Assembly (NCBI GenBank): GCA_025059745.1
Contig: JANXDH010000004.1
Location: forward strand, 597,646 to 661,645
DNA: 64,000 nt
Source: Aigarchaeota archaeon
GTDB lineage: Archaea; Thermoproteota; Nitrososphaeria_A; Caldarchaeales; Calditenuaceae
Direction of reading: 5' to 3'
Position numbers and translations under genes: made by a program. Numbering within the stretch: position 1 is the stretch's first letter; every line of letters begins with the position of its first letter. This document shows positions 1 to 64,000 of this stretch, one piece after another. A model generated the notes under the pieces. The model was not told where the DNA came from. It searched no databases and worked only from the letters and a program-made list of their open reading frames with translations.

Positions 1-606
1 AGGGAGCTCGATATAGAGGAGATAAAAAACAATAGGTACTCCAACGAGGTCAGGTGCCCGGATCCGCAGCTCGCGGAGCAGATGCGCGACTTAGTCATCA
101 AGACCAGGGGAAAGGGCGACTCACTGGGCGGTATAGTGGAGTGCATAGTCATCAACGTCCCCCTCGGTCTGGGTGAACCGGTGTTCTCTTCTCTCGACGG
201 CGATATAGCCAAGGCCGTATTCGCCATACCCGCTGTGAGAGGGGTCGAGTTCGGCGCCGGCTTCTCCGCTGCCACCATGCTTGGCTCTGAGCACAATGAC
301 CCATTGGGCTATATCGACGGTAAGATATTACCGGTGACAAACAAGGCGGGAGGTATAGTCGGTGGCCTCTCGACCGGTGCGAACATAGTCTTGAGGGTCG
401 CATTCAAACCCCCCGCATCGATAGCGAAACCGCAACGGACCCTCAACACCTCCACCATGAGAGAGGAGGACGTAGTGGTGACAGGGAGGCACGATCCAAC
501 CGTTGTACCCAGGGCCGTTCCCGTCGTCGAGTCAATAGTGGCGATAGTGTTAGCGGATCACGCCATAAGAGGAGGTTTTATACCCCCGGTCATAAAGGTG
601 AGGTGA
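1..606 (+). CDS. aroC: Chorismate synthase (5'-truncated by window edge)
   Basis: Frame 1 is open from base 1; protein contains RGKGDSLGG, GFSAATMLGSEHND and GGIVGGLSTGANIVLRVAFKPPASI, typical of chorismate synthase. Confidence 0.95.
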   Translation, partial: RELDIEEIKNNRYSNEVRCPDPQLAEQMRDLVIKTRGKGDSLGGIVECIVINVPLGLGEPVFSSLDGDIAKAVFAIPAVRGVEFGAGFSAATMLGSEHNDPLGYIDGKILPVTNKAGGIVGGLSTGANIVLRVAFKPPASIAKPQRTLNTSTMREEDVVVTGRHDPTVVPRAVPVVESIVAIVLADHAIRGGFIPPVIKVR

Positions 607-2048
607 TTAACGTGCGAGCTGACGAACAAGAACTGAGGATCCTACGCGAGGAGGTGGCTCAGATAACCGAGAAGATTATCGAGCTGCTAGCTCTCCGTAA
701 TGAGAGGTCGCGCGCTATCGGTCAGCTAAAGAGGCGTATGAACGTGGCGCTGTTAGATCTGAACGCAGAGAAGGACCTGAGGGAAAGAATCGCCCGGGTC
801 GCCCAGAGACACGGATTGGACCCTGAGTCGACCCAGAGGACGCTCACGTTTCTCTTTCAGGAGTCATTGAGACAGCAGTCCTCTATCGAGGATAGGGAGG
901 GGCCGAGGATAACACACATGGACATCTTCAGGAAGGCTAAGCAGCTCGAGAGTTCAGGTCAGAAGGTCATCCACTTAGAGGTCGGTGAGCCTGACTTCGG
1001 AGCACCCTTGGAGGTTCACAGGACCCTGTCCGAGGCCGCTATCTCGGGTTACGCGAAGTATGGCGAAGCTAAAGGACTCCCTGAGCTTCGAGAGAGGATA
1101 ATCGAGTACCTCGATGAGAGGTTCGGGGTGAGGCGCAGCCCCCAGGAGGTCTTGGTCGTGCCCGGCGGCAGGTTCGGTGTCTACGCCGCGGCAGCGGCCC
1201 TCTTATCGCCCGGCGACGAGCAGCTGGTCATAGACCCCTCTTGGCCGCTCTACAAGCAAGCGGCCCAGTTGCTCCACGCGCGCCCGATAGCGATCAAGAC
1301 GACCTTGGAGGACTCCTGGTTGCCGAGGGTAGAGGACGTGGAGAATAGCCTGTCCAGCGCAACGAGACTCCTCGTATTGAACTCGCCCAACAACCCCACC
1401 GGCGCGGTCATCGACAGGAGGCTCATGGAGGAGATAGTCGAGGTATGCAGGAAGAGGTCCATCTACGTCTTGAGCGACGAGGTGTACATGGACTACTGTT
1501 TCACAGAGCACTACTCCGTACTCGAGACAGGTTACGAGAAGTCCCTCATGTTGATGTCGTTCTCAAAGAGCTGGGGCATGACGGGTTACAGGGTCGGATT
1601 CCTCGTCGGTGAGAGGGCGATGATAGATAGGGCGGCCTCAGTGCAGGCGATGCTGATGACGTGCGTACCTGAGTTCATTCAGCGAGCGGCCTTCAAGGCT
1701 CTCGAAGATAACGAGACCCCTAAGGTCTATGGTCGAGTGATGAAGGAGCGCATATCAGAGATATGCAAGTGGCTCGATTCCATGCCGGTGAGTTACATGA
1801 GGCCCCGGGGAGGAATGTACGTCTTTCCCAAGATAGACGTGAAGGGCATCGATACGGCCGAGATCGCACTCAAGCTCTTAGAGAAGGACAGAGTAGCCAT
1901 AGCGCCTGGGACCGCGTTCGGTGACTACAAGGATCACCTACGCATATCCGCGGGCACGTCATCAGAGGAGATCGCAGAGGGTCTAAGGAGACTCAAGACG
2001 TATGTTGATAGTTACCGTAGACCCCCCTTAGGGGTAAAAGACTTTTAA
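603..2048 (+). CDS. Chorismate mutase (N-terminal, AroQ-type) fused to class I/II aminotransferase
   Basis: N-terminal ~90 aa resembles AroQ chorismate mutase (LREEVAQITEKIIELLALRNERSRAIGQLKR); the rest is a PLP aminotransferase (NSPNNPTGAV, SDEVY, SFSKSWGMTGYRVG). GTG start overlaps the aroC stop. Confidence 0.9.
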   Translation: MINVRADEQELRILREEVAQITEKIIELLALRNERSRAIGQLKRRMNVALLDLNAEKDLRERIARVAQRHGLDPESTQRTLTFLFQESLRQQSSIEDREGPRITHMDIFRKAKQLESSGQKVIHLEVGEPDFGAPLEVHRTLSEAAISGYAKYGEAKGLPELRERIIEYLDERFGVRRSPQEVLVVPGGRFGVYAAAAALLSPGDEQLVIDPSWPLYKQAAQLLHARPIAIKTTLEDSWLPRVEDVENSLSSATRLLVLNSPNNPTGAVIDRRLMEEIVEVCRKRSIYVLSDEVYMDYCFTEHYSVLETGYEKSLMLMSFSKSWGMTGYRVGFLVGERAMIDRAASVQAMLMTCVPEFIQRAAFKALEDNETPKVYGRVMKERISEICKWLDSMPVSYMRPRGGMYVFPKIDVKGIDTAEIALKLLEKDRVAIAPGTAFGDYKDHLRISAGTSSEEIAEGLRRLKTYVDSYRRPPLGVKDF

Positions 2049-2073
2049 ACCCTATGTTAATCGAGATTGGAGG

Positions 2074-2811
2074 ATGAAGAGGTTATCCCAGGACGCCCTC
2101 TCTCTAGCTAGGGACAGACTCCTCACCGAGATCGCCGGGGAGATAACCCTCTCGAGCTCACCGGGGCAGACCCTCAGGAAATGGAGGACTTTGTTCGACC
2201 TTAAGCAGCGGGATCTCGCGAGGAAGATGGGCATCTCCCCCTCCGTCCTCAGCGATTACGAGAAGGGCAAGAGGAAGACGCCGGGCACGATGTTCGTGAA
2301 GAGGTTCGTGGAGAGCCTCATAGAGCTGGACGAGGAACGGGGTGGTTACCACATCAACAGGTACACCACTACGTTCGGCAGGGTCCACTCCTCAATACTC
2401 GATATCCGAGAGTTCAGGGTCCCCATCACGATAGGTGAGCTCGCGTCGCTCATAGAGGCAGAGTTCATAGAGAATTCACACCTCTCGTCCAACGAGACCT
2501 ACGGGTACAGCATCATGGACAGTCACTCAGCGATAAAGTACATGGACTCAACGGACTTCATATACGTCTACGGAAACAACTCCATGAGGACGCTGATCTT
2601 CACCAACGTATCGACGGGGAGGTCCCCCATGGTCGCCGTGAAGATATTTCCCCTGAAGCCGAGCGCGGTAGTTCTAAGCGGCCCCCAGGACGTCAAGAGC
2701 ATAGACTGGTTGGCTAGAGAGCTCGCGGTCTTCATGAAGGTCCCCCTCCTTTTATCACACCTCAAATCGGTCGATGAGATGATATCTCGTCTGAGGAGAA
2801 TAGGTCAGTAA
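2074..2811 (+). CDS. Archaeal HTH (XRE/Cro-like) transcriptional regulator
   Basis: HTH segment LRKWRTLFDLKQRDLARKMGISPSVLSDYEKGKRKTPG. Confidence 0.8.
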   Translation: MKRLSQDALSLARDRLLTEIAGEITLSSSPGQTLRKWRTLFDLKQRDLARKMGISPSVLSDYEKGKRKTPGTMFVKRFVESLIELDEERGGYHINRYTTTFGRVHSSILDIREFRVPITIGELASLIEAEFIENSHLSSNETYGYSIMDSHSAIKYMDSTDFIYVYGNNSMRTLIFTNVSTGRSPMVAVKIFPLKPSAVVLSGPQDVKSIDWLARELAVFMKVPLLLSHLKSVDEMISRLRRIGQ

Positions 2812-3596
2812 TGCGGTCCGTCTTAATAGGTTGTTGTGGTTTTCCGGTACCTAAGCGCATCTACTTAGAGGATTTCAATTTAGTCGAGCTCCAGTACACC
2901 TTCTATAAGCTCCCCAGAACTTCGACCGTTAAAAAGTGGAGGGAGGAGGTCCCTAGGGACTTCACCTTCACCGTCAAGGCCTTTCAAGGGATAACGCATC
3001 CACCGAGCAGCCCGACGTGGAGACGCTCAAACGTTAAGCCCAATTCGAGGTACGGCAACCTTCAACCTACCGAGGAGGTCTTCAGAAGCTGGAGCTCGAC
3101 CTTAGAGATCTGTAGGATTTTGGATGCACCAATATGCGTTATCCAGACCCCCTACTCCTTCGAGGAGAACGAGAGGAACGTTAAAAATATCAAGGAATTC
3201 TTCAGGACTGTAGAACTTGACGACCTGAAGATTGCTTTTGAGTTCAGGGGGTGGTCCCGTGATACAGTCCGCGATCTCTGCAGCAGACTGAACCTGATAC
3301 ACGTGGTCGACCCCTTCGTCTCCACTCCATCTTGGACACTCAACGGTGAGATCGCCTACTTCAGATTACACGGCTCCCCTCCCGGCCCCCATCCATACGT
3401 ATACAGATATACCAATGCGGACCTCCTTAGACTACTGGATTTAGTGATCAACACCGAGGCCAGGATCGTTTACGTCCTCTTCAACAACGTCGGTATGTTC
3501 GAGGACGCCCGGAGGTTTAAAAAACTTCTCAGTCGAAGACTACGGACGACGAAGTCGCCCACAGGAGATCGAAGTAGTTCTTCGCTAGGTTCGTGA
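2811..3596 (+). CDS. DUF72 (YecE-like) family protein
   Basis: IGCCGFPVP...LVELQYTFYKLPRTSTVKKWREEVPRDFTFTVKAFQGITHP pattern; AYFRLHG near C-terminus. Confidence 0.8.
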   Translation: MRSVLIGCCGFPVPKRIYLEDFNLVELQYTFYKLPRTSTVKKWREEVPRDFTFTVKAFQGITHPPSSPTWRRSNVKPNSRYGNLQPTEEVFRSWSSTLEICRILDAPICVIQTPYSFEENERNVKNIKEFFRTVELDDLKIAFEFRGWSRDTVRDLCSRLNLIHVVDPFVSTPSWTLNGEIAYFRLHGSPPGPHPYVYRYTNADLLRLLDLVINTEARIVYVLFNNVGMFEDARRFKKLLSRRLRTTKSPTGDRSSSSLGS

Positions 3597-4305
3597 GCCC
3601 CGCGTGCGCGGAGTGTATAGCGAGACTCGGCCTCCTCTCGCCTTTCGTTAATATGATGAGGATGACCTCCGTGGTATCGCATATCACCCCGCCGCCGAAC
3701 GTCAGCTCCCTCTCCCTTATCTCTGCGACCAGTGACAGCCTCCTCAGGTTCTGTGAATCCCCGACGCTCCCTAGGAGGACTTGTACCGACCCTCCGCGCT
3801 CTCTCAACAGAGCCGCTATAGGATAAATGATGTCGATCAGCTCCTTGCTCACGTACGGTACTGCCAGTGAGAGCTGCCTCTTCGCGTTCGAGACCACCTC
3901 CCTAATGCTCTTTATCACCTCCTTCTCCCCCCTTATTATCCAAAGGTCGGGCTTCTCCCTATCCACCCTCGCCTCGTAGAGAGGCGTCAGCTCATCGATC
4001 AGCACCTTCGTGACGTCATCGATGCGTCCGAGCAGCCTGTTCTTCGAGGCTTCGATGGCTATTGCTGGGTGGGTCGGCTTGTATCTCGCAGGCCTCCCCC
4101 CTGCCTCTACCGCCCACCCCTTGTTGCAGAGCGACCTTATTATCCCGTATACCCTCGATTGAGGTACTCCTCCGACCTCGCTCAACTCCTTTGCAGTCGC
4201 CTCACCCCTGGTTAACAGGGCTAAGTAAGTGCGGGCCTCGTAATCCGTTAGATTCATCAACCGAAGGTCCCGCCTTAATCTATCATCCACCTCCATCGAG
4301 GTCAC
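3529..4305 (-). CDS. TrmB-family transcriptional regulator
   Basis: N-terminal winged helix (LTDYEARTYLALLTRGEATAKELSEVGGVPQSRVYGIIRSLCNKGWA) followed by a TrmB-like sensor domain. Confidence 0.85.
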   Translation of the reverse strand: MTSMEVDDRLRRDLRLMNLTDYEARTYLALLTRGEATAKELSEVGGVPQSRVYGIIRSLCNKGWAVEAGGRPARYKPTHPAIAIEASKNRLLGRIDDVTKVLIDELTPLYEARVDREKPDLWIIRGEKEVIKSIREVVSNAKRQLSLAVPYVSKELIDIIYPIAALLRERGGSVQVLLGSVGDSQNLRRLSLVAEIRERELTFGGGVICDTTEVILIILTKGERRPSLAIHSAHAGLTNLAKNYFDLLWATSSSVVFD

Positions 4306-4351
4306 TACTCTACTGAAGGTGTATATTACAATGTATCAAAACAGAGAGTGA

Positions 4352-5158
4352 CTATCTCATGCCGCACGCGCTCAAAACCTCTTGGAAGAGTATCTCGTTT
4401 GAACACGCTATAACGCCGTACTTCTCGGTACTACTCAACGATAGCCTCTCCACGCTCTCGCCCTCTATGTGAAACGGTAGACCGATCGACTCGATCATGT
4501 ACAGGACAGGGACGAAGTCCATTATGCGCAACTCCCTAGAGAGGGTGACGAACCCATCGCTCAATCCCCTCACTACATTCAAGAGCTCCAGAAGGGCGGA
4601 ACCCATCAACCTCACGTGCTTGACCCTGGGTAACAGAGCGAGATATCTCTGATCGTACGGTGGCCCCCTCACCACCGCCCTTGGATCGACCGTCATCAGG
4701 GCCTCTGAGAGTGAGGTAGGCCGCCTAACGTCTTCACCACTCGTCGATACTTTCCCCTCGACGGCCACAGTCATATCGCCCGAGATCATGTCTATGACCC
4801 CGCTCGCGAAGACGTCGTTATAGTGAGTGGATTTTGAGAGCGCGATCCCGGAGGAGAAGTAAGGGATACTCCTTGACATATTAGTGCTACCGTCTATGGG
4901 GTCTATCACGACAACTAACTCGCTACCCTTCCTTATCAAGCCGCTCTCCTCTGAGACGAACGTGACGCTGGACAGAGATCTCTCGAGGACTCTCATTATC
5001 GCTTCCTCACAGACCACGTCCGCTAAGTACGACAGATCACCGTAGGCTCCCTTTCCGACAGGCTTCGTAGAGATCCCCCTCCTCCTTAACTGATTGTAGG
5101 CTTGGTGAGCGGAGAGCAGGGCCTCGCGGATTACGTCCGATATGAAGTCCTCATCCAA
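4352..5158 (-). CDS. Inositol monophosphatase / fructose-1,6-bisphosphatase family protein
   Basis: VVVIDPIDGSTNMSRSIPYFSSGIAL (IMPase metal-binding motif) and upstream SEESG. Confidence 0.85.
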   Translation of the reverse strand: MDEDFISDVIREALLSAHQAYNQLRRRGISTKPVGKGAYGDLSYLADVVCEEAIMRVLERSLSSVTFVSEESGLIRKGSELVVVIDPIDGSTNMSRSIPYFSSGIALSKSTHYNDVFASGVIDMISGDMTVAVEGKVSTSGEDVRRPTSLSEALMTVDPRAVVRGPPYDQRYLALLPRVKHVRLMGSALLELLNVVRGLSDGFVTLSRELRIMDFVPVLYMIESIGLPFHIEGESVERLSLSSTEKYGVIACSNEILFQEVLSACGMR

Positions 5159-5501
5159 CCCTCGACACCCCTCGTCTCTTTAGTTTCTTCTCCAACATTC
5201 TCCTGATCTTCACTCCAAGAACTGGATACCTCCTAATCAACTCTGCCTCTACCAGCCTGGCCACCTCCTCGCTTATACTGAACCTCGGAGTGACGCTCTT
5301 GAGGTAATTCAGTAGAGCCGAGCTTAGCGGTGAGTAAAACGCTATCCTCGGTTGCCTCATTGCGTAATCAATGGAGAGGGCCAGAACTTTCAAATCACCC
5401 TCTTTCTTCTCCGCGCCCTCCCCTTTTACCGCCCCTCTACCCCTCTTAGATCTATCCTTCTTCGACTCTGCTCGTCTGTTGCGCCTTTCGTTCACAAACA
5501 A
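5151..5501 (-). CDS. Small basic protein of unknown function
   Basis: ORF of 116 aa overlapping the 5' end of the IMPase gene; Lys/Arg-rich low-complexity N-terminus. Confidence 0.5.
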   Translation of the reverse strand: MFVNERRNRRAESKKDRSKRGRGAVKGEGAEKKEGDLKVLALSIDYAMRQPRIAFYSPLSSALLNYLKSVTPRFSISEEVARLVEAELIRRYPVLGVKIRRMLEKKLKRRGVSRVG

Positions 5502-6032
5502 TGTGAAGTAAAGAGAGATTTATGTTTTATCTTTTACGTTTTACCAAAGACCGGTTAGATTGTTTTACCGTTCCACACCTCTTTTTCAATCGATTCGTAT
5601 GATTCCACGTGACTATTTTTAAAAAAACGGCTCATTTCGGTCACTTTGCCCCATATCACTCCCTTTAATTCAAGATAGTTTGTACGAAAATTCTCCTGTC
5701 AAATCCAAATAGGAGAAAACCTGAGCTAATTCATTTTAAGTATGGTTGTAAGAGGAGGTGTGTCCCGGTCAATAAGAAAATGGGAGATGTATTTTATGTA
5801 AAAGGTAAAACTTGTAAGGTTTATTGTATAACCCATATGACGCCCTGCAATTATCCCAGTCTTTTTATCTGACACGGATGGCTGTATGCATTAAAGTGGA
5901 GCCCGGTATTGGTAGTCATTAGTAAATGAGTACGTTTTGAGGGTACGTCACATCAGGGATCTGATAGGGTGGTTAGTTTAAATAGTTAAAGACTAATTAC
6001 ATATTTATATTACAATAATAGTAAGGAAATAC

Positions 6033-6992
6033 GTGCTACTAAATAAACGAGTAATATACGAGAATGCGTTAGGGCTCATAGGCAACACGCCCATGGTTAA
6101 GATCAACAGGTTGGTAGGTAAGGGGGATGCAACGATACTGGCGAAGTTAGAGAACTACAACGTCGGCGGCTCACTGAAGGACAGGATCGCCAAGTACATG
6201 ATTGAGGCTGCAGAGAGGGAGGGGCGGTTGAGAGAGGGGATGACGATCCTGGAGGCGACTTCAGGGAACACGGGCATAGGACTGGCGGTCGTGGCCGCGG
6301 TCAAAGGTTACAAGCTCAAGGTGGTCATGCCGGACAACGTGAGCGTTGAGAGGCGTAGGCTCCTACAGGCATTGGGTGCGGAGGTCATCCTGACGCCGGG
6401 CGAGAAGGGTACGGCTGGTGCCATAGAGCTGGTCAGGGAGATAGTGAGGAGGACTCCCGGAGAGTACTTCGTACCGGACCAGTTCAACAACATAAACAAC
6501 GTCAAGGCGCACTACGAGACGACGGGGAGGGAGATCCTCGAACAGACGGGAGGTAGGCTGGATGCGGTCGTCGTCGGCATAGGGACGAGCGGTACCGCCA
6601 TGGGAGTGGGAAGGAGGGTCAAGGAGTACAACCCCAACATCAGACTGATCGGAGTAGAGCCCGTACTCGGCCAGAGGATACAAGGATTGCGGAACATGAG
6701 GGAACCCTTCCCACCTTCTCTGTTCGATCCTATGCTCTTCGATGAGCGTTACTTCGTCACTGAGAGCGAGTCAATCAGGACCGCCAGAGATCTAGCTAGG
6801 CTCGAAGGTCTGGTCATGGGCATCAGCTCGGGTGCAGTTATGTCAGTCGCGGTGAGGAAGGCTAAGTCTCTGGGGAGCGGTAAGACTGTAGTGGTGATAC
6901 TCCCTGATGGTGGGGAGCGGTACCTCAGCACCGAACTGTTCGCTCAGGGCTATTCGCCAGAGGCTGTCATCATCTCTCAGGAGCACGGGTGA
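6033..6992 (+). CDS. Cysteine synthase family (O-acetyl/phosphoserine sulfhydrylase or CBS-like)
   Basis: IGNTPMVKINRL, KLENYNVGGSLKDRIAKYMI, EATSGNTGIGLA, GIGTSGTAMGVGR: PLP fold-type II cysteine synthase. Confidence 0.92.
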   Translation: MLLNKRVIYENALGLIGNTPMVKINRLVGKGDATILAKLENYNVGGSLKDRIAKYMIEAAEREGRLREGMTILEATSGNTGIGLAVVAAVKGYKLKVVMPDNVSVERRRLLQALGAEVILTPGEKGTAGAIELVREIVRRTPGEYFVPDQFNNINNVKAHYETTGREILEQTGGRLDAVVVGIGTSGTAMGVGRRVKEYNPNIRLIGVEPVLGQRIQGLRNMREPFPPSLFDPMLFDERYFVTESESIRTARDLARLEGLVMGISSGAVMSVAVRKAKSLGSGKTVVVILPDGGERYLSTELFAQGYSPEAVIISQEHG

Positions 6993-7004
6993 ACTCGCGC
7001 CCCT

Positions 7005-8039
7005 CTACTCCTCAGGTTCATCGGGCATTATAGGGTAATTTGGCGGCCACTTATTCGGGTTGATAGAGTCGAGGTTGGCGAGAGCTGCCTCTATCTCTTC
7101 CCTTCTCGGCTCTAACCATGGGGGCAAGACTAGTTTTGTCCCCAGCTGCTCCGGAGGTTCGTCAACCGCGTACCCCGGTCCCACCGTTGCGACTTCAAGA
7201 AGGTTTCCGTTCGGATCTCTAAAGTAGAGTGACTTGAACCAAAACCTGTCGACGACGCCCGAGTTGGGTAAGTAGACGGAGTTGAGCCGTCTCATGATGG
7301 ACCTCTGATCGACGTCATCATCGACTGCGAATGCCACGTGGTGTATCGATCCTTTCCCCACTAGACCATAATCGACATCGGGGGTAATGAGATAGTGAAG
7401 GTACGCATTACGTTCATCATCAGATGCTACCAGGTACTCCCTCCCACTAACGTCAGCGGCCCTCTCCCACCTCGATATCCCTAGGAACTTCTCGTAGAAC
7501 CGCGAGACGAGCTCTGCATCGATGCCCAGGACCTTGACGTGGTCGAAAGTCATTAGCTTCATCTCTTCTGTGATGTATCCGACCTCAATCCTGCTATCCA
7601 TAAGCTCCTTCACGTAGTCATAAGTCACGTCCTCTTTTGGCGCGACAATCTCTATGAGTGCACCATCAGGGTCCCGCACGTAGATCGAGAACCCGTAGAA
7701 CCTCTCGAACGGGCCGGACACGGGGACCCCTCTACTCCTCAACCACCAGAACCACGGCCTAAGTAGATCGACCGACTTAATGCGATATGCGACGTGATGC
7801 GGAGACCCCAGTCCTGGACGTCCAGAGGGTAGTTGGGGCCACTCGAAAAAGGTGATCGTGCTGCCGACGGTCGCCTCTGGGTTAGCGTAGAAGGCGTGCC
7901 TGTGGTACACGTCGTCCTGGTTAACTGAGAGCTTCACTCTCCTGAGGCCGAGGACATCCACGTAGAACGCTGAGTTAACCCGGTAGTTCCCAGTAACCAG
8001 GGTCACGTGATGAAGACCCTTGATTATATCACCCCTCAT
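7005..8039 (-). CDS. Glyoxalase/VOC ring-cleaving dioxygenase family protein (two VOC repeats)
   Basis: GLHHVTLVTGNYRVNSAFYVDVLGLRRVK and a second VOC unit (SIHHVAFAVDD...FRDPNGNLLEVAT). Confidence 0.85.
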   Translation of the reverse strand: MRGDIIKGLHHVTLVTGNYRVNSAFYVDVLGLRRVKLSVNQDDVYHRHAFYANPEATVGSTITFFEWPQLPSGRPGLGSPHHVAYRIKSVDLLRPWFWWLRSRGVPVSGPFERFYGFSIYVRDPDGALIEIVAPKEDVTYDYVKELMDSRIEVGYITEEMKLMTFDHVKVLGIDAELVSRFYEKFLGISRWERAADVSGREYLVASDDERNAYLHYLITPDVDYGLVGKGSIHHVAFAVDDDVDQRSIMRRLNSVYLPNSGVVDRFWFKSLYFRDPNGNLLEVATVGPGYAVDEPPEQLGTKLVLPPWLEPRREEIEAALANLDSINPNKWPPNYPIMPDEPEE

Positions 8040-8164
8040 ACTCTAACTAGAGGTACGCGTCGCCTCTATTGAGCTTAACGGGAACGGGTAATATCCAAGT
8101 TATGCTCTGGGAAGAGAACCTCGACGCACCTGAGACGCTCTTAATCCCCAGTCAGAAGACGATT

Positions 8165-8239
8165 CGGGCCCGGTGGGACTCGAACCCACGATCTGCGGCT
8201 TAGGAGGCCGCCGCCTTATCCATGCTAGGCCACGGGCCC
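8165..8239 (-). tRNA. tRNA-Arg (anticodon CCT)
   Basis: Reverse complement GGGCCCGTGGCCTAGC...GCGGC CTCCTAA GCCGC...GTGGGTTCGAGTCCCACCGGGCCCG folds as a cloverleaf; 7-bp acceptor stem GGGCCCG/CGGGCCC and anticodon CCT. Confidence 0.93.
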
Positions 8240-8386
8240 ATTCTCGTTGCATTTTGCAATATCTATATCCTCCTCTTGGGTCTGTTTTTTCGTGGTTATT
8301 CGCGCCCTAGGGAGTGGTCGGGTCACGCTAAATAGTTTATCTACCGAGCTTAAAAGATTTGTTGAGGTTAACCCGGTCTTCGCGGC

Positions 8387-8408
8387 TAGGAGGTAGTACT
8401 ACCTCCTA
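8387..8408. repeat. 22-bp perfect palindrome TAGGAGGTAGTACTACCTCCTA
   Basis: Read directly; every base pairs with its mirror position, and symmetry stops at the flanking c/c. Confidence 0.95.
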
Positions 8409-8417
8409 CTCGAATGT

Positions 8418-9336
8418 TTGGACTTTATACGTGGTGTGCTTGGTGTCTGGATCCGGGAGGAGCTTTTTAGGTGTGATTTGAGGAGGATTGTCGTTGCGGC
8501 GCAGATGTATGTTAACAGGCTTGTCGGAGAGGGGAGGACGCGGAGATCGATTCAGCTCAGGCTGTCTTATCTCCGGGGCTTTCTCGGATATTACGGGGTC
8601 TATCTGCCGCCTCGGGCGGTGAAGGTACCTCGGAAGGCCGGCAGAAGCAGGATTGACAGGATACCCTCCCTGGCGGAGCTTCAGCGAATCGTAACCTTAC
8701 GCAGGTCGCCCAGGATGCGGCTCGCTATTATAACGATGTGTTTGACTGGTATACGGTTTAACGAGGCCCTCAGCCTCCGCCGAGAGTGAATAGACTTCGA
8801 GAACAACGTGATACGGCTTCCGGGAGACGTGATGAAGACGGGCCTGCCGAGGGAGATATCTATTCCCCTCGGAGCTTCGGGCTGGCTTCTGAGCTATCTC
8901 AAAAACTATCCAAGGCAGACCGGCTACATATTTCATGTGGAGGGCGACTAGGAACGGCGCATACATAGTGAAAAGTTCAGGGACTACTACATTGACCTGC
9001 TTAAGCGATTGGGCCTTGACAATCAGACCCCAGACGGAGGAGCCTACGCCCTGCACCCCGCACACGTTCCGGATATGGTATCGCACAACGCTCGAGGCAG
9101 CCAGAGTAAACAGGCTCTTAATCGACGTGTGGATGGGTCACAACAGCGGGGTCGAGAAAACCTACTACCTGCCGACGCCCGAAATCATTAAGCAGGAGTT
9201 TGAGAAGGCGGACAAGGCCTTCCGAATCTTCGGACAGACCCACACACCTCCTGAGGCTGATAAGGCTAAGGCCCTCGAGGAGGCGGGAGGCGAAAAGAGT
9301 TTGAGTACGTTCTCCCGACTATACAATTACAAGTGA
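8418..9336 (+). pseudogene. Tyrosine recombinase / phage-type integrase, disrupted
   Basis: ORF 8418-8789 (N-terminal SAM-like domain plus LTGIRFNEALSLR), in-frame TGA at 8787 and TAG near 8949, with coding continuing (IDFENNVIRLPGDVMKTGLPREISIPL), then a frameshift into HTFRIWYRTTLEAARVNRLLIDVWMGHNSGVEKTYYLP (HxxR and GH...Y motifs). Confidence 0.88.
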
Positions 9337-9342
9337 TGTAAC

Positions 9343-10368
9343 GTGCCTTGTTACGTCGAAGTGGCTAACAGTCTTGATATCATTTACGAAGGAGAAGGGA
9401 ATAAGGTGGCAACGGAGTTTTATATTCCCGTACTCAAGAGAACAAAATCATATGATAGGCTGTCGGGGTTTTTCATCGCTGATTCTCTTGTAGTCATCGC
9501 AACCGGATTAGCTGGGCTAATAAAGAATAGAGGGAATATGAGATTAATTGTGGGTCTTCATAACGTAGGACCAGATCTCGTAGAAGCTTACCGCTTAAGT
9601 TGTGAAAAGGCAGAAGAACTGATTAGAGAAATGGGTGAAAAAATTGTGCAAGATTTAGAGGCTTTAGCCGATATGTATGCCAGAAAGAGGATCGAAACTT
9701 TAGGTGGATGCTTGCAGAAGGGACGCTTCAAGTGAAGGTTGCTCTACCAAAGAAGACTTTCTTAGGTCTCGGTAATGGAATTTTTCATGAAAAGCTATTA
9801 CTATTCAGGGATGAAATTGGCTGATGAAGTGGGGCTTGGCAAGACCATAGAGGCAGGCGCCGTGATTAAAAGGCTGATACAGCAGGGGCTGATACAACGG
9901 GTCTTGATATTAGCGCCTAAGAACTTGACGAAGCAGTGGCTTGATGAAATGTGGGTGAGATTTGGACTACGTTTCTGGTTATTAGACCCTGTAAAAAGGA
10001 GTTTATATCTCTTCTGACGGTGAAACACACCAGATTTCAGATGCAAATCCGTTTGATGAAGAGGGTATAGATTTAGTTGTGGTATCTTGCTCCCTGCTGA
10101 ATTGAGGAGATGGAACAAGGTGAGAATAGCCGCTGGAGGTCAAAACTCTTTGACATTAAGTCATCCTATTGTTCAGTGGTTATGCGATTCCGTGATTTCG
10201 AAAGCCCGAGACGAGAGTATTCATTTTCCGAAAAGTGTTTATTTGGTTAAAGATTATAATGGTTATTGGCGCGTTAGGATAATTGAGGAGGAGGGGGGTG
10301 CGCAGGAGGAACTTGACGCTAACGGAATCTTAAGGTTGTTAGATGAATTGTTAAGGGTGGGAAATTGA
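9343..10368 (+). pseudogene. PLD-like domain / SNF2-family helicase, frameshifted and internally deleted
   Basis: ORF 9343-9735 (TEFYIPVLKRTKSYDRLSGFF...RLIVG), a frameshifted segment [37 protein letters not shown], then [21 protein letters not shown]...[16 protein letters not shown] (SNF2 Walker A), then a separate C-terminal fragment 10087-10368. Confidence 0.82.
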
Positions 10369-10581
10369 GTTGTTATTGTTGGCGAAGTTTAGAGATGGCT
10401 TTGCCGGCTATCAAATCTAGGCACCTCCCTTATAGGGCGCTATATGACCGCTCGATCAGCTCCGAGACGCGACTTACTGACTAACCGTCTCGGTGAACGA
10501 ACCTCCTATCTATCTGCGAGGCACTCGTAGCTCAGAATCGGTTCAGGCTAAAAATCAGGTCACGATGACCTAGAGCTAACT

Positions 10582-10977
10582 CTACTTGAGTGGGACGTAC
10601 ATGCTGCTCTTCGTCGCACCCACACCGGGCCTTCCGTGCCTCACGGGCTTATTAGTTATGACGAACTCGCCCAGCCGGTGACCGATCATCTCGGCCCTCA
10701 CCTCAACGGGCTGGAACTCCTTCCCGTTATGCACCCATACGGTCAGCCCGACCATCTCAGGGAGAATTATCATGTCCCTGACGTGGGTCCTGATCGGCTT
10801 CGTCGAACCTAGCTTCTTGAACTTCCTTATCTTCGCGAGTAACTTCCTCTGAGGCTCGGTGAGTCCCCTCTTCAAAGACCTCCTCTGCCTGCTGGTGAGG
10901 AGCTTGATGAAGTGGTCCATGCTCATCTCCTGAAGCTGCTGCACCGTGTGACCCCTGTAAAGGAACTCCCTCGTCAA
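10582..10977 (-). CDS. rpsS: 30S ribosomal protein S19 (uS19)
   Basis: [45 protein letters not shown]...[18 protein letters not shown]. Confidence 0.95.
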
Positions 10978-11025
10978 CTGATATTCTAAATCACTCTGGT
11001 AATATTTATATCTTGAAGTAAAGCG

Positions 11026-12189
11026 TTGAAGAGCGCATTGAGAAAGTACCCCCTCTGGTTGGTCACATTTCTCTCGTTCCTCCTCTACTCGTTCATCGTC
11101 AACGTCCTCGGACCCTCGCTACCGTCCATCAAGACTGAGCTTCAACTCGACGATGGATCTCTGGGGCTCATAGCGAGTCTGTTCGCAATCGGCGGCCTCT
11201 CCGCGGTGATAGGCGGGTATCTCTCCGATAGGAGGGGGAGAGCGTTCGTTGGGAGCGTCTCGTTAGGCGTCCTCGGAGCGAGCTCCGTATTGATGGGCAC
11301 CTCGACTGTGCTCCCAACTATCGTCTTCGCTCTACTATTGATGGGAGTCGCCGCTGGGTTCTTCTCCGCCTCTGTCAACGCAATGATAGCCTCCACGTTC
11401 TCAGAGGTCAGGGGTATGGCTATGAACCTCCTCCACGTGGCGTGGAACATAGGATCCAGCGTAGCGCCACCCGTCACGGCCTCACTGATAGTGATCACGG
11501 GGTCGTGGAGGGTCTCGTATATGATACCCATACCGCTACTGATCGCGGTGGGGCTGCTCCTGTACCGTTTCCGGAACTTAGAGCGTAACTCCTCTTACGA
11601 TAGTCCTGTCGATACCTCCAACGTCCTCAGGGAGATGTCCAAGGTCCTGCCGATAGCTATGATAGCACCCTTCATACTCGCTTTAGAGCTGGGCGTCTCC
11701 TTCTGGCTGCCATCTGTGATGTTGCTCACGGGTTTCACGCTAGTCGAGGGTGGCACCATCGTTGGGGTCTTCTGGGGGATGATGGGGGTAGGAAGGCTGG
11801 TGTTGGGGCCCTTGACGGACAGGTGGGGTTACAGGAACGTAATAACAGTCAACTCGATCTTGACGCTGATCACCCTGTTGATCGCTTGGTCAGTCCCTGT
11901 TTACCTCATAATACTGGGGATGTACGCGGCCGCTGGGTTCTTCTTGGGCCCGGTCTACCCGACTACGCTGGCATGGATAAACTCCCTCAATCCGAGGCTA
12001 GGCGGTTCCCTCTCGGGGTTCCTATACGTCCTCGGTACGTGTGGAATATTCATATCGACCGTCATGACCGGGTTCATGATCCAGATCACGGGGCCACGGT
12101 TGGCACAGCTGACCTTCTTCGTCTTCGCGGGTCTGATAGCGGTCAGCGGATTCTTGGGCAGTAGGATGATCGCGAGAGGAAAGTCGTGA
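11026..12189 (+). CDS. Major facilitator superfamily transporter
   Basis: 12-TM-like hydrophobic profile and the MFS loop motif [12 protein letters not shown]. Confidence 0.85.
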
Positions 12190-12245
12190 GTTCGGCTTTA
12201 GGCCGATCTTACACAGTTTTATCTACCCTCTAACGTCCTAAATCC

Positions 12246-13361
12246 GTGATAGTGGGCAGGTGTACCCCGGACGGCACTCATCGGTTCAAAAACAAAGCAC
12301 TCAAGAGGGGCGTCCACGAGAGGCACTTCAAGGAGGCTGGCGGCCTCCTCCTCACCAGCATAGGAATAGGGACTTACATTGGAGACCTGGACCCAGTGAC
12401 GGACGCTTACATGATCCAAGCTGTAAAGGAGTCGGTGATGAGCGGGGCGTGTAACGTCATCGATACGGCGATAAATTACAGGTTCATGAGGTCTGAGAGG
12501 TGCGTGAGGATAGCCCTGAATGAACTCATCGAGGGTGGTCACATAGAGAGGGACGAGGTACTCGTCTGTACCAAGGCAGGCTACCTCACTCACGATCACG
12601 AGCGAGGTACGGACTATGAAGGTTACATTACAAGGAACCTCCTGACCACCAACGTGTTCTCGCCGGACGAGATAGTCGCAGGCATACACAGCATCTCTCC
12701 CAGGTACCTCTCTTGGAGCGTTGAGAAGAGTCTGGACAACATGGGCGTGGAGGTGATAGACGTCCTGTATCTGCATAACGTCGCCGAGAATCAAGTACCG
12801 GTCGTGGGGCCGCACGTGTTCAGAAGGAGGATCAGCGATGCGTTCACGAGGTTGGAGGAACTAAGGGACAGAGGTATGATATCGTACTACGGACTCGCCA
12901 CTTGGAACTCCTTGAGGGTAGTCATGGATGCCGAGGTCCACACCAACCTAGCCGATATAGTCTCGATGGCGAGGGAGATCGGGGGGAGTAATCACGGCTT
13001 CAAGTTCGTCCAGCTACCGTTCAACCTGAAGATGACCGAGGCTCTTACTTCAAGGAACCAACTCGTCGGGACAGAGGTCTTGTCCGTCTTCGAGGCTTGC
13101 GAGAGGCTAAACCTGATACCTGTGACCAGCGCGCCCCTACTCGAGGGCATGCTTCTGAGAGAGGTCAGGGGATCGGTCATAAGGGGCCTGTCGAGGGCTC
13201 AGTCGCTCATCCAGTTCGCTAGGTCCTCGCCTTCTAAGTGTGCTCTCGTGGGACAGAAGGATCCCGCGCACCTCAAAGAGAACTTAGAGCTTTCAAGGGT
13301 CCAACCGCTGAGCGACGAGGAGTTCGAAAGGGTCCTGATAGAAAATAGCAGTCAGGGATGA
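12246..13361 (+). CDS. Aldo/keto reductase family protein
   Basis: GIGTYIGDLD, CNVIDTAINYRFMRSE (Asp/Tyr), VCTKAGY (Lys), VIDVLYLHN (His): AKR tetrad. Confidence 0.85.
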   Translation: MIVGRCTPDGTHRFKNKALKRGVHERHFKEAGGLLLTSIGIGTYIGDLDPVTDAYMIQAVKESVMSGACNVIDTAINYRFMRSERCVRIALNELIEGGHIERDEVLVCTKAGYLTHDHERGTDYEGYITRNLLTTNVFSPDEIVAGIHSISPRYLSWSVEKSLDNMGVEVIDVLYLHNVAENQVPVVGPHVFRRRISDAFTRLEELRDRGMISYYGLATWNSLRVVMDAEVHTNLADIVSMAREIGGSNHGFKFVQLPFNLKMTEALTSRNQLVGTEVLSVFEACERLNLIPVTSAPLLEGMLLREVRGSVIRGLSRAQSLIQFARSSPSKCALVGQKDPAHLKENLELSRVQPLSDEEFERVLIENSSQG

Positions 13362-13375
13362 TCTTGAAGGGAGGA

Positions 13376-14179
13376 CTAAACTTTGACCTTCAGGTTGAGT
13401 TCATCTGCGACCTCCTCAGGCGTCGCTCCCTCGTGCACGATCCTGTTCAGCGCCCTTATCATACCGAGCGGGTTGCCCGACTGGAAAACGTTTCTCCCGA
13501 AGTCTAGCCCGAGAGCTCCAGCTCTGATTGCGTCGTAGGCCAACCTGAGAACGTCCTCCTCCCTCTCCATCTTCGGACCGCCAGCGATGACCAACGGTAC
13601 GGGGGTCGAGTTCACGACCTTCTCGAAGTCATCGGTATAGTAAGTCTTGATGAAGTGAGCGCCCAGCTCCGCGGCGACTCTGCAAGCGAGGGCTATGTAC
13701 CTGGTGGTCCTCTTCTCTAGTTCCCTGCCGACCGCTGTGACGGCCAGTACGGGAATCCCGTACCGCTCCCCCATGTCGACTAGCTTCGCGAGAGACTTCA
13801 GCGTTTGATGCTCATACTCCGTGCCGACATATATCGAGAAGGCCAAGGCCGAGGCGTTGAGCCTGATCGCGTCGTCTATAGAGGTCACTATCTCCTCGTC
13901 TCCGAGAACAGGGCCGTCTATCGTGTTACCTCCTGACACGCGCAAGACCACTGACTGCTGCATCGATGGGTCGAAACAGTTCCTCAGCACGCCCCTCGTC
14001 AACATCACGGCGTCCACGTGAGGCAGTAGTGGCGTTATAGTCTTCTTTGGGTCCTCGAGACCCTTGATGGGTCCTAGGAAGTACCCGTGGTCTATAGCGA
14101 GCATCAGCGTCCTCCCGTCCGATGGTCTGAAGATCCTAGAGAGCCTGTTACGTAAACCCCATCCCATGCATCCCATCAA
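13376..14179 (-). CDS. DhnA/LsrF-type class I aldolase family protein
   Basis: LMLAIDHGYFLGPIKGLEDP, FIKTYYTDDFEKVV (Schiff-base Lys region), PLVIAGGPKMEREEDVL. Confidence 0.85.
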   Translation of the reverse strand: MMGCMGWGLRNRLSRIFRPSDGRTLMLAIDHGYFLGPIKGLEDPKKTITPLLPHVDAVMLTRGVLRNCFDPSMQQSVVLRVSGGNTIDGPVLGDEEIVTSIDDAIRLNASALAFSIYVGTEYEHQTLKSLAKLVDMGERYGIPVLAVTAVGRELEKRTTRYIALACRVAAELGAHFIKTYYTDDFEKVVNSTPVPLVIAGGPKMEREEDVLRLAYDAIRAGALGLDFGRNVFQSGNPLGMIRALNRIVHEGATPEEVADELNLKVKV

Positions 14180-14276
14180 CCTCTTCTAGAATAATAATTT
14201 TACCTGAGGACGATCGAGACTGACTTAAGACCCTGTACCTATTAGACTTAAATTCTCATCGAGCGCGTTAACTCAC

Positions 14277-14756
14277 GTGGAGGGCACCACGATCAATAGG
14301 AGCCCGAATGGCAGGCTCGTGAGATTCAATGACGTCTTCGGTGGTTTCGAGAGACTCGATTCCGTCAAGAGGATCCTCGGGGACCGCACGAAGGAGATAC
14401 TCGAGAGCCTGATGGTGGAGGTGGTTGACGATCGGAGATACATGTGGGTGAACGACAAGGAGGGCAGGATCTGTGTCAACAGGTCTTACCTCGAGAGGGG
14501 CAACGCTAAGCACATCTACTTGGACGTCATACACGAACTCGTTCACATCAGGCAACTGAGAGAGGGTAAGGACCTCTTCGATAGAACGAAATCCTACGTA
14601 GACAGAGAGACCGAGATCGAGGCCTACAGGATCACCGTTGAGGAGGCTAAGAGGATCGGCATGACAAAGAGGGAGATAATTGATTATCTATCGGTAGAGT
14701 GGTTGACCAGAGACGAGGTCATCCGGCTTGCTAGGTCGGCCGGTGTAGACGATTGA
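14277..14756 (+). CDS. Putative small zinc metalloprotease-like protein (HExxH)
   Basis: HELVHIRQ plus downstream DRETEIEAYRI, a typical gluzincin-like arrangement; function unknown. Confidence 0.6.
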   Translation: MEGTTINRSPNGRLVRFNDVFGGFERLDSVKRILGDRTKEILESLMVEVVDDRRYMWVNDKEGRICVNRSYLERGNAKHIYLDVIHELVHIRQLREGKDLFDRTKSYVDRETEIEAYRITVEEAKRIGMTKREIIDYLSVEWLTRDEVIRLARSAGVDD

Positions 14757-14762
14757 TGCCCA

Positions 14763-15062
14763 TCAGTAGATCCAGGCCTTGAGGGGCCTCCTGAAATTTT
14801 GATTTATGTGGAGTAATAACTGAGCTGGATCGTCAAAAAATGCCCACTCCTCTTTACCTCCAGGGACGAACCCCCTCAACCTCCTGTCATAGACCCTCTC
14901 CGTCCGGTTGACGATATACGTTCCGTCGGATCTCGAGATGAAGACGTAGCTCCTCCTTCTGAGGACCTTGAGTGGAGCCTCTATCCTGATCCCCTCATCA
15001 TGCTCGAGACCCTCTATGGCCCTCCTCAACTCCCTCCACGACCTCAACTGCCTCTCGCGCAT
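14763..15062 (-). CDS. Hypothetical protein
   Basis: 99-aa ORF with coding-like composition, convergent with the HExxH gene. Confidence 0.5.
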   Translation of the reverse strand: MRERQLRSWRELRRAIEGLEHDEGIRIEAPLKVLRRRSYVFISRSDGTYIVNRTERVYDRRLRGFVPGGKEEWAFFDDPAQLLLHINQNFRRPLKAWIY

Positions 15063-15169
15063 ACCTCATGAGCACCAGATAGCCTCTACACCCATATGAT
15101 AAAGTTTTTCGTTGAGAGTTAGCAAGATTATTATCTGCCTACATGTAATAAACCCCGGGAACGGGGTAG

Positions 15170-16351
15170 TTGCTGCGGATATTCAATTCACTCACCATGA
15201 AAACCGAACGGTTCAGATCAATCGAGGAGAAGAGGGTTAAGATGCTGATCTGCGGCCCCACCGTCTACGATAACATCCATTTGGGTCACGCTAGAACGTT
15301 TGTGACTTTTGACGTACTCGCGAGGTTCTTGACATACATGGGCCACGATGTCCGCGTTGTGGTAAACGTTACGGACCGCGACAGGAAAATAACCGAGAGG
15401 GCAAAGTACGAGGGACTCCCGCCCGACTTGATAGCGGGGCTCTACCTTGATGAGTTCAAGCGGGACCTAACGCTGCTGGGTATAAGCACGTTCAACGACT
15501 TCTTCAGGGTCTCGGAGCAGACTGGTCTAGCGGCTCGATTGGTGCGCACACTCATCGAGAGGGGTCAAGCGTACAGCGCTGGTGACAACGTCTATCTAAG
15601 GAACAGATGGGGCGGTAAACTCTTCGGGATCTCAGAGAGGGAGCTAAGGCTGATGAGGATCGAGTTAGACCCGCTCAAGAGGGAACAATCCGACATAAAG
15701 TTGTGGACCGCTGAAGCCCGCGGAGAGACCGGTGGACCGAGCTGGCACATGCAGGACGCCTCGGTAGCCGTGGCCGCGTTGGGCGGGAGGTACGACGTCC
15801 ACGGGGGCGCGATCGACCTGATATATCCCCATCACCGATCCTACGTCAAGATTATGGAGGCCTTATTGAGCGACCGGTCTCCCGCGAGGTACTGGGTTCA
15901 CGTGGGCCTCTTGCTATATAGGGGGAGGAAGATGTCGAAATCGATTGGTAACGTGGTCGAGGTCAAGTCCGTAATGAAGAGATTCTCCCCTGAGGCTCTG
16001 AGATTATACTTACTAAGCCACCACTACAGGGACGAACTCGACTTCTCGATCAAAGGTCTCACCCAGGCCTGCTCTCGTTATAGAGAAGTCTCCGAGGTCC
16101 TATCGTCATATAGAGAAGAGCTACTTGAGCTCGACGAGAAGGGACCTCACCGGATGAGGACCGAGATGTCGACGCGCTACCTGAGAGAGTTCATGCGATC
16201 TATAAGTGATGACCTGAACACGCCCGAGGCGATAGAGTCCCTGATGGCACTATGCTCCTCGATGATGCGAAGAGAAGCGTCGACCGATCATCTACTCTCC
16301 CTGAGGGAGATGTGCGAAGTCCTCGGTATACCAGCGGCCAGAGATAGATGA
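15170..16351 (+). CDS. Cysteinyl-tRNA synthetase-like protein, atypical (two zinc ligands replaced, no C-terminal anticodon domain)
   Basis: ICGPTVYDNIHLGHART (HIGH region), GRKMSKSIGN (KMSKS), DVHGGAIDLIYPHH; but WHMQD replaces WHIEC and HHRSY replaces HHENE. Confidence 0.88.
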   Translation: MLRIFNSLTMKTERFRSIEEKRVKMLICGPTVYDNIHLGHARTFVTFDVLARFLTYMGHDVRVVVNVTDRDRKITERAKYEGLPPDLIAGLYLDEFKRDLTLLGISTFNDFFRVSEQTGLAARLVRTLIERGQAYSAGDNVYLRNRWGGKLFGISERELRLMRIELDPLKREQSDIKLWTAEARGETGGPSWHMQDASVAVAALGGRYDVHGGAIDLIYPHHRSYVKIMEALLSDRSPARYWVHVGLLLYRGRKMSKSIGNVVEVKSVMKRFSPEALRLYLLSHHYRDELDFSIKGLTQACSRYREVSEVLSSYREELLELDEKGPHRMRTEMSTRYLREFMRSISDDLNTPEAIESLMALCSSMMRREASTDHLLSLREMCEVLGIPAARDR

Positions 16352-16355
16352 CTCG

Positions 16356-17087
16356 TTGAAGGAGCTTCTGGAGGAGAACGAGAACGGTTTCTTCTCACTA
16401 TGGTCCGATAAAGAGACCTACAGACGTGCGATCCTCCTGTGTAACCCGGTCTTCCACGACGACCCTCTCTTCAACCACGCTACAGGTACACTCGATTCCG
16501 AGGACGTAATAGAGTTCATCATAAGGTACTTCGATTCCAGGAACGTTAGGCCAGCGATCTACGCCAACCCTTGGAATCTCTTCCCGCTACGCGAGGTGCT
16601 ACTTGGGTATGGGTTCAGACTCTGGGACGAACTCTTTGTAGAGGTGCGTGGAGCGGACCCTCAATCACCGACCCAATCGACCCTGAGACCGGTTGAAGAC
16701 ACTGATGCCCTGAGAACGTGGATAGAGATCTACGAGAGCGCCTTCAAAATCCCTAGTTATTGGCACCGGGAGATCGAGGTGAGGACGAAGACCATGTTGC
16801 GGAGGGACGACGTGACCCTCTTCGTGAAGTACGCAGGCGAAATACCAGTGGGATCGTTGGCCGCCTACTTCACCGGCGATCTCTGCGGACTCTATTGCAT
16901 CGGCACCCCTCCTAAGTATCGGGGCAAAGGAATAGGCTCATCGATGATAAATGAGGCCGTGAGGGTGGCAGGAATGAGAGGTGCGAGAGCGGTGTGCCTC
17001 CAGACGCTCGCGAGCGACAAGTTGACGGGATTCTACGAGAGGCTCGGTTTCAGAGTAGCCTACAAGAAACAAGTCTATCTGAGATGA
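16356..17087 (+). CDS. GNAT-family N-acetyltransferase
   Basis: C-terminal GNAT core IGTPPKYRGKGIGSSMINEAVRVAGMRGARAVCLQTLASDKLTGFYERLGF. Confidence 0.88.
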   Translation: MKELLEENENGFFSLWSDKETYRRAILLCNPVFHDDPLFNHATGTLDSEDVIEFIIRYFDSRNVRPAIYANPWNLFPLREVLLGYGFRLWDELFVEVRGADPQSPTQSTLRPVEDTDALRTWIEIYESAFKIPSYWHREIEVRTKTMLRRDDVTLFVKYAGEIPVGSLAAYFTGDLCGLYCIGTPPKYRGKGIGSSMINEAVRVAGMRGARAVCLQTLASDKLTGFYERLGFRVAYKKQVYLR

Positions 17088-17096
17088 GGGACTGGT

Positions 17097-17480
17097 CTAT
17101 CTCGAGCCATGGAGCCGCTTTAGAGAGTTGTAAAAATCGCTCCTCATGAGTTCCATCACGCTCCTCTTCGTGTACTCGACACCCTCCCGTTTTCCGGTCA
17201 GAACGTGGGCGATCTCACCGTCCTCGAACTCAAAGAAGAGTTGCGGAATCACGTAGTCCTCAGACCAGTCGCCGTACTTCCTCACCAGCTCATCGGCCAG
17301 CTTCTCGTCCTCAGTGTCTATATCGTACAGCCTGCATGGGACGTTCAACTCCATCGCCATCGCCCTCGCTGGTTCTATCACGGTGGGGACGCAGTGAGGA
17401 CACCACTTCGCGTAGACCAGATGTATCGCCTTTACCCTCTTCGGCATCATACCTTCTTCCTCACCTGATCTAGGACCCAA
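17097..17480 (-). CDS. Thioredoxin-fold protein (CPHC)
   Basis: IHLVYAKWCPHCVPTVIEPARAMA... with a cis-Pro-like YVIPQLFFEF. Confidence 0.75.
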   Translation of the reverse strand: MGPRSGEEEGMMPKRVKAIHLVYAKWCPHCVPTVIEPARAMAMELNVPCRLYDIDTEDEKLADELVRKYGDWSEDYVIPQLFFEFEDGEIAHVLTGKREGVEYTKRSVMELMRSDFYNSLKRLHGSR

Positions 17481-17944
17481 CCGTGCCCGCTTCCTAGGTC
17501 GTTGACCCCGACCTCATCTATTTTTCTGTATTGCACCTCGGCGACGTACTCGTTGGCCTTGGGCTCGCCGCGTAGTTCGGCGCTGTAGACGAAGCAGATG
17601 TCCCAGTGGAGCTGACCCTTGTACATGGAGCTCTCTCCGGTGTGTGACTGGACCTCTAATAGCCTCAGATCGTAGTCCTTGACTCCCAGCTGTTTCTCAA
17701 CGATCCTTTTGGCACCATCGGTCGGGTGCTCGCCTATCTTTAAGTGAGTCGCGGGCAACCTCCATTTGTCCATCCAGACTTTGGGAATGGCCTTGTTGAG
17801 GAAGAACTCCTCGTACCACAGGTCCCGGTTGTTTATCTTCACCAGCAGTATCTTGTCCTGCTTCATCGCGAGGACGAACGACGAGAGACATAGGCCGCCC
17901 ATTGGGATGTTGTGCGGACCGAAGTTCGCGAATTGCAGTCCCAT
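17447..17944 (-). CDS. NUDIX-like hydrolase family protein
   Basis: Overall NUDIX-like pattern (LVKINNRDLWYEEFFLNKAIPKVWMDKWRLPATHLKIGEHPTDGAKRIVEKQLGV); the Nudix box is degenerate. Confidence 0.55.
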   Translation of the reverse strand: MGLQFANFGPHNIPMGGLCLSSFVLAMKQDKILLVKINNRDLWYEEFFLNKAIPKVWMDKWRLPATHLKIGEHPTDGAKRIVEKQLGVKDYDLRLLEVQSHTGESSMYKGQLHWDICFVYSAELRGEPKANEYVAEVQYRKIDEVGVNDLGSGHGWVLDQVRKKV

Positions 17945-18123
17945 ACAACTAGTTCCTGAATTTAGGGTTTATATCTATTGCGGTCGAATACATTCGACCG
18001 GCTTTGGGCGCGCGCTGTCTACCGGAAACTTATATATCTATGATGAGATAGTGAATCTTAAAAGCAGATGAGGTCAAATGAGCGTCGAGATGCTGACTCT
18101 TTCAGAGGGGTGATAGTTGATCC

Positions 18124-20373
18124 GTGAGCTCTCACAGATACGTCGGTAAGCCCATACCACCGGACGAGTCGTTAGTACATGTTGAGGGCAGGGGCAGGTA
18201 CGTCGATGACGTGAGGAAGGACGGTATGCTATACATGGGCGTGCTCAGGAGTCCGTACGCGAGGGCCAGGATCAGGAGTATAGATTTCTCCGACGTCAAG
18301 GCCAGGGCTAAGTTGGTGCTCTTACCGATAGACCATAAAGTGGTGATGCGCGATATCGCGATCCCCGCCTTCTTCGAGTACAAGGGCAGGGCTACGTTGG
18401 TGAGGATGCCAGTCCTACCGTCCAACGGGTACGTGAACTTCGAGGGTCAACCGGTCGCTGCGGTAGTGGCAGATTCCAGGTACGAAGCGGCCGATCTGCT
18501 AGAGCTGTTCTCCGTGGACTACGAACCCCTTCGGCCCGTAATGACGATCGAGGAGAGCCTCAGTGGAGGCGAGGTGATTCACGAGGGGTGCAGCGACAAC
18601 ATAAGCGTCGACGTGACATTGAGAGGCGGCGATGTGGAGAGGGCGTTCGCCGAGGCGGCCCATGTCCTCGAGGATGAGCTCAAGGTCTGTAGGACCATAC
18701 CGAATCCGATGGAGACGAGGGGCGTTGTCGCGGAGTGGAAAGACGGCAAACTCTCCGTCTGGGTCACGAATCAGGGTACATTCAGGATCAAGGACCAGCT
18801 GGTGAACGCCCTCGGATTACAACCAGGCTCGGTCACCGTAAACGTGGTCGACGTGGGCGGCGCATTCGGGACTAAGTCGTCGCTCTATCCGGAGTACGTA
18901 CTGGCCAGCTACGCATCACTCATCCTCAAGAGACCGGTAAAGTGGTTCGAGACGAGATGGGAGCACATGAGATCAACTACCCACGGACGTGACGTGCAGG
19001 CCAGGATCTCCCTCGCGGTAAACAAGGAAGGAAAGGTATTGGGGATGAAGGGCACGGTAATCGCTGATATAGGCGCTTTCAACGTCTTCATCAACGCCAA
19101 CTACGCACCATTCATAGGTGCACAGTTAACGGGACCATACGCCATAAGGGCCGGAGAGGTCAGGGCTATATCGGTCTTCACCAACAAGACGCCTCTAGGT
19201 CCCTACAGGGGTGCTGGCAGGCCGGAGGCCGCCTTCTTCTACGAGAGCATGATGAACCTAGTTGCGAAGGAGCTCGGGCTCGACCCCATTGAGGTCAGGC
19301 TCAGGAACCTCTTAGAACCGTCCGAGATGCCGTTCCAGACGCCCCTAGGATTGACGGTCGACAGGGAGGACTACCGCGAGATACTGAGGACCGCTCTCAA
19401 CAGGTTCGATTACAAACGATTGAGAGAGGAGGTCAGGAGGGAACGAGCGAGGGGTAAGTTGATAGGCATAGGTCTGGCGAACTACATAGAGTTGAACAGG
19501 GTGTTCGCCGGTGAGGGCGCAAAGCTCACGCTTCGGAGGGACGGGAGGATCTACCTATCCTATGGGTCCGGATCGCACGGCCAGTACCACGCCACGATAT
19601 ACAGACAATTGATAGCGGACGCGATCGGGGTAGGTTTCGAGGACGTGGTCTTCGAGATGTCATCAAGCGATGACCTCCCCGGCGGCGTCGGTACCTTCGG
19701 CAGTAGGAGCGCCGTTATCGGTGGTGAGGCCGTTATGAGGTCTGCTCTCAGGCTGAGAGACGAGGTTCTGGAGAGGGCATCGAGGTTGTTCGGAATTCCG
19801 CGAGAGAGGCTAGCTATCTCGGGACGATGCGTAGTCGATCTCAAGAACGGAGGCGAACTCATGGGGCTGGGTGACGTGGCGAGCGAGGGTGAGATCTCCG
19901 TGTACGAGTTCGTCAAGGGACAGGACATATTCTCGTACGGCATTCACATGGCGGTTGTCGAGATAGACGAGGAGACGAGGACCCTGAGGCACGTAAAGTA
20001 CTACGCGATGGACGACGCTGGCAGGATCATAAACCCCTTGATCGCCGAGGGTCAGATAATAGGCGGTATAGTGATGGGCATCTCCCAGGTGTTTTACGAG
20101 AGGGCGGAGTACGATCACAACGGATCCTTGAAGATCGGTGGCATCCTCGAGGCGGGCGTTGCCGCTGCGGCCGACATTCCGATGGAGATAGAGTCGCACC
20201 TCTACGAGTATCCGTCCCACTACCTACACGGGGCTAGGGGCATTGGAGAAGCCGGTCCTATAGGCGCGATACCCTCACTCGTCAACGCGCTTGAGGACGC
20301 CCTAGATACGAGGATCAGGTCGACAGTACTAGCTCCGGATAGCTTATGGGATAAGGCGCCGAGAGTCAGGTGA
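18124..20373 (+). CDS. Xanthine dehydrogenase/aldehyde oxidase/CO dehydrogenase-like molybdopterin-binding large subunit
   Basis: YVGKPIPPDESLVHVEGRGRYVDDV, PLGPYRGAGRPEAAFFYESMM, ARGIGEAGPIGAIPSLVNALEDAL. Confidence 0.92.
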   Translation: MSSHRYVGKPIPPDESLVHVEGRGRYVDDVRKDGMLYMGVLRSPYARARIRSIDFSDVKARAKLVLLPIDHKVVMRDIAIPAFFEYKGRATLVRMPVLPSNGYVNFEGQPVAAVVADSRYEAADLLELFSVDYEPLRPVMTIEESLSGGEVIHEGCSDNISVDVTLRGGDVERAFAEAAHVLEDELKVCRTIPNPMETRGVVAEWKDGKLSVWVTNQGTFRIKDQLVNALGLQPGSVTVNVVDVGGAFGTKSSLYPEYVLASYASLILKRPVKWFETRWEHMRSTTHGRDVQARISLAVNKEGKVLGMKGTVIADIGAFNVFINANYAPFIGAQLTGPYAIRAGEVRAISVFTNKTPLGPYRGAGRPEAAFFYESMMNLVAKELGLDPIEVRLRNLLEPSEMPFQTPLGLTVDREDYREILRTALNRFDYKRLREEVRRERARGKLIGIGLANYIELNRVFAGEGAKLTLRRDGRIYLSYGSGSHGQYHATIYRQLIADAIGVGFEDVVFEMSSSDDLPGGVGTFGSRSAVIGGEAVMRSALRLRDEVLERASRLFGIPRERLAISGRCVVDLKNGGELMGLGDVASEGEISVYEFVKGQDIFSYGIHMAVVEIDEETRTLRHVKYYAMDDAGRIINPLIAEGQIIGGIVMGISQVFYERAEYDHNGSLKIGGILEAGVAAAADIPMEIESHLYEYPSHYLHGARGIGEAGPIGAIPSLVNALEDALDTRIRSTVLAPDSLWDKAPRVR

Positions 20374-20461
20374 CGCGCTGAAGTAAAACTTTCATCACTA
20401 TATCGATCGAATTTAGATTAATAGAGTGGATTAGACGCCAAGATGAGGGTGATGACGATAG

Positions 20462-21715
20462 TTGGAACTAGGAGCGATAATTAGGGCCTCACTCGCGCTA
20501 GTGACCATAGTAGGCGTCTACGAGATATCTATTCGGCTCCTCAAATCGTACGGGAGCTCGGCTATAATATCACAACTGATAAGAGGGTCGAGGGTCATCA
20601 TCATAGTCGGGCTCCTCGCCTTAGCTATCGGAGATATCGTCGATATCATCTCGCCCAACCTTCCCACTGAATTGTCAGTATACCTCTCGAGATCGATCAC
20701 TTACCTGATCGCATCACTGATAGTCCTCTTCTTGGGCATCAGGCTGGTTATCAACCTGATCACAGTCACGATAGGTATATCCTTGATCGATAAGCGGGTT
20801 CTGAAGGTCGTCTACGCAGCCCTTTACCTGTTAGCGGTGGTCGTAGCGATCAGGATCATAGTAGGCTCCCAGATCTTTCCGTCGATAGGCCCTACTGAGT
20901 GGCGAGTACTAAACTTTGTTAACGGTCTAGTCGCAGTCTACGTCTTCGCATCGATAGTCGAGCTCGTGCTCCACAAACTGGTCCAGGAACGGGAGAGAGA
21001 GGAAGCGTACACCGCGACTGCATACACCTTCCTGAGGAGGCTCGCGAGCATCGGGGTGTGGATCCTCGGCATCATAGCGCTCCTGCTGGTGGTCTTCCCC
21101 GAGCTGTTAGGACTGGTCGCCTCGGTCCTCATCGCGGCGGGTTTCCTCTCCATAGTCATCGGTCTCGCGGCCCAGTCGACGCTATCCAACCTGATCTCGG
21201 GGTTGATGATAGCCATAACCCAGCCATTCAGGCTAGGAGACGCCGTCATGTTCAGGAACGACTTCTGTTACGTCGAGGACATCCGACTCTTCCACACGGT
21301 TCTGAGGACATGGGACAACAGACGCGTCGTGGTACCCAACTCGATATTCCAGTCAGAGACCATCATCGATTACACGACCGTAGATCCTTCGATGATTGTA
21401 CCCGTCACGGTGGACGTATCCTACGAGAGCGATGTGGACGCTGCGATATCCGTCATGAAGGAACTGGCGGAGAAGCACCCCGATTTCCTCCCGGCGCCCG
21501 GTCTGCCGTCAGTACAGGTAATGGAGCTCGGTGAGTCCGGAGTCAGACTCAGACTCCTGACCAAGGCTAAAGATCAACCCACCGCCTTCAATATGTCAAA
21601 AGACCTTCTCTACCAGATAAAGAAAGAGTTCGAGAGGAGGGGCATCGAGATACCTTATCCTAGGAGGTACGTGATATTAGATAAGGGGGCCAAGAAGAAG
21701 AGGCGTACCCCATAG
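20462..21715 (+). CDS. MscS-family mechanosensitive ion channel
   Basis: GLAAQSTLSNLISGLMIAITQPFRLGDAV and VVVPNSIFQSETIIDYT. Confidence 0.9.
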   Translation: MELGAIIRASLALVTIVGVYEISIRLLKSYGSSAIISQLIRGSRVIIIVGLLALAIGDIVDIISPNLPTELSVYLSRSITYLIASLIVLFLGIRLVINLITVTIGISLIDKRVLKVVYAALYLLAVVVAIRIIVGSQIFPSIGPTEWRVLNFVNGLVAVYVFASIVELVLHKLVQEREREEAYTATAYTFLRRLASIGVWILGIIALLLVVFPELLGLVASVLIAAGFLSIVIGLAAQSTLSNLISGLMIAITQPFRLGDAVMFRNDFCYVEDIRLFHTVLRTWDNRRVVVPNSIFQSETIIDYTTVDPSMIVPVTVDVSYESDVDAAISVMKELAEKHPDFLPAPGLPSVQVMELGESGVRLRLLTKAKDQPTAFNMSKDLLYQIKKEFERRGIEIPYPRRYVILDKGAKKKRRTP

Positions 21716-21717
21716 GC

Positions 21718-22875
21718 TCACTCCCTCACCTTCCTAACTTTAGCTGTCATGAGAGAACCAGCACCTACCATGGCCGCGAGAACGTGGAACGTAGTGGCGA
21801 ACCCGGTCACGTCCGTAATCAAACCAGCTATCAAAGCACCGAAGCTTCCTATCACCATGCCGGTTGATGCGAAGAAGCCGACCGAAGCGGTCCTGAGTAT
21901 CTGGTCGGTGACGATCGAGATGTGTGCCCAAGTGACGCTGAATACCGGATAGGCCGAGAAGCCCCACAAGAATAGGAGTGTCGCGGTCTGGTAACCGAAG
22001 GGTGAGTAAAAGAAGAGGACGATCGAGAGGGACATCATGAGCATGAGTATCGAGATCACCCTGAGTGTCCCTAATTTATCAGCCAGTATGCCCCAGATCA
22101 ACGCGCCACAGAGTCCACCTACTTGTATGGATAGCAACAGCATCGCGGTGGTGGTGACGTCGATACCGTGAACCCCGACCATGTAGAGTGGAATCATGGA
22201 GGTCGTACCTGTGACGGTCATGTGGAAGAGGATGAACGGCACGAAGAGGCCCATGATGGCCTTGTTCCTGATCACCTCCCTAATTACGTCTCTACTCCTT
22301 ACCGCCCTCGAGGTCTCCCCGTATGCGCTCTGTCTCAGCGATACTACGAATAGGACGGCCAGACAGAGTCCGACCGGTCCTAGGACTGCGTAGGTTAGCC
22401 TCCACCCGTAGTGCTCAGCGAGCAGACCGGCTATGAAGTAAGCTGAGAGGACTCCTGCAGAGGCACCAGTCTGCAAGACCCCCTGAGCCCTGCCCCTCTT
22501 CTCAGGAGGATAGGCCAGCGCGATCATTCCCACACCGATGGTGGGAGGTATCCCAAGAGCCATACCTAGGACTATGAGGACGACCAGCAGCGTCGGGTAA
22601 CTCTCCACGAGAGACAACGAGAACGCCGCTACGGCAGATATCAGTAGACCGAATACCATCACCCTCTTCAGACCCACCCTTATCGAGAGCAGGCCCGAGG
22701 GAAAACGCGAGAGTGAGAAACAGAGCTCTAGCGCGGTCATCAGCAACCCGGCACCGGCGTACGATACAGCAAACTCAGACCTGATGAGGGGTAGGAGGGG
22801 CGAGAGGACCAGCAGGAGCGCGAACGTATACCAGTAAACTCCTGCGTTTAACGTGAGCACGTACGTCGGGTTCAA
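21718..22875 (-). CDS. Major facilitator superfamily transporter
   Basis: Multi-TM profile with MFS-like loops (FPSGLLSIRVGLKRVMVFG, PEKRGRAQGVLQTGASAG). Confidence 0.85.
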   Translation of the reverse strand: MNPTYVLTLNAGVYWYTFALLLVLSPLLPLIRSEFAVSYAGAGLLMTALELCFSLSRFPSGLLSIRVGLKRVMVFGLLISAVAAFSLSLVESYPTLLVVLIVLGMALGIPPTIGVGMIALAYPPEKRGRAQGVLQTGASAGVLSAYFIAGLLAEHYGWRLTYAVLGPVGLCLAVLFVVSLRQSAYGETSRAVRSRDVIREVIRNKAIMGLFVPFILFHMTVTGTTSMIPLYMVGVHGIDVTTTAMLLLSIQVGGLCGALIWGILADKLGTLRVISILMLMMSLSIVLFFYSPFGYQTATLLFLWGFSAYPVFSVTWAHISIVTDQILRTASVGFFASTGMVIGSFGALIAGLITDVTGFATTFHVLAAMVGAGSLMTAKVRKVRE

Positions 22876-22958
22876 GCACCATCAACGACTCAGACGCGGC
22901 TAATTAAAAACTCGTAGAGATCACGGGACGGGTAACGGGGTGTCCAACCACATCACCG

Positions 22959-24980
22959 TCACTCATTCTTTGCTAGGTCCTTCAGCATCTCCTCATAGGC
23001 CGCCTTGACCTCCTCGACCGCAGCCTGGTCCTCGAGTGTCGTCACGTCGCCTATCAGCATACCCGTAGCGACAGCCCTTATCACGCGCCTCATTATCTTC
23101 CCGCTCCTAGTCTTGGGGAGTTTGTTGACAACGAAAACGTTCTTCGGTACAGATATCGGTCCCATCTTCTCGCGGATCCACTCCTTCAACTCGTTCTCCA
23201 TGTTCGATCCCGCGGTGGCACCCACCCTCAACACGACGTACGCTATCGGGACCTCCCCCTTCACCTCATCAGGTATCCCAACGACAGCGGCCTCTGCGAC
23301 ACTCGGGTGTGAGACCAGCGCCGATTCGATCTCGTAGGTGCCTATCCTGTGCCCTGCGACCTTCAGGACCTCATCGGCCCTCCCGAGAACCCATATGTAC
23401 CCATCACTGTCTCTTATCGCGTAGTCGCCTGTGAAGAAGTAACCGAACCTCGAGAAGTAAGTCTCCGAGTACCTCTCGGGTTCCCTCCACATCCCCGTGG
23501 GCGGCCCTAGCATTCCGGGCCACGGCCGCTTGATTATCAGGTACCCTCTCTCACCGTCCTTGACGGGCCTCCCTTTGTCGTCTACAACTTCTACCTCAAT
23601 CCCGGGAAGGGGCCAACCGTTGGTACCCGGTTTCAATGGTATCAGGCAGAGTCCCGGCGTGTGAGAGATCAGGATACCGCCCGTCTCGGTCATCCACCAG
23701 GTGCTACCCACGGGGCACCTCCCTCCACCGATGGTCTCAAAGAGCCACCTCCAGGCAGAGGGGTTGATCGGTTCACCGACGCTGTGTATGAGCCTCAGAC
23801 TCGACAGGTCGTGCCTCCTCACGTAATCGTGGCTGACGCGCATCAAGGCCCTCACCGCTGTAGGAGAAGTGTAGAAGATCGTTACCCCGTACCTCTCGAT
23901 TATGCTCCACCACCTATCTGGTTCGGGGTAGTCGGGGGCGCCCTCATACATGACGATAGACGCGCCAACCATCAGCGGTCCGAAGACTACGTAGGAGTGA
24001 CCGGTAACCCATCCGATGTCAGCCGTGCACCAGAAGAGGTCCTCGTCTCTGATATCGAAGACCCACTTCATAGTGGCGTGCAGAATCACTGCGTACCCAC
24101 CGTTGTCGTGGATTATACCCTTGGGCTTACCAGTAGTCCCAGAGGTGTAGAGCACGTATAGTATGTCCGATGAATCTAGGTGTTCAGGCTCGACATAAGC
24201 GTTAGCTGGGACCTCACGCAACAGGACGTCATAAGACATGTCCCTCTCATGATCTACCGTCATATCCTTGAGTCCAAGCCTCCTAGTAATGACCACTCCC
24301 TCGACATCAGGACAGTCCTTTACAGCCTTATCGACGATGTCCTTGGTCCTGATTACAGAGCCACGTCTGTAGTACCCGTCAGTCGTGAAGATGTACCTTG
24401 CCCCAACGTCATTCACTCTAGTGGCGAGCGCCTCAGCGCTGAACCCGCTGAAGACCTGAGTGAAGATCACTCCCAGCCTAGCGGCCGCGAGCATGAGCGC
24501 TGGTAACTCGGGCACCATGGGCATGTAGTACGCTACCGCGTCACCCTTCTTCAGTCTCAACTTGCGACTCATCAGGTATGCGGCCCTGTTGACGTCCCTC
24601 CAGAGGTCATAGTAGCTCAGTACTCTCTTCTCCAGAGGCTGCCCCCGGTCATCGACCGGTTCTCCCTCCCATACGATAGCCACCTTGTTCCGATTTCGAG
24701 TCCTGACGTGTCTGTCGAGACATAGATAAGAGAAGTTGATCTTACCGCCCGGAAACCACCTGTAGACGTTCGGGTGATCTCCGGGCTCCATGACCCTCTC
24801 AAAGGACTTGAACCAATCGATCTCTCTCGCGACCCTCGCCCAGTGCTCCTCCGGGTTAGATGTGCATTCCGAGTGGAGCCTTCTGTACTGCTCGAGCGTG
24901 CAGCTCCTATCAGCCCACTTGTCGAGTATTATCCGTTCTTCGTAGGGCAGGGGTTCTCTCAGAGACGTGTCAGTACTCAT
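22959..24980 (-). CDS. acs: Acetyl-CoA synthetase (AMP-forming)
   Basis: YTSGTTGKPKGIIHDNGGY, WWMTETGG, YFFTGDYAIRDSDGYIWVLGRADEVLKVAGHRIGTYEIE, KTRSGKIMRRV. Confidence 0.93.
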   Translation of the reverse strand: MSTDTSLREPLPYEERIILDKWADRSCTLEQYRRLHSECTSNPEEHWARVAREIDWFKSFERVMEPGDHPNVYRWFPGGKINFSYLCLDRHVRTRNRNKVAIVWEGEPVDDRGQPLEKRVLSYYDLWRDVNRAAYLMSRKLRLKKGDAVAYYMPMVPELPALMLAAARLGVIFTQVFSGFSAEALATRVNDVGARYIFTTDGYYRRGSVIRTKDIVDKAVKDCPDVEGVVITRRLGLKDMTVDHERDMSYDVLLREVPANAYVEPEHLDSSDILYVLYTSGTTGKPKGIIHDNGGYAVILHATMKWVFDIRDEDLFWCTADIGWVTGHSYVVFGPLMVGASIVMYEGAPDYPEPDRWWSIIERYGVTIFYTSPTAVRALMRVSHDYVRRHDLSSLRLIHSVGEPINPSAWRWLFETIGGGRCPVGSTWWMTETGGILISHTPGLCLIPLKPGTNGWPLPGIEVEVVDDKGRPVKDGERGYLIIKRPWPGMLGPPTGMWREPERYSETYFSRFGYFFTGDYAIRDSDGYIWVLGRADEVLKVAGHRIGTYEIESALVSHPSVAEAAVVGIPDEVKGEVPIAYVVLRVGATAGSNMENELKEWIREKMGPISVPKNVFVVNKLPKTRSGKIMRRVIRAVATGMLIGDVTTLEDQAAVEEVKAAYEEMLKDLAKNE

Positions 24981-25155
24981 TACGTAACCTCACCCTCAAA
25001 CATAACTTATAAATTTTTAAAACGATCGACTGTCCTACTCGTGAAGTCAAACCTCATGGAATTTATAAGGATCTTGAAGGCACGGAATCTACGCAACCCT
25101 TTCTATAGATAAAAATATATAAATAATTGACAGGCTGATATTAATTTGAACGTTC

Positions 25156-26529
25156 ATGAAGAGGGTCAAGATACCATATGAGTACATCGACAAGCACGTC
25201 ATAGCCTCGGCCGTCTCGCCTAAAGAAATTAAGAGGGACTCGCTCGAGCTGGAGATACCGGAGAAGAACCTCCTTGCGGTGGTAAACCCATTAGAGCCCG
25301 CACCGATAGCAGACGTCGAGACAGCAACGATGAGGGCTCTGGAGAATCCAGTGTGCGGCCCTAAATTGTCGGAACTGATAGGCCCTGACAAAAGTTTAGT
25401 GATAATCACCGATAACCAGTTCAGGCCGACGCCGACCTCAAAGTTCCTGAAGCCGGTCCTCGACGTCGTGAAGAAGGTGGGAGTGAAGGAGATAGGCGTC
25501 GCGATAGCGGGGATGATGGTCTCCCACGAGGTTCCGTTAGACGAGAAGATGATCTCAGCCAAGTTGGGGGCTGAGAACGTCGAGAGGATATACGAGATGG
25601 GCGGAGAGATATGGCAGAACACCCCGCGCCACATGGAGGAGAACGTCTACAGGGGTCGGACCGATCTAGCCACTCCTGTATGGGTCAACAAGAAATTGAT
25701 GCGGTTCGACGTGAAGCTGGGCATATCGAACACCCACGCCAGTCATTGGGGGTACGGAGGAGGTGACAGGCTGGGACTGGCCATGTGCTCGGCGTTAACC
25801 ATAGAGTCCAATCACAGGTACAGCCCGCCCCTTACTCCAGCACAGCACTACGGCGCGTACACGGGGCCGATGCAGAAGGACATTTTGCAGATAGCGCGTA
25901 TGATCAATTACGACTTCTGCATCAACACGATAGTGGATACGAAGCTGGAGATATCTGACGTGAACTTCGGCATGTTACCCTATTCACACGTGGAGTCCGT
26001 GAAGAAATACAACAACATATATGCATTCGACATAGATCAGCTGCGCTACAAGAAAGCCGATATAGTCATATGCGGCACCTTCGCACCGACCAATCATATC
26101 TTCTTCCACACCTGCTGGGGGATCATGAGCGCTGACCTCATATGCAGGGACGGTGGGACCATCATATACTGCAGTCCAGTACCCGGGTACGGCCCAGTGC
26201 CCGGATTCGCCCTAATGGACCTGATGAAGCCCTACATGCCACCTACAACCTCAAACTTTGAGAGAGTACTGGCGGGCGTATTCAAGCTGGAGATACCAAT
26301 GTGGACTGGTTGCATATGGATACCGGTGTACGAGACTATGACGAGGAAGCACGTAACGGTTGTGACGAACAAGGAAAACCTACAGATGGCTCATGACATA
26401 GGTATCGATGCGACCGACTCGCTTGACGAGGCATTCAAGGAAGCACTCAGAAGACACGGCTCGGACGCCCAGGTGGTCGTCCTCCCTTACGCTAGATATC
26501 AGCTCCCGTGGTCGGCTGTAAAGATGTGA
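25156..26529 (+). CDS. LarA-like nickel-dependent racemase/epimerase family protein, atypical active site
   Basis: ITDNQFRPTP, VSHEVPLDEKM, THASHWGYGGGDRLGLAMCSALTIESNHR; LarA/DUF2088 fold, adjacent to larC/larB/larE. Confidence 0.85.
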   Translation: MKRVKIPYEYIDKHVIASAVSPKEIKRDSLELEIPEKNLLAVVNPLEPAPIADVETATMRALENPVCGPKLSELIGPDKSLVIITDNQFRPTPTSKFLKPVLDVVKKVGVKEIGVAIAGMMVSHEVPLDEKMISAKLGAENVERIYEMGGEIWQNTPRHMEENVYRGRTDLATPVWVNKKLMRFDVKLGISNTHASHWGYGGGDRLGLAMCSALTIESNHRYSPPLTPAQHYGAYTGPMQKDILQIARMINYDFCINTIVDTKLEISDVNFGMLPYSHVESVKKYNNIYAFDIDQLRYKKADIVICGTFAPTNHIFFHTCWGIMSADLICRDGGTIIYCSPVPGYGPVPGFALMDLMKPYMPPTTSNFERVLAGVFKLEIPMWTGCIWIPVYETMTRKHVTVVTNKENLQMAHDIGIDATDSLDEAFKEALRRHGSDAQVVVLPYARYQLPWSAVKM

Positions 26530-26564
26530 GCTAATATTTTGGTAGGCCCGACTCGGGGTTTTTT

Positions 26565-27797
26565 TTGATCGTCTTAATAGACGCGTCCAACTCTGGGGTC
26601 TCGGGTGACATGCTACTAGGGGCACTGATAGATCTGGGCGGGGACGTCAAGAAGTTAGAGCACCTGAGGGACGAGATACGCGCCTTGGACCCGTTGTACA
26701 GGGACTTCTCCTTCGAGGTCGAGAACGTTATTAGGGCTGGTATCAGGGCGAGGTTAATCCGGGTCAGCGAGGGGGGGAGCGGCGAAGTGAGGGGCGATCA
26801 GGTCATAGATAACGTGCGGAGGGTCGCGTTGAAGTTAATAAGTGATAAGAGAGCGCAATCGATCGCACTCAATGCGGTAAATACTTTGTTAGAGGCGGAG
26901 TGCAGGATTCACGGATCGACCCCGAGGGAGATACATTTCCACGAGCTCTCGGCCGCAGACACTATATTTGACGTGGTGGGTTTTGGACTACTCCTAGAGG
27001 ACCTTAACCTACTGGATGCGAGGTTCGTCATAACCCCTATCGCGGTCGGTGGGGGGCAGGTTACCTTCTCACACGGTACCTTTGCTGTTCCCGCGCCTGC
27101 GGTGATGGAGATCCTCACTAAGTTCAACATGCCCTTTATCTACGGACCTCATGAGAGTGAACTCGCAACTCCTACGGGCACCGCGATCCTAGCGGCACTA
27201 TCTCCGGTACACGTGGCCGATAATATCATTGTGCCAGAGAGGATAGGTTACGGCGCGGGCGAGAGAGATTTTCCGAACGTCCCAAACGTCCTACGACTGG
27301 TCATCGGCAAGTCCGCGAGCGACTCACATCAGACAACTGATGAGGTGGTCGTCCTCGAGACGAATCTGGATGACGTGACCGGCGAGGTAACGGGACACCT
27401 GACTGAAAAACTGCTCGCGTCGGGCGCAAAGGACGTGACGGTCGTGCCTACGCTCGGCAAGAAGGGGAGGCCTGCCTTCGTTTTACAGGTCATCTCGGAC
27501 ATCTATAACTACGAGAGGCTAGTCGTGGACTTGATGAGGGAGAGCGGGACGCTTGGAGTTAGGGTTCAAAGGGTCATGAGGGTGATCGCGGAGAGGACGA
27601 TGGAAGAGGTATCCGTAGAGATCCTTGGTAGGAGGTTCACGGTGAGGGTGAAGAGGTCGTTCGTAAAAGGTCGACTACTGAACGTCAAGCCGGAGTTCGA
27701 AGATCTGAAGAGGGTCTCAGAGGAGACGGGCCTGCCGCTGCGGGAGGTCCAGAGGATTGTGGAGCGGGCCCTGAACCTGGGATCCGGGACTGGATAG
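26565..27797 (+). CDS. larC: Nickel-pincer cofactor biosynthesis protein LarC
   Basis: DASNSGVSGDMLLGALIDLG, IHFHELSAADTIFDVVG, ATPTGTAILAAL, VVLETNLDDVTGE; TTG start. Confidence 0.93.
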   Translation: MIVLIDASNSGVSGDMLLGALIDLGGDVKKLEHLRDEIRALDPLYRDFSFEVENVIRAGIRARLIRVSEGGSGEVRGDQVIDNVRRVALKLISDKRAQSIALNAVNTLLEAECRIHGSTPREIHFHELSAADTIFDVVGFGLLLEDLNLLDARFVITPIAVGGGQVTFSHGTFAVPAPAVMEILTKFNMPFIYGPHESELATPTGTAILAALSPVHVADNIIVPERIGYGAGERDFPNVPNVLRLVIGKSASDSHQTTDEVVVLETNLDDVTGEVTGHLTEKLLASGAKDVTVVPTLGKKGRPAFVLQVISDIYNYERLVVDLMRESGTLGVRVQRVMRVIAERTMEEVSVEILGRRFTVRVKRSFVKGRLLNVKPEFEDLKRVSEETGLPLREVQRIVERALNLGSGTG

Positions 27798-27806
27798 TTT
27801 CAACAT

Positions 27807-28610
27807 CTAAATAGTCAGTTTAGACGGCTGTTCCTTGTATCTCGAGATCCTCCTCGCAATCAACGAAGCCGCTATTCCCGCGGGGACGCCCCCGTCTATG
27901 TTGACGACGGTTATTCCCAGCGAGCACGACTGCAACATGGCCTTCAGGGCAGCCACCCCCTTACCGCCCATCCCGTAACCCACCGAGGTAGGTACCGCGA
28001 TTATCGGTACGTTTACCAGGCTCCCCAGAACGGAGGGCAATGCACCCTCTCGTCCCGCGATGGCAACGACGACGTCAACGTCCTCCTCGAAGATCCTCCT
28101 AACCGCGAGCAGCAGACGGTGGATTCCCGCAACACCCACGTCAAAGACCGTGAAGGACTCACACCCCATGTATCTTACCACGAACTCACACTCACGAGCG
28201 ACAGGTATGTCTGCCGTACCTGCGGTCACTATACCCACCATCACGTTCAGCCTCTGTACCTCGAGGCCCCGTTTAGTCACGGCTAGTATACCGACCTCCT
28301 CGTCCTTCTCGATCCTGACGCTATCCCCATCTAGCGAAGAGACGACCTTTCCCATAGCCTCCCTCGATAGCCTGCTGATTATGACGCGCCCCGAGGCGTC
28401 GAGCATCCTCCTCGTTATCTTTATCAGCTGATCCACCGTCTTCTTCTCACCGAGTATGATCTCAGGCACATCCCTCCTGATCTCGCGGCCCACGTCGAGC
28501 CTCGCAAAGTCCTCAACGGTCTCTATCCAGTACGGCCTTAAGATCCTCTCCGCCTCCTCAGGTGTCATCTCCTTGTTGAAAAGCCTCCTTAATACTTCGT
28601 CGAACCTCAT
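27807..28610 (-). CDS. larB: Nickel-pincer cofactor biosynthesis protein LarB (AIR carboxylase-like)
   Basis: AGTADIPVARECEF, DVGVAGIHRLL, VVAIAGREGALPSVLGSLVNVPIIAVPTSVGYG. Confidence 0.93.
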   Translation of the reverse strand: MRFDEVLRRLFNKEMTPEEAERILRPYWIETVEDFARLDVGREIRRDVPEIILGEKKTVDQLIKITRRMLDASGRVIISRLSREAMGKVVSSLDGDSVRIEKDEEVGILAVTKRGLEVQRLNVMVGIVTAGTADIPVARECEFVVRYMGCESFTVFDVGVAGIHRLLLAVRRIFEEDVDVVVAIAGREGALPSVLGSLVNVPIIAVPTSVGYGMGGKGVAALKAMLQSCSLGITVVNIDGGVPAGIAASLIARRISRYKEQPSKLTI

Positions 28611-29443
28611 GATTGAACTCTTTTGGGGATAATGAAGGGCCTCAGCATGCTACCGCTCTCGTATCCTGAGAGGTCGAGTGTTACGTACGCGAACCCTAGA
28701 TTAGTTAACTCCCTCGTTATCTCGTCCAGCAGTTGCTCGTTGAAGAGTAGCTTTCGCTCGTCCTTTCCCACCTCGATCCTAGCTAAGTTGCCGTGCAACC
28801 TAACCCTGACTAGCTTTGCACCACTCAGACGCTTGATCAGCGACTCGGCCTTCGATATCTTCAGCAGGTCCTCGACCTCTATCCTTTGACCGTACATCAC
28901 TCTCGAGGACAGGCAGGCGCTCGCGGGCTTATCAGCGACCGGGAGCTTCAGATACGATGCTATCTCTCTGACCTTCTGCTTGCCTATGCCCAGCTCGAGG
29001 AGTGGACTCCTTATGCCGTGCTCCTTAACGGCCTGATAACCGGGTCTGTGACCCTTCACGTCATCGGCGTTCGTTCCGTCAACTATGATGTCGACCCCTA
29101 ATTCTTCCTTGAGCTTTAGCAATTTATCGCTGAGCTCTATTTTGCAGTGATAACATCTATCAGGCATGTTCCTCAAATACATCTCGTTCTCGAACTCATC
29201 AGTTTGAACGGTCAGATGATTTATCCCGATCAGCCGCGCTAGCTCCTCAGCCTCCTTCACCTCGTCCTCCGGGACTGAGAAAGAGATCCCGGTGACCGCG
29301 TACGCGCGATCGCCTAGGGCCATCTTGGCGAGGGCCGCCACAACGCTACTGTCTACACCTCCCGAGAAGGCGACTATCACACTATTATAGTTTTTGAACC
29401 AATTTATCGCTCGGTCCACATCGACCTTTATATCAATAAACAC
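28607..29443 (-). CDS. larE: ATP-dependent sacrificial sulfur transferase LarE
   Basis: VAFSGGVDSSVVAALA PP-loop; DRCYHCKIEL; KPASACLSSRV. Confidence 0.93.
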   Translation of the reverse strand: MFIDIKVDVDRAINWFKNYNSVIVAFSGGVDSSVVAALAKMALGDRAYAVTGISFSVPEDEVKEAEELARLIGINHLTVQTDEFENEMYLRNMPDRCYHCKIELSDKLLKLKEELGVDIIVDGTNADDVKGHRPGYQAVKEHGIRSPLLELGIGKQKVREIASYLKLPVADKPASACLSSRVMYGQRIEVEDLLKISKAESLIKRLSGAKLVRVRLHGNLARIEVGKDERKLLFNEQLLDEITRELTNLGFAYVTLDLSGYESGSMLRPFIIPKRVQS

Positions 29444-29578
29444 ATACCATCCCTAATTAACCCCCTCATAAAAAAATATATTAATCTTTCTTAGAGCTTT
29501 AATTAAGGAATGGTGACCGAGTCTCTTTAGCTATAATTTTTAGACTCGTTTAAATACAGGGCATTCTCTTGTGATCCC

Positions 29579-30286
29579 GTGAGCAGGAACTTATTCCTTG
29601 AGATTACGGGGAAGGCGAGATCCGAGGGACGGAAGACCCTGTCGTTTCAGGAGTGCGCCCGCCTCTGTGGGAGTTACGGTATCCCCATCGTAGACTCTGG
29701 CCTCGCGAAGAACGTCGAGGAGGCGGTAAGGGTAGCCGAGAAGATAGGTTACCCAGTAGCCCTGAAGGTAGAATCGAGTGAGATATTACACAAGTCTGAC
29801 GTCGGAGGAGTTCTACTCAATATCACTGACGGCGAGTCTCTAAGACGCGCTTATAATCAACTCGTAGAGAACGTTCGTAAGAGCAAGCCGGGTGCCAATA
29901 TAGACGGGGTATCGGTCTCGAGGATGGCTAAACCAGGAAAGGAACTCATAATCGGCGCCAACAAGGACAGGACCTTCGGACACGTCCTCCTCTTCGGGTT
30001 AGGCGGGATATTTACGGAAGTGTTTGAGGACTTCTCACTGAGGGTGGCTCCGATCTACAAGGAGGAGGCACTGGAGATGATAAACGAGATAAGGGGCGCC
30101 AAGATTCTCGAGGGGTACAGGGGGACCGAGAAGGTCGACAAGGACGCGCTGGCCGAGATACTGATGGCTATCGGACGGATGGTGACGGAGAACCCCGAGA
30201 TAACCTCGTTGGACCTGAACCCGGTAATTGGTTACAGTAGAGGCGCGACGGTGGTAGACGTCAAGGTCGTCTTTGACTCTCAGTGA
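29579..30286 (+). CDS. ADP-forming acyl/acetate-CoA ligase beta subunit (ATP-grasp)
   Basis: ARLCGSYGIPIVDSGLAKNVEEAVRVAEKIGYPVALKVESSEILHKSDVGGVLLNI; GTG start. Confidence 0.9.
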   Translation: MSRNLFLEITGKARSEGRKTLSFQECARLCGSYGIPIVDSGLAKNVEEAVRVAEKIGYPVALKVESSEILHKSDVGGVLLNITDGESLRRAYNQLVENVRKSKPGANIDGVSVSRMAKPGKELIIGANKDRTFGHVLLFGLGGIFTEVFEDFSLRVAPIYKEEALEMINEIRGAKILEGYRGTEKVDKDALAEILMAIGRMVTENPEITSLDLNPVIGYSRGATVVDVKVVFDSQ

Positions 30287-31715
30287 GCGGTCGCTGGCTC
30301 GAGAACGTCTCCATCTTGGTCTTAGTCGCTTTGAACTTCAACATCGCATTAATCGACTTAACAGCCCTCTCCCCGCCATCAGGACCGATATAGCAGGGTA
30401 TACCCATCGCCTCCAGCTTATCGAACCAGCTCTTCAAGAACTCTCCGCCCAAAAGCACCGCGAGTATAGTCTTCCCGTTGTCCTTGTAACGCTTCAAGAC
30501 CTCGCCGAACGACTGGTCCACGTCGTGATTGGTCGGTCTCAGTGGGAGGAGTATCAGTAGAACGACATCGCCACCATCATCAGAGAGCGCCCCTTCAAAC
30601 GCCACCGCATGCGCCTTCGCGGGTCCCGCTCCGAGCGCGGCCCAGATATCGATGGGGTTCGTGACAATAATCCCCGGTGGCATTATCTCCTCCCTTATCC
30701 AGGAGAGCGTCTTTGGAGATAGCTCTGAGAGCTTCAGGTCATACTTATCGCACATATCAGAGGCCAGGACCGCTAACGCCCCGCTCAGGGTAATTATCGT
30801 AACCCTGTTACCTCTGGGTATGGGCTGATACTCAAAGGCCTTCAGGTAATCGAGCATCTCCATGATGGTCTCCGCTCTTATGACTCCCGCTTGCTTGAAA
30901 GCCGCATCGACGACCCTGTCATCTATCGCAAGAGACCCCGTGTGCGTCATCGCGCTCCTGCCTCCCAGTTCCGTCCTAGCGGCCTTCACCACGACTATTG
31001 GCTTCTTTTTCACCACTCTCCTCGCGACCTCTATGAACCTCCTACCGTCGACTATGCCCTCGATGTGAAGGCCGATTACTCTCGTATCGGGGTCCTTCTC
31101 GAGGTACTCTAGCATGTCGCTCTCGTCCAAGTCACACTTGTTACCCAACGCAATCACCTTACCAACTCCCATGAGGTTGTTGGCCATGAGCCACGCGGCC
31201 AGACCTCCAGCGAATATACCGCTTTGACAGACGATCGCAATTCCGCTACTCCTCCAGGAGAGGAAGGGTACCCCGGAAGCGATCAAGTCCCTGTGACCGT
31301 TGACGAAACCGATGGTGTTGGGGCCTATCAGACGTACGTTACCCCTTCTTGCTATCCTGACCACCTCCTCTTCGAGCCTAGCCCCCTCATCACCGACCTC
31401 CTTGAACCCTGCAGCGATTATGACCGCGAATTTAGTGCCGTTCGTGACCAGCTCCTCCATTGTCGAGGGGACCTCCGTCGATGGGATCGCTAACACGGCG
31501 AGGTCTATCGGTTCAGGTATCTCTTTGACACTTCTAAAGACCTTTACTCCTAGGATCTCTCCGCCCCTAGGATTGACCGGATAGATCCGTCCAGGGTACT
31601 TCTTCTCGACCAGATTTCTCAGAATCAAATAACCCGTCTTCTCGGGGTTTGAGGAGGCGCCGACAACAGCAACCGTGACAGGCTCAAATAGTCTGGTCAG
31701 ATCCAAGTTCTGCAC
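30261..31715 (-). CDS. ADP-forming acyl/acetate-CoA ligase alpha subunit (CoA-binding and succinyl-CoA ligase-like domains)
   Basis: LFEPVTVAVVGASSNPEKTGYLILRNLVEKKYPGRIYPVNPRGGEILG; TMTHTGSLA-like SAMTHTGSLAIDDRVVDAAFKQAGVIRAET. Confidence 0.9.
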   Translation of the reverse strand: MQNLDLTRLFEPVTVAVVGASSNPEKTGYLILRNLVEKKYPGRIYPVNPRGGEILGVKVFRSVKEIPEPIDLAVLAIPSTEVPSTMEELVTNGTKFAVIIAAGFKEVGDEGARLEEEVVRIARRGNVRLIGPNTIGFVNGHRDLIASGVPFLSWRSSGIAIVCQSGIFAGGLAAWLMANNLMGVGKVIALGNKCDLDESDMLEYLEKDPDTRVIGLHIEGIVDGRRFIEVARRVVKKKPIVVVKAARTELGGRSAMTHTGSLAIDDRVVDAAFKQAGVIRAETIMEMLDYLKAFEYQPIPRGNRVTIITLSGALAVLASDMCDKYDLKLSELSPKTLSWIREEIMPPGIIVTNPIDIWAALGAGPAKAHAVAFEGALSDDGGDVVLLILLPLRPTNHDVDQSFGEVLKRYKDNGKTILAVLLGGEFLKSWFDKLEAMGIPCYIGPDGGERAVKSINAMLKFKATKTKMETFSSQRPLTESQRRP

Positions 31716-31826
31716 CCGAGAGTTAGTACCCTACACCGCATTTAAATAATCTTTTCTTATGCTTAACAAGTTCAAAACCTAAGAAATCCTAAGATCAAAG
31801 GTTAAATATCGACTCGTGAAGTATGT

Positions 31827-32519
31827 ATGTGTATGGAACTATCTATTGAGAACTACAACAGGCTGGCAAAGGAGTTGGAAATGACCCTGAAACTCAAGAA
31901 GCCATTGGTAGCGATTACATTTACCATGGGAGACGTGACGGACGTACCGGAATCGACAGACGTAGTCCCCTCGAGCTGTACGTTCTGGGCGTTGGGACAG
32001 ACTAGAACATTCTCTACGAGACCAGAACAACACTTGAATTGCAGCGTCGGCGCGGTCACGCACGGCTTCAAGAAAGCAGAGGAGATAGGTCCCGGCTGTG
32101 GGTGCGCGGACGTTGACCTACTAGTAGACGTGGGGTGGGTTACTGCAGAGGACATAAGAAACTTGCCCTCTGTAAGGAAACAACAGAAGAGGGTAGTGTA
32201 CGGCCCTCTTAGAACGGTGAAATTCGTGCCGGACGTTGTTGTGATGTTCGCCAACGCAGAGCAGGCCATGATGATCTCGTCAGCGACTCAGTTCAAAGTC
32301 ACGGGAAAACCGGCTTGCATAGGAATACCAATATCGATGTCGGAGAACAACGTAGTTATGAGCCTCGGATGTACCGCAAGCAGACTACGCGCTGGATACG
32401 ATCCATCTGAGCTCGTAGTTTTCATATCGGGCGCGATTTTCCCCTCGCTAGCCGAGAGACTGATAAAGTTGATGGAGATCGAGGATAAGGTAGCGTCAGC
32501 TGTTATGGCCGGCCTCTAA
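31827..32519 (+). CDS. DUF169 family protein
   Basis: Overall pattern including SCTFWALGQT...HLNCSVGAVTHGF...GPLRTVKFVPDVVVMFANAEQAMMI; several conserved cysteines. Confidence 0.75.
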   Translation: MCMELSIENYNRLAKELEMTLKLKKPLVAITFTMGDVTDVPESTDVVPSSCTFWALGQTRTFSTRPEQHLNCSVGAVTHGFKKAEEIGPGCGCADVDLLVDVGWVTAEDIRNLPSVRKQQKRVVYGPLRTVKFVPDVVVMFANAEQAMMISSATQFKVTGKPACIGIPISMSENNVVMSLGCTASRLRAGYDPSELVVFISGAIFPSLAERLIKLMEIEDKVASAVMAGL

Positions 32520-32530
32520 TATCCAATAAT

Positions 32531-33976
32531 TCAAGTAAACAAATGCCTCCATTTCTCTGAGACCTTCTTTTTAGTCTCAGGGTCAGGCTCAGCTACCCGC
32601 GGGAACTCTCCCCTAAGCATCTTGCTGAAGGGTTTGGTAGCAAAGATGAGACCTCGCGACCCGGTGTACTCGAGGATGTCTTTATCAGGTGAGTGATCAG
32701 CCAACGGATCTATAATGCTCCCTATTGTGTCCCTGATGACGTCTATTCCTGTAGCGGGGTCGCTACGTGAGCACATCGCCCACACAACCTCATTTAAGTT
32801 GGTCGGGTCTATATCGTCGTCCACGACCACCACATATCTTCCGGTGACCGCTCCAGGTCTGCACTGTGCTGCAACGTATCCTGCTAATTTATTCTGGCCC
32901 GCGTACATCTGTTTGATAGAAACTACGGTAAACGCCCTCGAGTATCCAGCCTCATGACACCATACCCCTACTACGCCTGGTATGCCAGCCTTCTCTAAGA
33001 TGTCCCATATCAATGCAGCTCTCATTGGGCACCTGAAGTACGTGTAATCGTGGGGCGGTTTCCCTGCGATCGTACCTGAGATGATCGGGTCATCTCTGTA
33101 ATGTACCGCCTCTATCTTGATCAAGGGACTCTGCGTCACCCCTCCCGCGTAGTACCCGACAAACTCCGCAAAGGGCCCCTCGGGTTTGGTCTCTGGTAAC
33201 ACATAACCCTCTATGACTATCTCGCTGTCCGCAGGGATCGGAAGGCCCGTCACCGGCCCCTTCACGACCTCATATGGCTCACCTGACATGACGCCCGCGT
33301 ACGTGTACTCGGACATCCTTGGGGGCACCTCCATCCCCCCGAATATCTGGATGAGCGGGTGGTGACCGAGCGAGACGGCTATAGGGCACGGTTCATTTCT
33401 CTTCCAGTACTTATCGATCATCGGCCTGGCGTGGCGCGGGGCCTCTATCAGTATGGTCGCGGTGTTCTTGCTCTGTATCATGATCCTGTACGTACCCACG
33501 TTGACCCACCCCTCATCCGGGTCTCTGGTGATCACCGCATCGGCCGTCCCTATGTACCTCCCACCATCATAGGCCATCCATCGCGGCGTCGGGAACTTGT
33601 ACACGTCCACCGAGTCACCCTCCATCGTGTTCTCAAATACTGGTGCGCTCTTCACGTACCTCGGCTCAAAATCTTTAGCCGACGTTGATGCGATGCTTAA
33701 ACGCTCCTTTATTGCCTTGACCAACTCCATGTCCTTGAGAGTCGGTGGGAGACCCAACGATAGAGCGACACGCGCCGAGTCGAGGAGTGCGCCCGTGAGA
33801 ACCCTGAAACCCCTCGGGTAACCTCTAATCTCATCGAAGAGTAACGTGTACTTCTTGTGCTTCGCGTTCATATCTGTTATGCAACCTATCTCCAGGTCCC
33901 AGTCTGCGCCCCTTATCTCCCTCAAGAGCCCGAGCTCGTTTACCGTATCTAACCAAGACCTTAGATCTCTAACCAT
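32531..33976 (-). CDS. UbiD-family (prenylated-FMN) decarboxylase
   Basis: NVGTYRIMI (Arg), PADSEIVIEGYVLPETKPEGPFAEFVGYYAG (Glu/Glu triad region), C-terminal AMCSRSDPATGIDVI. Confidence 0.92.
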   Translation of the reverse strand: MVRDLRSWLDTVNELGLLREIRGADWDLEIGCITDMNAKHKKYTLLFDEIRGYPRGFRVLTGALLDSARVALSLGLPPTLKDMELVKAIKERLSIASTSAKDFEPRYVKSAPVFENTMEGDSVDVYKFPTPRWMAYDGGRYIGTADAVITRDPDEGWVNVGTYRIMIQSKNTATILIEAPRHARPMIDKYWKRNEPCPIAVSLGHHPLIQIFGGMEVPPRMSEYTYAGVMSGEPYEVVKGPVTGLPIPADSEIVIEGYVLPETKPEGPFAEFVGYYAGGVTQSPLIKIEAVHYRDDPIISGTIAGKPPHDYTYFRCPMRAALIWDILEKAGIPGVVGVWCHEAGYSRAFTVVSIKQMYAGQNKLAGYVAAQCRPGAVTGRYVVVVDDDIDPTNLNEVVWAMCSRSDPATGIDVIRDTIGSIIDPLADHSPDKDILEYTGSRGLIFATKPFSKMLRGEFPRVAEPDPETKKKVSEKWRHLFT

Positions 33977-34032
33977 GCAATTTAGTTAATCTCGACTCAT
34001 ATAAAGCTACCTCACGAATGAACAAGCGACCT

Positions 34033-34857
34033 CTAAACGTGCGGCACTATCGCGATGGGTCTGAGGGGTGAACCGGTGGCACCTTTGAACTTGAGAGGTA
34101 GCCCTATGAAGAGGAACTCATTCACCCTCTCGCGGGATATCTCTTCAAGGTACAGGTTCTCTATGATGTAAATGCCCCTCTTGGCGAGCAGGTAAAGGTG
34201 GGCAACGAGTCTGGAACGCGTATCTGGATCAACGTAGTGCGGGTTGTCCCAGGCCACGTTATCGGCACCCACCGCCATCGGATTCTGTTCGGCCAACCAT
34301 AGAGTCAGTTCCTTCGAGGCACCGGGTGCCTTAGCGTACTTCGGTGGGTCGTTCCAGTACCTTCCGTACCCGGTCCTCATGAGGACTACATCGCCAGGTC
34401 TGATAGTGACGTTCTGAGCGTCGAGGGCCCTTTTGAACTGATCGAGAGATACATCACCGTCCTCGGGTAGTGGGTCCGCGTGCACGCGAGCTACGTCGAC
34501 GAGGACCCCCCTCGCTATTAAGGGTGATATCTCGTCCGCTCCTAATTTAGTGAACCCCCACGGCGTCTCAATCTCACCGGTCACCTTTATACCTCCAATA
34601 AGGGTCAGATCTGATGCCTGATGACACCTAGCGTCGATATGTGTGCCGCTCTGGTCTGACATTATTATCAACCCGGATGCGCTGCTCCTAGGTCCATCAG
34701 TCTCTGGGTTATAGAGAGTCTTATGGTGCCTGTAGAGGAAGTAGAGCAATGCTGGTTGGACCGGCTGGAAGGCCGGCATACCTGAGTATCTGACCTGTTC
34801 CAGATCATAGACCTTGCACTTGGTCGTCAAGAGTTCTACCAGATCTCTTACCTTCAT
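34033..34857 (-). CDS. Cyclase family protein (kynurenine formamidase-like)
   Basis: SGTHIDARCHQ metal-binding motif; VLMRTGYGRYW; VGADNVAWD. Confidence 0.87.
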   Translation of the reverse strand: MKVRDLVELLTTKCKVYDLEQVRYSGMPAFQPVQPALLYFLYRHHKTLYNPETDGPRSSASGLIIMSDQSGTHIDARCHQASDLTLIGGIKVTGEIETPWGFTKLGADEISPLIARGVLVDVARVHADPLPEDGDVSLDQFKRALDAQNVTIRPGDVVLMRTGYGRYWNDPPKYAKAPGASKELTLWLAEQNPMAVGADNVAWDNPHYVDPDTRSRLVAHLYLLAKRGIYIIENLYLEEISRERVNEFLFIGLPLKFKGATGSPLRPIAIVPHV

Positions 34858-34950
34858 TTCACGCTCTTGAACTGAGTCAGCCTTACTTAAGCTTTACCAG
34901 CCTCAGTGAAGCCTTAGCGATCAATTTGATTACCAATGAACTCACCAAAT

Positions 34951-36999
34951 TCACCTCCACCTGATTCTTCTCAATGAAAGTGAGTTCAGCAGGACGCTGA
35001 CCGAGCTCAAGGCCATAGCTACGCCCGCCAGTATCGGGTTTAGATACCCGAGCGCAGCGAGAGGTATAAGGGACGTGTTGTAGATGAAGGCCCAGAAGAG
35101 GTTCTGCCTGACCTTTCGCATCGTGGCCCTCCCAAGCCTCATAACACCAACAACGTCCCTGAGGTCGTCCCTTATGAGGACCACGTCACCGCTCTCGATG
35201 GCCACGTCCGTACCACTCCCTAAGGCTATACCCACATCCGACTTCATCAGGGCTGGTGCATCGTTTATACCGTCACCAACCATGGCGATCTTCTTCCCCT
35301 GATTCTGAAGGTTCTCTATGATCCTCACCTTATCGTGAGGCTTAACCTCCGCTACGACCTCATCGATACCTAAGTCTCTCGCAACCGAGCGAGCAGCCCT
35401 CGCCTTATCACCCGTCAGCATCATTACTCGGAGACCGAGCCGCTTGAGATCAGATATCGAGGTCCTTGCGTGTTCCTTAACCTCATCACCAATCGTTATC
35501 AACCCTATTACCTTATCGTTGAGCCCAACTATCACCACCGTCCTCCCCTCCTCGATCAAAATATCAATCTGGTTCCGCAGATCGTCTAATTCGACACCGA
35601 ACCGTCTGAAGAGCTCGTCATTACCGACTAACACGCGATCGCTGCCTAGCCTAGCAACGACACCCTCGCCAGGTATCTCCTCGAACTCTTCCGGAGGTCT
35701 GACCTCACTTTTTAAGCCTGTTGCGTACTCGATTATAGCCTTAGCAACGGGGTGGTTTGATCCCCACTCTGCAGAGGCCGCGAGAGAGACGATCTCTTTC
35801 TCTGTAAAGGGCTGCGTTCCGATGACACCTACTACCGCGGGTCGGCCCTTGGTGAGCGTCCCCGTCTTGTCAAACACGACAGTGTCGACTCTCTGGATCT
35901 TCTCTATTGCCTCCGGCCCCTTTATCAGTACCCCGTTCTCCGCACCCTTACCAGCGCCGACAATAAGGGCTGCAGGGGTAGCTAAACCGAGTGCACAAGG
36001 ACAAGCTATTATGAGGACCGCTATGAATGAGGTGACGCCCCTCAGCAAATCCTCAAAGATCAATGACCATATCACAAGCGAGGTGATGGCTATCGATACA
36101 ACTGCCGGTACGAAGAGGGCCGATGCCCTATCGACTATCCGCTCGATCGGAGCCTTGGAGGTCTGAACGTCCTCGATGAGCCTCACTATCTGGGCAAGGA
36201 CGGTATCCGCTCCCACCTTGGTCGCTCTAACGATCATCATGCCGGTCTCGTTGATCGTTCCGCCTATGACCTCGTCACCGGTTCTCTTGAGGACAGGCAT
36301 ACTCTCTCCGGTGATCATCGACTCGTTGACGTTAGAAGCCCCCTCTACGACGACGCCATCTACCGGTACCCTATCACCCGGTCTAACTAAGATTAAGTCC
36401 CCCTCCCTAACCTCCTCGATCCTCACCTCGGACTCAAGACCATCCTTCAGAATTCTCGCGGTAGTCGGCTGGAGTTCTAAAAGCCTCCTCACGACTTCAG
36501 ACGCTTTTCTCCTGAGGCCGTGCTCCATACTCCTACCCAGGAGGACGAAGGCTATGATTAGGGCGGAGACCTCGTAGTACGTCCCGGGAGGTAACAGGCC
36601 CGGAGAGAAAGTGTCGACGGTGCTGTACGCCCACGCCGCTGAAGTACCGATCGCGATCAGGGTGTCCATGTTGGCTGTTCTTGCGCGCAACGCGTGTAGC
36701 GCCCCCCTGAAGAACTTATAGCCCGCTACGAACTGGACTGGTGTGGCTAACGCGAAGAGAATCAAGTTCGTCAAGGTCCCGGGCACTCCCATACCAAACC
36801 ACGTCACGATTAGGGTCGGTATGCCGAGAGAGAAGCTCAGGACAGTCATCCTCTTCAGAGACCTGAACTCCAGCTCAGGCGCTAGGAATAACCTCAGGCA
36901 CCCTTCCGAGCAGAAGAAGTACTCGCGCCCCTTCAGCGATGTCCTTATCGCGCCCTCCTCATCCGGGACGTACATCCCGCAGACCGGATCTTTGGGCAC
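34951..36999 (-). CDS. Heavy-metal (copper-type) P1B-ATPase with N-terminal YHS domain
   Basis: DPVCGMYVPDEEGAIRTSLKGREYFFCSEGC (YHS), CPCALGLATP, DKTGTLTKG, GDGINDAPAL. Confidence 0.93.
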   Translation of the reverse strand: MPKDPVCGMYVPDEEGAIRTSLKGREYFFCSEGCLRLFLAPELEFRSLKRMTVLSFSLGIPTLIVTWFGMGVPGTLTNLILFALATPVQFVAGYKFFRGALHALRARTANMDTLIAIGTSAAWAYSTVDTFSPGLLPPGTYYEVSALIIAFVLLGRSMEHGLRRKASEVVRRLLELQPTTARILKDGLESEVRIEEVREGDLILVRPGDRVPVDGVVVEGASNVNESMITGESMPVLKRTGDEVIGGTINETGMMIVRATKVGADTVLAQIVRLIEDVQTSKAPIERIVDRASALFVPAVVSIAITSLVIWSLIFEDLLRGVTSFIAVLIIACPCALGLATPAALIVGAGKGAENGVLIKGPEAIEKIQRVDTVVFDKTGTLTKGRPAVVGVIGTQPFTEKEIVSLAASAEWGSNHPVAKAIIEYATGLKSEVRPPEEFEEIPGEGVVARLGSDRVLVGNDELFRRFGVELDDLRNQIDILIEEGRTVVIVGLNDKVIGLITIGDEVKEHARTSISDLKRLGLRVMMLTGDKARAARSVARDLGIDEVVAEVKPHDKVRIIENLQNQGKKIAMVGDGINDAPALMKSDVGIALGSGTDVAIESGDVVLIRDDLRDVVGVMRLGRATMRKVRQNLFWAFIYNTSLIPLAALGYLNPILAGVAMALSSVSVLLNSLSLRRIRWR

Positions 37000-37217
37000 G
37001 CAAATACTCCTTTCTTACCCTATAAAAATCTCGTTATGAGTCTAAAGAGCGAAGTGAAAATTGATAAGGTGTATCCTCCTCCAATATGGGGGGATGAGGC
37101 CGCCGCTCCAGACTGATCAGTGATGTAGGAAGAGCCGAGCCGACCCTTCGACGAGCATCGATGAATGAACAAACGGTAGATCATTGTAAAAAGTAAAAAC
37201 TTATATAAGATACATTC

Positions 37218-37760
37218 ATGTCAATAAATATGAACCCTTCTAGACTCGTCCTGATATCGGCATTCCTATTAGTCTCGGTAGCCGTGACCTTGGCGGTGGT
37301 CTTACCAGTAATATCTGGTAACGTTGCAGTGGGGACGAGGGACTTCATAGCGATACTCAACGGTTGGAACGAGGTGCCCTCTGTCGTGAGCACTGGAATC
37401 GGATGGACCATGATAAGTATCTCACCTGATGGGAGGAGCATAACTTTCGAGATGAGGTATAACGGCATAAGGGACGTCACCATGGCCCACATTCACCTCG
37501 GCAAGGACGGTCACATCGGAGCAGTCGCTGTGTGGTTGTGCGGCGGACCAAGACCCCCGTGTCCACCCTCCCCGGGTACCGTAACCGGCACTATAACAGC
37601 TGACGACGTTCTGGGCATACCCGCGCAGGGATTATCGAGGGGTGATCTGGCATCTCTCATAGCCGCCATAAGGAACGGCGCTGCATACGTCAACGTCCAC
37701 ACTACTGCATTCCCTGCCGGCGAAATTAGGGGACAGTTCAGACCGCTCGGTACTCCTTAG
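37218..37760 (+). CDS. CHRD-domain protein, probably exported
   Basis: N-terminal hydrophobic segment then FIAILNGWNEVPSVVSTGIGWTMISISPDGRSITFEMRYNGIRDVTMAHIHLG...VHTTAFPAGEIRGQF. Confidence 0.87.
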   Translation: MSINMNPSRLVLISAFLLVSVAVTLAVVLPVISGNVAVGTRDFIAILNGWNEVPSVVSTGIGWTMISISPDGRSITFEMRYNGIRDVTMAHIHLGKDGHIGAVAVWLCGGPRPPCPPSPGTVTGTITADDVLGIPAQGLSRGDLASLIAAIRNGAAYVNVHTTAFPAGEIRGQFRPLGTP

Positions 37761-38028
37761 TTAGATCTCAGGCCATCGCTTTTTTATCATTGACTATGAT
37801 AACGACCGTAACGACTTAGTGAGATCCGCTCATCCACTCCTCATTCACGAATTATGGCCAAGCGAAGAACCTCACATTACTGAGAGATCGAAATCCGATA
37901 ATTTTCCCAATTTTTACCTTTTTTTTACTAATAATGTAAATGATCGCCTCTCGTAGAAAATCCGTCATCAATCGCGGATCAATTCTCGGTATAAATTTAA
38001 TAACGATAATTCTTCGGTAGCAACTGAA

Positions 38029-38433
38029 GTGAACGAGATAAAGCGATCAGATGACGTGATAGTCGGCAAGCACGTCTACGGTAACGCGTACGATTGTGAT
38101 GAGAGAGTTCTGACTGCGGAGGCCGACCTGAAGAGGGTGGTATTGGAGGCCGTCAGGATGGCGGGGATGCACCTGATCGATCTGAAGAGCTGGAGGTTCG
38201 GTGGAAAGAAGGGCGGCATCTCTGTAATCGCGCTAATATGTGAGAGTCACGTGGCCGTCCATACCTGGCCGTCTTACAGGTACGCCACGATAGACGTGTA
38301 CACCTGTGGTGAGAGGAGCGATCCCGAGGTGGCCTTCAAGCACATCTGCGACTACCTTAAGCCCAAACGCCTCGCGCACCACCTAGCCGACAGGTCGAGC
38401 ACGATCAGTTTGAGCCCACCAGTCATCGACTGA
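38029..38433 (+). CDS. speD: S-adenosylmethionine decarboxylase proenzyme
   Basis: CESHVAVHTWPSYRYATIDVYTCG (Glu-Ser cleavage site); GTG start. Confidence 0.9.
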   Translation: MNEIKRSDDVIVGKHVYGNAYDCDERVLTAEADLKRVVLEAVRMAGMHLIDLKSWRFGGKKGGISVIALICESHVAVHTWPSYRYATIDVYTCGERSDPEVAFKHICDYLKPKRLAHHLADRSSTISLSPPVID

Positions 38434-38486
38434 TGGATAAATGTCCTGGTCGCGTTTATCTTGTAGCTTTTAGAGGGTAAAGCGTC

Positions 38487-39005
38487 ATGATACTGTCGGA
38501 TTTCGACCTCTGGAACTACATAAGGACTGGAAGACTACGCATAGACCCCTTCACGGAGGAGATAGTGAGGGAGAACGGCGTGGACCTGAGGATAGGCAAC
38601 TCGATAGGGCGTCTCAAGAGGACCGGCAGGGTGCTGGATACGAGGTCTCGGGACACGCGTGAGTTCTACGAGATAGAGGAGGGGGAGAACTTCATCATAA
38701 TGCCCCACGAGCACGTCCTCCTTCATACCGTCGAGTACCTCTCGCTCCCAAGGGACCTCATGGCCTTCGTCAACCTCAGGAGCAGTTTCGCGAGAGTCGG
38801 GTTGACGCTGCCGCCGACCATAGTCGACGCCCACTTCCAAGGCCAGTTGACCATAGAGCTGGTGGGAGGGGAGTTCCCTGTCAGGCTCTACGCTAACGAT
38901 CGCTTCATACACCTAGTTTTTGCAAAACTGAGCTCAGAAGTGGACAAAGCCTATCAGGGGAAATATCAGGGACAGAGGGGAGTGAAGCTACCGTCGTTCG
39001 ATTAG
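38487..39005 (+). CDS. dcd: dCTP deaminase
   Basis: VDLRIGNSIGRL, RSSFARVGL, VDAHFQGQLTIEL. Confidence 0.92.
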   Translation: MILSDFDLWNYIRTGRLRIDPFTEEIVRENGVDLRIGNSIGRLKRTGRVLDTRSRDTREFYEIEEGENFIIMPHEHVLLHTVEYLSLPRDLMAFVNLRSSFARVGLTLPPTIVDAHFQGQLTIELVGGEFPVRLYANDRFIHLVFAKLSSEVDKAYQGKYQGQRGVKLPSFD

Positions 39006-39790
39006 AACCTGATGGTCAGGCCGTCGCTCGCGATCACGACCCTACACCTGTGCCTCTCGAGTATCTTACTAGCCAGTGAAACCTCCCTCCCCTCCCATGC
39101 CGGATAAAGGTGGGTGACGACTAGTAACTTCGGTCTGACCCTCTCGACCACAAGAGAGAGCCCCTCGTCGTCTGTGTGAAGCCCTACCGAGGACCCCGAG
39201 GGGAAGGAGCACTCGTGTATCAGTACGTCGACCCCCTCCGCGAGCTTAATCATTCCTTCATCGACCACTGTATCGCCTGAGTACGCGAGACTCCTCCCCG
39301 GAAAGGTCAGCCTGTAAGCGACTCCATCGTAGTGCCTCACGCCCACCGCTTTGACCCTCACGTCACCTAACTCGATGGCCTCGTCCCCACTGACCTCCAC
39401 CAGACTCGTGTACTTCTTGTAGTTCATGGTCGAATCGAGGTAGCCGAAGTACCTGCTACCATCAATCAGCGACCTTACGAGCTCTCTGAGGCCCTTGGGT
39501 CCTATGATCACCAGCCCCCTCTGAGACCTCGCGGGTCTCCCGTCCCGGTCGTAGGCCCACATCTTGATCAAAGGCAGGAGCTCCGCGACGTGGTCGACGT
39601 GATAATGGGAGATCAGGACGCCCGAGATGGAGTGCGGGTCGAGACCGTAGCGGACCATCTTCTGTATTGTCCCTGGACCTATGTCCAGCAGTAGCTCCTG
39701 AGAGGCACCGCGGAGATAGATCGACGAACAGAACCTCTGTCTGGTGGGGACTATCGACCCGGAACCGAGGACCTTCATGTATAGCCGCAA
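39002..39790 (-). CDS. MBL-fold hydrolase, RNase Z-like
   Basis: MKVLGSGSIVPTRQRFCSS, LLDIGPGTIQKM, SHYHVDHVAELLPL. Confidence 0.82.
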   Translation of the reverse strand: MRLYMKVLGSGSIVPTRQRFCSSIYLRGASQELLLDIGPGTIQKMVRYGLDPHSISGVLISHYHVDHVAELLPLIKMWAYDRDGRPARSQRGLVIIGPKGLRELVRSLIDGSRYFGYLDSTMNYKKYTSLVEVSGDEAIELGDVRVKAVGVRHYDGVAYRLTFPGRSLAYSGDTVVDEGMIKLAEGVDVLIHECSFPSGSSVGLHTDDEGLSLVVERVRPKLLVVTHLYPAWEGREVSLASKILERHRCRVVIASDGLTIRF

Positions 39791-40231
39791 TCAATCACCC
39801 TTTACTTTCTCTAACACCCTGATACCGAATATCTCGGTCTCCGGATATTGACCCTCAGAATCCTTCTCGTAAATCTTGACGAGGTCCCATATGTTGAGGA
39901 GCGCTATGGAGACCGCGGCCAGAGCCTCCATCTCGACCCCGGTCTTCTCGTGGGCGATCACCCTCGCAACCACCCTGATGCAAGAGTCCTTATCGAGGAG
40001 CTCGACGCTCACCTGAACGCTCTCTATCTTCAGTTGATGACACAGGGGTAGCAGGGAGGACACACTCTTCGCTCCAATCACTCCCCCGATCTGTGCCAGT
40101 TGCACCGGGTCGCCCTTCTCCACGACCCCGGATCTGATTAGCTCCAAGGTACTGCGCCTCAACCTGATGAAGCCCTGAGCCGTGGCCTCCCTCCTGATCA
40201 CCCTCTTCTCAGAGACGTCGACCTGACGCAT
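39791..40231 (-). CDS. moaC: Cyclic pyranopterin monophosphate synthase
   Basis: GVIGAKSVSSLLPLCHQL, TGVEMEALAAVSIALLNIWDLVK. Confidence 0.93.
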   Translation of the reverse strand: MRQVDVSEKRVIRREATAQGFIRLRRSTLELIRSGVVEKGDPVQLAQIGGVIGAKSVSSLLPLCHQLKIESVQVSVELLDKDSCIRVVARVIAHEKTGVEMEALAAVSIALLNIWDLVKIYEKDSEGQYPETEIFGIRVLEKVKGD

Positions 40232-40276
40232 TACCGGTTTCTAACCGGTATCCGTTAAAATTAATCTTTGGGGTCT

Positions 40277-40702
40277 TTAGACCCTCCTCCCTCGCCTTCC
40301 ACCCTTCTTCCTGACGCTGTCGTGTGGTATCGGGGTCACGTCCTCGATCCTGCCTATCATCACGCCGGATCTCGCTATGGATCTTATCGCCGCCTGAGTC
40401 CCGGGACCAGGTGTCTTCGACTTGACTCCCCCGGGAGCCCTGACCTTTATGTGAACCGCGTTTATCCCCTTCTGCCTCGCTATCTCCATCACGTAGCCCG
40501 CGGCCCTCATTGCGGCGTAAGGGGTTGGCTCAAGCCTGCCCGACTCGACGAACATCCCCCCGCTCGCCCTCGCCACCGTCTCGGACCCCGTCAGGTCGGT
40601 GACGTGGATCAGTATGTTGTTGAAGGAGGAATAGATGTTCACTATGCCCCATCTCAATTCCCTCGGCTGTGACTGGGTCTCAGGCGTTGAGCTCTCCGAC
40701 AT
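40277..40702 (-). CDS. rpsK: 30S ribosomal protein S11 (uS11)
   Basis: [33 protein letters not shown]...[26 protein letters not shown]. Confidence 0.95.
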
Positions 40703-40742
40703 CCCAATACACCTACCTGGTCCTTGGATTTAACGGTATTTT

Positions 40743-41237
40743 TCAGCTAGCGGCCGTCGCTATCGAGAGCCTTATCGAGCCCTCCATACCACGAGGTACT
40801 AGATACCCGGGAGAAGTGACCTTGCGGTCCCCCACCACGACGTGACCGTGAGCGATGAGCTGCCGCGCGTGATATATGCTCTTAGCGTGACCCAGTTTGT
40901 AGACAACGGTCTGTAGCCTCCTCTCTAGGACGTCCCTGACCGTAAGTTTCAGCACGTCGTCCGCCGTCGAGCTCTCGTCTATCAAACCCATGCCGTACAG
41001 CTTCCCTATCAAGATACCCTCCTTTAACTTCCTCTCCTCACCGCGCAGGACGAAGAGCTCCCTGGCTATCTTCCTGTACTTCCTGAGCGTCGACTGCGCG
41101 CGCCACAGCTCCCTCTTGTTCCTCAGACCGTACTCACCGACTAACCTCAGCTCCTCGTCCAGCCTCTCTACTCTCCACGGCTGTTTCGGCGTCTCGTATT
41201 TCTTCCTCTGTCTCTTAGGGTCACCCAACTTCTTCAA
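40743..41237 (-). CDS. rpsD: 30S ribosomal protein S4 (uS4)
   Basis: KLGDPKRQRKKYETPKQPW...VLERRLQTVVYKLGHAKSIYHARQLIAHGHVVVGDRKVTSPGYLV. Confidence 0.95.
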   Translation of the reverse strand: MKKLGDPKRQRKKYETPKQPWRVERLDEELRLVGEYGLRNKRELWRAQSTLRKYRKIARELFVLRGEERKLKEGILIGKLYGMGLIDESSTADDVLKLTVRDVLERRLQTVVYKLGHAKSIYHARQLIAHGHVVVGDRKVTSPGYLVPRGMEGSIRLSIATAAS

Positions 41238-41380
41238 TCAATCGACTATCAACTATTTATTGATATGTTCTTCTCCACGGTTATAGTTTATATATCGTAG
41301 ACTGCCTTCGCGAGGTAGGTGGTTATGTTATTGCCCGACGGGCTAAAAAGGACGACGAGTTCAACGAGTGGTTCGACGAG

Positions 41381-42757
41381 GTGCTACTCAACGCAAGGAT
41401 AGTTGACGCGAGATACCCCGTGAAGGGGTTCATCGTCTACCTCGAGAACGGTAGGAAGGTCATCGAGTCCGTCCAGAGGATCTTGGAGGGTAAGCTCGAG
41501 GCCGACGGACATAGACCCATGACCTTCCCCATAGTGGCCACAGAAGAGAACTTCTCAAAGGAGGCAGAGCACATAAAGGGGTTTCACGGCGAGGTCTTCA
41601 GGTTCAGGATCCCCAGCGATGAAGATGGCAGGGAGCTGATCGTCAGACCTACTTCGGAGACGATAATATATCCGATGTTCTCCATCTGGATAAAGAGCCA
41701 CGCGGACCTACCCTTCAAGGTTCATCAGAGCTGCCAGGTCTACCGGTACGAGACCAAGGCCACTAGACCCCTCTACCGCGTCAGGGAGGTCCTTTGGAAC
41801 GAGGCGCACACCGCGCACGTCGATGAGAGGGACGCGGAGGCCCAGTTCCTGAGGGCGGTAGAGATCTATAAGGAGGTGCTGGACGACCTCGCGATATCCT
41901 ACGTAATCCTGAAGAGACCTGACTTCGATAAGTTCGCTGGAGCGGTCTACTCGGTCGCCTTCGACGCTTGGAACCCTGACGGCAGGGTGAACCAAGTGGC
42001 TACCGTCCACAATCTGGGCGAGAACTTCTCGAGGGTCTTTGAGATAACTTACGAGACGAAGGAGGGTGGGAGGAGGTACGTGTGGCAGCTCTGCTACGGT
42101 TTAGGCTACAGTAGGGTCCTGGCAGCTATCATAGCCCAACACGGTGATGACCTAGGTCCGATATTTCCACCGAGGGTGGCTCCTATCCAGATAGTCGTAG
42201 TGCCGATACCCTACAAGGGAGTGGAGGAGTCGGTGTATAGTTACGCGAGGGAGATAGCCGAGTCTCTGGGGGGTAGGTTCAGGACCCTGATAGACGATCG
42301 GAGGGACACCACACCAGGCGAGAAGTTCTACCACTGGGAGAGGCAGGGTGTCCCGTTGCGCATAGAGATAGGGCCGAGAGAGGTGGAGAACTCGACTATA
42401 ACCCTGACGAGGAGGGACAGCGGCGAGAGGATTAAAGTGGAGAGGGAGTCTGCGGTCCAGAAGATCGATGAGATCCTCCTCGATATCCAAGACAACCTCC
42501 GGAAGAAGTCTATGAACGTCATGCGCGATATGGTTATCGATGTAAGATCAATGGATGAGCTCATCGATGGAATCTCGAGAAGGAAGATATGTAGGGTGAA
42601 TTGGTGCGGCTTAATAGAGTGCGCGATGGAGATCAAATCGAGGGTCGCTGGAGAGATAAGGGGCTACAACTTTGAGATGGTGGACGAACCATTCAGTAAC
42701 TGTATCGCGTGTTCTGGTGACCCGGTATACGTCGTCTACGTGGCGAGGGCGTACTGA
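41381..42757 (+). CDS. proS: Prolyl-tRNA synthetase (true N-terminus lies upstream; start unresolved)
   Basis: RPTSETIIYPMFSIWIKSHADLPFKVHQ, QVYRYETKATRPLYRVREV; open frame upstream encodes AKKDDEFNEWFDE, matching ProRS N-termini. Confidence 0.93.
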   Translation: MLLNARIVDARYPVKGFIVYLENGRKVIESVQRILEGKLEADGHRPMTFPIVATEENFSKEAEHIKGFHGEVFRFRIPSDEDGRELIVRPTSETIIYPMFSIWIKSHADLPFKVHQSCQVYRYETKATRPLYRVREVLWNEAHTAHVDERDAEAQFLRAVEIYKEVLDDLAISYVILKRPDFDKFAGAVYSVAFDAWNPDGRVNQVATVHNLGENFSRVFEITYETKEGGRRYVWQLCYGLGYSRVLAAIIAQHGDDLGPIFPPRVAPIQIVVVPIPYKGVEESVYSYAREIAESLGGRFRTLIDDRRDTTPGEKFYHWERQGVPLRIEIGPREVENSTITLTRRDSGERIKVERESAVQKIDEILLDIQDNLRKKSMNVMRDMVIDVRSMDELIDGISRRKICRVNWCGLIECAMEIKSRVAGEIRGYNFEMVDEPFSNCIACSGDPVYVVYVARAY

Positions 42758-43741
42758 TCAGGTGAATTTAGCTAAGTGCTGTATCCTCTTTGCCGGGTTG
42801 GGGTGGGTGCTGAAGAGATCGCTCCATACGCTCGGCTTTGCCCTCATGAGGGCCTCTATCGTCTGATCGATGTCGACCCCGCCCTCGATCGCCCTCTCCG
42901 GATCGGTGATGAAGAACATCTTGAGGGTGGCTGCCTCGTGCCTCTTCTCAGGCCTTATCCTGCCCGAGAGCGTCATTATTCTCACCAGTCCTCTCTGTAA
43001 CTTCTTCGCACCTCTATCCACCGTCAACGCTGCGTGAGTGTCCGCGAAGTACTCCCTTATCCTGCTCATGTAGAAGACGAAAATGTTGAAGATGAAACTC
43101 AGAGCTATCAGACCCATTCCCATCAGGACGGGATACGCAGAGCCACCGTTCCTCCTATCCCCTCCGAAGAGCCCGGAGTAGTAGAGTGTCATCCCGACGT
43201 AGTATATCACCGCGGGGAGCAGACTTATCATCAGCATGACAACGACGTCTCTGTGTTTCAGGTGGCCCACCTCGTGGGCTAGGACGGCCTCCACCTCGTC
43301 ACGAGGCATTCTGTTCAATAGCTCCTTGGTAACCGCCACCATCGGCCCTGTCAGCGGGCTGCCGTAGGCGAACGCGTTAGGCACCTCGATCTCCGCTATC
43401 CCTATCTTGGGCGTGCGGCGCAGTCCGCTCTTTGCGGCGAGTTGCTCTACAGCGCTGTACAGCCAAGCGTGGTCGACCCTGTCCGCCTCTTTGACGCGGT
43501 AGACGGAGTTTATGATGTAGGGGCCGAAGAGCCACTGGACGACGTTGAGCAACACCACCATACCTATAACTCCGTATATGTAGAATGTCGGCAGTCCCAT
43601 GTAGAGTATGAGTGCCGTCAGGACAAGCGCGGATATCCCGACCACGGCCATCCAGACGCCAAGCATTCCCAACCTTAGACCTATGAGGGAGACCCTCACG
43701 CCCTGAAACCTACCACCTGAGGACAGATCTCCAGACGACAT
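42758..43741 (-). CDS. htpX: HtpX-like M48 zinc metalloprotease
   Basis: VLAHEVGHLKHRDVVVM, multiple TM helices, IREYFADTHAALT. Confidence 0.92.
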   Translation of the reverse strand: MSSGDLSSGGRFQGVRVSLIGLRLGMLGVWMAVVGISALVLTALILYMGLPTFYIYGVIGMVVLLNVVQWLFGPYIINSVYRVKEADRVDHAWLYSAVEQLAAKSGLRRTPKIGIAEIEVPNAFAYGSPLTGPMVAVTKELLNRMPRDEVEAVLAHEVGHLKHRDVVVMLMISLLPAVIYYVGMTLYYSGLFGGDRRNGGSAYPVLMGMGLIALSFIFNIFVFYMSRIREYFADTHAALTVDRGAKKLQRGLVRIMTLSGRIRPEKRHEAATLKMFFITDPERAIEGGVDIDQTIEALMRAKPSVWSDLFSTHPNPAKRIQHLAKFT

Positions 43742-43797
43742 GGTCCCTTAACATACTATCCGTTGAGGTCTCTATTAAACTGATACCCACTAAGCAT

Positions 43798-44085
43798 TTA
43801 AATGAGCTCTGCCGGCGGCTTCCTCTCGTCCCTAGACCTGACTTTGAGCACGCCGTAGTGGACCGCGCAGGAGATGCAGAGGTTCTCGACGACGGTGTTC
43901 TCCGCGATGTACGCACCCATCTTCTTCAACTCCTTGGCGAGGTCCCTCCCGACCAGAGAGACGCGCCTCGTTACCCTCTGGGTCTTACTCCTCGGTACGA
44001 AGGCCCCGCAGTTATCGCACTGGACGGTCGGCTCGGTGCCCTTCTGACCCTTCGCCCTCCCACGGTTCTTCCTCTTAAATGGCAA
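43798..44085 (-). CDS. rps26e: 30S ribosomal protein S26e
   Basis: KRKNRGRAKGQKGTEPTVQCDNCGAFVPRSKTQRVTRR...ENLCISCAVHYGVLKVRS. Confidence 0.9.
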   Translation of the reverse strand: MPFKRKNRGRAKGQKGTEPTVQCDNCGAFVPRSKTQRVTRRVSLVGRDLAKELKKMGAYIAENTVVENLCISCAVHYGVLKVRSRDERKPPAELI

Positions 44086-44122
44086 CCCAAGATAGAAGCT
44101 GAGACCTCAGATATATAGCTTG

Positions 44123-44656
44123 TCACACGTGACGGATACGGTCCACCCGCCCCTCCGAGCCACAGCACTCCTTCCACTTCATCAACTCATAGACAGAGGA
44201 CTCTTGGACCCGCTCGATCGATCCCGGTCTCAACCTCCTTATGTGCTCTATCGCCTCCTGAGGTCTCAGGCCGTTCTTGTGGACCATGTAGGCAGCTAGC
44301 ACCGTACCGGTACGGCCCTTTCCCGCCGCACAGTGGACCAAGACCCTCCTCTTCGATGCTATTGACCGATCGATGAACTCCAACGCGGACAGCAACTGGT
44401 CCAGAGTGGGCTTTGTGTGGTTCCTCACCGGGATGTGCATGTACTCTATATCGAGCCCGTCCAGGAGGTCCTTCCTGAGTGGGTCCTCGGTGAGCGAGAG
44501 CACCGACGATATGCCTTGGTTGCGAAGCCAGACCATCTGACGTCTAGACTTGGGCTCGCCTGAGCCCGCGAGGTGATCTGAGACCCAACCGAAGCGTGGC
44601 GGTCTGTTCACGAATAGCGACAGGACCCTCCTGTAAAACTCGCCGATACCGTCCAT
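44123..44656 (-). CDS. Dual-specificity/tyrosine phosphatase family protein
   Basis: VLVHCAAGKGRTGTVLAAYMV (HCx5R) and upstream SLTEDPL. Confidence 0.88.
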   Translation of the reverse strand: MDGIGEFYRRVLSLFVNRPPRFGWVSDHLAGSGEPKSRRQMVWLRNQGISSVLSLTEDPLRKDLLDGLDIEYMHIPVRNHTKPTLDQLLSALEFIDRSIASKRRVLVHCAAGKGRTGTVLAAYMVHKNGLRPQEAIEHIRRLRPGSIERVQESSVYELMKWKECCGSEGRVDRIRHV

Positions 44657-45394
44657 CTATTGGGACTCCCCCTTTAGGACCTCGAGCAGCCTCCTGAACG
44701 ACTCGTCCAGCTTGTGGATATGAGCGATGCCCTCGCCCTCCTCCAATATGTATGCATCTATGGAGGTCCTGTTCATCCTCTTGAATGAGAGCAGCTTCGG
44801 CAGCCCCACGACCAGCTCGTAGCTCCCCTTTCCGCTCTCCTTGACGTATATCGGACCGAAGAGATCCGCGATCTGCTCGATGTACTCCGCGAAATCGCTG
44901 ACTTGATCGACCGAGACTCCCTCTGGGAGTTTTATCGCCTCGACCGGGATCGTGAAGACAGGACGCGAGGACGTGCACTCGACCGCGATGGACCGAACTA
45001 TCCGCCACTCCCTCAACCTCAACCTGTCGCGCTCCTTCAGGTACCCGTGCCACCACTTCAGGCTCTCCTCTATTATGTGCGCGAACTCACGTCCCACATC
45101 CACGTCTATCTCCGAGGGACCGTCGTGTACCAGCTCCAGCACTACGTGTTTCCTCAGTAGGTCCGTACGTCTCTCAGCGGCCATCAGATCAGGTTTAACC
45201 CTAGTTACAGTAATGTTCAAGAACACCTCGTTACCCTCGTTGTCTCTCCCTAGGCTGAGCCTGAACGTCGATTGGGGCACCGACGCGGACTTCTCCAGCA
45301 CGAAGCTCCTAAGCCTCTCGAGGATGACGTGAGTGTAGATAAGTTGCCCGATCTTCGACTCGAGCTCCTCGGACGAACCACTCACCCGGCCCAC
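44657..45394 (-). CDS. Hypothetical protein
   Basis: 245-aa ORF immediately upstream of and abutting the phosphatase gene; no family recognised. Confidence 0.6.
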   Translation of the reverse strand: MGRVSGSSEELESKIGQLIYTHVILERLRSFVLEKSASVPQSTFRLSLGRDNEGNEVFLNITVTRVKPDLMAAERRTDLLRKHVVLELVHDGPSEIDVDVGREFAHIIEESLKWWHGYLKERDRLRLREWRIVRSIAVECTSSRPVFTIPVEAIKLPEGVSVDQVSDFAEYIEQIADLFGPIYVKESGKGSYELVVGLPKLLSFKRMNRTSIDAYILEEGEGIAHIHKLDESFRRLLEVLKGESQ

Positions 45395-45422
45395 CTGTGG
45401 TCGCTTACCGTTTCACCGGTCC

Positions 45423-45587
45423 TTAGGGCGCTCTCTCGATATATTTCAGAGCACCGATCCTTATCGAGGGGTGGTGGAGAAAATTGTACTCGTTTATCAC
45501 CGGCATGAGGGTCGTCTCACAGATCGGGATGTATTCCGACTCAACGAGCAAATCCTCGCTCTCTAACTCCTCCAGGACTGTTCGCAT
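45423..45587 (-). CDS. Small hypothetical ORF (54 aa), below the supplied ORF-track length cutoff
   Basis: Minus-strand ATG at 45587 to TAA at 45423: MRTVLEELESEDLLVESEYIPICETTLMPVINEYNFLHHPSIRIGALKYIERAP; codon choice resembles neighbouring genes. Confidence 0.4.
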   Translation of the reverse strand: MRTVLEELESEDLLVESEYIPICETTLMPVINEYNFLHHPSIRIGALKYIERAP

Positions 45588-45615
45588 CTGGTGTATTATG
45601 GCCTACCTAGATATA

Positions 45616-46995
45616 TTAACTTTTCTTAGACACCCTCGATCGGCCCCTCGCTCTAACGCCGAGACCTACGAAATTAGCCCTGGACCGGTACGCCTCAGCG
45701 TGTGAGGGGAAGCCCTCGTGTTCGGCGAGCGTCAGAACGGTCTCGTAGAGCGCCCTGTACCCCCTGACACCTCTGAGCTCCTCGACGGTCGGTCTCTTCA
45801 GGAAGTTGTCAACGCTCAGACCCGAGTAGAACCTCGCGTAGCCTCCCGTTGGAAGAGTAGAGTTGGGTCCTATGCCATAACTACCCGCGACGCTCGGAGT
45901 GTTCATGCAGAGGGTCCCGAAGTTCCTCAGGACTCTCCGGTATCTCCTGAATATCCTTGAGGCATGCCTGCTATCTATGACGAGGTGCTCCGGGGCGAAC
46001 TCGTTGACGAATCTGATGGCAGACTCGAGGTCTCTGCAGACTACTATGGCGCTCCTCTCTCTCTGCTGAATCAGGTACTCCTTCCTCGGCGGGGTTAGAC
46101 TCTCGACCATCTCCTCGAGCTTTTCCGCGACTCTCAATGCGAAGTCCTCTGAAGTGCAGACCAGTACAGCCGTCGAATCAGGTCCGTGTTCGGCCTCGTT
46201 GAGGAAGTCCCAACACACTACTTCCAACGGCAGGGTGCCATCAGTCAAGACGAGCGACTCGCTGGGGCCCGCGGGGATATCCGTCCTCACGACGTCCCTG
46301 ACCAGCTCCTTCGCAAGGTAAGTGAAAGGTCCTCCAGGTCCGGCTATACAATCGACACGTCTGATTCTCTGGGTACCGTATGCTAGCGCGGCGACTGCGT
46401 GGGCTCCCCCCATGACGTAGAACTCCGTGGCTCCAGACATCTGACCTGCCACCAGAGTGGCCGGCTCGATCGCCATCTCACCGTCCCAGGGCGGTGATGC
46501 TAGCACGATCCGGTCGACCCCCGCGACCTTAGCAGGCACGGCGACCATCACGGCTACCGAGGGATAAGCGGCCTTGCCCGCAGGCACGTAGAGGCCTGCT
46601 GAGTCGAGGGGGATGACCAATTGTCCAGCCCGGACACCCCTCTCTATCTCTACGAAGAACGGCTTAGGCATCTGGAGCCTGTGGAACTTCATGACGTTCC
46701 TGACCATGTGCCTTATGGCGCTTACCACTCTCCTGTCCAGTCTCTTGTACGCCTTACCGATCATCTCCCTCTTGACTAAGATCTCGTCGGCCCTCACTCT
46801 CCGTCCCAACTGCTCAGAGAGGAACTCCGCGATCGAGTCATCACCCCTCCTCCTCACGTCTTCGACGATCTCCCTCACCCGCTTCAGCAGGTCCTCTGAG
46901 AAGGTCCTACCGCGATCAATTATCGCCGAGCGTCGCTCGCCGTCTAGCTCCTCGAGACGGACGACTTGGAAAAGGGAAGAGACCTTCCTGCTCAA
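45616..46995 (-). CDS. hisD: Histidinol dehydrogenase
   Basis: GLYVPAGKAAYPSVAVMVAVPAKVAGVDRIVLASPP, DIPAGPSESLVLTD, FAPEHLVID, GPNSTLPTGGYARFYSGLSV. Confidence 0.95.
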   Translation of the reverse strand: MSRKVSSLFQVVRLEELDGERRSAIIDRGRTFSEDLLKRVREIVEDVRRRGDDSIAEFLSEQLGRRVRADEILVKREMIGKAYKRLDRRVVSAIRHMVRNVMKFHRLQMPKPFFVEIERGVRAGQLVIPLDSAGLYVPAGKAAYPSVAVMVAVPAKVAGVDRIVLASPPWDGEMAIEPATLVAGQMSGATEFYVMGGAHAVAALAYGTQRIRRVDCIAGPGGPFTYLAKELVRDVVRTDIPAGPSESLVLTDGTLPLEVVCWDFLNEAEHGPDSTAVLVCTSEDFALRVAEKLEEMVESLTPPRKEYLIQQRERSAIVVCRDLESAIRFVNEFAPEHLVIDSRHASRIFRRYRRVLRNFGTLCMNTPSVAGSYGIGPNSTLPTGGYARFYSGLSVDNFLKRPTVEELRGVRGYRALYETVLTLAEHEGFPSHAEAYRSRANFVGLGVRARGRSRVSKKS

Positions 46996-47005
46996 CTGAC
47001 CCCCA

Positions 47006-47536
47006 TCATCCGGGTAGGACTTCCACGCCGAACTGCTCTCTGAGGTACGTCACCGTCTCCTCTCTCGTCAGTCTATGAGATCTGGGTATCCTCCTAGGCA
47101 TCTTGCTCCTGTAGAGGACTCGGTGCCCCGACCTACCTAGGTGGACTGTGACGTCCATGCCTATTATACCCAGCTCCGGGTTATATCTCATCCCAGGTAT
47201 GTCCAAGTGCTCCTTGATGCCGAATGAGACGTTGCCGAACTCGTCTATGCTGCTCTCCTTTATTCTGTAGTTCACCGCGCTCAGTGCCCTCTTCAGGAAC
47301 TCCACGGCCCTCTCCTTCCTGACCGTCACCATCACCGCGATCGGCTCGCCCTTGTGTATCCCGAAACCCTTCACGGTCTTCTTTGCGCGTCGTATGGAGG
47401 GCTTCTGTCCGGTCAGCTCCTCGATTATCTTACTGGCCCTCTCGAGCCTCGCAGCACCCTCTCCTATCGAGGAGTTGACGACGACCTTGAGCAGCCTCAC
47501 CCTACGCATGGGGTTATCTAGGGCAACCTCACCCAT
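47006..47536 (-). CDS. rplE: 50S ribosomal protein L5 (uL5)
   Basis: MRRVRLLKVVVNSSIGEGAARLERASKIIEELTGQKPSIRRAKKTVKGFGIHKGEPI. Confidence 0.95.
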   Translation of the reverse strand: MGEVALDNPMRRVRLLKVVVNSSIGEGAARLERASKIIEELTGQKPSIRRAKKTVKGFGIHKGEPIAVMVTVRKERAVEFLKRALSAVNYRIKESSIDEFGNVSFGIKEHLDIPGMRYNPELGIIGMDVTVHLGRSGHRVLYRSKMPRRIPRSHRLTREETVTYLREQFGVEVLPG

Positions 47537-48237
47537 GACCTCTCATCACCCACGACCATAACATGGGATAGAAGGGTCGAGACGCTTCCAGTTTGACCTC
47601 TGAGCGTCAGTATCTTGCGTGCGGGGTACTGAAGGGTCCTATCTATCTTGGTTATCACGCCGTGGAGCCCTCTCTTGCCGCCCCTGATTACTAGACCGTA
47701 CTTGCCCTCCGTCATAGGTAGGTGATCCAATACTTGCTGGTCTGACAATCGTACTTTCAGAGTGTCTCCGACCTTCACCTTACGACCTGCATCGATATCG
47801 GCCCCCCTGTAGATCAGGTTCTTTCCGTCATGTAACGTGAGTTGCAGACCGCCCCCCTTCACGTGCTGCTTCCTTATGACCATGCAGAGCTTGTGATCGG
47901 CCTCCTCGGGATCTATCTCTATCACCTCGAGGCCCTTGCCGGTAACGGGAAGCAACCTGTAATGCTTCTCGAGACTCTTGATGTAAATGACGTCCATCAG
48001 CCCCACCGGGTAGTGGTAGTCCTTTACCACCTTTCCATCGACCGAGACCTCGCCCCAGTTTAGCACGAACTTAACCTCCCTCAGAGAGGCCGCGAGGTTT
48101 AACTTGTCACGCAGTAAGATGGCGACCGGTATACTCTCCCTCAACGAGTGAGGTCCAGCGACAGGCCTGACGATGAACTTCTTTCGCTTCCTTGGTACCT
48201 TGAACTCAACCGGTGCAGCCAATCTCTTGAGGTGCAC
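47518..48237 (-). CDS. rps4e: 30S ribosomal protein S4e
   Basis: HLKRLAAPVEFKVPRKRKKFIVRPVAGPHSLRESIPVAILLRDKLNLA. Confidence 0.95.
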   Translation of the reverse strand: MHLKRLAAPVEFKVPRKRKKFIVRPVAGPHSLRESIPVAILLRDKLNLAASLREVKFVLNWGEVSVDGKVVKDYHYPVGLMDVIYIKSLEKHYRLLPVTGKGLEVIEIDPEEADHKLCMVIRKQHVKGGGLQLTLHDGKNLIYRGADIDAGRKVKVGDTLKVRLSDQQVLDHLPMTEGKYGLVIRGGKRGLHGVITKIDRTLQYPARKILTLRGQTGSVSTLLSHVMVVGDERSWVRLP

Positions 48238-48611
48238 TACCGCTCACCGTTCGATGTCTTCGCCGCCCCCTCATCTAGGGACTTCTTCCTGTATTCGTCA
48301 TCAAGGTTCAGCTGCATTAACATAGTGTTGCTGGCGTGGACAGGCACATTGACGTTGGTCCCATCGGCTTTCTTCCTCGTCAGTCCCTCGATGTAAACGA
48401 ATCCCCTGCTTCTATCAACCCTGATTATCTTCCCCTCCACGCCCCTGTACTCCCCCCTCATGACCTTGACGGTGTCCCCGACCCTTGCCGGGAGGGACCT
48501 GCATCGATACTTCTCTCGGAGCGTCACGGAGAGGTGCACAGTGATCGACTTCGAGCGTAGATCGGTGGTGCGACCGGGACCGCTACGTTGAACCTTAACT
48601 CCCGACGTCAC
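48237..48611 (-). CDS. rplX: 50S ribosomal protein L24 (uL24)
   Basis: LPARVGDTVKVMRGEYRGVEGKIIRVDRSRGFVYIEGLTRKKADGTNVNVPVHASNTMLMQLNLDDE. Confidence 0.94.
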   Translation of the reverse strand: MTSGVKVQRSGPGRTTDLRSKSITVHLSVTLREKYRCRSLPARVGDTVKVMRGEYRGVEGKIIRVDRSRGFVYIEGLTRKKADGTNVNVPVHASNTMLMQLNLDDEYRKKSLDEGAAKTSNGER

Positions 48612-48620
48612 ATCGACCCC

Positions 48621-49055
48621 CTAGATTATTATTCCCGCTATGTTGGCGATCTTCGCCCACCTCTCTGCGGCCTCCTTCGCCACCGGCCCCCTAATCTCCG
48701 AGGCCTTCACGTCACCCTCAGGCGTCACGAGAACTGCCGCTGTGTCCTCGAACATGATCCAAGTCCCATCGGGCCTCCGGTAAGGTTTTCTCTGCCTTAT
48801 TATGATCGCATGCATTGGCTTACCTCTCAGTTCAGCGTTCCCCTTCTTCACAGTAACAGCGACCAGGTCTCCCACACCTGCAGCGGGTTGCCTCCTCAGC
48901 CTCTGCTTGAAACCTAAGACCTGTATGACCCTCAACTCCTGAGCTCCGGAATTATCGGAGCAGTGTATGTACGCGCCCTTCGTGATCGTCCGGGGTACAT
49001 CGGGTACCCTGAGTAAGGTCCCTACCTCCGCGACCGCTCTGGACCTCTTACTCAC
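48621..49055 (-). CDS. rplN: 50S ribosomal protein L14 (uL14)
   Basis: KGAYIHCSDNSGAQELRVIQVLGFK...GDLVAVTVKKGNAELRGKPMHAIIIRQRK. Confidence 0.95.
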   Translation of the reverse strand: MSKRSRAVAEVGTLLRVPDVPRTITKGAYIHCSDNSGAQELRVIQVLGFKQRLRRQPAAGVGDLVAVTVKKGNAELRGKPMHAIIIRQRKPYRRPDGTWIMFEDTAAVLVTPEGDVKASEIRGPVAKEAAERWAKIANIAGIII

Positions 49056-49402
49056 GTAGACTCACCCCTCGTGAGCCTCTCGATGACCACGAAACTTATG
49101 GTCTTGCTGATCGGTCTGCACTCGGCCACCCTCACCGTGTCGTTCACGCTCGCGTCTATGCAGGGAGGTAGGTGGGCTGGTATCCTGGTCCTCCGCCTCT
49201 CATACCTCTTGTATTTCTTAATGAATTGGACGTATTCTCTCTCGATGACCACAGAGTTCTTCATCAACCTCTTCAGAACTCTACCCACGAGCAGTACCCC
49301 CCTTACCTTGAGGTGACCGTGAAAGGGACATTTGATATCTTTACAGGTAGAGGGTGGGGGGTTGACTGGAACTCCTATATTCCTCGTTTCGCGGGACATC
49401 AT
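49052..49402 (-). CDS. rpsQ: 30S ribosomal protein S17 (uS17)
   Basis: CPFHGHLKVRGVLLVGRVLKRLMKNSVVIEREY...CRPISKTISFVVIERL. Confidence 0.94.
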   Translation of the reverse strand: MMSRETRNIGVPVNPPPSTCKDIKCPFHGHLKVRGVLLVGRVLKRLMKNSVVIEREYVQFIKKYKRYERRRTRIPAHLPPCIDASVNDTVRVAECRPISKTISFVVIERLTRGEST

Positions 49403-49453
49403 CTTGCTGTCGTGCTGAACGTCTAAATGCTAAGAGGACGATATTAAGGTAAT

Positions 49454-49747
49454 TCAGGTGACCTTGATCCACATCCTCTTCTGAGCCCTTACGCGGTCTG
49501 CAGGGCGGCCTATCAAATACCTCCCATCCGCACCTATCCGTTCACCCTCGGTTAACGTGATTATCAGCCTGAATCCAGCCTTGGGTAATCTGACCACCTT
49601 CCCGTCCTCAGTCCTCAGCCAGATCATGTTCTTTGTCTCCTCTATCACGGTACCTGAGAAGACCCTCGAGCCGTCCAAGGATACCACCCTCGCCTTGTAA
49701 CCCACCAGTGATATGGGTATCCTGATCCGCCGGGTACCTCCCTGCAT
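49454..49747 (-). CDS. rnp1: RNase P protein component 1 (Rpp29/Pop4)
   Basis: LVGYKARVVSLDGSRVFSGTVIEETKNMIWLRTEDGKVVRLPKAGFRLIITL, in the conserved position between L29 and S17. Confidence 0.88.
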   Translation of the reverse strand: MQGGTRRIRIPISLVGYKARVVSLDGSRVFSGTVIEETKNMIWLRTEDGKVVRLPKAGFRLIITLTEGERIGADGRYLIGRPADRVRAQKRMWIKVT

Positions 49748-49953
49748 CAGGCCTTTCCTTCTCTTTCTCTTAGAACCGTGAGTATCCTAGCTATTCGCCT
49801 CCTTATTGTCCTGACGTTAGAGGGCTTCTCCACCGACCCTCCAGAGAGGATCCTGGACCGCAGGTTCCTTAGCTCCGTCCTCAGTTCGACAAGCTCCCCC
49901 CTCAACTCCTCATCGCTCTTATTCCTTATCTCGGTCATGACTCTCTTCGTCAT
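49747..49953 (-). CDS. rpmC: 50S ribosomal protein L29 (uL29)
   Basis: IRNKSDEELRGELVELRTELRNLRSRILSGGSVEKPSNVRTIRRRIARILTVLRERE. Confidence 0.93.
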   Translation of the reverse strand: MTKRVMTEIRNKSDEELRGELVELRTELRNLRSRILSGGSVEKPSNVRTIRRRIARILTVLREREGKA

Positions 49954-50561
49954 TGGCCGCTCGCCTCTTCGCGTACCTTGACCTCCTCTGGGAGTGGAGC
50001 GTCTGGAGGATATATCCTCACCTTTACGCCGAATACGCCGGTTGGGAGTTTGACATCTGCTATACCAACCTTGACGTACTTCATCGCGAACTCACCGGAT
50101 TTGGGTAGAATGCCGGCAGAGTACTTCTCTGACTTAGAACGGGCCGACGTTAACTTCCCGCTTATCACGACCTCCGCACCCCGAGCGCCTGCGTCTACGA
50201 TCCTTCGTAGCGCCCAGAAGGCTACACGCCTCCACTTGACACCGCTACTTATCGCTGATGCGATCCTCTGTGCCATCAGGGATGGGTTCAGCTCTGGTAA
50301 CTCGATCTCGGAGACAGAGATCTGGATGTTCTCGAGGCCGAACCGCTCCTCCAGCTCCTTCTGCAGGTTCTTTATGACCCGGCCCTTGGAACCTATGACC
50401 AAGCCAGGCCTCATGGAGTATATGACCATCCGCGCGCCGAGTGGGGTGAACGAGAGGTCGACGTTGGCCAGTAACGCGTCCTTCAGGTAGTTCCTGACGA
50501 ACTCCTCTACGTTCTGTTTCCTGTGCTTCTTCTGGAGCGTCACTATGACTGAGGTCGGCAT
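49950..50561 (-). CDS. rpsC: 30S ribosomal protein S3 (uS3)
   Basis: RMVIYSMRPGLVIGSKGRVIKNLQKELEERFGLENIQISVSEIELPELNPSLMAQRIASAI (KH domain). Confidence 0.95.
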   Translation of the reverse strand: MPTSVIVTLQKKHRKQNVEEFVRNYLKDALLANVDLSFTPLGARMVIYSMRPGLVIGSKGRVIKNLQKELEERFGLENIQISVSEIELPELNPSLMAQRIASAISSGVKWRRVAFWALRRIVDAGARGAEVVISGKLTSARSKSEKYSAGILPKSGEFAMKYVKVGIADVKLPTGVFGVKVRIYPPDAPLPEEVKVREEASGQ

Positions 50562-50633
50562 CGCCTACACCGGGATCATATTGCGGCTCGTATTATACTT
50601 TAGCATCATCCGGAACCGGAGACCCAGCGTCAC

Positions 50634-51089
50634 CTATACCTGAGTGGCGGCCAGCTCTATGTGGACGAGTACCTTGTTCCTCGGGGATGCCCTGCCGAAT
50701 GCTCTCGGCGTGAACCTCTTTAACGCGCGTCCCTTGTGCGATACGGCGTGCGTTATAACCAACCTTTCTGGATCGAGGCCTTTGAATTCCGCGTTGGCAG
50801 AGAGCGAATCAAGGAGTTTCAGGAGGTGTCTGGCGGCCTTCACAGGATACCCACCAGGCCCCCTCACTCCCCTTCGATGCGCCCTCAGCTTCTTGTATCT
50901 CCTATAGGGTACGGCCTCCTCACCCTCAACGACCCTCTCGAGGTACTCCCTCGCCTTGACCACCCTCATGCCTTTTATTGCGTTACACACCTCACGAGTC
51001 CATTTCGGTGAGAGGTCGACCTCCCTGAGACTGGCCTTAACGGTCGTCATGGGGTCCAGACCAGTTATCGAGTACCCCCACCTCGGCAT
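50634..51089 (-). CDS. rplV: 50S ribosomal protein L22 (uL22)
   Basis: LDPMTTVKASLREVDLSPKWTREVCNAIKGMRVVKAREYLERV...LVITHAVSHKGRALKRFTPRAFGRASPRNKVLVHIEL. Confidence 0.95.
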   Translation of the reverse strand: MPRWGYSITGLDPMTTVKASLREVDLSPKWTREVCNAIKGMRVVKAREYLERVVEGEEAVPYRRYKKLRAHRRGVRGPGGYPVKAARHLLKLLDSLSANAEFKGLDPERLVITHAVSHKGRALKRFTPRAFGRASPRNKVLVHIELAATQV

Positions 51090-51172
51090 CTCGATCTATC
51101 CCGAGAGATAGGGATTACGATATAAATTCTACACGCTCTGACACATCACGCCTTAATAGTAACAAGGTTATC

Positions 51173-52189
51173 ATGCATATAGATCTGCAGATGAGACCTT
51201 TACGTAGATCGCTACAGCTCACGGGCAAACGGTCCTACTCCATTACACTCCCCAAGGGATGGGTCTCAGCTCAGGGACTCAAGACCGGGGACTCACTCAT
51301 ACTGGAGGTGTGTGAGGACGGCACCATACGTGTCAAACCAGAAATGAGAGGACCCACGAGGGAGAACTCAAAGTTCATCATAAACGACACAGCACTGATT
51401 GGAAGGGATGTCCTCGCCGCATACCTGATGGGGTACGATAACATAGTCATAGAGGCGAAGAAGCCCCTGTCGCAAGAGAACGTGAAGAACGTGAAGATGG
51501 TCATCAGGGGCCTCGCGGGCGCAGAGATCATCGACGAGGGTGAAAACAGAATCGAGATACAGATACTCCTTGATAGTGGCGCAGTTGAGCCTATGAAAGT
51601 CCTCTCTAGGCAGAACTCCTTGGTGAAAAGCATGATAAACGACGCATTCCTCTCGATCATAAACGTTAACAACGAGAGGGCGATGAAAGTCCTAGGGAGG
51701 GATGAAGAGGTCGATAGGCACTACTTCACCTTGGTCCGCGTCGTGAGGGCCGCGATGAAAGACCCCGTCATAGCCAGCGAGTTAAAATTGAACGCGTTAC
51801 AACTCATGGACATCCGACTCGTAGCGAAGTTCATCGAGGACGTAGGTGATAGGGCCGCCAATATGGCCTCACACACCCTTTTGGAGGGATTCAAGGGGTT
51901 CTCGGATGAGATGAACGAGTTATTGGGTAACCTAAACGAGGTCTTGATCACGTTACAGAACAGCGCTTTCGAGGCGTTCACTAACGAGGACCTAAAATTG
52001 GCGACCGAGGTCATAAAGGCAAGGGAACGCGTGATCAATCTGATAACCAAGATATCTAAGCTTCAAGAGCCAACCGCCTCCCCAACGAAGTCCGCCACTA
52101 TGATACTACTCAACGCGGACGCCATAAATCTGAACCAAGTCGACATCGCAGATATAGTGGCTCCTGCAAAGAGGACCGCACTTCAATAA
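51173..52189 (+). CDS. AbrB-PhoU domain phosphate-uptake regulator-like protein
   Basis: LRRSLQLTGKRSYSITLPKGWVSAQGLKTGDSLILEV (AbrB-like) followed by a helical PhoU-like region. Confidence 0.82.
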   Translation: MHIDLQMRPLRRSLQLTGKRSYSITLPKGWVSAQGLKTGDSLILEVCEDGTIRVKPEMRGPTRENSKFIINDTALIGRDVLAAYLMGYDNIVIEAKKPLSQENVKNVKMVIRGLAGAEIIDEGENRIEIQILLDSGAVEPMKVLSRQNSLVKSMINDAFLSIINVNNERAMKVLGRDEEVDRHYFTLVRVVRAAMKDPVIASELKLNALQLMDIRLVAKFIEDVGDRAANMASHTLLEGFKGFSDEMNELLGNLNEVLITLQNSAFEAFTNEDLKLATEVIKARERVINLITKISKLQEPTASPTKSATMILLNADAINLNQVDIADIVAPAKRTALQ

Positions 52190-52252
52190 AACCATATTCG
52201 TTCACTCGATCGCTTTTAGGTTTATATTTCTATCGTTATCACCTGATGTAGG

Positions 52253-53275
52253 ATGGGCTATAAGGCTGATACGAGTCTCCCGGTCAATGACGCAATCTAC
52301 GACATAGCCATCATCGGAGGCGGACCTACAGGCCTCTTCGCCTCATTCTATGCTGGTATGCGGAACATGAAGACGCTACTCATAGAGGCCATGCCGGAGC
52401 TTGGTGGACAGCTGACGTTCCTCTATCCCGACAAGTTCATCTACGACGTACCCGGTCATCCGAAGGTACTCGCAAAGCACCTCGTCGAGAACTTAGTTGC
52501 ACAGGGGCTCCAGTTCAGGCCTACGGTCATACTGGGGGAGAGAGTATCGAACGTGGTAAAGTTGGGCGAGAAGCTGTTCATGATAGAGACCGACAAGGGA
52601 CGGTACTACTCAAAGACCATCGTGATATGCGCGGGCATCGGCGCGATATCGCCGAGGAGGCTCGGCATACCGGAGGTCGAACGGTTCGAGGGCAAGGGCC
52701 TCTATTACGTCGTGACCAACAAATGGGAGTTCAAGGACAGGAGGGTGATGATAGTCGGGGGCGGTGATACGGCGGTGGACTGGGCTTTGAACCTCCAGAA
52801 CATAGCTAAGAAGGTGACCCTGATACACAGGAGGGGTCAGTTCAGGGCACACGAGGCGAGCGTCATAGAACTCTTCCACTCGAACGTGGAGGTCATGGTA
52901 CCGTACGTCGTGAAGTCTGCTCAAGGCGACAGCGCCTTAAGGAAGGTCACGGTCATGAACTTGGATACCAACGAGGAGGAGATCAAGGAGGTCGACGCAT
53001 TGATCCCCTGTCTCGGCTTCATAGTGGATAACACGGTTCTGAAGAAGTGGGGGTTGGAGATGGAGGGACAGAGTCTCCTCGTAAACGGTAGGATGGAGAC
53101 CAACGTGGCCGGAATATATGGCGCGGGCGACATAGCGCACGAGTCAGGGTCCGTGAAGCTCAACCTGATATGCGTGGGGTTCGCTCAGGCAGCTATAGCT
53201 GTCAACGTCGCCAAGAACTACATAGACCCATCATCGAGCTACTTCCCGGGTCACAGCAGCGAGAGGCGATTCTGA
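52253..53275 (+). CDS. FAD-dependent NAD(P)-oxidoreductase (thioredoxin reductase / ferredoxin-NADP reductase 2 type)
   Basis: YDIAIIGGGPTGLFASFYAGMRNMKTLLIEAMPELGGQL, VMIVGGGDTAVDWAL, NVAGIYGAGDIA; no CxxC redox pair at the TrxR position. Confidence 0.88.
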   Translation: MGYKADTSLPVNDAIYDIAIIGGGPTGLFASFYAGMRNMKTLLIEAMPELGGQLTFLYPDKFIYDVPGHPKVLAKHLVENLVAQGLQFRPTVILGERVSNVVKLGEKLFMIETDKGRYYSKTIVICAGIGAISPRRLGIPEVERFEGKGLYYVVTNKWEFKDRRVMIVGGGDTAVDWALNLQNIAKKVTLIHRRGQFRAHEASVIELFHSNVEVMVPYVVKSAQGDSALRKVTVMNLDTNEEEIKEVDALIPCLGFIVDNTVLKKWGLEMEGQSLLVNGRMETNVAGIYGAGDIAHESGSVKLNLICVGFAQAAIAVNVAKNYIDPSSSYFPGHSSERRF

Positions 53276-53305
53276 GGCGATCAGAATTCTTAATTAAGTC
53301 CTGTT

Positions 53306-53824
53306 GTGGCTAATTCGATACGGGTGATAATTACGTCAATCAGGAGAACCTCCAGACAAAACCTCTCCAAGGTCTTAACCACAATGCTGGTACCCTCTAG
53401 GTACACCATTGAGCGGTGGAGCTACACTCTCCAGCGCGTGAGTGGTGTGGTCGTGATGCTGTACTTCGTCGCCCACGTGATCGAGACCGGTTACGTGGTG
53501 GGCGGCCCGGGGGTTTGGTACGTCCCCCCCTATGAGGTCGCTCAACGTAGCTGGGAGACAGTAAAGGCCTCTCTGAAGGACCCAGTCTTCGATGTGGGGC
53601 TCGGCATCATAGGCCTCTTGGTCACCTTTCACACCATCAACGGAGTCCGTCTAACATTAACCCACTTCGGTTACACACTCAAGAGACCTCACCGTCCTGA
53701 GTTCCCCTATGAGGTCAGGTCCTTCACTAACTTCCAGCGAGGTCTGTTCTGGCTGAGCATCTCGTTCGCTGTCTTCTCGATGATCTACGCACTCGACACA
53801 TTGCTGGGGGTGTTCAGGGCTTGA
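53306..53824 (+). CDS. sdhC: Succinate dehydrogenase cytochrome b subunit
   Basis: RYTIERWSYTLQRVSGVVVMLYFVAHVIETG; TM helices; upstream of sdhD/sdhB. A more likely start is ATG near 53384. Confidence 0.82.
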   Translation: MANSIRVIITSIRRTSRQNLSKVLTTMLVPSRYTIERWSYTLQRVSGVVVMLYFVAHVIETGYVVGGPGVWYVPPYEVAQRSWETVKASLKDPVFDVGLGIIGLLVTFHTINGVRLTLTHFGYTLKRPHRPEFPYEVRSFTNFQRGLFWLSISFAVFSMIYALDTLLGVFRA

Positions 53825-54198
53825 GAGAGAGGACGCTCATGATCATGCATTACCTCACGGGCCTCGGCATATTGGTGTCCGGGACGATACACGTATACGT
53901 AGTCTTTCTCACCGTGCCCGCCAACTTGACGGCCTGGGAGAGCACCCTGAGCTTTGACGGGTTTCAGTTCGCGATACTCCCAGTTTACAGGAACTTGGCC
54001 CTAGCGCTGAGTCTAGAAATACTACTCATATGCACCACGTATCACGGATTGAACGGCCTCCGCATCATACTGTACGAGCTGTTTCAGGGCAGGTCCGCCC
54101 GAACCTACGTCAAGTACGCTCTGTTCGCAATAGGGGCGCTATTACTGATCTACGGGACGAGGACCATAATCATCGCGCATAGTATAGGTGGTCCTTGA
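53821..54198 (+). CDS. sdhD: Succinate dehydrogenase membrane subunit
   Basis: Multi-TM small protein with TTYHGLNGLRIILYELF, between sdhC and sdhB. Confidence 0.78.
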   Translation: MRERTLMIMHYLTGLGILVSGTIHVYVVFLTVPANLTAWESTLSFDGFQFAILPVYRNLALALSLEILLICTTYHGLNGLRIILYELFQGRSARTYVKYALFAIGALLLIYGTRTIIIAHSIGGP

Positions 54199-54914
54199 TG
54201 AGGAACGAGATCATATTAAAGGTCTACAGGTTTGATCCGACGTCTGGGAAACCTCCCACCTACAAGCGGTACTCCGTCCCCATCACCGAGAGGGAGACCG
54301 TGCTAGACGCTTTACTATACGTAAAGGAACATCAGGACGCCACCCTCTCCCTCAGGTTCTCTTGCAGGATGGCCGTGTGCGGCTCATGCGGTATGCTCAT
54401 AGATGGCCTACCTAGGCTAGCGTGTTACACTCAGATATCCGAGCTTGACACGGACGAGATAGAGGTGAGGCCTATGAGCAACTACCCGATCGTGAGGGAT
54501 CTGGTCGTGGACATGAGCGGCTTTTTTGAGAAACATCGCAGCGTGATGCCGTGGCTGATCAGGAGAGACGTCAGGGAACAGAATCAACCGACGAAACAGT
54601 ACCTGCAGAGCGACGAACAGCTACTAGAATACCTACAATTCTCGTACTGCATAAAATGCGGTCTCTGTTACGCAGCCTGCCCCGTGGTCACCGCAATGGA
54701 CGAGTTCCTCGGTCCCCAGGCCCTCGCCCAACTCTACAGGTACATCAGAGACAGCAGGGATGAGGGTGCTACTGAGAGGTTGAAGTCAGCGGGCGAGTTC
54801 AATGGAGTCTGGAGGTGTCACTTCGCCGGCTCATGCAGCCAGGTCTGTCCCAAGGGTGTAGATCCTGCGCTGGCGATACAGCTCCTCAGACGGAGGACGC
54901 TCTTCATGAAGTGA
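54195..54914 (+). CDS. sdhB: Succinate dehydrogenase iron-sulfur subunit
   Basis: SCRMAVCGSCGMLIDGLPRLAC [2Fe-2S]; CIKCGLCYAACP and CHFAGSCSQVCPKGVDP clusters. Confidence 0.93.
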   Translation: MMRNEIILKVYRFDPTSGKPPTYKRYSVPITERETVLDALLYVKEHQDATLSLRFSCRMAVCGSCGMLIDGLPRLACYTQISELDTDEIEVRPMSNYPIVRDLVVDMSGFFEKHRSVMPWLIRRDVREQNQPTKQYLQSDEQLLEYLQFSYCIKCGLCYAACPVVTAMDEFLGPQALAQLYRYIRDSRDEGATERLKSAGEFNGVWRCHFAGSCSQVCPKGVDPALAIQLLRRRTLFMK

Positions 54915-54944
54915 GCCGAGATAACCTTCACCTCAGGTCCAGGG

Positions 54945-55880
54945 ATGGCTAGGAGGATATTACTGGTAAACCCGACTTACGGTGGCGCTAGCGGCAGCGG
55001 ACGTCACGTCCAGCTCTTATCGCGAGGCCTCAAGGAGGAAGGGTTCGACGTAGACCAGGTCTCGATCTCAAACACCTGGTACATAAATCTACCGATGATG
55101 AGGTCTGCGAGCTTTTTACTAGGGTCCTTCGTGAGAGACTTCAGCGACTATGACCTCGTACACCTCCACAACCCGAAGCTCTCCCCGCTCACACTGAGAC
55201 ACGAGAGAATGATACTCACGGTCCATGGAGGGTTGATGGAGCTCAGCCACAAATACGGGAGATTGGGTGAGGCGCTAATAAAGCCACTGAGATACATGAT
55301 GAACAGGGCCTCCGCCATAACCTCGGTTATGCTATGGGAAGCGAGGCGTAACGGGTGGATATGGATACCGAACATGATAGACCTCGACGCGATCGAAAAG
55401 GTACCTCCTGAGGCCGACGAGAGGGTCCTATTCGTCGGGAGGAACGATAGGGTGAAGAACTACCCCCTCTTCAAGAGGTTGGTTCAAGCCATAGGAGAAC
55501 CATACAAGGCATTTGGGGTGGAGGAGGTCGCTCCGTGGGAGAGAGTCATCTCGTACATGAAGTCCGCGAAATGTCTCTTCATCACCTCCCTCTGGGAGGG
55601 TATGCCGACGAGCATGCTCGAGGCGTGGGCGTGTAAGTGCCCGGTTATCGCCGCTGACATAGAGGCGTTCAGACCCTTCAGAGACGCCGTGGTAACCGCA
55701 GAGCCTAACCTGACCACTATGTTGACCGCATACAGACAGCTGGACAGCGTGAAGGAGGCGATAGTGAAGAGGGGTCTGGAGTACGTGAAGGAGTTCGATT
55801 ACAGGGTTGTCACGAGGAAGTACGCGAGGCTCTACGAGTCGGTCCTGAGCTCCGCGGTCGCGGAGGGGACCTCGACCTAA
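54945..55880 (+). CDS. Glycosyltransferase (GT4-like)
   Basis: NPTYGGASGSGRHVQLLSRGLKEEGFDV, RVLFVGRNDRVKNYPLF, FITSLWEGMPTSMLEAWACKCPVIAADI. Confidence 0.87.
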   Translation: MARRILLVNPTYGGASGSGRHVQLLSRGLKEEGFDVDQVSISNTWYINLPMMRSASFLLGSFVRDFSDYDLVHLHNPKLSPLTLRHERMILTVHGGLMELSHKYGRLGEALIKPLRYMMNRASAITSVMLWEARRNGWIWIPNMIDLDAIEKVPPEADERVLFVGRNDRVKNYPLFKRLVQAIGEPYKAFGVEEVAPWERVISYMKSAKCLFITSLWEGMPTSMLEAWACKCPVIAADIEAFRPFRDAVVTAEPNLTTMLTAYRQLDSVKEAIVKRGLEYVKEFDYRVVTRKYARLYESVLSSAVAEGTST

Positions 55881-55889
55881 CTTTAAATA

Positions 55890-56177
55890 ATGAGTCGGGC
55901 AGAGCATAGACTGAGGTTGGGGAAGGTAAGGACTCGAAAGGTGAAGGTGCTCGCGCGGAAACTGATGGAGAGGCCCAGGACTGAGGCGACCGCTAACTTC
56001 GATCAGAACAAGAGGTTCGTAGAATCGTCCCTCTCCGGGAGCATCTCAAAAAAGATGAGGAACAAGATAGCTGGCTACCTGACCGCGATGGAGAAGAGGA
56101 GAGCTAGGCAACGCGCCCTAGAGACGATGGGTGTCGCACAGGAACAATCGAGCGATGAGAGCACAGTGAATGCTTAA
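55890..56177 (+). CDS. rps17e: 30S ribosomal protein S17e
   Basis: GKVRTRKVKVLARKLMERP...NFDQNKRFVESSLSGSISKKMRNKIAGYLTAMEKR. Confidence 0.85.
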   Translation: MSRAEHRLRLGKVRTRKVKVLARKLMERPRTEATANFDQNKRFVESSLSGSISKKMRNKIAGYLTAMEKRRARQRALETMGVAQEQSSDESTVNA

Positions 56178-56206
56178 AACCAACTGGGGGTAGTTAAAGG
56201 TGAGCG

Positions 56207-57304
56207 GTGGATCGGGTGACGGCCCAAGAGCGGGACGATATAGCGAAGAGGAAGAGCGATCACATAAAGATCGCCGTGCATGAAGACGTCGAGTACCGCA
56301 TAACGACCTGGCTTGAGTACGTTATCATGCCTCACTCTCCCATACCCGAGGTCGATTACTCCGCCATCAGCACCGAGCGCACGTTCCTCGACCGGAGGTT
56401 CGGCGCGCCTATAGTCATAGAGGGTATGACGGGTGGGACAGAGGAGGGGATGCGGATAAACGGCAACCTAGCTATAGTCGCGGAGAAGTACAACATACCG
56501 ATGGGGATAGGCAGCCAGCGCATAGCCATCTCGAACCCTCAAACCGCAGGTACGTTCAGGATTGCCCGCGAGCTTGGTCCACACGTCTTTCTGATGGCTA
56601 ACATCGGCGCGACCCAGCTCATACAGAGGGGAGTCGAGTTCGCTTGGCAGGCTGTCAAGATGATCGACGCCAACGCACTCGTAGTACACCTCAACCCCCT
56701 GCAGGAGCTGATACAGCCGAGGGGGGACACGGCTTTTTCAGGCCTCCTGTCCAAACTGCGGGAAGTTGTCAGGGAGATAGGTACTCACGTGATAGTCAAA
56801 GAGGTTGGGTGCGGGTTCACCTACTCTGCGGCCATGAAGCTCTGGGAGATCGGGGTCGACGCGTTAGACGTCGCGGGCGCCGGCGGTACGAACTGGACCG
56901 AGATAGAGAGGTTGCGCGCTTTGGAGGCCGGTGCTGTTGACAAAGCAGAGCTGGCCGAGACCTACAGAGAGTGGGGGATACCCACCGCTGCATCGGTACT
57001 GGAGGTCGCAGAGATCGAGGGGCTGGAGATGATAGCGTCGGGTGGCGTAAAGAGCGGGTTGGACGTCGCAAAGCTGCTGTGCTTAGGAGCCGAGATGGTG
57101 GGGCTGGCACGCCCGTTCCTGAAGGCCGCTGTGGAGAGTGACGCTGCGGTCGAGAGGCTGCTCAAGAAGTTGATCAGCGAGGTCAAGGCTGCGGCCTTCT
57201 TGACGGGCTCCTCCTCTATGGATCAGCTCGCGCGGGTCAAACCGGTGATATTCGGGCCATTGAAGGAGTGGTACGTTCAGAGGGTGAGCCGATCAAGAAG
57301 TTGA
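56207..57304 (+). CDS. fni: Isopentenyl-diphosphate delta-isomerase type 2 (FMN-dependent)
   Basis: RKSDHIKIAVHEDVEYR, IVIEGMTGGTEEGMRINGNLA, MGIGSQRIAI, VAGAGGTNWTEIE. Confidence 0.93.
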   Translation: MDRVTAQERDDIAKRKSDHIKIAVHEDVEYRITTWLEYVIMPHSPIPEVDYSAISTERTFLDRRFGAPIVIEGMTGGTEEGMRINGNLAIVAEKYNIPMGIGSQRIAISNPQTAGTFRIARELGPHVFLMANIGATQLIQRGVEFAWQAVKMIDANALVVHLNPLQELIQPRGDTAFSGLLSKLREVVREIGTHVIVKEVGCGFTYSAAMKLWEIGVDALDVAGAGGTNWTEIERLRALEAGAVDKAELAETYREWGIPTAASVLEVAEIEGLEMIASGGVKSGLDVAKLLCLGAEMVGLARPFLKAAVESDAAVERLLKKLISEVKAAAFLTGSSSMDQLARVKPVIFGPLKEWYVQRVSRSRS

Positions 57305-57349
57305 GAAACATGAGCGATCTCTCAGCAACAATCTCAAACGTCAGATTGT

Positions 57350-58204
57350 TCAGAAGAGCCTGAAGTTATAAGACACGAAAGTCAGGAGACTTAATGCGAA
57401 CAACAGAATCCAAACCCTCGGTCTACCGGTCAACACCTTCAGACCATCTAGGGGTCCGAAGGGGACCAAGTTAAAGAGCGCGAGCAGCGCGTTCAGGTAA
57501 CCGAGCATCCTCACACCAGTCAAACTCAGGGAACCGCCTCCGGATACACCGATCAGTATCAGGTAAAGTGCTATGACCCCTGATATTATCAGGTTCGTCA
57601 CGGGGCCCGCCGCGGCTATCTTCGCGAGGACCCTGTGATGAGAGGATCCGGCCACCATGACCGCACCAGGAGCCAGGAACTTGATTGGAAGGAGGGCCGT
57701 TAAGGCCGTTATCAGGACACCGAACAGGCTCAGCCTGAAGTGGGCGGTATGCCCGTAGTTAATGGCCACGTACTTGTGAGCTAGCTCGTGCACCAAGAAC
57801 GAGGCCGCGAAGGCCACGCCGAACGCGGTCAAGAAGAACAGGTCCGAAGACGCGCCAGGTGAACCGATCAGAGAGATCCCTGCTACCGTTATCAGGCCAC
57901 ACCCTATCAATAAGTGAATCACCTCCGTTCGATCGAAGTGAAAGGTCCTGAACCTCACGCTGCTCACTTGGAGGCTCATGGCTCTCCCCTGTGACCTAGG
58001 ATATTCCTTGTGGAGCCTCGGGCCCTCTTGGACGGTCACCCTCATGATCCTTATACCGTCGCAGTTGTGGTTCTCCGGCAGCCTGTGCTCGGAACAGTGA
58101 TATCTCCTACAGTAGCTGCAGTAGTAGGGCAATGGCTCGTCCTTCTCACAAAAGCTGCACTTCATCCTGGGCGCACGTACTCTATCACTCAAATACCGGA
58201 ACAC
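57350..58204 (-). CDS. AN1-type zinc finger fused to M50/site-2-protease-like membrane metalloprotease
   Basis: CSFCEKDEPLPYYCSYCRRYHCSEHRLPENHNC (AN1); LVHELAHKYVAINYG (HExxH); LFNLVPFGPLDGLKVL (second S2P motif). Confidence 0.88.
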   Translation of the reverse strand: MFRYLSDRVRAPRMKCSFCEKDEPLPYYCSYCRRYHCSEHRLPENHNCDGIRIMRVTVQEGPRLHKEYPRSQGRAMSLQVSSVRFRTFHFDRTEVIHLLIGCGLITVAGISLIGSPGASSDLFFLTAFGVAFAASFLVHELAHKYVAINYGHTAHFRLSLFGVLITALTALLPIKFLAPGAVMVAGSSHHRVLAKIAAAGPVTNLIISGVIALYLILIGVSGGGSLSLTGVRMLGYLNALLALFNLVPFGPLDGLKVLTGRPRVWILLFALSLLTFVSYNFRLF

Positions 58205-58302
58205 TGATATATATCACCTTTCATCACGAACGTAAAGACTTTTGGAATTAGTAAGACTTAAGAATCAGGTTACAGGGCTATATACCCGGTAGAAGAAATA
58301 GG

Positions 58303-59457
58303 TTGCCGGATCAGGTAATCACCTTTATAGCCACTGGCCCGGCTACGGGCGCGGGTGACCAAGTAGCGCTACTGTTGCAACTGTTGTGGATACTCTTCTT
58401 CCTGGCGTTCTTCTTCCTTTACCCGTCGTTCGGTCAGAGGATGCAGCTCTCCTTCGTTCTCCGGGACATAGAGAAGAAGCTCATGAGGCTGAAACAGATG
58501 AGGGACGAGGTGAGGGATAGGACACTGGACGCGATAAAGAGACATAGCGAATCAAATGACCCCTCCAAAGAACTAGACGAGCTGCTAGAGTACTTCTACA
58601 TATCGCCCGAGTCAATGGATCCCTACGGCATCGTCTACAAGCTCGAGCACATACTGGACATAGGCGATAATCGATTCGAGGAGAGCGTCGCAAAGATCGC
58701 CTCGAAGGCCGACGTCCACAAGGTCAAGTCACTGAGCAATCTGGTCGAGGTAGCACGTGGACTGAACTTCTTCTTCCGCGTCGTAAGACACTACTACCTC
58801 CTCTCTAGGAAGACATCAAACTACCTCATAGCCCTGCAGATACAGAACGCGCTCCCAAATATATTAGAGATAGCGGAGGCATACAGACAGGCTTCATTTG
58901 CGTTCATGTATGGTCAACCGATCGGTGATGGTATAGGCGTACTGGTGGCGGCCCGATTCATGAGGCAGAACGGAGTCCTGGAGACAAAGGAAGTGGCTAA
59001 GGACACAATTGTTGGTGTGACCGAGATGGAGGGGAGGCGCGTCTACGTCGTCAGGGCTATGGGTCCTGGCGGAACGGTCGGCAAGCCGGGCGAGGCCGTG
59101 AAGAACGTCGTCGAGATGCTCAACGGTAAGGTCGACCTGATAATAACGGTGGACGCCGCGCTGAAACTCGAGGGCGAGGACACGGGCAAGGTGGCCGAGG
59201 GCGTTGGTGTAGCTATAGGTGGGCCGGGTGTGGACAAGTTCAAGATCGAGACGCTCGCGAGAGAAAACAAAGTGCCGCTCTATGCGATCGTGATATACCA
59301 GTCGATAGCCGAGGCTATAACGCCGATGAGGTCCACGATAGCGAAGTCTGCCTCGGATGTCTTGGAGCGTGTAAAGGCGATAATTAAGGAGAAGGTGCCT
59401 GAGAACGGTACGGCGATACTGGCAGGAATAGGTAACACCATAGGCATAGGCAGCTGA
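58303..59457 (+). CDS. DUF1512 family archaeal protein
   Basis: N-terminal TM, GQRMQLSFVLRDIEKKLMRL..., DLIITVDAALKLEGEDTGKVAEGVGVAIGGPGVDKFKIE; recognised as the archaeal DUF1512 pattern. Confidence 0.72.
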   Translation: MPDQVITFIATGPATGAGDQVALLLQLLWILFFLAFFFLYPSFGQRMQLSFVLRDIEKKLMRLKQMRDEVRDRTLDAIKRHSESNDPSKELDELLEYFYISPESMDPYGIVYKLEHILDIGDNRFEESVAKIASKADVHKVKSLSNLVEVARGLNFFFRVVRHYYLLSRKTSNYLIALQIQNALPNILEIAEAYRQASFAFMYGQPIGDGIGVLVAARFMRQNGVLETKEVAKDTIVGVTEMEGRRVYVVRAMGPGGTVGKPGEAVKNVVEMLNGKVDLIITVDAALKLEGEDTGKVAEGVGVAIGGPGVDKFKIETLARENKVPLYAIVIYQSIAEAITPMRSTIAKSASDVLERVKAIIKEKVPENGTAILAGIGNTIGIGS

Positions 59458-59465
59458 AGTAGGTG

Positions 59466-59804
59466 CTAGGGCGCCAGCCTCCTATAGAAGCAGCTCCTGT
59501 GACCGGTGTGGCACGCGGGCCCCCTCGGTTTGACTCGGTAGAGGATCGAGTCCGCATCACAATCGACGAGGACCTCAACCACCTCCTGTATGTTCCCCGA
59601 TTCCTCGCCCTTCATCCAAAGCCTCCCCCGCGAGCGGCTCCAGAAGAAAGCCTTGCCCATGGAGAGCGTCTTTTGAAGTGCCTCCCGGTTCGCATAGGCT
59701 ACCATCAACACCTCACCGGTCTCCGCGTCCTGCACTACCACGGTCACCAACTCTCGGTCATCGTAGACCACCCCATCGATACCTACAGATCCCTCGCCGC
59801 TCAC
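59466..59804 (-). CDS. hisI: Phosphoribosyl-AMP cyclohydrolase
   Basis: [69 protein letters not shown]. Confidence 0.95.
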
Positions 59805-60571
59805 AACCTCACCCCTATACCCCTCTCTTTGAGGTAGTACTTCACGTCCCTAACGCTGTATTTACCGTAGTGGAAGATGGAGGCGGCCAGCACGGCGTCC
59901 GCACCGCCTATTGTTATCGCCTCGTACATGTGCTTTAACTCCCCGACGCCGCCGCTCGCGATAACGGGGACGTTGACCTCAGAGGAGACTCTCCTCAAGA
60001 GCTCGAGGTCGTAACCGAGCCCTGTACCGTCCATGTCTATTGAGGTCAGGAGGATCTCGCCCGCACCTAAAGCCTCCCCCCTCTTAGCCCATTGGACTGC
60101 ATCCAACCCGGTGTGTTTTGTACCGCTATGGCTGTAGACTGAGTGGATGACGCGCCCACTCCTGATCTCCCTCTTCGCGTCTATAGCCAGGACGACGCAT
60201 TGGTCGCCGAAGTTCTTGGAGATCTCGGTGATCAACTGTGGGTTCTGTATCGCTGCGGTATTGAGGGATACCTTGTCAGCACCGTTCAAGAGGACCGACC
60301 AAGCCTCGTCCTTTGTCCTGATCCCCCCGCCCACCGTGAAGGGGATGTCTAGAACCTCCGCGACCCTCCTCACGACCTCTATGATCGTACTCCGACCCTC
60401 GGTGGACGCCGTTATATCGAGCAACACTATCTCGTCCGCACAGTCCTCTGAGTAACGGACCGCCAATTCCACCGGGTCACCCGCGTCCCTCAGGTTCCTG
60501 AAGGACGTACCCTTCACTACCCTCCCCGCGTCTACGTCCAGACACGGAATGACCCTCTTACACAGCGGCAT
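59801..60571 (-). CDS. hisF: Imidazole glycerol phosphate synthase cyclase subunit
   Basis: [68 protein letters not shown]. Confidence 0.96.
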
Positions 60572-61316
60572 CTCTCTTACCCGCCTCTATGAACTCAGAC
60601 GGCAGATATATCCCCTCGTATAACGCCCTGCCTATGATGGTGCCCTTGACCCCCAACCTCCTCAGTTCGATCACGTGCTTGGGAGTTGTGATACCTCCTG
60701 AGACGTAGGTGATGCTCTTGTACTCTGGTGGTAGTGAGGAGAAGCAGAGGACGTCGGGGCCGGAGAGCGTCCCGTCCCTGTCCGTATTGGTGGTCAGGAC
60801 GTTCCTCAGTCCCATGTTCAAGACCAGCTCATATCCCTCTCTCAGAGAGATATCGGTCTTGTCCCGCCAACCCTTATAGACTATGTTCCGACCGCGGTAG
60901 TCCAGTGCTGCCACGAACCTCTCGGGGCCGAAGTCTCGTATGAGCGAAGAGACTGAACCCGGATCGGTGAAGATGATGGTGCCTAAAACGACCCTGTCTA
61001 CATCCACCCTCAATAGCCTCGAGATCCTCTCCCTGTCTCTAAGGCCGCCGCCCACTTGGACCTGCACTCTCTCAACGCCCCTTACGAGATCCCTTATGAG
61101 CTCTAAGTTGTCACCCCTCACCTCCAACGCCGCATCTAGATCCACTACGTGGACACCGTCAAACCTCATCGACTCGAAACTTTGTAGTACGCGATGTGGA
61201 TTGCTATTATAGACTATGACGTTCGAGGGATCACCTCTCACCAACCTGACTACCTTGCCGTCCATGATGTCGATCGATGCCCAAACCTCCATTCTGTTCA
61301 CTCCCCTACTAACCAC
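60558..61316 (-). CDS. hisA: HisA (phosphoribosylformimino-AICAR-P isomerase)
   Basis: [56 protein letters not shown]. Confidence 0.94.
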
Positions 61317-61374
61317 CTCAATAACCTATCCCAGAACCTACGAGGGTCTCAGGGGCGACATAGGGGTAACTCCC

Positions 61375-61983
61375 TCACCTCCTGACGCACTTGTAGATGA
61401 AGTTCCTCAGGAGCTTCCGCCCCGTCTCTCCGGACTTCTCGGGGTGAAATTGAGTCCCGTAGAGACCCTTGAATCCCAGTACGGAGGGGAACCTAATGAA
61501 GTACTCGGTCTCGCACAACACCACCTCCCTATCGTCGGGAGAGGGGTAATAAGAGTGGACGAAGTATGCCCACTCCTGGTCCCCCAGACCGTCAAGGAAC
61601 TCAGACCACCTGACTAAGCTCAATGAGTTCCAGCCCATATGCGGCAGCTTTCCGGGCACCCTGAGCCTCACCACCCTCCCCTTCACCACCCCCAAACCTT
61701 CGCCCTCCCCCTCCTCGCTACTCTCTAACATGAGCTGCATGCCGAGGCATATGCCCAGCACCGGTACCCCCGCGTTTATCGCCTCTATGATCGCGCCTCT
61801 CAGGCCGCGCTCGCTCAGCGCCTTACTCCCGGCCTCGAAGTTACCGACCCCCGGCAGCACTATCGCGTCGTAACTCTTGGGGTCTAGCTTAGCCACCACC
61901 TCTACCTCCACTCCAAGCCTCTTCAGAGCTGAGGTGACGCTGAAGATGTTCCCGACGCCGTAGTTCACGACCGCGACTCGCAT
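61375..61983 (-). CDS. hisH: Imidazole glycerol phosphate synthase glutamine amidotransferase subunit
   Basis: VNYGVGNIFSVTSALKRLG, LPGVGNFEAG, PVLGICLGMQLMLESSEEG, GTQFHPEKSGETGRKLLRNF. Confidence 0.96.
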   Translation of the reverse strand: MRVAVVNYGVGNIFSVTSALKRLGVEVEVVAKLDPKSYDAIVLPGVGNFEAGSKALSERGLRGAIIEAINAGVPVLGICLGMQLMLESSEEGEGEGLGVVKGRVVRLRVPGKLPHMGWNSLSLVRWSEFLDGLGDQEWAYFVHSYYPSPDDREVVLCETEYFIRFPSVLGFKGLYGTQFHPEKSGETGRKLLRNFIYKCVRR

Positions 61984-62558
61984 CAGACGGTCCCCTTGCT
62001 ACTGGGTGGGGCAGTCCTATTTGGTACGACGGTAGAAGCGTCCCTAAGAGCCAGAGCGAAGGCCTTAGTCGCGGCCTCCACCTTATGGTGCTCGTTCCGC
62101 CCGTACCTCACGTTCATGTGAAGCGTGCAGGGGACGTTCATCGCGAAACTCTCATAGAAGTGCACTATGTCCTCGGCGGCCATGTCCTCAATCACCTGAG
62201 AGTCGACCTTCAGGTCAACCCAAGCGAACGGTCTGGTAACGAGATCAACCGCGACGTCTGCCAACGCCTCATCCATCGGAACTAGGGAGAACCCGAACCT
62301 CCTTATACCGCGCCTCTCACCGAGCGCCTGACCGAAAGCTCTGCCCAAGCATATCGATAGGTCCTCAACGCCGTGATGTCTCAGGTCCCAAGTTGAGCTT
62401 AGCTCGATGTAAAAAGATCCGTGAAACGCTATCAAACCCAAGAGGTGATCGAAGAACTTGATGCCCGAAGTGCCCTTGAGGACCCCGTCTCCCTCTATAA
62501 CCACCCTCACCGTCACAGATGACTCATGGGTCCTCCGCTCAACCCTCCCCTCCCTCAC
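61983..62558 (-). CDS. hisB: Imidazoleglycerol-phosphate dehydratase (monofunctional)
   Basis: GIKFFDHLLGLIAFHGSF, DLRHHGVEDLSICLGRAFGQAL, NEHHKVEAATKAFALALRDA. Confidence 0.95.
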   Translation of the reverse strand: MREGRVERRTHESSVTVRVVIEGDGVLKGTSGIKFFDHLLGLIAFHGSFYIELSSTWDLRHHGVEDLSICLGRAFGQALGERRGIRRFGFSLVPMDEALADVAVDLVTRPFAWVDLKVDSQVIEDMAAEDIVHFYESFAMNVPCTLHMNVRYGRNEHHKVEAATKAFALALRDASTVVPNRTAPPSSKGTV

Positions 62559-63748
62559 GACACAACCACCTCCTTCAGGACCTTTGGGAGATCATTTAAC
62601 GATTTAGCGATTACGTCAGCTCCCTGGGAGATGAACCTCTCTTCCTCCTCCTTCGGGTCCTGGGAGAGTCCGGTCACGGCGATGAATATGGGGCGCAGGC
62701 CGTAGTTCTCTGCGCTCCTCGCCATAAGGAGGTCTTCCGTCGAGTTGCCCACGTAGATCACATCGTCGACCGCTTCAAAGGCCAACGCGGACTTGATCAA
62801 CCCATACGGACTGGGCTTCCCGGCCACCTCGGGCGTCCCCCTCATGAACTCATCGAGCAAGAAGACACATGCCTTGGGGTTGAAGTACTCCCAGAGTTTG
62901 CCAAGCACCTCTATCGTCGTTACGCTATCCCTACCGGTCACCATGCCGAGTTTCCTGCCTATCAACTCCGAGACCCCTTTCAAGACAGCCTCACTCACCG
63001 TCACGGATTCGTTCCTGAATAGCCCGCGAGGGTAACTGAAGTGGGGCCGACGACCGAAGAGCCTCATCACCACCTCATCGCCGTAGTACATGTCGTATAG
63101 GACGGTCTTAACTATGCTCTCTCCGTAGTCACCGTCGTACTTGAGCAGTTCCCTGAAGAGCAGGACTTCCTCCTCCACACCATTCTTTAGTGAGTAGTCG
63201 AATATCATCGACTCTATCGCTTTGACGTCGAAGTAGCGTCCGCTCTTGCTGAGGAACGTCAGCAGGTCGCGGAGCAGGCCGTCCGTGGTGGTGACGATAG
63301 GTTGAGGCCCCTCCTGATCGACGCGACTGGACAATCCCTCGATCAACGTGCTCAAGTCCTTAGATTGGACATCTCCCTCGACCTCCCTCATGGCTCTCCC
63401 CCACCTCCTGAGCACGTCCGTCGGGAAGGCGAGGAACGTCATCAGCGATAGGACGTATAGAGAATCTGTATCGCTGTTGAACCCACCGGTCCTCCTCAGC
63501 ATCGAGATCTCGGATCGTGTGACCTCTACGGGAAGGGTCTTTATCTTGAAGAGTACCTCAAAGATGAACGAGAGCCCCTCTATTATCGCCCTGTCGTATG
63601 ACTCTCTAGAGTCGATCAGAACGCCGTCGCAGTCCAAGATCACGCCACCGATCTTCACTGGTCCCCTGATGAGGTCCGAGGCCACCAGCACGCCGTCATC
63701 GATCTCCACGTACTTCCTCATCCCGCATACCCCTCGAGACTGAGACAT
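62555..63748 (-). CDS. HAD-superfamily hydrolase with a large cap insertion, in the his operon (candidate histidinol-phosphatase)
   Basis: GVILDCDGVLIDSRESYDRAI (HAD motif I), GMVTGRDSVTTIEVL, GKPSPYGLIKSAL, VIYVGNSTEDLLMARSAE; 4-bp overlap with hisB. Confidence 0.8.
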   Translation of the reverse strand: MSQSRGVCGMRKYVEIDDGVLVASDLIRGPVKIGGVILDCDGVLIDSRESYDRAIIEGLSFIFEVLFKIKTLPVEVTRSEISMLRRTGGFNSDTDSLYVLSLMTFLAFPTDVLRRWGRAMREVEGDVQSKDLSTLIEGLSSRVDQEGPQPIVTTTDGLLRDLLTFLSKSGRYFDVKAIESMIFDYSLKNGVEEEVLLFRELLKYDGDYGESIVKTVLYDMYYGDEVVMRLFGRRPHFSYPRGLFRNESVTVSEAVLKGVSELIGRKLGMVTGRDSVTTIEVLGKLWEYFNPKACVFLLDEFMRGTPEVAGKPSPYGLIKSALAFEAVDDVIYVGNSTEDLLMARSAENYGLRPIFIAVTGLSQDPKEEEERFISQGADVIAKSLNDLPKVLKEVVVS

Positions 63749-63765
63749 TGAACGCAGTCTTCACC

Positions 63766-64000
63766 TCACTCACCGTCCAAGCTGGGCATGTCCTCGAGCG
63801 ATAGGAGCAGTTGAGGCTCGTGTATTACCAGGCCCTGTGCGAGCCTCCTGAGCCTCGGCATCAGGTTGAACAGTTGCGACTTATCGAGGACCGTGTTCAC
63901 TGCGTACCAGCCCTCTCTCGCGAGCTTGTTGACCGTGGGTGACTTCAACGAGGGCAGTATCGATAGCAGCTCCCCAAGGTTGTCCTGATGTACGTTCAGA
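63766..64000 (-). CDS. hisG: ATP phosphoribosyltransferase, C-terminal part (truncated by window edge)
   Basis: Frame open to the window end: LNVHQDNLGELLSILPSLKSPTVNKLAREGWYAVNTVLDKSQLFNLMPRLRRLAQGLVIHEPQLLL, the HisG regulatory C-domain; located in the his operon. Confidence 0.85.
   Translation of the reverse strand, partial: LNVHQDNLGELLSILPSLKSPTVNKLAREGWYAVNTVLDKSQLFNLMPRLRRLAQGLVIHEPQLLLSLEDMPSLDGE

Follow-up and report, generated by a model that had tools for sequence, protein, structure and literature searches.

MshC, the cysteine:GlcN-Ins ligase of actinobacterial mycothiol (MSH) synthesis, is derived from cysteinyl-tRNA synthetase (CysRS). It is about 400 aa long, lacks the anticodon domain, retains the HIGH and KMSKS motifs and acts in the same pathway as a GNAT acyltransferase, MshD. 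The zinc of MshC is bound by C43, C231 and H256 together with the substrate thiol, i.e., by three protein ligands only; the amino group of cysteine is held by G44, T46 and T83, and Y48 is the loop tyrosine (PMC9736012). Another CysRS paralogue without an anticodon domain, CysRS* of Desulfobacterales, is coupled to SelC*/SelB* and still charges the SelC* tRNA (PMC9437257). According to a review from 2020, archaea lack both mycothiol and homologues of MshC (PMC7278568). A literature search, with subscription journals mostly outside its reach, returned no report of an MshC-like or CysRS-like paralogue that is partnered by a GNAT in archaea. The archaeal CysRS-like/GNAT unit presented here is apparently undescribed before.

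The window, i.e., the whole analyzed stretch of 64,000 nucleotides, encodes a short CysRS-like protein and a GNAT-fold protein (Table 1). All the details that the earlier note on this DNA had read from the letters were borne out. The HLGH and KMSKS motifs are intact and Cys28 is kept. Alignment to E. coli CysRS (1li5) and MshC (8hfm/3c8z) confirmed that WHMQD stands for WHIEC and HHRSY for HHENE, with D196, H221 and Y225 at the positions of Cys209, His234 and Glu238, and the spacing of 25 residues between the Cys209 position and His234 is preserved. The anticodon domain is indeed missing (393 aa vs 491 aa in the full-length CysRS of the same genome), and the GNAT gene does start 4 bp downstream, after the gap between 16351 and 16356, with both ORFs on the plus strand.

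Table 1. Positions of the features of the short CysRS/GNAT locus in the window
Feature	Position	Strand	Remarks
Short CysRS-like ligase, 393 aa	15170..16351	+	TTG start; catalytic domain and helical region, without anticodon-binding domain
GNAT-fold acyltransferase partner, 243 aa	16356..17087	+	Pfam PF00583, E 1e-11
Codons 28-40: Cys28 (predicted zinc ligand), G29/T31/Y33, HLGH motif (37-40)	15251..15289	+	
Codons 192-196: WHMQD; D196 = E. coli Cys209 position	15743..15757	+	
Codons 220-225: PHHRSY; H221 = His234, Y225 = Glu238	15827..15844	+	
Codons 254-258: KMSKS motif	15929..15943	+	
Small divergent neighbour, 99 aa, synteny marker	14763..15062	-	No Pfam or NCBIfam match

The 393-aa protein matches Pfam tRNA-synt_1e (PF01406, E 6e-67, residues 15-301), and its best relatives with solved structures are 8qhp, 1li5, 3tqo and MshC (8hfm/3c8z). 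By model score it falls outside both NCBIfam families concerned: it reaches 274.5 bits with cysS (TIGR00435, cut-off 340) and 186.3 bits with MshC (TIGR03447, cut-off 485). The MshC alignment spans residues 22-364 and the anticodon-binding domain is missing. Other short members that were scanned scored 196-294 bits with the MshC model. The protein resembles CysRS in its catalytic domain, its motifs, the predicted zinc ligands Cys28 and His234 and an Asp at position 209, which the full-length CysRS of the same organism also has; it differs from CysRS in the missing domain, in the score and in the presence of that full-length enzyme. The traits of MshC listed above are shared, including the CysRS origin, the length and the GNAT partner, and so are the retained equivalents of Cys28 and His234 and the loss of the Glu238 equivalent. 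Two structure predictions, for which proteins of the window and of one distant locus were eligible, reached a pLDDT of only 34 and 36 and were set aside.

The full-length CysRS (491 aa) is encoded on the same contig as the window, at G000:C3:542187. It scores 373 bits with PF01406 vs 227 bits for the window protein. The earlier note had proposed a genome search for a second canonical CysRS and had allowed that the short protein could be the only, very divergent CysRS of the organism; the gene found refutes this and rules the candidate out. Full-length CysRS accompanies the short one in the window genome and in all six carriers found first; of 16 more carriers tested, 15 have it too. The two kinds differ in length (369-442 aa for short members vs 459-508 aa for full-length ones). 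The remaining carrier, G496 (93% complete), is the only one tested in which a single CysRS-type gene, the short one, was found, probably because of missing sequence.

Some full-length CysRS genes of related genomes are peculiar in themselves. Decayed CysRS fragments with internal stop codons are present in L072 at about 5004-5258 (G009:C7:43003-43257) and in L073 at 2173-2562 (G022:C22). They were considered as remnants of the short paralogue, and this was ruled out: the sequences nearest to them come from the same order and are full-length CysRS (78% and 69%). Both genomes also carry an intact CysRS, and the fragments suggest that CysRS has been repeatedly replaced in the window's order. In five genomes of genus g10 (G024:C8:31875-33110, G026, G030, G033 and G034) the full-length CysRS frames are 604-615 aa long; near query residue 78 the alignment is interrupted and continues about 260 bases further on, which looks like an in-frame insertion of about 90 residues.

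The earlier note regarded the zinc site of the short protein as dismantled and supposed that the enzyme no longer selects cysteine by zinc. Neither statement found support. Among 45 sequences of the short family, residues C28, G29, T31, Y33, H37, H40, T68, W192, D196 and H221 are invariant, i.e., the C28/D209/H234 set is present in all of them. The substitution at Cys209 is real, but other proteins have it too. WHIED in the full-length CysRS of the same organism marks Asp209 as ordinary for this CysRS lineage, and Asp occurs at this position in many archaeal CysRS. Moreover, the sole CysRS detected in genomes G001 and G006 has Asp209, which is therefore compatible with ordinary cysteine charging. 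Here the family differs from MshC, which keeps Cys at the Cys209 position.

The Glu238 position (225 in the window protein) is variable in the 45 short proteins: His in 34, Glu in seven, and Tyr, Asp, Ile or Leu in one each. Seven short proteins of deep lineages keep both Glu238 and WHIED, and Tyr is found in the window protein alone. MshC also lacks Glu238, with Ser or Gly at this position (HHEYS, HHEFS, HHECG). Its ligands C43, C231 and H256 align with C28, C209 and H234, and its G44, T46, T83 and Y48 correspond to G29, T31, T68 and Y33 of the window protein. Judged from these alignments, the predicted site is better described as Cys/Asp/His with a relaxed fourth position than as dismantled. 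Cysteine is the best-predicted amino acid substrate because the predicted ligands and the cysteine-contact residues are invariant in the short family.

The earlier note's own proposal was that the ligase may have moved from cysteine to another amino acid; we considered it at least for the divergent copy in the window. This copy has Tyr at the Glu238 position, R223, K227 and I228 beside Y225, where nearly all other short members have E, A and Q, and a long branch in the tree. It may have drifted in specificity, being the most divergent member with these unusual residues. However, C28, D196, H221 and the contacts to the cysteine amine are unchanged, the only detected CysRS of G001 and G006 has the same Asp209, and MshC uses cysteine without a fourth protein ligand. 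We consider a change of amino acid improbable.

We searched for other carriers with a profile (A1) built from seven short CysRS sequences. It was run on 301 sampled genomes of one class, that of G390, which we take to be Nitrososphaeria, with the carriers presumably being mostly ammonia-oxidizing archaea (AOA) and related lineages. Short CysRS-like genes were found in 47 of the 301 genomes, in families f7, f45, f76, f79, f80 and f83. Together with the window genome and G354 this makes 49 carriers. Short homologues found across the phylum are 36-41% identical and belong to other families than the window's. The distribution is patchy: several complete f7 genomes have no match at the profile threshold, and within the window's own order (44 genomes searched) no other short CysRS homologue was found and the GNAT was found at full length in the window genome only. 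Viral contigs contained no relatives and phages only CysRS-type genes with 26-32% identity; a scan of genome contigs matched one bacterial CysRS.

The GNAT gene adjoins the short CysRS gene in 46 of the 49 carriers, which answers the question of conservation in relatives that the earlier note had raised. Within the class it is directly adjacent and on the same strand in 44 of 47 genomes, most often with an overlap of 4 to 28 bp, and stop/start overlaps between the two genes are frequent. In L103 the GNAT is split into two ORFs, and in L140, L144 and L145 there is no GNAT beside the short CysRS in the stretch examined. The pair is a conserved two-gene unit. As a separate observation, Asp, Ile and Leu, each seen once at the Glu238 position, occur in the short proteins of L140, L144 and L145.

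These data also bear on the possibility that the short gene is a surplus or degenerating CysRS that serves no purpose of its own, or that the GNAT is an incidental neighbour. The restriction of the pair to one species of the order and the decayed CysRS fragments in relatives could be read in this way, although those fragments are of another kind. Both genes of the window are intact, the catalytic motifs are kept, and conservation of the pair extends across deep lineages, where its genes overlap. We regard this explanation as very improbable.

The main tree includes 75 rows, four of them MshC (an earlier tree with a single MshC row left MshC unplaced). The short proteins, the window protein and 27 others, are monophyletic (100/100) and lie inside an archaeal CysRS clade with Asp209 (100/99). 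In the AOA carriers the full-length CysRS belong to another clade, distant from this one. MshC has its own clade (100/100), but the AU test does not reject a joint clade of short proteins and MshC (p 0.105). The window row is the most divergent short member (branch 1.63) and groups with the AOA forms (100/99), but its placement outside all other short proteins is not rejected either (p 0.34, quick tree). The short ligase appears to derive from an archaeal-type CysRS. In one reading, which we infer from the tree, a second CysRS took the place of an older archaeal one, which was then shortened and redeployed. Among the full-length enzymes, those of the AOA families f7/f45 and those of the deep families f76/f79/f80 fall into different clades (L074-L079, L157-L164 vs L165-L170), which suggests more than one exchange of the translation CysRS.

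The GNAT consists of an N-terminal family-specific region and a C-terminal GNAT domain with the RxxG acyl-CoA motif (R189, G192). The GNATs that follow other short CysRS genes share 27-34% identity with it. It is a generic GNAT, and no NCBIfam family is matched above its cut-off, MshD (TIGR03448) giving 19.1 bits vs 163. The likeness to MshD lies in the presumed role of an acyltransferase acting after a CysRS-like ligase; unlike MshD, the protein has a single recognized GNAT domain, its N-terminal region being unassigned. When 399 genomes of the phylum were searched independently with a GNAT profile (A4), 16 matches were obtained. The best 11 (E < 1e-70) are all partners of known short CysRS genes, one exposed the pair in G354 that the CysRS search had missed, and four weaker ones, in family f5, have no CysRS-like neighbour. 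These lone f5 relatives are full-length or nearly so (L202 6031-6807, L204 5672-6466, L205 5563-6339, L206 5390-6172) and possibly represent a non-paired outgroup of the acyltransferase.

Of 22 loci compared, 13 have a homologue of the 99-aa neighbour near the short CysRS gene; all seven deep-lineage loci are among them (BLASTP E from 2e-25 to 4e-20 for these seven). Its sharing across loci supports the orthology of the window's locus. Two further neighbours may be mentioned. The window encodes at 14277-14756 (plus strand) a 159-aa metalloprotease-like protein with the sequence HELVH and no Pfam match; its homologues occur near the short CysRS in L097 and L155. Convergent with the GNAT gene, at 17097-17480 (minus strand), is a gene for a small thioredoxin-like protein with a CPHC motif and no Pfam match at E 0.001. 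A tie of the latter to thiol chemistry is only a thought.

The comparison with MshC and MshD drawn by the earlier note is apt and the most useful one, and its idea of a non-canonical ligase of the CysRS type that is additional and associated with a GNAT agrees with a paralogue that stands beside a full-length CysRS and is paired in 46 of 49 carriers. It is a different matter whether the pair belongs to a complete archaeal pathway of mycothiol synthesis. The MshC-like truncation and the GNAT partner fit such a pathway, PIG-L genes are present in carriers G390, G121 and G270, and an inositol-phosphate synthase gene adjoins the pair in several Nitrososphaeria loci. The last was considered as a sign of mycothiol and dropped, as the synthase is present in all 16 genomes tested, carriers and non-carriers alike. 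PIG-L deacetylases of the MshB family (PF02585) were found neither in the window genome (88.8% complete) nor in carrier G302 (99%). With a universal synthase and no MshB in two carriers, the mycothiol pathway proper is unsupported. Both proteins score far below the respective cut-offs, MshC does not join the short clade in the tree (although the AU test does not reject such a grouping), and the review cited above reports neither MSH nor an MshC homologue in archaea. We therefore hold true mycothiol synthesis to be highly unlikely. The best reading is that the pair, in which the ligase is joined directly to a GNAT outside the MshD family, is convergent with MshC/MshD and outside both families by model score.

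A role linked to tRNA deserves more weight. The short enzyme could charge a tRNA, a base in a tRNA or an RNA resembling one; Cys-tRNA would then be used or modified by the GNAT, e.g., by transfer of the cysteine to an acceptor or by acetylation. CysRS* of Desulfobacterales is a precedent for charging without an anticodon domain. The short enzymes still have the catalytic core, KMSKS and part of the helical region, and two deep-lineage short members reach 407 and 395 bits, above the cysS cut-off of 340, with the DALR domain matched. However, CysRS* is coupled to SelC*/SelB*, whereas the short CysRS is coupled to a GNAT. A scan of 11 carrier loci found no tRNA gene, and the window has none within 6 kb of its pair; there is no Rfam match at 13000-18200 of the window, and its single tRNA gene lies 7 kb away. 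The lack of a tRNA gene or an Rfam RNA near the pair weakens this explanation. A full-length CysRS is present as well, and the anticodon domain is missing throughout the clade. On balance a tRNA-linked role is possible but rather unlikely.

We give about an even chance to a non-translational cysteine ligase working with a GNAT, in the manner of MshC and MshD. Under this explanation the CysRS-like enzyme would activate cysteine with ATP to Cys-AMP, at a predicted zinc site in which the substrate thiol joins Cys28, Asp196 and His221 as a further ligand. Lacking the anticodon domain, it would hand the cysteine over to a small acceptor, at its amine, and not to a tRNA. The GNAT would then acylate, probably acetylate, the cysteinyl product, and the separate full-length CysRS would be left to serve translation. 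The choice of cysteine, the binding of zinc, the non-tRNA acceptor and the action of the GNAT on the product are what we infer from the sequences, their alignments and the gene pairing.

The small thiols of the abundant ammonia-oxidizing archaea are poorly known. Their genomes have been credited with ergothioneine genes, and those of Nitrososphaerales also with genes for gamma-glutamylcysteine (PMC7554672). We tentatively suggest, with some doubt, that AOA and their kin make an N-acylated conjugate of cysteine not described so far, either a low-molecular-weight thiol or a metabolite based on one, with the GNAT and a ligase that came from archaeal CysRS and evolved independently of mycothiol. 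If true, CysRS would have been recruited into small-molecule chemistry a second time, independently. The conserved ligase/acyltransferase pair in lineages that we read as AOA would make the thiol question directly testable.
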